Position numbers and translations under genes: made by a program. DNA of 33,117 bases from an uncultured Ruminococcus sp. (lineage in GTDB: Bacteria; Bacillota; Clostridia; RUG12999), in the NCBI GenBank assembly GCA_902784805.1, contig CACZWD010000021.1:1-33117 (forward strand), written 5' to 3'. The notes under the pieces are model-generated. The model searched no databases. It was not told where the DNA came from and was given only the letters and a program-made list of their open reading frames with translations. Positions 1 through 33,117 of the stretch are shown here, piece by piece. The stretch's first letter is position 1, and each line of letters starts with the position of its first letter.

Positions 1-93
1 GCTTTGCAAAATCTAAGTTATTAAATGCACATTTATCACTCCCGCCGAAATTGTACATTTTAATCCGCCGAAATTGTACATTTTGACTTGACA
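1..93. mobile_element. Probable end of an IS21-family insertion sequence
   Basis: Two exact copies of the 20-mer CCGCCGAAATTGTACATTTT lie at 42-61 and 65-84, a 23-bp period. Read from the right, the end begins TGTCAAGTCAAAATGTACA. IS21-family elements end in 5'-TG...CA-3' and carry short direct repeats just inside each end, which are thought to bind the IstA transposase; the layout here fits that. The proposed outer boundary is at base 93 because the coding frame of a disrupted gene resumes immediately after it. No istA or istB sequence is inside the window, so the family call rests on the end structure alone. Confidence 0.55.
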
Positions 94-319
94 TTTACAG
101 TATTTATATGAATATGGTCAAAAATCTCCATTTTTGGAGAAAGATATAAAAGAAAAATTTAGAAAAGAAGATGTATATGAATTAGCAATTATTTTAAATT
201 TAGTTATGGATGAAAATGGTATTTTTGATAGAGCTATAAATGATTATAATTTTAATGTTGTAATAGATAATAAAAAAAGACAAGAGTTTGATAATCTTTG
301 TAATGAAAGAATAAGATAA
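94..319 (+). pseudogene. C-terminal remnant of an unknown gene cut by the IS end
   Basis: An open frame runs from the in-frame stop at 89-91, through the proposed IS boundary, to the stop at 317-319. It has no ATG or GTG start with a ribosome binding site; the first usable codon is a TTG at 134. Translation before that TTG still looks like protein (LQYLYEYGQKSPF), so the frame is better read as the last ~75 residues of a longer gene whose 5' part was removed or separated by the insertion. The product is acidic and has no motif I recognise. Given the downstream neighbours it may once have been another immunity-type gene, but that is only inference. Confidence 0.55.
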
Positions 320-349
320 TTATATTAAAAATGTGTAGGTGTTGAAAAA

Positions 350-844
350 ATGAATAATAATGATTTTAAAAATTTAAATTATAATGAAGATTTTGGATAT
401 GAAGGAGAAATATCAATAAATTTCTTTGAAAAAGATGTCAAAGTAGATATAATAATCAATGTTGAAGATGAAGAAATTAATGATATACAATATGAAGCAT
501 ATGAAAAGTTTAAAGAAAAATGGGATATACTTCAAAAAAGTGTTGCAGAAAAAATTATAGAATATTATAATGAAAAAGAAAAAGGATCTTATGGTCCAGA
601 AGATAAAGAAGAATTTAATAAATGGTGGCCTGAAATTAATACGATTGATGAATTATTAAATCAAATAGAACTTGATGGTATTATTATTCCAGAAACATTT
701 GTTATGGAAGATATAACTGGTGGAAGATGTATATACTTAACATTTAGTAAAAAATATGGAAATGATATTGAAGGTAATGGAATAGGAGTGAAGATTGTAA
801 ATGAAGAGGTAACTGAAATAGGATTTAAAGAAATTGCTTTTTAG
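350..844 (+). CDS. DUF6985-like protein, candidate immunity protein
   Basis: This 164-residue soluble acidic protein has no signal peptide or membrane segment. Its layout recalls the DUF6985 family: an N-terminal beta-rich part (GYEGEISINFFEKDVKVDI), a central IQYEAYEKFKE helix followed by IIEYYNEKE, then ending with GNGIGVKIVNEEVTEIG and DIAF-like FKEIAF. Family members are commonly found among small genes next to polymorphic toxin loci, which suggests an immunity role, but no cognate toxin is visible here. A weak AGGTG lies about ten bases before the ATG. Base composition is very AT-rich, as for all genes up to about 5.7 kb. The family call is from memory of conserved motifs; the immunity function is inference. 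Confidence 0.55.
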   Translation: MNNNDFKNLNYNEDFGYEGEISINFFEKDVKVDIIINVEDEEINDIQYEAYEKFKEKWDILQKSVAEKIIEYYNEKEKGSYGPEDKEEFNKWWPEINTIDELLNQIELDGIIIPETFVMEDITGGRCIYLTFSKKYGNDIEGNGIGVKIVNEEVTEIGFKEIAF

Positions 845-900
845 TGGATATAGATTAAAAAACTTTATAGTAAATGTTGATTATAGTTTTAGATGATGAA

Positions 901-922
901 TGTTATTATTTTTATAATAACA
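901..922. other. AT-only hairpin between cassette genes
   Basis: A perfect 9-bp inverted repeat (TGTTATTAT / ATAATAACA) with a TTTT loop lies between the DUF6985-like gene and the next start. It is too AT-rich to be a convincing terminator, and no T-run follows. It may be a weak transcript-end or mRNA-stability structure. Confidence 0.3.
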
Positions 923-957
923 CTATGGTTAATAAAGATAATGGAGGAATTATTTAA

Positions 958-1497
958 GTGGAAAAAATAATAGAATATATCAAAAAAAATGAAGATATAG
1001 AAAATTATCTATCATCATATTGTGATGTGGATTTTGAAAGTCAAGAACTTTTGGAAGATGATTTAAATTTTCTATTAGAATGTGGAAAATGTAATTATAA
1101 ATTAAAACCATTTGCATGTGATGGATGTGGCGGAATATATGCAATATTAAATAATAAAAAAGTTGGATATATCGATTCAGAAGGTAATGCTGGTATTGTT
1201 GCTAATAATATTAGAGATTTTTTTAGTATTGTAACAAATATAGGAAATATATCTGATTTATCACATTTTAATTGTTCAAAAGATAAAGAAAGATTTGTAT
1301 CGTATTTTTATGAAGTAAAAAACGAAATACCTAGAGATAAAAAATTTGTAAAAGACTTTATTAAAGAGAATTTATTAGAAGATAATCCAGAAAAGATTTA
1401 TGTATTATTAAAAAATGCAATAACATCAGAACCTAAATTAATTATAAAAGCTACATCCGAAGATTATGAAGATTCAGAACAATTATTTGAATTTTAA
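958..1497 (+). CDS. SUKH/SMI1-like protein, candidate immunity protein
   Basis: A 179-residue soluble protein. Residues ~50-95 carry the pattern KPFACDGCGG-IYAILNN followed by VGYIDSEGNAGIVANNI and a DFF helix, which resembles SMI1/KNR4-like (SUKH) proteins that neutralise nuclease and other toxins in bacterial polymorphic toxin systems. The C-terminal ~55 residues (from DKKFVKDFIKEN, through NPEKIYVLLKNAITSEP, to the end) form a separate alpha/beta tail that recurs in a damaged second copy at about 2.8-3.2 kb. The start is a GTG with GGAGG ten bases upstream; no in-frame ATG competes. No toxin gene lies immediately upstream. Assignment to SUKH is by motif recall and is moderate; the immunity role is inference from family behaviour and context. 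Confidence 0.5.
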   Translation: MEKIIEYIKKNEDIENYLSSYCDVDFESQELLEDDLNFLLECGKCNYKLKPFACDGCGGIYAILNNKKVGYIDSEGNAGIVANNIRDFFSIVTNIGNISDLSHFNCSKDKERFVSYFYEVKNEIPRDKKFVKDFIKENLLEDNPEKIYVLLKNAITSEPKLIIKATSEDYEDSEQLFEF

Positions 1498-1520
1498 TTT
1501 TATAAAGAAAGGGTGGAAAA

Positions 1521-1568
1521 ATGAACGATATTAGAGATTTAAAAAAAGAAGAAAATGGGGGAGAATAG
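1521..1568 (+). CDS. 15-codon leader-like ORF upstream of Imm1 gene
   Basis: ATG at 1521 follows GGGTGG by five bases and encodes a 15-residue charged peptide (MNDIRDLKKEENGGE) ending at a TAG at 1566-1568. Its last codons contain GGGGGAG, which is also the ribosome binding site of the next gene starting at 1572, so the two are probably translationally coupled. It could be a leader peptide or the 5' stub of a lost gene. No function is claimed. Confidence 0.3.
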   Translation: MNDIRDLKKEENGGE

Positions 1569-1571
1569 TTC

Positions 1572-1958
1572 ATGAAATTAAGATTATATTCAGAAAGAAT
1601 GAAAAAGGAATTTATATGTGAATCTAAAATTGAAGTTAAAGAAATTATATATATGTGTAAAAAATCAATAAGGGATGAACTATGGATTAGTTTGAATGGA
1701 GATTATCCATGCATAAGTCTTCTTTTAAGTGATGATTTAGTATGCATAAATTACTTTGAAAACAATGAAAATGAGTTTTATTTTACTTCTTATAATGATA
1801 ATAATAATTGTGATAAAATAGTTTCTTTTATTGCTGGAGGCGAAGAATGGTTAGCACCTAATAATGCAATTATTCCGTTAAAAACAGCTGTTGAATGTGT
1901 AGAGCAATTTATGGATACATCAAAAAGGCCTACTTGTATTAAGTGGCAAATATTGTAA
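1572..1958 (+). CDS. Imm1-family-like immunity protein
   Basis: A 128-residue soluble protein resembling the Imm1 immunity family. Visible family-like features are an N-terminal strand-helix unit with a SKIEVKEII helix, a central ISLLLSDDLVCINYF strand pair, a glycine-rich IAGGEEW segment, then the characteristic ending in which IIPLKTAVECVEQF is followed by RPTCIKWQIL (proline strand, alanine/phenylalanine helix, PT-x-I-x-W strand). Imm1 proteins protect producer cells from a co-encoded toxin domain. Here the toxin is absent, so this is an orphan immunity gene or part of an immunity array. Start is the ATG at 1572 with GGGGAG upstream inside the preceding short ORF. Imm1 is the most secure family call in this island. 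Confidence 0.65.
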   Translation: MKLRLYSERMKKEFICESKIEVKEIIYMCKKSIRDELWISLNGDYPCISLLLSDDLVCINYFENNENEFYFTSYNDNNNCDKIVSFIAGGEEWLAPNNAIIPLKTAVECVEQFMDTSKRPTCIKWQIL

Positions 1959-2059
1959 GGCGGAGAATTCACTGAAAGTTATAATTTGTATAATTAATAC
2001 AATGTTTTTTGTAATAAATTTTCTTGCAGTTTTTAATTATTGATTGGAGGAAAGAAAAA

Positions 2060-2224
2060 ATGTCAAATATAAATGATAGAGGAGTAATAGATTTTACTGT
2101 AGTTGAAGATGATAAATATGTACTAAATGTGGAAAGAAAATCAGAAGAAAACACCTTATTTGTTGTTTTGCAGAGATATTTTTGTATATTCAAGAGAAAA
2201 CAAAAAAATAAGTGTGAGTGCTGA
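2060..2224 (+). CDS. Small protein of 54 residues, possibly a truncated immunity gene
   Basis: The ATG at 2060 has TGGAGG nine bases upstream and is preferred over a TTG at 2024 that lacks a binding site. The first ~30 residues (MSNINDRGVIDFTVVEDDKY...) are weakly reminiscent of the start of DUF6572 proteins, small genes often found in immunity clusters. The rest (FVVLQRYFCIFKRKQKNK) is basic and cysteine-containing and does not continue that pattern, which suggests truncation or a frameshift around 2150. A second frame after about 2150 stays open as far as a TAA near 2236, but I do not see a convincing family continuation there either. Treat as a hypothetical protein. Confidence 0.4.
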   Translation: MSNINDRGVIDFTVVEDDKYVLNVERKSEENTLFVVLQRYFCIFKRKQKNKCEC

Positions 2225-2282
2225 CTACAAGTTATAACAATATATAATAATCTAGAATATTCCAAGAAAGGATATTGTAATT

Positions 2283-2801
2283 ATGGAAATAAATTATAAG
2301 GGAGTTCTATGCAGACTTGGAACTTATAGAGTGATTGGAGAAGATAAGCCGACATTATATTATATTTCAGCACCAGATGATGAAACTATGTATAAAGCAG
2401 GTTTTGAAGAATTGCATTATGGCTTATGGGGGAAAATATTAACAGACGAGGAATATAAAGAAATAACAAATATAGAAGTGGAAAAGGAATTAAATACATT
2501 ATCAAATGAATTAATATCTAAAATGAAAAAAAATAAGTTTAAAGGAACCTATAAAATCATTGAAAATAATACTATTGAATGGAAAATACAAGAAAATATT
2601 AGAATTGAAATACTTGTTGATTATGATGATGTGATTGATTTTTATTATAAAGATCCTAGCGGAAATGAACATAGGCATGATAGGTCAGATGATTATCCGC
2701 ATAGTAATATAATGGAATTATTGAGTGACTATAATAATAGTAAATTTGAAGTAAAAGAAAAGGGATTATTTAGAAAAAAATACAAATTGTTTATTAAATG
2801 A
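2283..2801 (+). CDS. Hypothetical protein of 172 residues, C-terminus run into foreign frame
   Basis: A soluble acidic protein starting at ATG 2283 with AAAGGA upstream. I do not recognise the family. The N-terminal ~60 residues contain an aromatic segment (YYISAPDDETMY, HYGLWGK); a helical middle (TNIEVEKELNTLSNELISKMK) follows; the C-terminal part has a histidine/aspartate-rich stretch (GNEHRHDRSDDYPHSN). The last ~7 codons overlap, in another frame, the remnant of a SUKH-like gene beginning at about 2782, so the natural C-terminus may have been replaced by recombination. By neighbourhood it is a candidate immunity or immunity-associated gene; that is inference only. Confidence 0.55.
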   Translation: MEINYKGVLCRLGTYRVIGEDKPTLYYISAPDDETMYKAGFEELHYGLWGKILTDEEYKEITNIEVEKELNTLSNELISKMKKNKFKGTYKIIENNTIEWKIQENIRIEILVDYDDVIDFYYKDPSGNEHRHDRSDDYPHSNIMELLSDYNNSKFEVKEKGLFRKKYKLFIK

Positions 2802-3171
2802 TGAACTAGTTGGTTATATCGGAACAGAGGGAGAATGTGGAATAGTTGCTCGAAACATAGATGAATTTATGAACATAGTTGCTACTTTAAAATATGGTTT
2901 TATAAGACTAAAAGATGAAGAAGATTTTATAAAAGAATTTAATGAGATAAATGAAGAATATAAACATAAAGAAATAATGAATAAATTTATTGAACAACAT
3001 AAATTTGAAGATGACCCTAAAAAAATCTATGAACTTTTAAAATTAGGAATAACTACAAAACCATTTTTTGTAATTAAAGCAATAGATGATGAATATGTAG
3101 ATTCATATTCAATAATAGGACACGATGACGGACAAGAATCATTGGAAAAATTTATAAGAGAATATTTATAA
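2782..3171 (+). pseudogene. 5'-truncated second copy of the SUKH-like gene
   Basis: From about base 2782 a frame different from the preceding gene translates as NCLLNDELVGYIGTEGECG and continues to 3171 without a stop. It matches the C-terminal two thirds of the protein at 958-1497: LVGYIGTEGECGIVARNI aligns with KVGYIDSEGNAGIVANNI, and DDPKKIYELLKLGITTKP aligns with DNPEKIYVLLKNAITSEP. The N-terminal region and a start codon with binding site are missing. An ATG at 2869 could in principle start a 100-residue fragment, but homology extends upstream of it, so this is a truncated copy whose 5' end was replaced by the gene ending at 2801. Confidence 0.65.
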
Positions 3172-3435
3172 ATCTTAAGGGGGGAAAAAACAGAATATGA
3201 CGAAAATAATCCATCAGATGCAAATATTTCACAATATCCTTTAGAGGACATATTAGATAAATTTTATTGCTATTGTGGAGATGAGTATAAGAATGAAAAT
3301 GTAATGGATTAAAAAAATTCATATATTGAAATAGTAAGTGAAGAAATTGAAGATATAGAAAAATTCTTATCAATTATTGGGAAACATGTATATAATAAAG
3401 AACAAAGTGGATATATAAAATTGATAATTGAATAA
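3172..3435 (+). pseudogene. Remnant of an unknown gene with internal stop
   Basis: After the stop at 3169-3171 the same frame stays open and reads as an acidic protein-like sequence (EYDENNPSDANISQYPLEDI ...), is interrupted by TAA at 3310-3312, and then resumes (SYIEIVSEEIEDIEKFLSII ...) to a TAA at 3433-3435. No start codon with a suitable upstream site is seen; a G-rich GGGG at 3180-3184 precedes an ATG at 3197 that is in the wrong frame. I read it as a decayed gene, probably another member of the small-gene array. Family unknown. Confidence 0.45.
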
Positions 3436-3623
3436 CAGCAATTGCAAAATAGATAATAAAAATATATTTGTAAATTAATATATAGTGAAAGTAGCTTTTA
3501 TTATTACAATTGCATTACGCTTATATTACATTTATATTACTTTTTTATTTTTCAGTTGAAAATATATTAAGAGTATGATTTAATAAACATAGATATTAAA
3601 GTGAAAATATAGGGGGTTTTTAT

Positions 3624-4754
3624 ATGAAAAAAGTTAGATTATTATATGTTATCTTATCTATAATTATTTGTAGTGTTTTTATGTGTGGATTTTCAAATGC
3701 GCATTCTGTAGATTTAGATCCTGAAGGACTAATTACAATGCCAATGATGTTAATTGGTGGAAAAGGAACTATAAGTGTATATAAAGAATCCAATTATGAA
3801 TTGTTTTATCAGGCAGTAAATATTCAAAATGATATATATCAACAAATGCAAATTGCAAAAACGAATGGTGATAATGAACAAAAGACATTGAAAGAAGAAT
3901 ATATAAAACTTCAAAATGATGTACAAAATTTAAAGAGTATATATGAAAGTGCAAAAGAGGAATATGATAATGCAAAAAACGGAAACGTATCATCTACAGA
4001 ATTAGAAAGATTAAAGACAGAATATGAAACTGCAGTTGCAAATTATAATAACAAAGTTAAAGAATATAATGACAAAATAAGGGAGTATAATAGTAGTGTT
4101 AATGAAACAAATAATAATATAAAAGAATTAACACCGGCTTATAATGAAAATAATTGGATTAGTACTACAGATAGACAGGTCAAAGTTGATTTATCTCAGT
4201 TTTCAGGAGAGCAAACTTTTGTAATATGGGCTAAAATAAATACATCAAGTGGAGAAACATATTATGATGAGTCTATATATACTATGCAAGGAACAAAAGC
4301 AAATGAAGTAAAAGTTACAGGCATTACTTTAGACAAAAATGAAATAATACTTGGACAAGGAGAGGAATATACTATAACTGCAAATATATTACCAGCAGAT
4401 GCAACAAATAAAAGTGTTGAATGGACAAGTGATAATGAAAAAGTAGCTACTGTTTCTAATGGGAAAGTAACTGCTAAATCAACAGGAACAGCGACAATAA
4501 CTGCTACGACAAAAGATGGAGGATTTAAAAATACTGTTAAAGTTACAGTTACAGAAAAAAAGTCAAATTTAGATTCAGATAAAACTAATAATAAAGAAAT
4601 ATCAAAATATTCAAATAATACTGATACTACTATTGCTAATACATCAAAATTACCAAACACAGGTATATATGGAATTACTATTGCTTTAATCATAAGTATA
4701 TGTTTTATAGGAATATTTTGTTATAAAAAATATAAGAATTACAATATAAAATAG
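3624..4754 (+). CDS. Sortase-anchored surface protein with coiled coil and Big_2 domain
   Basis: A 376-residue exported protein. Residues 1-27 form a signal peptide (MKKVRLLYVILSIIICSVFM...). Residues ~75-175 are a charged heptad-rich coiled coil (YENAK-, YNNKVKEYNDKIREYN-type repeats). A beta region follows at ~180-225. Residues ~230-313 are one bacterial Ig-like Big_2 domain (VTGITLDKNEIILGQGE, then SVEWTSDNEKVATVSNGKVT). The end is a cell-wall sorting signal: LPNTG, a hydrophobic segment and a lysine-rich tail (CYKKYKNYN). It should be linked to peptidoglycan by sortase. The ATG has AGGGGG nine bases upstream. The 188-bp region before it (3436-3623) is nearly pure AT, contains a short direct repeat TTATATTAC, and may hold the promoter, but no hexamer pair is convincing. 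Function on the surface is unknown; adhesion is possible. Confidence 0.8.
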   Translation: MKKVRLLYVILSIIICSVFMCGFSNAHSVDLDPEGLITMPMMLIGGKGTISVYKESNYELFYQAVNIQNDIYQQMQIAKTNGDNEQKTLKEEYIKLQNDVQNLKSIYESAKEEYDNAKNGNVSSTELERLKTEYETAVANYNNKVKEYNDKIREYNSSVNETNNNIKELTPAYNENNWISTTDRQVKVDLSQFSGEQTFVIWAKINTSSGETYYDESIYTMQGTKANEVKVTGITLDKNEIILGQGEEYTITANILPADATNKSVEWTSDNEKVATVSNGKVTAKSTGTATITATTKDGGFKNTVKVTVTEKKSNLDSDKTNNKEISKYSNNTDTTIANTSKLPNTGIYGITIALIISICFIGIFCYKKYKNYNIK

Positions 4755-4777
4755 AAAAAATATAGGGGGTAATATAA

Positions 4778-5236
4778 ATGGGAATGATAATATATGGAAC
4801 AAAAACATTGACAAAATTCAAAGGATATTTTGGAGATAAAGAAGAATGCCCTTGTTGTCACAAAACATATAAAAAAGCTTATGTTAAATATACAACATGG
4901 TTTCATTTAGATGAGATTCCTCTATTTCCAGTAAAAAGTACATATTATAAAATGTGCCCAATATGTGGAGATAGCATAGAGGTAAATGGAAAACAAGCAA
5001 AAAGTGAAATGATATCTATTGAAGAAGCAGAAACACAGCAATTAGAAACATATGCTAAACATATTTTAGCAAATAAACCCAAGGGGATAATGTCAGTAGA
5101 TACTAGTTATGAATTTTGGGTAAAAGATATGGTTACAAATGAAGAAATATGCATAGCTACAAATCTTGATAAAGATACTGTTAAGAGAATGAAAAAAGAA
5201 AGAGGACTTAAAAATTTTAAAATAATTAACATTTAA
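4778..5236 (+). CDS. Zinc-ribbon protein
   Basis: A 152-residue cytosolic protein. The N-terminal half has two CxxC pairs, CPCC (residues ~25-28) and CPIC (~61-64), flanking a W-x-H-L-D-E-I-P-L-F-P segment. This is the arrangement of the zinc-ribbon_15-type family, in which a G-T-K/L-T-K start precedes the first pair and an IPLFP strand separates the knuckles. The C-terminal half is helical (SIEEAETQQLETYAKHI, later DKDTVKRMKKERGLKNF), with a possible helix-turn-helix-like end. AGGGGG lies upstream of the ATG. It sits between the LPxTG protein and a one-TM protein, all in the same direction with short gaps, so the three may be cotranscribed. Molecular role is not known. Confidence 0.6.
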   Translation: MGMIIYGTKTLTKFKGYFGDKEECPCCHKTYKKAYVKYTTWFHLDEIPLFPVKSTYYKMCPICGDSIEVNGKQAKSEMISIEEAETQQLETYAKHILANKPKGIMSVDTSYEFWVKDMVTNEEICIATNLDKDTVKRMKKERGLKNFKIINI

Positions 5237-5255
5237 AAAATAGTCAAAAAAGGAT

Positions 5256-5696
5256 GTGCTAAGAATATTGGAAAAGGGGTATTGGACTGGTATAATACTT
5301 GGAATTTGTTTTTGTGGATTATTAGCAATAATTATTGTTATTGAAAATAAAAGATATAAAAATAGAATAGAGAAAATAAAATCTGAAATTCCTGAGAATA
5401 GTATGGAAAAATTAAAAAATTCTCAATATCATAATTATGAGTCAAACAATAACTTTATAGTAGGTACAAGCTATATTTATAATGTTATTGATGAAAAAGA
5501 AAGAGTTAAAATAATGTTGTTATATCATAAGACTCCTTGTAATAAATATGATACAGATTATAATATAGATGAAGTATACATGAGTAAGGAAGAATTTGAT
5601 GCTAAAAAAATAAAAGCTGGAATTTGCGTTAAAACACTTCATAATACTGCACCAGAAGTTAGATTTAAAATAAAAGAAATCTTAGATATTGAATAA
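5256..5696 (+). CDS. Hypothetical protein with one membrane segment
   Basis: A 146-residue protein with one N-terminal hydrophobic helix (WTGIILGICFCGLLAIIIVI, residues ~9-28) followed by a basic, charged soluble domain. A central strand pair (VKIMLLYH) and a C-terminal AGICVKTLHNTAPEV segment suggest a small beta-rich fold. The start is uncertain: GTG 5256 sits only two bases after AAGGA, and TTG 5268 has it fourteen bases upstream; the ATG at 5254 is out of frame. I do not recognise the family. It is the last AT-rich gene, and a strong hairpin follows. One-TM immunity proteins exist, but nothing here proves that role. Confidence 0.55.
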   Translation: MLRILEKGYWTGIILGICFCGLLAIIIVIENKRYKNRIEKIKSEIPENSMEKLKNSQYHNYESNNNFIVGTSYIYNVIDEKERVKIMLLYHKTPCNKYDTDYNIDEVYMSKEEFDAKKIKAGICVKTLHNTAPEVRFKIKEILDIE

Positions 5697-5702
5697 ATTT
5701 TT

Positions 5703-5741
5703 AAAGTCTTGCAAATTATAGAACCATATTTGCAAGACTTT
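5703..5741 (+). terminator. Strong hairpin terminator closing the AT-rich island
   Basis: A perfect 14-bp inverted repeat (AAAGTCTTGCAAAT / ATTTGCAAGACTTT) with an 11-base loop, seven bases after the stop of the one-TM gene, ending in a short T-run. It marks the transcript end and coincides with the change to higher GC content. Confidence 0.7.
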
Positions 5742-5767
5742 TATCGTTGAGGATTTGATTTTTTAGA

Positions 5768-5797
5768 GTGACAGTGGGGACGTGCCATTTTTGTCAC
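5768..5797. repeat. REP-like palindromic repeat, copy 1
   Basis: Contains the 19-mer GTGACAGTGGGGACGTGCC (5768-5786), which recurs exactly at 6883-6901. The outer six bases GTGACA pair with TGTCAC at 5792-5797. The GGGGACGTGCC/GGGGACGGTCC core belongs to a style of small dispersed palindromes seen in Clostridia genomes, some of which are linked to REP-associated transposases; that link is from general knowledge and no transposase is present here. Confidence 0.55.
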
Positions 5798-5804
5798 GTT
5801 TTCA

Positions 5805-5833
5805 TTGACTTTTCAGCTGCGTTATGGTAATAT
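5805..5833 (+). promoter_or_regulatory. Putative promoter of the GH20 pseudogene
   Basis: TTGACT at 5805-5810 and TAATAT at 5828-5833 are separated by 17 bases and lie about 30 bases before the damaged GH20 frame. A GAGGGG binding site follows at 5852-5857. Confidence 0.45.
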
Positions 5834-5859
5834 ATTGCTATAAGTATGCATGAGGGGTA

Positions 5860-6860
5860 GTTAAGATTTGTGTTTTTCCGGAAACCAAGCTTAAATTTTT
5901 GGAAAAGTGCATAAGAACGTGCGCCGGGTGCGGATATACTCATATTGTTCTTGAATTCTGGGGAATGTTAAAATACGACTGTATGAAAGAACTCGGCTGG
6001 AATATCGCGTACTCAAAGGAAAAATAAAGAGCGTCATAGATATTGCGAGGTCACTCGGAATGGAAATAATACCCATGTTCAACCATTTGGGTCACGCCGC
6101 GCAAAGCAGAGGTTGCAGCGGAAAGCATGTTGTTCTGGATCAGAATTCCGGACTTGAGCATCTTTTCAGGTCCCACGGCTGGGAATGGGATATTGAAAAA
6201 GATGAGGTCCTTGATTTATTAAGACAAATCCGTATGGAGCTTATCGAATTATGCGGAGACGGAGAGTATTTTCATCTTGGCTGCGATGAAGCTTATATGT
6301 TCGGAACAAGAGAAAATGCCTCCGATATTTTGTGCGATTATTTAAACAGTATTCAATCCGAACTATCCAAAGTGGGAAGAAGGGCGATAATATGGGGAGA
6401 TATGTTTCTCGCAAAAAGCGATTTTGAAAACGAGAAATATTTTTACCAGGCAAATCTGAAATCATCCGAAGCGTCCCGTGAAGCATTAAAGAAATTGAAT
6501 AAAAAAATCATAATAGCGGATTGGCAATACGATATATTTTCGGGTAAATGGAAAAGCTCGGCTATGTTTAAAAAGGCCGGATTTGATGTGCTTTGCTGCC
6601 CGTGGGATAATATGGAAAACGCAAGAACCGCCGTTGACTGCGCGGTCGATGAAGAGCTTTTCGGCGTCATTCATACCACATGGGATACATTGGATAACGG
6701 CTTCAGAACGATGGTATATACGGGACTTTTGATGAATTCGGAAGACCGCAATGCCGTTATCCCGAAAGAAGTAGGCTTTATCACTTCAAGCATTGTCAGA
6801 AGAATGATGCCGTCCCGCGGCAAATACGAGGATGCCGGATGGCGCGAGCATCAGATTTAA
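5860..6860 (+). pseudogene. Broken family 20 glycoside hydrolase (beta-N-acetylhexosaminidase-like)
   Basis: The translation matches the catalytic barrel of family 20 hydrolases, which remove terminal N-acetylhexosamine residues. Landmarks are YTHIVLEFWGMLKYDCMKEL, EIIPMFNHLGHAAQSRG and HLGCDEAY, which contains the Asp-Glu catalytic pair of the family. Two lesions are visible. First, the frame opens at 5857 with GTAGTTAAG and has no ATG, GTG or TTG near the ribosome binding site; the natural start was probably the GTT at 5860, and ATT at 5866 is the only other near candidate. Second, the frame ends at TAA 6025-6027 and continues in the next frame from 6024; adding one A to the five-A run at 6020-6024 restores the reading. 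The remaining frame ends at 6860. An assembly error could explain the A-run, but not the missing start. Base composition is unlike the AT-rich genes to the left. Confidence 0.75.
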
Positions 6861-6871
6861 AAAGCGAACTC

Positions 6872-6901
6872 GGTGACAGTGTGTGACAGTGGGGACGTGC
6901 C
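6872..6901. repeat. REP-like repeat, copy 2
   Basis: Exact second copy of the 19-mer (6883-6901), preceded by an extra partial unit GGTGACAGTGT. With the copy at 5768 it brackets the GH20 pseudogene as a direct repeat 1,115 bp apart. Confidence 0.55.
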
Positions 6902-6969
6902 CTTGCCACAATAGAAAAAAATTTATATTTTGATGAACGCCGAAATGACAATTTCAAAGAATAAATATC

Positions 6970-7037
6970 AAAGGGACGGTTCTCCTGACAACCTCATAAC
7001 ATCAAATGTGTCAAGGGGACCGTCCCCTTGACACATT
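6970..7037. repeat. REP-like palindrome, variant unit
   Basis: A perfect 14-bp inverted repeat (7005-7018 with 7024-7037; core GTGTCAAGGGG / CCCCTTGACAC, loop ACCGT) preceded by a diverged half unit AAGGGACGGTTCTCCTGACA at 6970-6989. It shares the GGGGAC-G-CC theme with the other two repeats. It lies 66 bases beyond the stop of the transporter on the other strand and might also act as a transcription barrier, although no T-run flanks it. Apart from these repeats, bases 6902-7102 hold nothing I can identify. Confidence 0.6.
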
Positions 7038-7102
7038 ATTATATCAGCTTTTTGGCGTTTGCCGACTCTGCTTAAATTATACCGTTCCGGTTTTTGAGTT
7101 CC

Positions 7103-8692
7103 TTAATCTTTCCAGTCAAATTCGGGCTCCTTAGCACCTTTTTTGACCTTCTTATAAACTGCCTGAACAATCGGGCCGGAAATGAATGCCAGAACCGTTA
7201 TGCCCCAGCCGGCAACAATGTTGCTCCAAAGCGGATAGCCGCCGTAGATGCCGGTGCCGCTTGCAAAGTGATTGTTGTAAATGTTCCAGCAGCAAAAGCC
7301 GAGCAGCACAATGGGTGCGATAAACTTCACCGAAAGCTTGAACCACCACAACGGCATTTTGAAGCTTCCCGTGTTTTTGTTGATTTCTTTTAAGATAATC
7401 TCCGGCTTGAAGAACCAGCCGACAAAGAAACATTCTAATGCGCCGACCAAAATCATATTATACTGATTTGTCCAGTTATCCACCGTGTCAAGCCACGCAA
7501 GACCGCTTTTGGTTGCATAAAACAGCGAAATCACACCCGCCACGATGCAGACACCAAGCGTTGTCTTATGCGGGTTGATTTTGAATTTATCTGCAACGGC
7601 GGTAGAAACGCCCTCTGTAATGGAAAACGCAGAATCGATTGCCAGCGAGCAAAGGCATAGATAGAATACCAATCCGAATGCCGCATTGACCCAGCCGACA
7701 CTTGTGAGCTTTATGATAGCGGTCGGATAAATGATGAACGCTGTTACGATACCCGACGAAGACATATCACTCGCCGTCATGCCAACACCGTACATAGTAG
7801 TAAACATTACAATACCGGACAAAACGCTGACAAAAAGGTCGGAGAATGCGATGATGAGCGCATCTGCCGCAATATTTGCATCGTCTTTCACATACGAACC
7901 GTATGCGAACATAATTGCCATCATAATGGATAGAGAATAGAATACCTGTCCCATAGCGTCAACGATTAAGTTCGGGAGCATATTGACGGCGTTGCCATCT
8001 TTATCCACAGAATGGATAACCGATTGAAAGTCCGGCGTAAAGAACTTTTTCAAGCCTTCGCCCGAGCCCTGCATCGAGATTCCCTTAACTGCAAGTATTC
8101 CGAGGAATATAAGCGGCAGCAGCAAACCGGTGTATTTTACGACTTTTCCTGCCGAAACTGTGCCTTTCCGGATACAAAGGTAAATCAGTACCCATCCGAA
8201 AGCAAGACATGCAATTACCGTCCACGATGGTGCAAACGAACCGTTATTCCAGCCGAGCTCGGGGTTACCGATCAAATCACCGAAAACACCTTGTGCCGCC
8301 GGAGCTGCGTCGGCTCCCATTGCGGTGATGCCCGCAAACTTGAAACTGAAGATTGCCATCATGATTACCCATGCAAAAACAACCGCGTAATATGTAGTAA
8401 TGACGAATGCGTTTGTGGTACCTGCCCAGCCGACGAACTCGGCTTTCTTATTTACCGCACGCATTGCACCGGGTGCGCCCAGCTTGGTTTTGCGTCCGAG
8501 CGAAATTTCCATCATCAGAAGCGGAACGCCCAAAACAAGCATCGCTAAAATATATACCAGCAGGAAAGCCCCGCCGCCGTACTTTGCCGCCAGTCCCGGA
8601 AAACGCCATGCGTTGCCAAGTCCGACCGCAGAGCCGATCGCAGCCATGATAAATGTGCCGCGACTTGCCCATGTTTCTCTTTTTTCAGCCAT
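7103..8692 (-). CDS. Sodium-dependent transporter, NSS/SNF family
   Basis: A 529-residue polytopic membrane protein of the neurotransmitter:sodium symporter family, which couples Na+ influx to uptake of amino acids or related solutes. The N-terminal signature is clear: WASRGTFIMAAIGSAVGLGN followed by AWRFP, the unwound first helix that forms the substrate and sodium sites in LeuT-type proteins. About twelve hydrophobic helices follow, including PLLMMEISLGR after helix 2, and a short basic/acidic tail (KKVKKGAKEPEFDWKD). Length fits prokaryotic members. Translation starts at ATG 8692 with GGAGG seven bases upstream, and a near-consensus promoter lies beyond it. It is monocistronic, between a repeat-rich region and a divergent exodeoxyribonuclease gene. 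The substrate cannot be told from sequence. Confidence 0.93.
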   Translation of the reverse strand: MAEKRETWASRGTFIMAAIGSAVGLGNAWRFPGLAAKYGGGAFLLVYILAMLVLGVPLLMMEISLGRKTKLGAPGAMRAVNKKAEFVGWAGTTNAFVITTYYAVVFAWVIMMAIFSFKFAGITAMGADAAPAAQGVFGDLIGNPELGWNNGSFAPSWTVIACLAFGWVLIYLCIRKGTVSAGKVVKYTGLLLPLIFLGILAVKGISMQGSGEGLKKFFTPDFQSVIHSVDKDGNAVNMLPNLIVDAMGQVFYSLSIMMAIMFAYGSYVKDDANIAADALIIAFSDLFVSVLSGIVMFTTMYGVGMTASDMSSSGIVTAFIIYPTAIIKLTSVGWVNAAFGLVFYLCLCSLAIDSAFSITEGVSTAVADKFKINPHKTTLGVCIVAGVISLFYATKSGLAWLDTVDNWTNQYNMILVGALECFFVGWFFKPEIILKEINKNTGSFKMPLWWFKLSVKFIAPIVLLGFCCWNIYNNHFASGTGIYGGYPLWSNIVAGWGITVLAFISGPIVQAVYKKVKKGAKEPEFDWKD

Positions 8693-8770
8693 AAAAAATC
8701 CTCCTCTTTGTTAAAAAATAGAATCTGCTTTAAATGATCCCGTCACAAAAACAGTTTTATTTTGTTGAAA

Positions 8771-8799
8771 ATTATATCATATCTTATACAAAATGTCAA
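8771..8799 (-). promoter_or_regulatory. Promoter of the NSS transporter
   Basis: Read on the minus strand: TTGACA (8799-8794), a 17-base spacer, and TATAAT (8776-8771). This perfect sigma-A type pair lies about 80 bases before the start codon. Confidence 0.8.
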
Positions 8800-8878
8800 T
8801 ACATCCATATTTTTTTTGCCCGGATTTGTATGAAGAAGAACCTTCGGTTAAAAAAACAGCTTTTTGTTTTTTAACATA

Positions 8879-8907
8879 TTGATTTTTTACATTATTTATG
8901 TTAAAAT
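8879..8907 (+). promoter_or_regulatory. Promoter of the exodeoxyribonuclease gene
   Basis: TTGATT at 8879-8884 and TAAAAT at 8902-8907 with a 17-base spacer, 29 bases before the ATG. An AAAAGGAA binding site lies between. Confidence 0.6.
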
Positions 8908-8936
8908 TAATAAAAAACAAAAAGGAACGGTGAAAA

Positions 8937-9692
8937 ATGAAACTTATATCATGGAATGTAAACGGTTTAAGAGCTGTAATAAATAAAGACTTTGAAAAAA
9001 TTTTCAGGGAACTTGACGCCGATATATTTTGCTTGCAGGAAACAAAGCTTCAGGCGGGACAGCTTGACCTCAGCTTTGAAGGTTACAGCTCATATTGGAA
9101 CTACGCCGAAAAAAAAGGGTATTCCGGTACAGCTGTTTTTACAAAGAAGGAACCGATTGACGTTACATACGGGCTCGGAATTGATGTTCACGACCACGAA
9201 GGCAGGGTTATAACGCTTGAGTTTGATAATTTTTATTTTGTATGCGTATATACTCCCAACTCGCAGGACGAGCTGAAGCGGCTTGATTACCGTATGACAT
9301 GGGAGGACGCTTTTCGTGAATATTTATGTTCACTTGCTGCAAAAAAAGGAGTTATAGTTTGCGGTGATATGAATGTTGCGGCAACGGAAATTGACCTAAA
9401 AAACCCAAAAACAAACCTTCACAACGCGGGTTTTACGGCAGAAGAAAGAGAAAAATTCGCGCTTCTTTTAAAAAGTGGCTTTACCGACACTTTCAGGCAT
9501 TTTTATCCAAATCTTGAAGGCGCGTATTCATGGTGGTCGTACCGTTTTCACGCGAGAGAAAAGAACGCAGGCTGGCGTATAGACTACTTTTTAACCTCGG
9601 AAAGCCTTAAAGATAAGCTTGAAAGCGCCTCCATTCACTCCGAAATTTTCGGCTCCGACCACTGTCCGGTCGAGCTTGTTATTAACATTTAA
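8937..9692 (+). CDS. xth: Exodeoxyribonuclease III (AP endonuclease)
   Basis: A 251-residue ExoIII-type nuclease of the EEP fold. It cleaves DNA at abasic sites and trims 3' ends in base-excision repair, with a divalent metal. Catalytic landmarks are all present: N7 in SWNVNGLR, E35 in LQETKLQ, D144 and N146 in CGDMNVA, and D241-H242 in GSDHCPV at the C-terminus. The full length matches the family. ATG at 8937 has AAAGGAA upstream. The gene stands alone with its own promoter and a shared bidirectional terminator towards the convergent SLH gene. Confidence 0.95.
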   Translation: MKLISWNVNGLRAVINKDFEKIFRELDADIFCLQETKLQAGQLDLSFEGYSSYWNYAEKKGYSGTAVFTKKEPIDVTYGLGIDVHDHEGRVITLEFDNFYFVCVYTPNSQDELKRLDYRMTWEDAFREYLCSLAAKKGVIVCGDMNVAATEIDLKNPKTNLHNAGFTAEEREKFALLLKSGFTDTFRHFYPNLEGAYSWWSYRFHAREKNAGWRIDYFLTSESLKDKLESASIHSEIFGSDHCPVELVINI

Positions 9693-9702
9693 TTTTCTGT
9701 TT

Positions 9703-9734
9703 AAAAGCACCCGACTGTGAAGCCGGGTGCTTTT
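9703..9734. terminator. Bidirectional terminator between convergent genes
   Basis: An 11-bp stem AAAAGCACCCG / CGGGTGCTTTT with a 10-base loop lies between the stop of xth and the stop of the minus-strand SLH gene. The A-run and T-run flank it symmetrically, so it can act in both directions. Confidence 0.85.
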
Positions 9735-9740
9735 CCGATT

Positions 9741-11816
9741 TTATCTTGACAAATAATTGTAAAGTATTACCGCCGCGTCCGCCCTTGTGAGAAGCCCGGC
9801 GGGATTAAAATTACCGTTTCCGTCTCCGCCTATAACCTTCATTCCCGCAAGTATGCTTATGCTTCCCGTGTTTTCGGCTACATCAGCGAACATAGGCTTA
9901 TAAATGCCTTCAATATCAGCAACCTCACGGTAGCCGAGCGCCGACACAAGCATAACTGCCGCCTGTTCTCTTGAAACGGCCGCGTCGGGCTCACGCTGTC
10001 CTTTTTCCAAAATTCCCCTGTTATACGCAAAACGATATGCCGCTTCGTAATCATAATCTTCGGTTATTAATGCGCTGCTGTAGCTTTCAAATACCGAGCG
10101 AAGAAACGCAAGAAAATCTTTCTGAGTTATATATTCTTGAGGCTTATACTCGCTCCCGCCATAGCCTATGCCGCAGCCGCAAAGCGTTGTTATCGCTTTT
10201 TCCGCGTAATGTCCCGAAATATCCGTATATTCTTCCGCCGTTTTAACTTCCTCATTCATCTGTTTGCCTGTAAAAGCGTCAATCACAGTGTTTCCTCCGA
10301 GATAATATACCGCTACGGCTTTATCATATTTTTTAAGTTCTTCGCTGCTGCAGGTAAAAACATACATCGGCTCAAAAACAGCCTTGTCAAATATAATATC
10401 TGCTGCCGTGTCAATATCCAAAATCCCTTCCGGCAAAGGAAAGCTCTCTTTTGAACGGTTAAGGTTAAAACGCAGTAATTCACCTGTTTCCTCATCAATA
10501 TTGACGGAAATATTGTCAAAGTCACATCGGATACCGTTTACGTATCTTGTATATTCCAAATAGTCGTCTGACGAGTGAAGCTCCGAAAAACGAAAACCGT
10601 TATTTTCATCTTTTGAAGGAAAATACTTTGGCGCAAGGCTTTTCAAAGCCGCTTCCCCAAGCTCTTTAAGCTTGTCCGAATCAAGCTTTTTATCGCTTTC
10701 TTTATCATTATACGTATATTTTGAAAAAGCCGTGATTTCGCCTGTTTCGGCGTTTACCGCAGCGTATGCGTCTGTTTTGTCGTCATCCGAAAAATATAAG
10801 CGGTACAAATAAGCTTTCTCATTATATTTATCCTTATAAAGATTTACGCTTTTAAGCGTCAGCTTATCGGAAAGCTTAACCGCCTTGTTTGAACGGACAA
10901 GCCTTTCCGCTTCCTTTTCGGAGATAAGCCCCGCAATTTTTTCAAGCTCCGCTGTTTCGGCAGGGCTTAAATATGACGCTCCGCCGCTCTCATCCGCCGC
11001 CGCTTTTGATTCCATCGCCCCGTTCCTGCCGAAGTAATGGTCATATGTTGGCGAAATACGCTTAACAACCTCTCCCGTCACCGCGCTTATGTATTCTTCA
11101 TAGTCTCTGTCCTTCGGAAGCCACACAAGAACATTTTTGTATCCGTCCCCGCGTCCGTCCCATTCTCTCTGATAACAAAGCTCAAACCCGAAATTTTCCT
11201 TATAACTTTCTGCGGCTGCTTTAAAATCTATAATCTTATCCACATTCTCATACTCAACGCCGTCCGTATAATCAATCCGGAAATTTGTCACTTCGCCGTC
11301 GGCAGTTACCGCGACATAACCGCTGTTATCGCGTACAGGAAGCCCGTTTTCAAAAAGCTGAACGGTAAAATTTCTGTTTCCGCCCGAAATACTTTCATTT
11401 CTATCGTTGCTCCACACCTTAACCTTTCCTGCTAAAGAAGGGTTGATTTTTTCGGCAAATTCTATTATTTTTTCACTAAGCTCCGCGTTTGATAATTTCG
11501 CGAACGATAACTTATCATCTCTGACGTATTCAGAGCTGTATTTGTTATAACTTGTAATAACCCCGTTATCTTTTATCGAAACATAAAGGTTTTTAAAATC
11601 ATTGTCGTTTTCACAAGACCACTCAAAGCTGTAAACCGTACCATCTTCATCTGTTCTTGAATCCGTTGTCACCTTGTCGTATTCGTCCGTCGAGCCTATT
11701 CTTTCCTTTACAATTTTCAAAAATTTCTCCGTGTCCGCAGCCCTGCTGTCTGCCGCAAAAGCCGCAATCTGCAGAATAAGTGTTAAAATCAGAACAAAAA
11801 GAAATAAATTTTTCAT
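9741..11816 (-). CDS. Exported YcdB/PepSY-like protein with S-layer homology repeats
   Basis: A 691-residue exported protein. Residues 1-21 are a signal peptide. Two long regions follow (~30-260 and ~290-500) with the strand-turn-strand pattern seen in YcdB/YcdC and PepSY-type domains: AVTADGEVTNFRIDYTDGV, YISAVTGEVVKR and YAAVNAETGEITAFSKY each carry the A-x-TGE-hairpin motif. The C-terminal ~165 residues hold S-layer homology repeats (YTDISGHYAEKAITTL; YNRGILEKGQREPDAAVSRE; GDGNGNFNPAGLLTRADAAV), which would anchor it to secondary wall polymers. The ATG at 11816 has AGGAGG upstream. It is the last gene of a minus-strand operon with an ECF sigma factor and its probable anti-sigma factor, 16 bases after the latter, so it may be a regulon member or a regulatory partner. 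YcdB-like domains are thought to act as inhibitors or ligand binders; the actual role is unknown. Confidence 0.8.
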   Translation of the reverse strand: MKNLFLFVLILTLILQIAAFAADSRAADTEKFLKIVKERIGSTDEYDKVTTDSRTDEDGTVYSFEWSCENDNDFKNLYVSIKDNGVITSYNKYSSEYVRDDKLSFAKLSNAELSEKIIEFAEKINPSLAGKVKVWSNDRNESISGGNRNFTVQLFENGLPVRDNSGYVAVTADGEVTNFRIDYTDGVEYENVDKIIDFKAAAESYKENFGFELCYQREWDGRGDGYKNVLVWLPKDRDYEEYISAVTGEVVKRISPTYDHYFGRNGAMESKAAADESGGASYLSPAETAELEKIAGLISEKEAERLVRSNKAVKLSDKLTLKSVNLYKDKYNEKAYLYRLYFSDDDKTDAYAAVNAETGEITAFSKYTYNDKESDKKLDSDKLKELGEAALKSLAPKYFPSKDENNGFRFSELHSSDDYLEYTRYVNGIRCDFDNISVNIDEETGELLRFNLNRSKESFPLPEGILDIDTAADIIFDKAVFEPMYVFTCSSEELKKYDKAVAVYYLGGNTVIDAFTGKQMNEEVKTAEEYTDISGHYAEKAITTLCGCGIGYGGSEYKPQEYITQKDFLAFLRSVFESYSSALITEDYDYEAAYRFAYNRGILEKGQREPDAAVSREQAAVMLVSALGYREVADIEGIYKPMFADVAENTGSISILAGMKVIGGDGNGNFNPAGLLTRADAAVILYNYLSR

Positions 11817-11832
11817 GATAATCCTCCTTTGT

Positions 11833-12783
11833 TTAATCTATTATTATTTTACATATCTCCGCTTTACCGCCTGACGGCCGCGAAATATATGTTACTTTCA
11901 AGTCGGCGCCACTTTTTATATCGGATAATTCAGCCTTTTCCCCGTCCGCTTTTAACAGTACCGCCGATTTTATATCCGCCGATACAGTGCCGTATATCGG
12001 GTCATTTACCGTAATCACATCTCCGTTTACGGAAACGCAGCTTACAGTTACATCAAGGGGTAGCTCGGAGCCTTTACTCATTACCGCGCTGTTTTTGCCT
12101 TGCGCGCTTCGCGATGCTCCGGAAGCAGAAATGCTTTTTTCTTCATAAACAGTGCCTCCGTCATATTCATCCGTATTTTCGGGCGCAGCCTCCTCTTTAA
12201 GACTGTCCGATGATATATTTTTTTCGTCTTCCTGCTGTATGGACGCAGACACGGCAAAAGTCAAAGCCTCCTCACCCGCTTTATCATCTGCCCGGCTGCC
12301 TTCCTCCGCTGTATCAGCTTCGGTATTTTCGGAAACAGTCTTTTCCGGCTCTGTTTTTTCTTCTTTCACAGCGGTCTGCACGTTCTCTGTTTTTGCATTA
12401 TTGACAACCGGCATACCTTTATCTTCTTTTGTTGTGTTTATTTTATCCTTATCGCCTGCCGTCTCAACGCTTTCGGATTTTTCCGAAACCGCGTGTTCTT
12501 TTTCATCGGACTGCTCTTTTTCATCAATAATGCTTTCTGTTAAATCGCTTTTAAGCGCGGTGTTTTTATCATCGGGCGGCAAGATAAAACGATTTACGGC
12601 GCTGTAACAAATCAGTATTGCGGCAAGCGATGCGGCAACGGTTACAGGTAAATGATACACTCCGGCTTTTTTCGGGACAGATGATGCCGTATCTGCCTTT
12701 TTAAAAATTTCTTCAAGCGCTTTTTCCTTACCGGTACAGATTTCGTTGTTTGCCGCCTTATACAGTTTTTGAATGTTCATCAT
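11833..12783 (-). CDS. Probable membrane anti-sigma factor
   Basis: A 316-residue protein with a short cytosolic N-terminus (~45 residues), one transmembrane helix (LPVTVAASLAAILICYSAVN, residues ~45-65), a long low-complexity acidic linker rich in Glu, Lys, Ser and Thr (~75-235), and a compact beta-rich extracytoplasmic domain (from ELPLDVTVSCVSVNGD to the end). Its start overlaps the 3' end of the ECF sigma gene by 26 bases, a typical sigma/anti-sigma layout. There is no zinc-binding HxxxCxxC motif, so it is not a canonical ZAS protein, and I cannot assign a named family. The start could be either of two consecutive ATGs (12783 or 12780); GGGAGG serves both. The anti-sigma role is inferred from topology and position. 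Confidence 0.65.
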   Translation of the reverse strand: MMNIQKLYKAANNEICTGKEKALEEIFKKADTASSVPKKAGVYHLPVTVAASLAAILICYSAVNRFILPPDDKNTALKSDLTESIIDEKEQSDEKEHAVSEKSESVETAGDKDKINTTKEDKGMPVVNNAKTENVQTAVKEEKTEPEKTVSENTEADTAEEGSRADDKAGEEALTFAVSASIQQEDEKNISSDSLKEEAAPENTDEYDGGTVYEEKSISASGASRSAQGKNSAVMSKGSELPLDVTVSCVSVNGDVITVNDPIYGTVSADIKSAVLLKADGEKAELSDIKSGADLKVTYISRPSGGKAEICKIIID

Positions 12784-13243
12784 CGCACCTCCCGTCCAAA
12801 GATTTTTTAAGCATATTCCTGCCTCTGTGAAGAAGCGTTTTGACCGTTGCTTCTTTTTCTCCGAGACATTCCGCTATGCTTTTGACCGACATATCCTCGT
12901 AATAAAAGAGGTGTAGTGCCGTTTTATATTTTTGAGGGAGCTTTAAAACGGCATAATACACTTCACTTATTTCGGGAGAGGAAAACGGGATATTTTCGTC
13001 AAGCGGAACCGTCCTTTTAAACCATAAGTCCGAAAAAACGCTTTTACTGCGGTTTACGGTAACACGAATAAGCCATGCTTTAACGTGTTCCTCGCTTTCA
13101 AAAACTTTATCGGACTTTAGAAAACGCAAAAAAACCTCCTGAGCGACATCATCGGCATATTGTCTGCTCTTTGTGCACGACAAAGCAAGACGATATACCA
13201 TATCATAATATTTTTCCGTCATTTCACGCCGTGAAATGCACAT
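12758..13243 (-). CDS. ECF-type RNA polymerase sigma factor
   Basis: A 161-residue sigma-70 family protein of the extracytoplasmic-function type. Region 2 is seen in MVYRLALSCTKSRQYADDVA followed by QEVFLRF, then EEHVKAWLIRVTVNRS. Region 4 is seen in LPQKYKTALHLFYYEDMSV, then IAECLGEKEATVKTLLHRGR, the -35-binding helix-turn-helix. An upstream in-frame extension to 13531 exists but lacks sigma homology and reads through the promoter. ATG 13243 is chosen because GGGAGGGAAGAG lies just before it and region 2 starts soon after. It is the first gene of the minus-strand operon with the anti-sigma and SLH genes. Which signal triggers it is unknown. Confidence 0.9.
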   Translation of the reverse strand: MCISRREMTEKYYDMVYRLALSCTKSRQYADDVAQEVFLRFLKSDKVFESEEHVKAWLIRVTVNRSKSVFSDLWFKRTVPLDENIPFSSPEISEVYYAVLKLPQKYKTALHLFYYEDMSVKSIAECLGEKEATVKTLLHRGRNMLKKSLDGRCDDEHSKTV

Positions 13244-13319
13244 ACGCTCTTCCCTCCCTCTATACATAATACCCTGCAAAAACAAAAAAAGTTTCATTTT
13301 TTTCAGATGACTTATTATA

Positions 13320-13348
13320 ATTTTACAACAAAATTTTAAGAATGTCAA
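13320..13348 (-). promoter_or_regulatory. Promoter of the sigma/anti-sigma/SLH operon
   Basis: On the minus strand: TTGACA (13348-13343), a 17-base spacer and TAAAAT (13325-13320), about 75 bases before the sigma start codon. The hexamers are housekeeping-type. An ECF autoregulatory promoter (AAC-type -35) was not evident. Confidence 0.65.
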
Positions 13349-13409
13349 TCTTGCAAAAATATTACAAAAAAATAAATATGTTTTTGGTAATAATTTTGTA
13401 AAAATACGG

Positions 13410-13438
13410 TTGAATTTTTTTTTGATATATGATACAAT
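13410..13438 (+). promoter_or_regulatory. Promoter of glmU
   Basis: TTGAAT (13410-13415) and TACAAT (13433-13438) are separated by 17 bases, about 50 bases before the ATG. It is divergent from the sigma operon promoter in the same 240-bp intergenic region. Confidence 0.7.
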
Positions 13439-13487
13439 AATAGTGGATATTGTAGTGTATGCAAAAAAATTTGAAAGAGGTAAAGCC

Positions 13488-14891
13488 ATGAGCAATATTT
13501 CGACTGTTATTCTGGCTGCCGGAGCAGGCACAAGAATGAAATCATCAAAAGCAAAGGTTGTACATAAAGTCTGCGGAAAACCAATGGTTAAGTGGGTTTA
13601 CTCCCAAGCGGAAAAAATAAATTCCGATAAAATTGTTACTGTTATAGGTCACGGGCGCGAGCAGGTTAAAGAGGTTCTCGGAGAAGATAAAATTTATGCT
13701 GTTCAGGAGCAGCAGCTCGGTACGGGACACGCGGTAATGGGCGCTCTTGAAAAAATTCCCGACGGCGGCATTGTTATTGTATTATGCGGCGACGCTCCTC
13801 TTATAACCGCCGAAACTTTAAAAGCGGCAACGGATTTCCATATAAAAAGCAGGTGCGCCGCAACCGTAATAACTGCGGATATAGATAATCCGACAGGCTA
13901 CGGAAGAATTTTACGTAACGAAAGCGGCAGTGTTCTCGGTATTGTTGAAGAAAAAGACGCAACCGACGAGCAAAGAAAAATAAAAGAAATTAATTCGGGT
14001 TCTTACTGTTTTGATACCGCCCTTTTACGCGCGGCTATTTCAAACCTAAAAAACGAAAACGCGGCGGGCGAGTATTATCTCACAGATACACTTGCGATAC
14101 TTCTTGAAAACGGCTATGAGGTCGGTGCTTTTAAAATTCCCGACATAACCGAGCTTATGGGTATTAACAATATGCTTCAGCTTTCGCAGGCGGAAAAAAT
14201 TATGCGTGAGCGCATAAACAAAGCTCATATGCTTGAAGGAGTAACTGTAATCTCCCCCGAAAATACATATATAGGAGCGGATGTTACAATCGGTACGGAT
14301 ACCGTAATTCTCCCGGGAAGCATAATCGGTGAAGGCTGCGTTATCGGAAACGGATGTATTATAGGTCCGAACGCTAACCTCAAAGAATGTGAAATCGGTG
14401 ACGGAAGTGAAATAAATTCCTCAACAATAGTAAAAAGCCGCATAGGTAAAAACGTCAATATGGGTCCTTACGCTTATGTCAGACCAAATTGCGTTATTGC
14501 CGATAATGTTAAAGTCGGTGATTTTGTCGAAGTAAAAAACTCCAATGTCGGCGAAGGTACAAAAATAGCTCATCTTACATATGTGGGCGACAGTGATGTG
14601 GGTTCCGGCGTAAATTTCGGATGCGGAACGGTAACGGTAAATTACGACAGTAAAAAGAAACACAGAACAACCATTAAAGACGGCGCGTTTATCGGCTGCA
14701 ACACAAACCTGAAGGCGCCTACACAGCCGCAGGTTCAACCATTACGGAGGACGTCCCGGGCGGCTCTCTCGCCATTGCGAGAAACCGTCAGACGGTCAAA
14801 GAAAAGTGGCGGGAAAGGAAATACGGCAAATAACCCTGGCAAAGCCCGGTTATTAAATATTTTAAGCTGCGGACGCCGGCATAATGGTTGA
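13488..14891 (+). CDS. glmU: Bifunctional GlmU with frameshifted C-terminus
   Basis: GlmU acetylates glucosamine-1-phosphate and transfers UMP to give UDP-GlcNAc, the precursor of peptidoglycan and teichoic acids. The N-terminal uridyltransferase is intact: [20 protein letters not shown], then [10 protein letters not shown] and [10 protein letters not shown]. The left-handed beta-helix acetyltransferase follows from ~250 ([57 protein letters not shown]). After NTNLKAP (base ~14711) the frame changes: the expected [20 protein letters not shown] ending is encoded in the next frame and would stop at TAA 14831-14833. The frame shown instead runs to 14891 with unrelated residues. An apparent 22-nt loss between two copies of GAAGGCGCCT explains this. 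ATG 13488 with GAAAGAGG upstream is the start; a longer frame from 13410 has no site. As the gene is essential, an assembly error or polymorphism is plausible. Confidence 0.88.
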
Positions 14892-14986
14892 ATATTCAAG
14901 GGTTGTCTTAAAACGATGCAATGAATGTGAAAACAGATGTTATGTACGGAAGTCGCAGTCTTACAAGCGAAAGGAAATGAACTATC

Positions 14987-15949
14987 ATGGCATCAACAAC
15001 TCACGGAAAAAACATCAAAATTTTCGCCGGCAATTCTCATAAAAAGCTTGCGAAAGAAATTGCGGCAAGGCTTCAGCTTAACCTCGGAAATGCCGAAGTA
15101 AAAACCTTCAGCGACGGTGAAATCTGCGTTAATATCAACGAAACCGTCCGCGGCTCGGAAGTATTTATTATTCAGTCAACAAGCCTTCCTGTCAACGACA
15201 ATCTTATGGAGCTTCTTATTATGATTGACGCTTTAAAGCGTGCTTCAGCTGCGAAAATCACCGCGGTTATACCCTATTACGGTTACGCGCGCCAGGACAG
15301 AAAGGCAAGAGCGAGAGACCCGATTTCGGCAAAGCTTGTTGCTGATCTTATAACCGTTGCGGGCGCTGACAGAGTGCTTACAATAGATCTTCACGTTCCT
15401 CAGATTCAGGGCTTCTTTAATATACCCGTTGACCACCTTTTCGGTGTACCTATTCTTGCAGGTCACTTTAAAGGCAAATTTAAAGAAATTATGAGTGATG
15501 TTTGTATCGTATCTCCCGACCACGGAAGCGTAGCGAGAGCAAGACAGTTTGCGCAGAAGCTTGGTGTTCCGTTTGCGATTGTTGATAAACGCCGTCCGAA
15601 ACCTAATGTTTCGGAGGTTATGAACGTTATAGGTGATATAAAAGATAAATACTGTATCATGGTCGATGATATGATTGACACAGCCGGTACAATTACAATA
15701 GGCGCGCAGGCACTGGTGGACCGCGGCGCAAAAGAGGTTTATGCCGCTTGCACGCACGCCGTTTTATCGGGACCGGCAATCGAAAGGCTTAAAGAGTCTC
15801 CCATAAAAGAGCTTGTTATGCTTGACACCATAGACCTTCCGAAGGAAAAACAAATTCCTAAAATTAAACAGCTTTCTGTAGCTCCGATATGCGCGGAAGC
15901 AATCAAGCGAATTTATGAGGATGTAGCTATAAGCCCGCTTTACGAATAA
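14987..15949 (+). CDS. prs: Ribose-phosphate pyrophosphokinase
   Basis: A 320-residue PRPP synthase that makes 5-phosphoribosyl diphosphate from ribose-5-phosphate and ATP for purine, pyrimidine, NAD, His and Trp synthesis. Family signatures are complete: [14 protein letters not shown] and FSDGE at the N-terminus, [20 protein letters not shown] as the ATP/flexible-loop region, [11 protein letters not shown], and the PRPP-binding loop [12 protein letters not shown]. The length is normal. ATG 14987 has AAAGGAA upstream. It follows glmU in the same direction, a pair conserved in many Firmicutes, and the 95-150 bases between them hold no clear terminator. Nothing unusual is seen. Confidence 0.97.
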
Positions 15950-15969
15950 TTGATTTGAGGGTGATAAAA

Positions 15970-16398
15970 GTGAACAAAAATAAAAGTCTTATTATTGTTT
16001 TGATTATCCTTCTGCTCGCCGCTGCGGTGTTTGGTTTTGCTTATGCTTATAAAGCCTCTTTAAACTCAATCACCGAAAAAGGTGTTGCGGCGGAAAACGA
16101 AAAACCCGATGTTCAAGGCCGTCCTTTTAACGATAATGCGGAAAAAGCTCCCGGTCATGAGCCGCCTCAGGATAAAATCACATACCTTGTCGAATGTACA
16201 TTTGAAGGTATGATTGACCAAAATTCATTTGAAATATCTGACGAAAACAATGAGGTTTATCAGCTCCGTATAATCGGAGAAAGGCAAAAAGGTTTTATTG
16301 AAGGTCTGGACATAGGAGAAAAGCTTACCGTTGAATGTCATTATAACAATGATAATCAGCTTGTGGCGGATAAAATTATGCTGAAAAATTTGAAATAA
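15970..16398 (+). CDS. Small membrane-anchored extracytoplasmic protein
   Basis: The start is GTG 15970, with GAGG nine bases upstream; a TTG at 15955 would give five more residues but lacks a site. The product has ~142 residues: a short lysine-rich N-terminus, one transmembrane helix (SLIIVLIILLLAAAVFGFAY), a proline/aspartate-rich linker and a beta-rich domain of ~65 residues from KITYLVECTFEGMID to the end (strands such as SFEISDENNEVYQLRI and EKLTVECHYNNDNQL), resembling a small OB-type barrel. I do not recognise a named family. It lies 20 bases after prs and precedes a hairpin, so it probably ends the glmU-prs transcript. Confidence 0.7.
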   Translation: MNKNKSLIIVLIILLLAAAVFGFAYAYKASLNSITEKGVAAENEKPDVQGRPFNDNAEKAPGHEPPQDKITYLVECTFEGMIDQNSFEISDENNEVYQLRIIGERQKGFIEGLDIGEKLTVECHYNNDNQLVADKIMLKNLK

Positions 16399-16405
16399 CA
16401 ACTCA

Positions 16406-16430
16406 TAAAGGCGGGAAAATCCCGCCTTTA
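16406..16430 (+). terminator. Hairpin after the prs operon
   Basis: TAAAGGCGGGA (16406-16416) pairs perfectly with TCCCGCCTTTA (16420-16430) around a three-base loop. The T-run after it is short and mixed with A, so efficiency is uncertain, but position and GC core fit a terminator. Confidence 0.65.
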
Positions 16431-16486
16431 AAAATAAAAATGCTGTTTAATTATATTTTATATAAAGAAAGGTTTGATTACAGACA

Positions 16487-17902
16487 TTGAGAAAAACAAA
16501 AATTATATGCACAATAGGTCCTTCAAGCAGAAACGAAAATGTATTTGAAGATATGTGTAAAGCCGGGCTGAATGTTGCAAGGCTGAACTTTTCTCACGGG
16601 ACGCACAAGGACCACAAAGAAAATATAGATATGATAAAAAAAGTCCGTGAAAAGCTTAATAAACCAATTGCAATAATGCTTGACACAAAAGGTCCGGAAT
16701 ACCGCATAAAAACCTTTAAAAACGGTAAAATCCATTTAAATGACGGCGACAGTTTTACCTTTACCACACGTGATATTGAGGGTGACCATACAATTGTTTC
16801 GGTCACATATGACGGGCTTGTAAATGATATATCCGTCGGAGATAAAATTTTGGTGAACAACGGACTTGTTATTTTTGAAGTAGAGTCAAAAACAGAAACA
16901 GAGGTTATTTGCCGCACCGTTATCGGCGGAGAGCTTTCCGACAAAAAAAGTATGAGCTTTCCCGGAAAAGTGTTAAATCAGCTATATTTAAGCGAACAGG
17001 ATAAATCTGACCTTCTTTTTGGTATTGAAAATGAAGTTGATTATGTGGCTGCGTCTTTCGTATCTGTAAAAGAGGACATTCTCGCAATTAAAAACTTTTT
17101 ACATAAAAACGGCGGAAAAGACATCGGCATAATCGCGAAAATTGAAAACCGCACAGGTATTGACAATATCGAAGAAATCTGTTCCGAATGTGACGGCGTT
17201 ATGATTGGCAGAGGTGACCTCGGAGTTGAAGTGCCGTTTGCAGAGCTTCCCGCAATTCAAAAATATATCATTACAAAATGCCGCCTTCTCGGCAAAAGGG
17301 TTATAACCGCAACGGAAATGCTTGAATCAATGATATATAATCCTCGCCCAACAAGAGCAGAAATATCCGATGTGGCAAATGCTGTTTATGACGGTACAAG
17401 TGCCGTTATGTTGTCCGGAGAATCCGCTGCCGGCAAATATCCGGTTCAGACCGTCAAAACAATGGCGGAAATTGTTGAGGAAACCGAAAAACATATCCAC
17501 TATGCAAAAAGATTTAAAACAAACGAATTTAAAATAAAAAATCAGCTTGACGCAATCTCTCATGCGACCTGCGGTATGGCAATTGATATTAACGCGAAAG
17601 CCATTGTTGTTTGTTCTGTTTCGGGTATGACTGTACGTATGGTGTCACGTTTCCGCGCGCCTACCGATATAATAGGTATGACAACCGATAAACGCGCTTG
17701 GTATAAGCTTGCTCTTTCGTGGGGTGTTACTCCTGTCCTGTCACAGGTGTTTAATTCTACGGACGTTGTTTTTTATCACGCTTGTCTTGCCGCGAAAGAG
17801 CATCTTAACCTTAAAAGCGGTGATACTGTTGTTATTACGGGCGGCAGCACTAACGGCAAATCCGGCAACACAAACACTATAAAGGTAGAAAAAATAGAAT
17901 AA
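16487..17902 (+). CDS. pyk: Pyruvate kinase
   Basis: A 471-residue pyruvate kinase catalysing PEP + ADP to pyruvate + ATP, the last step of glycolysis. Visible features are RKTKIICTIGPSSRNENVF, LNFSHGTHKDH, the MLDTKGPEYR active-site strand, the B-domain between ~70 and 170, IIAKIENRTGIDNIEEI with the catalytic lysine, MIGRGDLGVEV, ITATEMLESMI and the substrate-binding GTSAVMLSGESAAGKYP. The C-terminal PEP-utiliser extension found in some Firmicutes enzymes is absent. Translation begins at a TTG at 16487, placed by homology; AAAGAAAGG is ~14 bases upstream, which is far, so initiation may be modest. It is 18 bases from the next gene. Confidence 0.96.
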   Translation: MRKTKIICTIGPSSRNENVFEDMCKAGLNVARLNFSHGTHKDHKENIDMIKKVREKLNKPIAIMLDTKGPEYRIKTFKNGKIHLNDGDSFTFTTRDIEGDHTIVSVTYDGLVNDISVGDKILVNNGLVIFEVESKTETEVICRTVIGGELSDKKSMSFPGKVLNQLYLSEQDKSDLLFGIENEVDYVAASFVSVKEDILAIKNFLHKNGGKDIGIIAKIENRTGIDNIEEICSECDGVMIGRGDLGVEVPFAELPAIQKYIITKCRLLGKRVITATEMLESMIYNPRPTRAEISDVANAVYDGTSAVMLSGESAAGKYPVQTVKTMAEIVEETEKHIHYAKRFKTNEFKIKNQLDAISHATCGMAIDINAKAIVVCSVSGMTVRMVSRFRAPTDIIGMTTDKRAWYKLALSWGVTPVLSQVFNSTDVVFYHACLAAKEHLNLKSGDTVVITGGSTNGKSGNTNTIKVEKIE

Positions 17903-17920
17903 ATTAAGGCGGCGGTTTAT

Positions 17921-19414
17921 ATGCTTGAAGCTGTGTTTTTTGATTTGGACGGAACCCTTACGGATTCCTATGAGGCAATTGTTACTTCTTTTGAATATGC
18001 GCTTAAAAAAAAGGGCATCTCCCCTATCGATGATGAAAATGTGCGGGAAAGCTATATCGGTCCCGCGCTTATTATTTCCTATATGAAATACTATGGTGTC
18101 AGCCGTTCCGAAGCGGAGGAGCTTGTGAAACTCTACCGTGAAGTATATCGTAAAGGAAATATGTTTCTCGTTAAAGTCTATAACAATGTTCCCGAAACTC
18201 TCAGACAGCTGAAAAAAAGCGGAATACGGCTCTTTGTCGTAACATCAAAGCCAAAGGAATTTGCCGATGCGATACTTAAAAAATTCAGCCTTTACGAATA
18301 TTTTGAAAAAATCCAGGCACCCGGCTTTAAAGACTGTGAAAAGAGTAAGAATGAGCTTATTACCGAACTTGCGAACGATTGCTGCCTTAATACCGAGAAT
18401 TGTCTTATGGTCGGCGATACAAAATACGATATTGAAGGCGGTTTAAAGGCAGGCGCAAAAACCGCGGGCGTAAAATACGGCTATCCCGGCAAAGGTGATT
18501 TTGATAACGCCGATTATATTATAGATGATATAAAGGAGATTTTAAAAATAGTGAATGAAGAAAACCATAAAATACGTGAAATAAGCTGCACGGCAGTTAC
18601 CGAAACCGTTGCGGAGCTTTGCAAAAACGCAAATTATTATCTTAATTCCGACATAAAATCCGCAATTGAAAAAAGTATAATACATGAGCAAGGCACGTCC
18701 GGACGAAATATTTTAAGAAAAATAAAACAAAACGCCGAACTTGCAGCTGAAAAAGAGGTCGCCATTTGTCAGGATACCGGTATGGCAATAATATTCGCCG
18801 AAATCGGTCAGGATACACATATATATGGCGGAAATCTTGAGGACGCTATAAATGAAGGCGTGAGAAAAGGCTATAAGGAAGGTTATATGCGCTGTTCTGT
18901 CGTTGCCGACCCGTTAAAACGAAAAAATACGGGCGATAATACGCCTGCTGTTATATATTATTCTGTTATTCCCGGAAACAAATTGAAACTCACCGTTATG
19001 CCTAAAGGCTTCGGAAGCGAAAATATGAGCGCCGTTAAAATGCTTAAACCCTCCGACGGCGAGGACGGTGTAAAGGATTTTATAGTTGAAACGGTTAAAA
19101 AAGCAGGTTCGAATCCCTGTCCTCCGATTACCGTAGGCGTCGGCATAGGCGGAAGTATGGATAAAGCTGCTCTGCTTTCAAAAAAAGCGCTTGCTAGAGG
19201 TATTGATACAGAAAATCCGGATAAATTTTACGCTTCAATGGAAAAAGAGCTTTTAGACCGCATAAACGCGCTCGGAATAGGTCCCGCAGGGCTTGGCGGC
19301 GTTACCACTGCTCTCGGTGTAAATATCGAAACCTACCCCACTCATATTGCCGGGCTTCCCGTTGCCGTGACAATAAGCTGCCACGTGACACGCCACGCAG
19401 AAAAAACAATTTAA
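17921..19414 (+). CDS. HAD-phosphatase / fumarate hydratase alpha fusion
   Basis: One uninterrupted 497-residue frame joins two enzymes. Residues 1-210 are a HAD-superfamily hydrolase of the phosphoglycolate-phosphatase type: [10 protein letters not shown] (D8, D10), a helical cap, VVTSKPKEF, and [19 protein letters not shown]. Residues ~217-497 are a class I (4Fe-4S) fumarate hydratase/tartrate dehydratase alpha chain: [11 protein letters not shown] (C283), [28 protein letters not shown] (C400), [20 protein letters not shown] and [13 protein letters not shown] (C487). These three cysteines are the expected cluster ligands. A GTG at codon 211 has AAGGAG twelve bases upstream, so the second enzyme may also be made separately. 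The beta subunit usually encoded next is not in the window; walR follows. A lost stop codon is an alternative to a working fusion. Confidence 0.85.
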
Positions 19415-19423
19415 AAATAATAC

Positions 19424-19452
19424 TTGTAAATTTTTAAAAAATCTGATATAAT
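19424..19452 (+). promoter_or_regulatory. Promoter of the walRK operon
   Basis: TTGTAA (19424-19429) and TATAAT (19447-19452) are separated by exactly 17 bases, with a leader of about 65 bases before walR. TGTAAA within the -35 region matches one half of a WalR box, but the second half is missing. Confidence 0.7.
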
Positions 19453-19523
19453 TATTAATATAACAAATTAGGGCGTACCGAGTTCATATCCCTTTTGTCT
19501 ATCCTTGAAAGGAGCTTCAAAAA

Positions 19524-20243
19524 ATGAATAAAGGAAAATTAATTCTTGTTGTAGATGATGAAAAAAATATACTTGATATCATTGTTTTTAACCTTCAGAA
19601 TGAAGGATATGAAACAATAAGTGCAATGGACGGCGAAAAAGCAATCGAAATGCAGAAAAAATATAATCCGGATCTTATTCTGCTTGATGTAATGCTGCCC
19701 AAAACCGATGGCTTTACCGTTTGCAAAACTATAAGACAGTATTCAAATGTGCCTATTATTATGCTCACAGCAAGAGCTGACGAGGTTGATAAAATAATGG
19801 GGCTTGAGCTTGGTGCCGATGACTATATCACAAAACCTTTCAGTATGAAGGAGCTTTCCGCGCGAATCATGGCAAACACAAGGCGCATAGCTGCGCCGCA
19901 AGCGGAAAACAATGTTACGGCAGCGCCCCGTTCAAACATACTCACTTGTGGTGGCATAACCATAGACTGTGATAAATACGAAATATATCGCGGCGACAGA
20001 CTTCTGGATCTTACTTACAGAGAATATGAATTGCTTAAATTTATGGCAACACAGCCCGAAAAAGTCTTTACAAGGGAAATGCTGCTTGAAAAAGTCTGGG
20101 GCTTTGAATTTTACGGTGATGTACGTACTGTCGATGTAACAATACGCCGTTTAAGAGAAAAAATTGAAGAAGACCCTGGAAATCCCGCTTTTGTTATGAC
20201 AAAACGAGGTGTGGGATATTACTTTAACGATAAAAACAAATAA
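19524..20243 (+). CDS. walR: OmpR/PhoB-family response regulator, WalR-like
   Basis: A 239-residue two-component regulator. The receiver domain (1-120) has the acidic pair D11-D12 (VVDDEKN), the phospho-acceptor D55 (LLDVMLP), T83-region MLTAR and K-containing ITKPFSMKEL. The winged-helix output domain (~138-236) has EYELLKFMATQPEKVFTREM, then VWGFEFYGDVRTVDVTIRRL, and RGVGYYF at the end. In low-GC Firmicutes WalR controls peptidoglycan hydrolases and wall turnover. The WalR rather than PhoP reading rests on the downstream yycH and yycI homologues and on a WalR-type box. GAAAGGAGC precedes the ATG. Confidence 0.85.
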   Translation: MNKGKLILVVDDEKNILDIIVFNLQNEGYETISAMDGEKAIEMQKKYNPDLILLDVMLPKTDGFTVCKTIRQYSNVPIIMLTARADEVDKIMGLELGADDYITKPFSMKELSARIMANTRRIAAPQAENNVTAAPRSNILTCGGITIDCDKYEIYRGDRLLDLTYREYELLKFMATQPEKVFTREMLLEKVWGFEFYGDVRTVDVTIRRLREKIEEDPGNPAFVMTKRGVGYYFNDKNK

Positions 20244-20263
20244 TTTTTAAAGGTTGTCTTGCC

Positions 20264-22015
20264 ATGTTTAAAAGTATAAAATGGAAGCTTGTTTCTGTTC
20301 TTGTTCTTGTCGTTATAGCGCTTGTTATAATTGTCGGCACAGTTTTCAGAGTTTCCGTCTCAAACTTTTATATTGACGAATTTACTCGCTCAATGGATGC
20401 AGCTTTTGACGGTGAAATTGGCAGCAGGCTTGGTTCCGTCACTGAAACAGAAAAGCTTGACGAAATCCTTGACGCGTATTCTGTTCGTCTCGGTCTTGAT
20501 TCTTACAGGTATTGCTGCGTGTTTGACGGCAAAACCTGTGAGCTTCTTTATTCAAGTGACTATAATCCCGCAAAAAATATTGAAAAAACGCCTAATGTAA
20601 TCTCGGCTATGACAGGAAAGGTCGGCAAAGAAAACGGTTTTATGAAGTCCTATATGGATTATGCTTACCCCGTAATGCATGAAAGCGAAGTCGATTACAT
20701 TGTATATGTTTACGATTCCAAAATTGAAATAGGCGAAATATTAAACCGTATTTTGTTTACCATTCTTGAGGCACTGCTTATCGGCTTTGTTATTGCCCTT
20801 TTGCTCGGATATTTCTTGTCCGGTACAATAACAATGCCCATAATGAAGCTTACACGCAATGCCGAACGTTTTGCCGCGGGAGATTTTGAGAACAAAATTG
20901 ATGTCGGCTCTCATGACGAAATCGGTCAGCTTTCAGACACCTTTAATTATATGGCGCAGGAGCTTAAAACAAATATTTCCGCGTTAAGTGAAGAAAAAGA
21001 CAAACTTGAATCAATCCTCAGATATATGACAGACGGTGTAATGGCTTTTGATAAGGACGGAAATGTCCTTCATATTAACCGCGCCGCTTCCGAAATGCTT
21101 GGGATAAATGAAAACGCAAAAATAACTTTTGACAGTTTTTTTGGTCCGCTTGTTTCGGTTAGTGTTCAGGAAGTATATTTTAAAAACGGCGAAGCCGTAA
21201 GCCGTGATTATGAGTATGAAAACAAAAGTTTACAGTTTTTCTTCATTCTTACCGGCGCGCGTAAAAATCAGGATTATCAGTCAAACATTATTGTTGTTAT
21301 TCACGATATTACAGAGCTGCAAAAGCTTGAAATGAACCGCCGCGAATTTGTCGCGAATGTATCTCACGAGCTTAAAACACCTCTCACAACCATAAAAAGC
21401 TACGCCGAAACAATTCTCGGCGCTGAAAACCTACCCAAAGATACGGAAAATAATTTTCTTCAGGTAATTGTCGGCGAAGCGGACAGAATGAGCCGTCTTG
21501 TGTATGACCTTCTGCTTCTTTCAAAGCTCAATTACAACAGTCGTGAGCCCGAAAACGAAACTGTAGATTTAAAGGCTTTAATAAGCGATATTTTAAGACG
21601 TATGCACCTTGCTATGGAAGAAAAAAAGCAAACTCTTTCGTTAAGTATAAGCGAACCTTTGCCATACGTCAGCGGAAGCCGCGACAAGCTTGACCAGGTC
21701 TTTTTAAATATTTTTTCAAATGCTGTAAAATATACAGGTGACGAAGGTCATATAAGTGTGTTCGCAGGCGAAATGTACGGTTATGTTTTTGTTAAAATAC
21801 GCGATACAGGCATGGGCATACCAAAGGAAGATCTTCCCTATATTTTTGACAGATTTTACCGTGTGGATAAAGCCCGTTCAAGGGCGGCAGGCGGCACAGG
21901 GCTTGGGCTTGCCATCGCGAAAGAAATTGTGGAAGCCCACGGAGGAAAAATTTCCGTAACAAGCAAACTTGGCAAAGGTACCGAATTTACCGTAAATTTG
22001 CCCGTAAAAAAATAA
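20264..22015 (+). CDS. walK: Sensor histidine kinase, WalK-like
   Basis: A 583-residue membrane kinase partnered with the preceding regulator. Order: TM1 (~8-29), an extracytoplasmic sensor of ~130 residues with SRLGSVTETEKL and YSSDYNPAKN, TM2 (~165-186), HAMP (to ~240, PIMKLTRNAERFAAGDF), a PAS domain (~245-350, MTDGVMAFDKDGNVLHINRA), a dimerisation domain with the phospho-acceptor H368 in NVSHELKTPLTTIKS, and a complete ATPase domain with N box (DQVFLNIFSNAVKY), DTGMGIPKEDLPYIFDRFYR, and GGTGLGLAIAKEI. This architecture is that of WalK/VicK. It starts 20 bases after walR. It probably reports wall status and is likely tuned by the two membrane proteins encoded downstream. Confidence 0.9.
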   Translation: MFKSIKWKLVSVLVLVVIALVIIVGTVFRVSVSNFYIDEFTRSMDAAFDGEIGSRLGSVTETEKLDEILDAYSVRLGLDSYRYCCVFDGKTCELLYSSDYNPAKNIEKTPNVISAMTGKVGKENGFMKSYMDYAYPVMHESEVDYIVYVYDSKIEIGEILNRILFTILEALLIGFVIALLLGYFLSGTITMPIMKLTRNAERFAAGDFENKIDVGSHDEIGQLSDTFNYMAQELKTNISALSEEKDKLESILRYMTDGVMAFDKDGNVLHINRAASEMLGINENAKITFDSFFGPLVSVSVQEVYFKNGEAVSRDYEYENKSLQFFFILTGARKNQDYQSNIIVVIHDITELQKLEMNRREFVANVSHELKTPLTTIKSYAETILGAENLPKDTENNFLQVIVGEADRMSRLVYDLLLLSKLNYNSREPENETVDLKALISDILRRMHLAMEEKKQTLSLSISEPLPYVSGSRDKLDQVFLNIFSNAVKYTGDEGHISVFAGEMYGYVFVKIRDTGMGIPKEDLPYIFDRFYRVDKARSRAAGGTGLGLAIAKEIVEAHGGKISVTSKLGKGTEFTVNLPVKK

Positions 22016-22032
22016 TATAAAATTAACGTGAT

Positions 22033-22065
22033 TGTAACAGAATTGTAACATATATTTTGTATAAT
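22033..22065 (+). promoter_or_regulatory. WalR box and -10 element upstream of the small secreted gene
   Basis: TGTAAC (22033-22038), a five-base gap AGAAT, and TGTAAC again (22044-22049) match the published WalR/YycF consensus TGTWAH-N5-TGTWAH at every defined position. TATAAT follows at 22060-22065, ten bases after the box, and no consensus -35 hexamer is present at the right distance. The box thus sits where an activator would replace the -35 element, as at PhoB-type promoters. This points to a second promoter, under WalR control, for the three genes downstream of walK. Confidence 0.7.
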
Positions 22066-22121
22066 TATATTAAAGAAAATTAATTGTTTATACAGAAATT
22101 TAAAATTTCGGAGGAATTATT

Positions 22122-22577
22122 ATGAAACGTTTTTTAAAGGCTCTGCTTTGCCTGACAATTGCTTTCAGCTTTGTTATATCGTTTAACTGTTTCGCTGCTG
22201 ACCCCGGTATGGTCGGCAACAGCGTAATAAAAATAAAAAAGCCCGAAACATACACTTCTACAACAAGTCAAAAAGAGTATTACATATCGGGCGTTACGTC
22301 AAGCGGCGTTGTCGTGTCGGTATATCGCTATAACCCGTTCACCAACAGCTTTAATTTGCTTTATGTTGACGGCAAAGCAGCCGTTCAGACAGCAGGAGCA
22401 AGCGGTCTTATAGCACAGAAAATCTATCTTACCGACGGCAACAACAAAATCCGCATAAGGACCTATTCTCCCGATGGAACTGTTACAATTCTTGAAGTAA
22501 ATATTACTCTTAATGTTCTTTCGCTGAGTGATATTCAAAGTAGCCCGATTGACATCAGAAAAGCTATTGGCGCATAA
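22122..22577 (+). CDS. Small secreted beta-rich protein in the wal operon
   Basis: A 151-residue exported protein with an N-terminal signal peptide (MKRFLKALLCLTIAFSFVIS..., cleavage probably after the alanine-rich FAA near residue 26). The mature part of ~125 residues is predicted mainly strands (KEYYISGVTSSGVVVSVYRY; NKIRIRTYSPDGTVTILEVN), resembling one Ig-like or Bacterial Ig/CBM-type sandwich. GGAGGAAT precedes the ATG. It lies immediately downstream of the WalR box and two bases before the yycH homologue, an unusual insertion in the usual walRK-yycH-yycI order. It may be a WalR output or an extracytoplasmic partner of the sensor; function not established. Confidence 0.75.
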   Translation: MKRFLKALLCLTIAFSFVISFNCFAADPGMVGNSVIKIKKPETYTSTTSQKEYYISGVTSSGVVVSVYRYNPFTNSFNLLYVDGKAAVQTAGASGLIAQKIYLTDGNNKIRIRTYSPDGTVTILEVNITLNVLSLSDIQSSPIDIRKAIGA

Positions 22578-22579
22578 AA

Positions 22580-24019
22580 ATGAATAAAAGAACCGAACTT
22601 TTAAAAAGCACGCTGCTTGCCTTGCTTGTCGCAACAAGCGTTGTGCTTTTTGCAAATTCCTGGTCGGGAAGACCGGGCAGCGGTGAAAATGAAAATTTAA
22701 TAACACAGTTTGCATCGGCTGTTGGTTTGGGAGGCTTTTTAAATAATGAAATCAGTCTTACCAGCGGCACTGATGTAATTTCACCGGTATCAATAATATA
22801 TACTTCCGGTGCAAAGCGTATCATTTTTAATAAAGGGACAGATATGTATAATTCGGTTTACGGAAACATTCTGTCCGTTTTGTTATGCGCGGAAAATGTA
22901 ACTCATAACGAAAAGGTTCCTTCCTCAGAATGGTATTCCGCTCAAAAAACGCAGGGAATATATCTTAATTACGGCGTCAGCTTTAAACGTGGAGTTTTTG
23001 AGAAAGGTACCGGATGTCCTCTCCCTGAGGAAATTAAAAATGTAAGCGCGGTTATTCTCACTTCCAACGACAGCGCGACAAACAAACTTGTTATATATAT
23101 TTATGATTATACCGAAGGCGAATTTTATAAACTGTTAACCTCAGTCAGCGCAAGAACCGTCGAAAAACTTTTAAGCGATGCCGACGGATACACCAACATT
23201 CCGATAGCGGAAGAACTTGGTTTCAGTACTGATTCCGAAATAAACCGGCAAATTGTCATTGACGGCAATGCCGTTATAAACCTTGAACAGCAAAAATTAC
23301 AAAATATTTCATTTAAATCGGTGTCCGGAGGTTTTTCAGCACTTGATAACCGAAATGTAAATTTCCTTCTTTCTCTTTTTGACATGTCAAAAAGTTCGGC
23401 AAAACAATATGCGGATATCGACGGCACAATGTATATAGACACTTACGGAACATTGCGTTTTTCTGAAAAAGAAAGTGTATCCGTGCTTGAATTTAATGCC
23501 GCAAAGGAAACCCACGGAGTATCACTCGAAAACAATTCGCAGGGCGGTGAAATTTTTTACGATATTTTATACACGGGTTATTCAAAAGCGCGCGCGGTTT
23601 CGGAAATTTTTGAAACAGACAACTTATCTTTTTATATTGCTTCGAATATAACAACACCTGATGAAAACGGATATACCGTACAGCTTGATTATGTCTCGGA
23701 GGGCGTCCCTGTTTTTGCGACCGAAGAAGGTACCGAAACACACGCCGTTACTATGAAATTTAATTTAAGTGGTGAGCTTATTTATTACAGACAATATCTT
23801 TTTGAGCTGTCACCGGGTAACGGTTACAGCAACATCCCCGGCGTTCTGGATGCGATAAACCTTGTTTATTCCGCTATTGGAACAAACGAAGAACCTATCC
23901 ATATTAAGGATATTTCAGCCTGTTATAAATTAAACGAGGCAAAAGCCGAAGCGTGTCTTTGCGTAATTACCGGGAAAAACGACAAAATATACACCATACC
24001 CTCAAACAACACGGAATGA
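22580..24019 (+). CDS. yycH: YycH-like WalK regulatory membrane protein
   Basis: A 479-residue protein with one N-terminal TM helix (LLKSTLLALLVATSVVLFAN, residues ~7-26) and a large extracytoplasmic domain. Motifs recalling YycH include the SWSGRPG after the helix, a central acidic region, and a C-terminal PepSY-like unit (FNLSGELIYYRQYLFELSPG, ILDAINLVYSAIG) typical of two-component regulatory YycH proteins. In Bacillus YycH and YycI form a membrane complex with WalK and limit its activity; in Staphylococcus they activate. Here the direction of effect is unknown. ATG at 22580 lies two bases after the preceding stop with only a weak binding site (AGAAAAG), suggesting translational coupling. 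The family call uses position and topology as well as sequence. Confidence 0.7.
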   Translation: MNKRTELLKSTLLALLVATSVVLFANSWSGRPGSGENENLITQFASAVGLGGFLNNEISLTSGTDVISPVSIIYTSGAKRIIFNKGTDMYNSVYGNILSVLLCAENVTHNEKVPSSEWYSAQKTQGIYLNYGVSFKRGVFEKGTGCPLPEEIKNVSAVILTSNDSATNKLVIYIYDYTEGEFYKLLTSVSARTVEKLLSDADGYTNIPIAEELGFSTDSEINRQIVIDGNAVINLEQQKLQNISFKSVSGGFSALDNRNVNFLLSLFDMSKSSAKQYADIDGTMYIDTYGTLRFSEKESVSVLEFNAAKETHGVSLENNSQGGEIFYDILYTGYSKARAVSEIFETDNLSFYIASNITTPDENGYTVQLDYVSEGVPVFATEEGTETHAVTMKFNLSGELIYYRQYLFELSPGNGYSNIPGVLDAINLVYSAIGTNEEPIHIKDISACYKLNEAKAEACLCVITGKNDKIYTIPSNNTE

Positions 24020-24048
24020 CAGTTGACTAATATAAGGAGGAGCTTCTT

Positions 24049-24891
24049 ATGTCCTGGTCAAAAATTAAAACTATACTGATTTTTCTTTTTGTTTTTGTCA
24101 ATATCTTTTTGCTATATAATATGTTTTTTAAGACAGGTTTGGGTAATGAGGTATCTCAACAGACAGTAAATGAAACCGTATCTGTATTGCGGAAAGCTGG
24201 TATCGCAATAAATCCGGATATAATAAGCCGCAAAACGCTTTATATGAAAAAACCCGAAATTTCAAATTCTATCGATAACAGACAGGTCCTTGCGGAAAAT
24301 CTTATAGGAAAAGCAAAATCTTTTGAAAACGTTTACGAAAACGAAAAAGGTAAAATTACATTTAATGCTGTTGTATTCAACTTTGAGAACCACGATAAAA
24401 CCGTGAAGATTTCGGATATAAGTGAAAACAACGCTATTGATCGCGCTTCAAAATATCTGAACAGCTGCGGTTTTGACGTTCAGACCGACGCTGTAAGAGA
24501 TTTTACATCGGGCGAAAACGGCTATTATATAAAGTTTGGAAAAGAAATAGACGGTTACCCACTGTACGAAAGCTATCTTGATATATACATTATGCCTGAC
24601 GGTATGCTTAATGAAATAAACGGTTATTGGCCGGAGGTTTACGGGCAATCGGCAGGCGGCACCGAAACAATATGTGTTGATACTACAAAAGTTTTGATAA
24701 ATCTTCTTTCTGTGGAAGGAATTACAAAAAACGAAATCGTTGATATTCAGACCGGCTACACTCTCGGCGGTCTGCCAGAAAACGACAGTCCTATCCTGCT
24801 CACACTGCTTCCGGCATACAGAATAATATTAAAAACCGGCGAAAACTATATATTTGACGCGACAAACGGGGAATTTTTGTACAAATATTAA
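24049..24891 (+). CDS. yycI: YycI-like WalK regulatory membrane protein
   Basis: A 280-residue protein with the hallmark N-terminus MSWSKIKTILIFLFVFVNIF (compare the MDWSK-x-KTIFI start of YycI), one TM helix at ~7-26, and an extracytoplasmic region with YycI-like repeats: FENVYENEKGKITFNAVVF, KYLNSCGFD, ENGYYIKFGKEIDGYPLYES, YLDIYIMPDGMLNEINGYWP and a final YIFDATNGEFLYKY strand. It follows yycH by 29 bases with AAGGAGGAG as binding site. It is the last gene of the operon; no yycJ-type hydrolase follows. The call is firm because the N-terminal signature is distinctive. Confidence 0.8.
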   Translation: MSWSKIKTILIFLFVFVNIFLLYNMFFKTGLGNEVSQQTVNETVSVLRKAGIAINPDIISRKTLYMKKPEISNSIDNRQVLAENLIGKAKSFENVYENEKGKITFNAVVFNFENHDKTVKISDISENNAIDRASKYLNSCGFDVQTDAVRDFTSGENGYYIKFGKEIDGYPLYESYLDIYIMPDGMLNEINGYWPEVYGQSAGGTETICVDTTKVLINLLSVEGITKNEIVDIQTGYTLGGLPENDSPILLTLLPAYRIILKTGENYIFDATNGEFLYKY

Positions 24892-24917
24892 AATTTTAAA
24901 TTTTTTTTAAAAAACTA

Positions 24918-24946
24918 TTGACAAATGAAAAAAAGTGTTGTATAAT
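24918..24946 (+). promoter_or_regulatory. Promoter of the trpB transcript
   Basis: TTGACA (24918-24923), a 17-base spacer (24924-24940) and TATAAT (24941-24946): a perfect consensus promoter just before the T-box leader. Confidence 0.85.
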
Positions 24947-24970
24947 TATCCTAAATTAAATATTCCAAAC

Positions 24971-25219
24971 CGTTGAGGCAGAGAAAAATCGGAAGAAATC
25001 TTTTAAAGCGAGTGAATGACGGTGAGAGTTTCACAAAGGTTACCGAGTAATATGGCCTGCCGAGGGCGGCGTTAAATGCGCCGACGTAGGACTTGCGTTA
25101 TAAGTCGGAGATATGCTGGTATCTCGCTGAGGAGCTGTCAAAGGCTCAAAACAAGGTGGCACCACGGAAAAGTTTTTTCGTCCTTGATTTGCATATTTAT
25201 GCATATCAGGGACTTTTTT
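24971..25219 (+). promoter_or_regulatory. T-box riboswitch, tryptophan-specific
   Basis: The conserved T-box AAGGTGGCACCACGG is at 25153-25167. Upstream, Stem I is closed by GGCAG (24977-24981) and CTGCC (25057-25061), with the purine-rich AGAGAAAAA on the 5' side and AGCGAGTGAATGACGGTGAG (the AG-bulge and GGTGAG element) in the distal part. A TGG triplet (25053-25055) sits in the specifier position just before the closing helix, which specifies tRNA-Trp. The terminator is GTCCTTGAT... / ...ATCAGGGAC (25180-25213) followed by six T (25214-25219). Uncharged tRNA-Trp should stabilise the antiterminator and let trpB be transcribed. Exact helix borders were judged by eye. Confidence 0.93.
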
Positions 25220-25252
25220 ATTTAAATAATTATTATGAAAGGAGACTTTAAA

Positions 25253-26626
25253 ATGTCTGAAAACAAAATCCCCTACAAAATTTATCTTGAAGAAAACGAG
25301 ATTCCGAAGGCATGGTATAATATGCGCGCGGATATGAAAAACAAACCCGCTCCGCTTCTTAATCCCGGAACACTCGAACCGATGAAAGCCGAGGAGCTCT
25401 CGGGCGTTTTCTGTGAGGAGCTTGTCGCTCAGGAGCTTGACAACGATACCGCGTATTTTGAAATCCCGAAGGAAATCCGCGATTATTACAAAATGTACCG
25501 TCCTTCTCCCCTTATGCGCGCATACCGCCTTGAAGAAAAGCTCGGCACTCCCGCAAAAATTTATTATAAATTTGAAGGCAACAACACAAGCGGAAGTCAC
25601 AAGCTTAATTCGGCAATAGCACAGGCTTATTACGCAAAGAAACAAGGCTTAAAAGGTGTTACCACCGAAACGGGCGCAGGTCAGTGGGGTACGGCTCTTT
25701 CTATGGCGTGCGCGTATTTCGGTCTTGACTGTAAAGTATATATGGTTAAAGTATCATACGAGCAAAAACCGTTCCGCAGAGAGGTTATGCGCACATACGG
25801 CGCTTCTGTAACACCGTCGCCTTCTATGGAAACGGCAATCGGAAGAAAAATTCTCGAAAAGCATCCCGGCACAACCGGAAGTCTCGGCTGCGCTATTTCC
25901 GAGGCGGTTGAGGTTGCGACGACAAACGAAGGTTACCGTTACGTTCTCGGCAGTGTTCTCAATCAGGTACTTTTGCATCAATCGGTAATAGGACTTGAAA
26001 CAAAAGCTGCTCTCGATAAATACGGAATAAAAGCGGATATGATTATAGGCTGCGCCGGCGGCGGCTCAAACCTCGGCGGTCTTATCGCTCCGTTTATGGG
26101 TGAAAAGCTCCGCGGTGAAAAGGATTACCGTATTATCGCGGTTGAGCCCGCTTCGTGTCCCAGCTTTACAAGAGGCACGTTTGCCTATGATTTCTGCGAT
26201 ACCGGTATGGTATGTCCGCTCGCCAAAATGTACACCCTTGGCAGTGACTTTATTCCCGCGCCCAATCACGCCGGAGGACTTCGTTACCACGGTATGAGTT
26301 CTATACTTTCACAGCTTTACGCGGACGGATATATGGAAGCGGTTTCCGTAAAACAAACCGATGTTTTTGAAGCTGCGGAGCAGTTCGCGAGAACAGAAGG
26401 CATACTCCCTGCTCCCGAAAGCAGTCACGCGATTAAAGCCGCTATTGACGAGGCATTAAAATGCAAGGAAACGGGCGAAGAAAAGACAATTGTATTCGGT
26501 CTTACCGGAACAGGATATTTTGATATGGTTGCTTATGAGAAATTCCATGAAGGTGAAATGAGCGACTATATCCCGACCGATGAGGAAATCGCAAAAAATA
26601 TTGCCAACCTTCCCAAGGTTGAATAA
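25253..26626 (+). CDS. trpB: Tryptophan synthase beta chain, TrpB2-like
   Basis: A 457-residue PLP enzyme that condenses indole with serine to form tryptophan. ATG 25253 is chosen because AAAGGAG lies ten bases upstream; the ATG at 25235 overlaps that site. Family features are GNNTSGSHKLNSAIAQA with the PLP-binding K117, TETGAGQWGTALSMACAYFG, FRREVMRTYGA, the phosphate-binding GCAGGGSNLGG, and GILPAPESSHA. The extended N-terminal region (PKAWYNMRADMKNKPAPLLN) and the length above ~400 are typical of the TrpB2 type, which usually works without a TrpA partner. No other trp gene is present. Together with the T-box it looks like a stand-alone, tryptophan-starvation-induced indole-salvage step. 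Confidence 0.93.
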   Translation: MSENKIPYKIYLEENEIPKAWYNMRADMKNKPAPLLNPGTLEPMKAEELSGVFCEELVAQELDNDTAYFEIPKEIRDYYKMYRPSPLMRAYRLEEKLGTPAKIYYKFEGNNTSGSHKLNSAIAQAYYAKKQGLKGVTTETGAGQWGTALSMACAYFGLDCKVYMVKVSYEQKPFRREVMRTYGASVTPSPSMETAIGRKILEKHPGTTGSLGCAISEAVEVATTNEGYRYVLGSVLNQVLLHQSVIGLETKAALDKYGIKADMIIGCAGGGSNLGGLIAPFMGEKLRGEKDYRIIAVEPASCPSFTRGTFAYDFCDTGMVCPLAKMYTLGSDFIPAPNHAGGLRYHGMSSILSQLYADGYMEAVSVKQTDVFEAAEQFARTEGILPAPESSHAIKAAIDEALKCKETGEEKTIVFGLTGTGYFDMVAYEKFHEGEMSDYIPTDEEIAKNIANLPKVE

Positions 26627-26714
26627 TTCCTTATTAAAAATACCCCAAAAAAAGACAAAACTTGCTGTATTTGCTTCATGTTAACGAAAAATTTACGCTT
26701 TTATTTAAAAAAGC

Positions 26715-26743
26715 TTGACAAAAAATAAAAAATATGGTATAAT
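26715..26743 (+). promoter_or_regulatory. Promoter of rplS
   Basis: TTGACA (26715-26720), a 17-base spacer, and TATAAT (26738-26743), about 75 bases before the ATG. The leader between (26750-26818) contains GGGTAGTCC and GGAATTATTGC segments; an L19 leader RNA would be expected here in Firmicutes, but I cannot confirm its fold. The preceding bases 26627-26714 show nothing else. Confidence 0.85.
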
Positions 26744-26819
26744 ATTTTAGTGTAATTACGGGTAGTCCTCTGTGATTGGAATTATTGCACGAATGCCTAT
26801 GAAATAAGGAGAGAAAAAA

Positions 26820-27167
26820 ATGTACGAAATCGTAAAAGAAATCGGCGCGCAGCAAATGAAAAAAGAAATCCCCGAATTCGCAATCGGTGATACCGTAAGG
26901 GTTCATAACCGTATTGTAGAGGGCAAAAACCAAAGAATCCAAATGTTTGAAGGAACTGTTATCCGCAAAAAAAATACAGGAATTTCGGAAACGTTTACCG
27001 TCAGACGTGTGGCTCATGGCTGCGGAGTAGAAAAAACCTTCCCCATTCATTCACCCAATGTTGCCGGTGTTGATGTTATAAGACGCGGTAAGGTCAGGCG
27101 CGCACGTCTTTATTATCTTCGTGACAGAGTCGGTAAGGCTGCAAAGGTTAAAGAAAAACTCGACTAA
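26820..27167 (+). CDS. rplS: Ribosomal protein bL19
   Basis: A 115-residue 50S subunit protein located at the 30S/50S interface. The sequence is highly recognisable: [81 protein letters not shown] and [15 protein letters not shown]. Length is typical. AAGGAGAG precedes the ATG. It begins the rplS-lepB-rbgA group common in Firmicutes, but a hairpin separates it from lepB. Confidence 0.98.
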
Positions 27168-27203
27168 ATGTTTGAGAGTGGCGTTACTCTTAAACGGTGT
27201 TTT

Positions 27204-27237
27204 AAGGGAGTGCCGTGACGGCATTCCCTTCTTCTTT
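27204..27237 (+). terminator. Terminator after rplS
   Basis: AAGGGAGTGCCG (27204-27215), loop TGA, CGGCATTCCCTT (27219-27230) with one G-T pair, then a T-rich CTTCTTTT. The stem is strong, so partial termination before lepB is likely. Confidence 0.8.
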
Positions 27238-27257
27238 TAAGGAAAGGAACGATATTT

Positions 27258-27956
27258 ATGGAAGATAAAGTTTTTGATAACTCGGAAAACAATAGCGGCG
27301 ACACTTTACCGGAGAATAACGATTCTCTTAAAAAAGATGATTCAAGCTCCGAAAGCGAATATATAATTAACGGTTTTTCGGAAAAAGGAGAGCCTGTAAA
27401 AAAAATGGGTATGGAAATTTTTGAGTGGATACAATCCATTGTCGTTGCTTTTGTAATAGCAATGTTTTTAAGAACCTTCTTTTTTACGCTTGTATATGTT
27501 GACGGCGCTTCAATGGAGCCAAGTCTTCATAACGGCGAACGTCTCGCTATATCAAGGCTTTCAAACGATTCGCTCGAATACGGTGATGTCGTTATTTTCC
27601 GTCCCGTAAGAAATCCCGAACGTCCGTATGTTAAACGTGTAATCGCTACAGCCGGCGAAACTCTCAGCTTTGATTTTGAAACCGGTGATGTTTATGTTGA
27701 CGGCAAAGTACTTGATGAGCCGTATATAAAAGATAAAATTGACGCTATGCATTTCGGCGGTTACAGCCCCGAAGGCAAAACAGAGGTTACGGTGCCGGAA
27801 GGATATATTTTTGTTATGGGTGATAACCGCAACAACAGTCACGACAGCCGTTTTGACGATGTCGGGCTTGTATCGACAAAAGCCGTTATAGGCAGGGCTG
27901 TTGTAAGGCTTTGGCCGCTTGATAATATAGGCACGGAATTTAAATTGGATAAATAA
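27258..27956 (+). CDS. lepB: Signal peptidase I
   Basis: A 232-residue type I signal peptidase that removes signal peptides from Sec and Tat substrates outside the membrane. An acidic, serine-rich cytosolic N-terminus of ~48 residues (longer than in many Firmicutes) precedes one TM helix (WIQSIVVAFVIAMFLRTFFF, ~57-76). The catalytic dyad is S85 in DGASMEPSL and K126 in RPYVKRVIATAGE; the box E motif GDNRNNSHDSR is present near residue 195. AAAGGAAC lies upstream of the ATG. Downstream are a hairpin and rbgA. Confidence 0.95.
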   Translation: MEDKVFDNSENNSGDTLPENNDSLKKDDSSSESEYIINGFSEKGEPVKKMGMEIFEWIQSIVVAFVIAMFLRTFFFTLVYVDGASMEPSLHNGERLAISRLSNDSLEYGDVVIFRPVRNPERPYVKRVIATAGETLSFDFETGDVYVDGKVLDEPYIKDKIDAMHFGGYSPEGKTEVTVPEGYIFVMGDNRNNSHDSRFDDVGLVSTKAVIGRAVVRLWPLDNIGTEFKLDK

Positions 27957-27960
27957 TTTT

Positions 27961-27982
27961 GAGGCGGCTTTTCTGCCGCCTT
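27961..27982 (+). terminator. Hairpin between lepB and rbgA
   Basis: AGGCGGC (27962-27968) pairs with GCCGCCT (27975-27981) around TTTTCT, five bases after the lepB stop. Only a weak TTATATT tail follows, so it may be a processing or attenuator structure rather than a full terminator. Confidence 0.45.
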
Positions 27983-28006
27983 ATATTATTGAAAAGAGGC
28001 GAGTAA

Positions 28007-28870
28007 ATGAATCTGCAATGGTTTCCCGGTCATATGGCGCGCACCCGCAAAATGATGGCGGAAAGCCTTAAAATAACCGATGTTGCGGCGGAGCTTATCG
28101 ACGCAAGGCTTCCGCTTTCGTCAAGAAATCCTGAAATTGATAAAATTCTCGAAGGAAAACCGAGAATACTTGTTTTAAATAAAATTGATATGGCGGATGA
28201 TAAAGCCACAGCCCTCTGGATAAAATATTTTAAAAACAAAGGGCTTAACGTCATTGCCGTAAACAGCGTTACGGGCAAAGGTCTTGAAAAAATAAGTGCT
28301 GTGCTTGACACCGCGCTTGAAAGCAAACGTGCAAGAGACGCCGCAAGAGGCATTAACCGAAGCGTCAAAATGATGGTGTGCGGCATACCAAATGTCGGAA
28401 AATCCTCCTTTATCAATAAAATTGCAGGCCGTGCCGGCGCGAAAGCGGAAAACCGTCCCGGAGTTACAAAAGACAAACAGTGGATACGGCTTAAAGACGG
28501 AATAGAGCTTCTTGATATGCCGGGCGTGCTCTGGCCCAAATTCGACAGCGAGAAGGTTGCGCTTCGTCTCGCCTTTACAGGAGCTATAAAAGACGAAACA
28601 ATGGATATTGAAGAGCTTGCCTGCAAACTGCTCTCTTTCCTTTCCGAAAACTATGAAACAGCCCTTTGCGGGCGCTATAAGCTTGAAAGCGCAAATGGAA
28701 AACCGGGCTATGAAATTTTAGAGGATATATGCAAAAAACGCGGTTTCCTTCTCGGCAAAGGCGAATATGATTATTATAGATGCGCAAATATAGTATTAAA
28801 CGAATTCAGAGACTGTAAAATAGGAAAATTCACGCTTGAATTTCCCGAAAATCAAAAGGATGTGATTTAA
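28007..28870 (+). CDS. rbgA: Ribosome biogenesis GTPase RbgA (YlqF)
   Basis: A 287-residue circularly permuted GTPase required for late 50S subunit assembly. The permuted order G4-G5-G1-G2-G3 is visible: NKIDMADD (G4, ~60), VNSVTGKG (G5, ~85), GIPNVGKSSFINKI (G1/P-loop, ~130), RPGVTKDKQWI (G2, ~158) and DMPGVLWP (G3, ~175). The N-terminal WFPGHMARTRKMM and a C-terminal helical ANTAR-like domain (~205-285) complete the family. GAAAAGAGG precedes the ATG. The next start lies one base after its stop, indicating a tight operon. Confidence 0.96.
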   Translation: MNLQWFPGHMARTRKMMAESLKITDVAAELIDARLPLSSRNPEIDKILEGKPRILVLNKIDMADDKATALWIKYFKNKGLNVIAVNSVTGKGLEKISAVLDTALESKRARDAARGINRSVKMMVCGIPNVGKSSFINKIAGRAGAKAENRPGVTKDKQWIRLKDGIELLDMPGVLWPKFDSEKVALRLAFTGAIKDETMDIEELACKLLSFLSENYETALCGRYKLESANGKPGYEILEDICKKRGFLLGKGEYDYYRCANIVLNEFRDCKIGKFTLEFPENQKDVI

Positions 28871-28871
28871 T

Positions 28872-29408
28872 ATGGTATATGTTTTTCTTGCCGACGGTTT
28901 TGAGGAAACGGAAGCTCTTGTTACCGTTGATATTCTGCGCCGCGGCGGTGTTGACGTAAAAACCGTTTCCGTTACAAAAGAGCTTGTCGTGACGGGAGCT
29001 CACGGCATACCCGTTGTTGCCGATATTAGCTGTAAAAAGCTGCAAACGAGCCCGGAAGCTGTTATTCTTCCCGGCGGTATGCCCGGAACGCTTAATCTCG
29101 GAAAATCCGAAATTGTGAGAAAAACCGTGCTGGAAGCTTATAATGAAGGGAAAATTATCGCGGCAATCTGCGCAGCGCCCACGGTGCTATACGGTTACGG
29201 GCTGTTAGACGGCAAACGCGCCACGAGCTATCCCGGCTATGAAGACGAAATGAAGGACTGTATCTATACGGAAAACACCGTTGAAACAGATGAAAATATT
29301 GTTACGTCAAGAGGCGCAGGCACGGCTCACCTTTTTGCCGCAAAGCTTCTTGAAATTCTTAAAGATAAAAAAACTGCCGACAACACTCTTTCGGCAATGC
29401 AATATTAA
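28872..29408 (+). CDS. DJ-1/PfpI family protein
   Basis: A 178-residue cytosolic protein of the DJ-1/ThiJ/PfpI superfamily. It has FLADGFEETEALVTVDILRR (the conserved acidic residue near the active site), the VILPGGMPGTLNL loop, and the nucleophile elbow AAICAAPTVL with cysteine ~100, plus TSRGAGTAHLFAAKLLEIL at the end. Members include glyoxalase III-like, deglycase-like and chaperone-like proteins; sequence alone does not choose. It begins one base after the rbgA stop, so translation is coupled. Its position next to Hsp33 fits a redox or carbonyl-stress role, which is inference. Confidence 0.9.
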   Translation: MVYVFLADGFEETEALVTVDILRRGGVDVKTVSVTKELVVTGAHGIPVVADISCKKLQTSPEAVILPGGMPGTLNLGKSEIVRKTVLEAYNEGKIIAAICAAPTVLYGYGLLDGKRATSYPGYEDEMKDCIYTENTVETDENIVTSRGAGTAHLFAAKLLEILKDKKTADNTLSAMQY

Positions 29409-29422
29409 TAAGGAGATACCGT

Positions 29423-30295
29423 ATGGACAGAATAATACGTTTATCCGATGACGCAGGTCATATAAGAGCTTTTGCGGCAAGCACAACGGAGCTTGTCGAA
29501 AAATCGAGGGAAATTCACTTAACCTCCCCTGTCGTTACTGCGGCTTTCGGACGAATGCTTACGGCAAACTCTATGATGGGTATAATGCTGAAAAACGTAA
29601 AAGAAACCATTTCGCTTCAGATACGCGGTGACGGTCCGCTTGAAAGTGCCGTCACGGTTTCGGATTGTTTCGGAAACGTAAGAGGATACGTAGCAAATCC
29701 TGTTGTAGATATTCCTCTTAAATACCGCGGAAAGCTTGACGTCGGAGGCGCAGTCGGAAGCGGAACATTAACCGTCGTACGTGATATGGGCTTAAAGGAA
29801 CCCTATGTCGGCAAGGTACAGCTTCAGACCGGCGAAATTGCGGAAGATTTAGCCTACTATTACGGCGTTTCGGAGCAGGTACCTTCCGTTGTGGCTCTCG
29901 GTGTTCTTGTCGATGTTGATTGCTCCGTTAAAGCTGCGGGCGGATATATTGTGCAGCTTATGCCCGATGCCACCGAAGATGAAATATGCCGTATAGAAAA
30001 AAACATAAAGGAGCAGAAACCCGTAAGCACTCTTATCGCGGAGGGAGCAAGCCCCGAAATGCTGCTTGACTGTGTTCTTAAAGGCTTTAATCTTAAACCT
30101 GTGACGGAGGTTACCCCCGATTATAAATGTAACTGCACAAAGGAACGCATTGAAAAAGCACTTGTTTCTCTCGGCAAAATCGAGCTTAAAAAAATTGCCG
30201 CGGAGGACGGCGGAGCTGAGCTTGGCTGCTACTTTTGCGGTAAAAAATACAATTTTTCGGCAGATGAACTTATAAATCTTTCGGAGAAAATTTAA
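29423..30295 (+). CDS. hslO: Hsp33 redox-regulated chaperone
   Basis: A 290-residue Hsp33. The N-terminal substrate domain begins DRIIRLSDDAGHIRAFAAST and includes AAFGRMLTANSMMGIMLKN and IQLRG-like SLQIRGDGPLESAVTVSD; GYIVQLMPDATEDEI is in the linker. The four redox zinc cysteines are in CNC (~234-236) and CYFC (~267-270), i.e. CxC...CxxC as required. Under oxidising stress zinc is released and the protein becomes an ATP-independent holdase. AAGGAG precedes the ATG. It is in the rbgA operon; a new promoter for yajC begins eight bases after its stop. Confidence 0.96.
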   Translation: MDRIIRLSDDAGHIRAFAASTTELVEKSREIHLTSPVVTAAFGRMLTANSMMGIMLKNVKETISLQIRGDGPLESAVTVSDCFGNVRGYVANPVVDIPLKYRGKLDVGGAVGSGTLTVVRDMGLKEPYVGKVQLQTGEIAEDLAYYYGVSEQVPSVVALGVLVDVDCSVKAAGGYIVQLMPDATEDEICRIEKNIKEQKPVSTLIAEGASPEMLLDCVLKGFNLKPVTEVTPDYKCNCTKERIEKALVSLGKIELKKIAAEDGGAELGCYFCGKKYNFSADELINLSEKI

Positions 30296-30302
30296 AAAAC
30301 AC

Positions 30303-30331
30303 TTGAATATTTTGGAAATATATTGTATAAT
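30303..30331 (+). promoter_or_regulatory. Promoter of yajC
   Basis: TTGAAT (30303-30308), a 17-base spacer and TATAAT (30326-30331), just after hslO and about 43 bases before the ATG of yajC. Confidence 0.75.
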
Positions 30332-30373
30332 TATATGTATAAAAAAGAAAGAATATTGAAAGGCGGATTTTTA

Positions 30374-30724
30374 ATGGAACAATTCGGACAATACGGAATG
30401 ATTATTTACCTTGTTATTATCTTTGCGGTTATGTACTTTATTATGATAAGACCGCAGCGCAAACAGGAAAAACAGCAGCAGGCTATGATTAACGCTGTAA
30501 AAGTCGGTGATGAAATAATCACCATCGGTGGCGTACACGGAAAAATCACAAAGATAAAGGATAACGATATTACAATTGTAACATCAATGCAAAAAACATC
30601 GCTTGAAATTTCACGTTGGGCTATTAAAGATGTAACAAAATATGTCGAGGATATTAAGGCAGAAAAGAAAACTCTTGACAGTAAAACTCTTGAAGAAGCT
30701 GAAAAAGCAAAAGAAGAAGATTGA
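30374..30724 (+). CDS. yajC: Preprotein translocase subunit YajC
   Basis: A 116-residue single-TM protein of the SecDF-YajC accessory complex. The N-terminal helix (GMIIYLVIIFAVMYFIMIRP) is followed by the family signature QRKQEKQQQAMINAVKVGDE, ITIGGVHGKITKIKDNDITI and a lysine/glutamate-rich tail (~95-116). The start at 30374 is preferred to an in-frame ATG/TTG further upstream because AAAGGCGG lies just before it and those codons overlap the promoter. It heads the plus-strand sec operon together with the membrane proteins, secD and secF. Confidence 0.94.
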   Translation: MEQFGQYGMIIYLVIIFAVMYFIMIRPQRKQEKQQQAMINAVKVGDEIITIGGVHGKITKIKDNDITIVTSMQKTSLEISRWAIKDVTKYVEDIKAEKKTLDSKTLEEAEKAKEED

Positions 30725-30786
30725 TTTTTGCCTGTCAGGTAAAAGAAGCAGCTCTGCGCAGTTTGCTTAGCCGAAAGGAGCGGAAT

Positions 30787-31185
30787 ATGTCTGAAAAAAG
30801 AGATTTTGGCATACTTGCCTTCTTTTTGCCGTTTACACTTCTTGGTATAGTGCTTACTCTGGCCGCGTTTTTATTTATTGCGGCATTATATCTTTTTATA
30901 CCCTTCAGTCAACAGGTTTTGAAAGTTATTACAGCGGCTGTGTCGGTTTGTGTAATTCTTATTATTTCTTACACTTCATCAAAAGAAGCGGCTTCTGTTT
31001 TAACCGGCGGCATAACAGCGCTTATTTATTCTGTTCTCCACCGTTTTTTTGCTGTGGTTTTCGGCATAATACCGCTCTTATCCGTAAGAACTCCGTTTAT
31101 GATTTTGACGGGATTCCTTATCGGTCTTATTGGCGCGGTTTTCGGCGGCGGAAGCAAAATAAGGCGCAGACGCAGATACAGATAG
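30787..31185 (+). CDS. TIGR04086-type membrane protein
   Basis: ATG 30787 with AAAGGAG upstream is chosen over an earlier frame start that overlaps yajC's stop. The 132-residue product has four hydrophobic helices (FLPFTLLGIVLTLAAFLFIA; VITAAVSVCVILIISY; ITALIYSVLHRFFAVVFGII; PFMILTGFLIGLIGAVFGGG) and ends in an arginine-rich KIRRRRRYR tail. Size, topology and position after yajC match the clostridial TIGR04086 family. In many Clostridia this gene lies close to the SCIFF peptide genes; I see no SCIFF peptide here. Function is unknown. Confidence 0.7.
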   Translation: MSEKRDFGILAFFLPFTLLGIVLTLAAFLFIAALYLFIPFSQQVLKVITAAVSVCVILIISYTSSKEAASVLTGGITALIYSVLHRFFAVVFGIIPLLSVRTPFMILTGFLIGLIGAVFGGGSKIRRRRRYR

Positions 31186-31200
31186 CTTTTATAGGAATGT

Positions 31201-31572
31201 ATGTATATGACAAATAGCAGGTTTGCTGTAATTACAGCGTTTATTTCAACAATTCTTATAGTTATGATACTGCTTTCGTCAACTCTCGTTCTTGTTGTTT
31301 CAAATGAAACTCAGATGAAAGAGCTTATGAAAAGAAGCGGTGAAAAAGCGGCAGGAAGTACCCTTGCGGAAATTTCCGGTCTGTTTTTTGCTGTCATGCC
31401 GGACGAAACGGCAGCTCTGCAAAAAAACAACCGCAGTGAAAAAACGGACAAGCTTGTGTTTTTAAGCGCAGCTTTTTGCGGTATTAAATTCATACGTAAT
31501 TTTATAGCTAAAACAACAAATAAAATTTTTATTAAACCGAATCTGACAGCGACGGTCGTGCTTTTGGAATAA
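31201..31572 (+). CDS. Hypothetical one-TM protein between TIGR04086 and secD
   Basis: A 123-residue protein (or 121 if the second in-frame ATG at 31207 is used; AGGA is better spaced for the latter). It has one N-terminal membrane helix (FAVITAFISTILIVMILLSS, with the continuation TLVLVVSN) and a basic soluble part with no motif I recognise. A single cysteine lies near residue 97. It may be membrane-anchored on the outside. It is in the sec operon, 15 bases after the previous gene. Family and function unknown. Confidence 0.6.
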   Translation: MYMTNSRFAVITAFISTILIVMILLSSTLVLVVSNETQMKELMKRSGEKAAGSTLAEISGLFFAVMPDETAALQKNNRSEKTDKLVFLSAAFCGIKFIRNFIAKTTNKIFIKPNLTATVVLLE

Positions 31573-31626
31573 AATTTCTCTGATATAAAACCACATTTTT
31601 ACAATTTTGAAAGGATTGATTTTTTA

Positions 31627-32856
31627 ATGAAAGCAAAAAGTATAACAAAATTAGTGCTGATTGTACTTATAATTGCCGGTCTTATCTGCCTTTCCGTTTT
31701 CGGTCTCAGCTTTAACGGCAAAACTTACATCAGTAAAGCATCCGAAGGCATAAAATACGGTCTGGACATTGCCGGCGGCACTTCAATTCTTTACGAAGCG
31801 CAGCAAAATAATGTCAGCGCCGAAGAAGCAAATACCGTTATAAATATTATGAGAACACGTCTTGACGAAAAAGGCTATACCGAAGCTACGATAACACGTG
31901 AGGGCGAAAAAAGGTTTGCCGTTGAAATTCCCGATGTTACAGACACCCAGGAGGTCGTTGAAATTCTCGGAACAACAGCAAAGCTTACCTTTGTTGACCC
32001 CGAAGACAAGGTTATAATTGACGGAAGCATGGTTAAAAACGCAAATGCAAACGTTACCACCGATTCAACAACGGGCAGAACAAAAACCGTTGTAAACCTT
32101 GAATTCAAGGATGAAGGTACAAAAGCCTTTACAGAAGCTACACAAAGGCTTTACGGTCAGCCCGACGGTCAGAATTTCATTGCCATAAAGCTTGACGACA
32201 CCGTTGTTTCGGCTCCGAGAGTAAACAGCGTAATCAATGATTCTTCCTGTATAATTGAAGGCGATTTCACAACAGATGAAGCAAAAAATCTTGCTTCGCT
32301 TATAAACTCGGGTAATCTTCCCTTTGAACTTAAAGAAATCAGCTCAAACAGTGTTGACGCCACACTCGGACACGGTGCGCTCGGAAACGCAGTAAAGGCA
32401 GGTTTAATCAGTCTTATAATTATAATGCTGTTTATGATTGTATTTTACCGTCTTTCAGGCTTCCTTGCTTCAATTGCGCTTGCTTTCTACACTTCAATCG
32501 TTGTGCTTATACTTTCGCTCTTCCATGTAAACCTTACCCTTTCGGGTATTGCCGGTATCGTGCTTTCAATGGGTATGGCGGTTGACGCCAACGTCGTTAT
32601 TTTCGAGCGTATCATTGACGAGCTTAATAACGGCAAGAGCGTCGGCGCTGCGGTAAGAGCCGGTTTTGACAGAGCTATGACGGCAGTTATCGACTCCAAC
32701 GTTACGACAATCATCACCTGTATCGTACTTTACTTGCTTGGCACAGGTACAGTTAAGGGCTTTGCAATCACGCTTTTGATAGGTGTAATTGTAAGTATGT
32801 TTACTGCAATTATCATTACAAAGTTCCTTATGACAAGAATGGTTGAACTTGTGTGA
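31627..32856 (+). CDS. secD: Protein translocase subunit SecD
   Basis: A 409-residue SecD, an RND-type membrane protein that uses the proton-motive force to complete Sec export. Motifs in order: TM1 (SITKLVLIVLIIAGLICLSV), YGLDIAGGTSILYEAQ (family motif), the P1 head region with TRLDEKGYTEATITREGEKR and PDVTDTQEVVEIL, VVSAPRVNSVINDSSCIIEG, then five C-terminal TM helices beginning at ~255 with the conserved GMAVDANVVIFERIIDEL. Length is typical of clostridial SecD without the extended P1 domain. AAAGGA lies ten bases before the ATG. secF follows after 25 bases. Confidence 0.96.
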   Translation: MKAKSITKLVLIVLIIAGLICLSVFGLSFNGKTYISKASEGIKYGLDIAGGTSILYEAQQNNVSAEEANTVINIMRTRLDEKGYTEATITREGEKRFAVEIPDVTDTQEVVEILGTTAKLTFVDPEDKVIIDGSMVKNANANVTTDSTTGRTKTVVNLEFKDEGTKAFTEATQRLYGQPDGQNFIAIKLDDTVVSAPRVNSVINDSSCIIEGDFTTDEAKNLASLINSGNLPFELKEISSNSVDATLGHGALGNAVKAGLISLIIIMLFMIVFYRLSGFLASIALAFYTSIVVLILSLFHVNLTLSGIAGIVLSMGMAVDANVVIFERIIDELNNGKSVGAAVRAGFDRAMTAVIDSNVTTIITCIVLYLLGTGTVKGFAITLLIGVIVSMFTAIIITKFLMTRMVELV

Positions 32857-32881
32857 AAGCGTAAAAGAGGAGGCGAAAAAA

Positions 32882-33117
32882 ATGTTTAGTATAATGAAAA
32901 ATTCAAAATATTGTTTTATTATTTCGGCAGCCATCATTTTAATCGGAGTTATCTGTCTTATTGTTAATGGCGGCTTCGCCACCGACATTGATTTTGCCGG
33001 CGGCTGTAAAATGGTCGTTGATACAAAGGACGCAAAGGATATTTCGTCCGACACAATTAAAAAAGCTGTTGAAGGCGCGGGATATAAATATTACGGCGTT
33101 GTTACTATGGGCGAAAA
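32882..33117 (+). CDS. secF: Protein translocase subunit SecF, 5' part
   Basis: The start and first ~78 codons of SecF, cut by the end of the window. TM1 (FIISAAIILIGVICLIVNGG) is followed by the family motif TDIDFAGGCKMVV and the start of the periplasmic head (IKKAVEGAGYKYYGV). AGGAGG lies upstream of ATG 32882. It partners SecD. The C-terminal five helices lie beyond the window. Confidence 0.9.
   Translation, partial: MFSIMKNSKYCFIISAAIILIGVICLIVNGGFATDIDFAGGCKMVVDTKDAKDISSDTIKKAVEGAGYKYYGVVTMGE

Follow-up and report, generated by a model that had tools for sequence, protein, structure and literature searches.

Organization of the locus

The window, a 33,117-nucleotide stretch of contig CACZWD010000021.1 (positions 1 to 33,117, forward strand) from the assembly of an uncultured Ruminococcus sp., carries the genes of a WalR-type response regulator and a WalK-type histidine kinase, followed by genes for a small secreted protein, a YycH homologue and a YycI homologue. 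A total of 106 bases separate the stop of the kinase gene (20264-22015) from the start of the secreted-protein gene (22122-22577), and a WalR-type box, TGTAACAGAATTGTAAC (window 22033-22049), lies within this interval. The sequence reads TGTAAC (22033-22038), AGAAT and TGTAAC (22044-22049), then a spacer of 10 bases and TATAAT (22060-22065), as an earlier note on this DNA had described. On the 3' side, GGAGG (22110-22114) precedes the ATG at 22122. No yycJ-type gene follows yycI in this window. The features are as follows.

19424-19452, + strand: probable walR promoter, TTGTAA-17-TATAAT with TG; no paired WalR box
19524-20243, + strand: WalR-type response regulator, recognition helix GDVRTVDVTIRRLREKIE
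20264-22015, + strand: WalK-type histidine kinase with HAMP, PAS, HisKA and HATPase domains
22011-22016, + strand: fourth (outermost) half-site position, AATAAT, degenerate (consensus TGTWA in relatives), overlapping the walK stop codon
22022-22027, + strand: third half-site, ATTAAC (consensus YTTAAW)
22033-22038, + strand: second half-site, TGTAAC, of the WalR-type box
22044-22049, + strand: promoter-proximal half-site, TGTAAC, of the WalR-type box, ending 10 bp before the -10 element
22060-22065, + strand: -10 element, TATAAT (TATAAT or TATACT at N10/N11 in relatives found without the pattern)
22071-22074, + strand: expected transcription start, placed from the position of the -10 element
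22110-22114, + strand: ribosome-binding site, GGAGG, read from the sequence
22122-22577, + strand: small secreted protein, 151 aa, with an N-terminal signal sequence and one Ig/FN3-like beta-sandwich
22580-24019, + strand: YycH (WalH) homologue, identified from its fold only, starting 2 bases after the secreted-protein gene
24049-24891, + strand: YycI (WalI) homologue, recognised via relatives and position, starting 29 bases after yycH

The box stands in place of a -35 element, as had been proposed: at a 17-bp spacer before the TATAAT at 22060 the window reads ACAGAA, which is no recognisable -35. The earlier note had drawn the box as two TGTAAC half-sites; both are present, but two further upstream positions (22022 and 22011) had been missed. 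The full element is an array of four half-sites at 11-bp spacing (TGTWA, KTAA, TGTAAY, TGTAAY), followed by N10/11 and TATAAT. Two of the half-sites in the window are perfect, one is good and one is degenerate, the TKTWA motif that is common at the matching offset in relatives not being matched at 22011-22016. A second candidate promoter, TTGTAA-17-TATATT at 22043-22071, is weaker, but relatives keep the -10 element of the 22060 type.

Specificity of the box and of the box with its -10 element

Apart from the near-palindromic complement of the same box, TGTWAH-N5-TGTWAH occurs nowhere else in the window, and shuffled sequences give a mean of 0.28 matches per window. The scan of this genome suggested by the earlier note revealed no enrichment of the pattern (26 sites versus 23 in the reversed control). 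The 17-bp match, although it fits the published consensus exactly, is therefore weak evidence by itself and not significant. A regulon defined by the loose consensus in this genome was dropped, as the majority of the matches examined fell inside ORFs and there was no enrichment. The box plus its -10 element, by comparison, is strong evidence. TGTAAY-N5-TGTAAY-N10/11-TATAAT is found once in this genome, where a first-order model predicts ∼1.4 TGTAAY pairs per genome and ∼0.001 with the -10 element required at N10. A scan of 61 genomes returned 17 sites and none in the reversed control; across 391 Clostridia genomes there were 102 sites in 99 genomes, as compared to 1 in the reversed control and ∼1.2 expected.

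On another contig of this genome (C23, 41810-41922), two intergenic TGTAAT-N5-TGTAAT pairs (L018 and L019) lie 96 bp apart in front of a SpoIVB-like gene, with no -10 element at the expected spacing.

Conservation of the element with a secreted-protein/YycH module

We retrieved and read the surroundings of all 102 strict sites. Eighty-eight of them lie directly before a module that encodes a secreted Ig-like protein of ∼150 aa, YycH and usually YycI. The walK gene is just upstream in 67 of these 88 and is not found there in the other 21: five lie near contig ends where the upstream gene cannot be read, one has a kinase gene 555 bp upstream, and 15 are preceded by other genes, among them rlmB-like, soj/parA-like, uppP-like and yfcE-like genes (named by sequence reading). 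Since these 15 modules are found behind other genes, the box goes with the secreted-protein module and not with the wal operon. The walK genes of 60 relatives present the same picture. Box and -10 element are found wherever the small secreted-protein gene comes next, and the box is missing where yycH follows directly (L048, L053) or where a YycI-like gene (L045) or unrelated genes come next.

In a test independent of the pattern, a profile of the secreted protein was searched in the 60 relatives and was positive in 24 genomes; L227, one further weak partial match, was set aside. Twenty-two of the 24 secreted-protein genes scored 17-18 of 18 for the box plus -10 element, so that the upstream conservation on which the earlier note had staked its proposal is observed. 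One of the remaining two scored 15, and the other has no box, probably because the upstream sequence is absent. Among the 88 module sites, half-sites outside the search pattern are also conserved in register: NKTAA occurs at -11 in 98% and TKTWA at -22 in 77%, as compared to about 0-7% at unrelated offsets (∼1% at most others for TKTWA). Box and -10 element are separated by 10 bp at 74 of these sites and by 11 bp at the other 14. In the logos of the 88 module sites, and of a first set of sites, no -35 hexamer is conserved at the distance that one would require.

The gene order walR-walK-box-secreted protein-yycH-yycI-murA is found in Acetivibrio, Ruminiclostridium papyrosolvens and related contigs, with a metallo-beta-lactamase gene of the YycJ type after murA where the contig extends far enough. 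A complete wal operon, with yycH, yycI and the metallo-beta-lactamase gene yycJ after walRK, is present in A. alkalicellulosi (L112), where Pfam identifies the lactamase domain, and in a Clostridia MAG (L115), where the genes were identified by reading. A contig search with a narrower secreted-protein alignment reached only the Acetivibrio/Ruminiclostridium side, and the broad secreted-protein alignment held no stretch conserved enough for such a search.

Fourteen of the 102 strict sites lie outside the module, the majority before envelope genes. Their targets include three NlpC/P60 proteins, an AMIN/Amidase_3 amidase, a copper-amine-oxidase-N protein, an SLH protein and MurA. These sites belong to the genomes of relatives, the strict pattern occurring only once in this one. 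Envelope genes of this type are under WalR control elsewhere (PMC7299342). None of the 102 sites in the 391 Clostridia genomes lies before a recognised phosphate (pst/pho) gene.

The regulator, the kinase and the module proteins

The recognition helix of the window regulator, GDVRTVDVTIRRLREKIE, is identical to that of Staphylococcus aureus WalR (2zxj) and one residue off that of Bacillus subtilis WalR. Together with the envelope genes behind other boxes, it supports WalR as the predicted regulator, as the earlier note had it. The best NCBIfam model for the regulator is YycF (309.8 bits, with PhoB at 232.2); since this score is below the YycF cut-off of 340, we refer to the protein as WalR-type and not as a curated YycF member. 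The kinase is likewise called WalK-type: WalK is its best NCBIfam model at 465.9 bits, under the cut-off of 725, with PnpS at 372.8 bits and the PhoR model also scoring well. Within this assembly, the window regulator shares this helix with a 92% identical copy on contig C48, and the three other OmpR-type regulators found do not carry it. The contig C48 copy (L080, 1644-5552) comprises a second HAD/fumarase, walR and walK region at ∼76% nucleotide identity that ends inside walK, and probably represents a contig of a sister species in the bin. Ahead of walR, window 17921-19414 holds one 497-residue ORF in which a HAD phosphatase (residues 5-184) and a fumarase domain (227-494) are fused, and a fused ORF of equal length is present on contig C48.

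In L048 and L053, the two loci in which yycH directly follows walK with neither secreted-protein gene nor box, WalR has a different recognition helix (GDKRTVDVTVARIREKIE). Regulator and site may have changed together in these loci. L039, L041 and L045, for example, encode WalR with the same helix as in the window, yet have no box behind walK.

The secreted protein matched no Pfam or NCBIfam family. Its predicted structure (pLDDT 78, core above 90) has an Ig/FN3-like beta-sandwich after the signal sequence, and a fold search returned many Ig/FN3-like domains, including a glucodextranase domain (Z 11.1) and CbhA modules (Z ∼9); the matches of this model give no hint of function. The small secreted product had been called correctly from the sequence, and the yycH/yycI call stands, for yycH by fold and for yycI by way of relatives. 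No Pfam or NCBIfam model matches the protein in the YycH position by sequence, but its structural model aligns with B. subtilis YycH (2fgt, E = 5.1e-15) and with the YycH chain of a WalK-YycH model (9a5d_B, E = 7.8e-18). Profiles from alignments of YycH-like and of YycI-like proteins had only spurious matches in the PDB, so the assignment of YycH was settled by fold, and we describe the protein as having the fold and the gene position of YycH. Pfam YycI (PF09648) does not match the window protein itself and does match 5 of 10 aligned homologues, the best at 1.6e-36.

A predicted WalR-activated promoter between walK and the module

Promoters activated by PhoB/PhoP have no -35 and instead carry direct repeats of 11 bp, all on the same helix face, that end ∼10 bp before the -10 element. 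We propose that 22011-22065 is an internal promoter of the wal operon that depends on WalR~P acting in the manner of PhoB and that feeds back on the modulators of WalRK, a reading we hold to be likely. The conservation, architecture and module specificity of the element, the WalR-type helix, and the identity of the module by fold and family are observed; occupancy by WalR, activation, and the start site are predictions. Phosphorylated WalR would bind head-to-tail to half-sites 11 bp apart on a single helix face; the array, ending ten bases before the -10 element, would stand in for the -35, and WalR would bring in RNA polymerase in the way known for PhoB at pho boxes. The resulting transcript would encode the secreted Ig-like protein together with YycH and YycI, which are membrane partners of WalK. 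How much of its accessory proteins is made would then depend on the activity of WalRK, in a loop independent of the upstream walRK promoter. The element is best read as controlling the accessory genes and not walRK itself. The loop here could be negative or positive, since YycH and YycI act on WalK as inhibitors in B. subtilis (PMC7299342) and as activators in S. aureus (PMC7355866, PMC8774646).

A role for the secreted protein in this loop is a more tentative suggestion. The Ig-like protein might be a WalR-controlled exported feedback ligand of WalK/YycHI that reports to or tunes the kinase and closes the WalRK loop in Clostridia, its gene set moving around genomes with its own four-half-site promoter, though we think this somewhat improbable. 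An analogy is the Cpx system, in which CpxP provides feedback as a regulated exported partner. There, as proposed here, the gene of a small exported protein under control of the regulator adjoins a two-component system; the clostridial protein has no homology to CpxP.

It is unlikely that WalR instead represses this promoter, with the proximal half-site blocking RNA polymerase at a WalR-independent promoter and the accessory genes off when WalRK is active. WalR sites between the -35 and -10 elements go with repression in S. aureus (PMC10746227), and here the proximal half-site occupies just that interval, with no recognisable -35; the TTGTAA-17-TATATT alternative is a further point in favour. 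The site logos, lacking a conserved -35 hexamer, leave a WalR-independent promoter without evident trace, and the array extends to about -61, like those of activators of the same regulator family.

Still less probable is that the array is a pho box for a PhoB/PhoP-type regulator and that the module answers phosphate limitation. Its tandem 11-bp repeats, 10-11 bp before a -10 element without a -35, are the PhoB/PhoP arrangement, pho boxes also having up to four half-sites, and the kinase scores well with the PnpS and PhoR models. The half-site sequence and the regulator are WalR-type, in difference from pho boxes, the regulator by its helix and by its YycF score exceeding that for PhoB; the strict sites outside the module mostly precede envelope genes, and none precedes a recognisable pst or pho gene. 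No phoU gene is seen in this assembly, which is 84% complete: its single PhoU match lies within a 595-residue frame that is probably a Na/Pi cotransporter. That a loose, AT-rich consensus was matched by chance and has no function, as the absence of enrichment in this genome might suggest, can be set aside given the 102 sites versus 1 in the control, the 22 of 24 homologues found without the pattern and the extra half-sites in register.

Comparison with known wal operons

The locus resembles WalRK (YycFG) with WalH and WalI of Bacilli in the order walR-walK-yycH-yycI, in the recognition helix, in TGTWAH-N5-TGTWAH and in the envelope genes behind other boxes (here in relatives). What sets it apart is that walK and yycH are separated by an additional gene, that of the secreted protein, and by a promoter with a WalR box. 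The S. aureus walRKHI operon has its promoters upstream of walR (PMC4801191) and is apparently not autoregulated according to the text of PMC8774646, a table of which marks it 'auto'. The Clostridioides difficile operon walA-walR-walK-truA2 is likewise clostridial and encodes an exported accessory protein, a predicted beta-propeller lipoprotein whose gene, walA, is upstream of walR; it lacks the secreted-protein/YycH module, no internal WalR-boxed module is described for it, and it is reported not to be autoregulated (PMC9210968). A partial literature search returned no description of the clostridial secreted protein or of a WalR box before yycHI.

Most species in which WalRK has been investigated cannot do without it, and the system has been considered as a target for antibiotics. 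Published work describes wal operons as lacking autoregulation, and a conserved WalR-type promoter before the kinase modulators would alter this picture for many Clostridia. With one strict site per genome in most carriers, the promoter would serve as a clean native reporter of WalR activity, and it would point to the uncharacterised secreted protein as part of the sensing machinery.

Other features of the window

Downstream of yycI, window 24918-25188 holds a perfect TTGACA-17-TATAAT promoter and then a T-box leader (RF00230, 77.6 bits, E = 2.6e-17, under the gathering score of 93), before a TrpB-like PLP-enzyme gene at 25235. At 13410-14891, a GlmU-like ORF ends in what looks like an out-of-frame tail, which points to a frameshift or a sequencing error near 14740.
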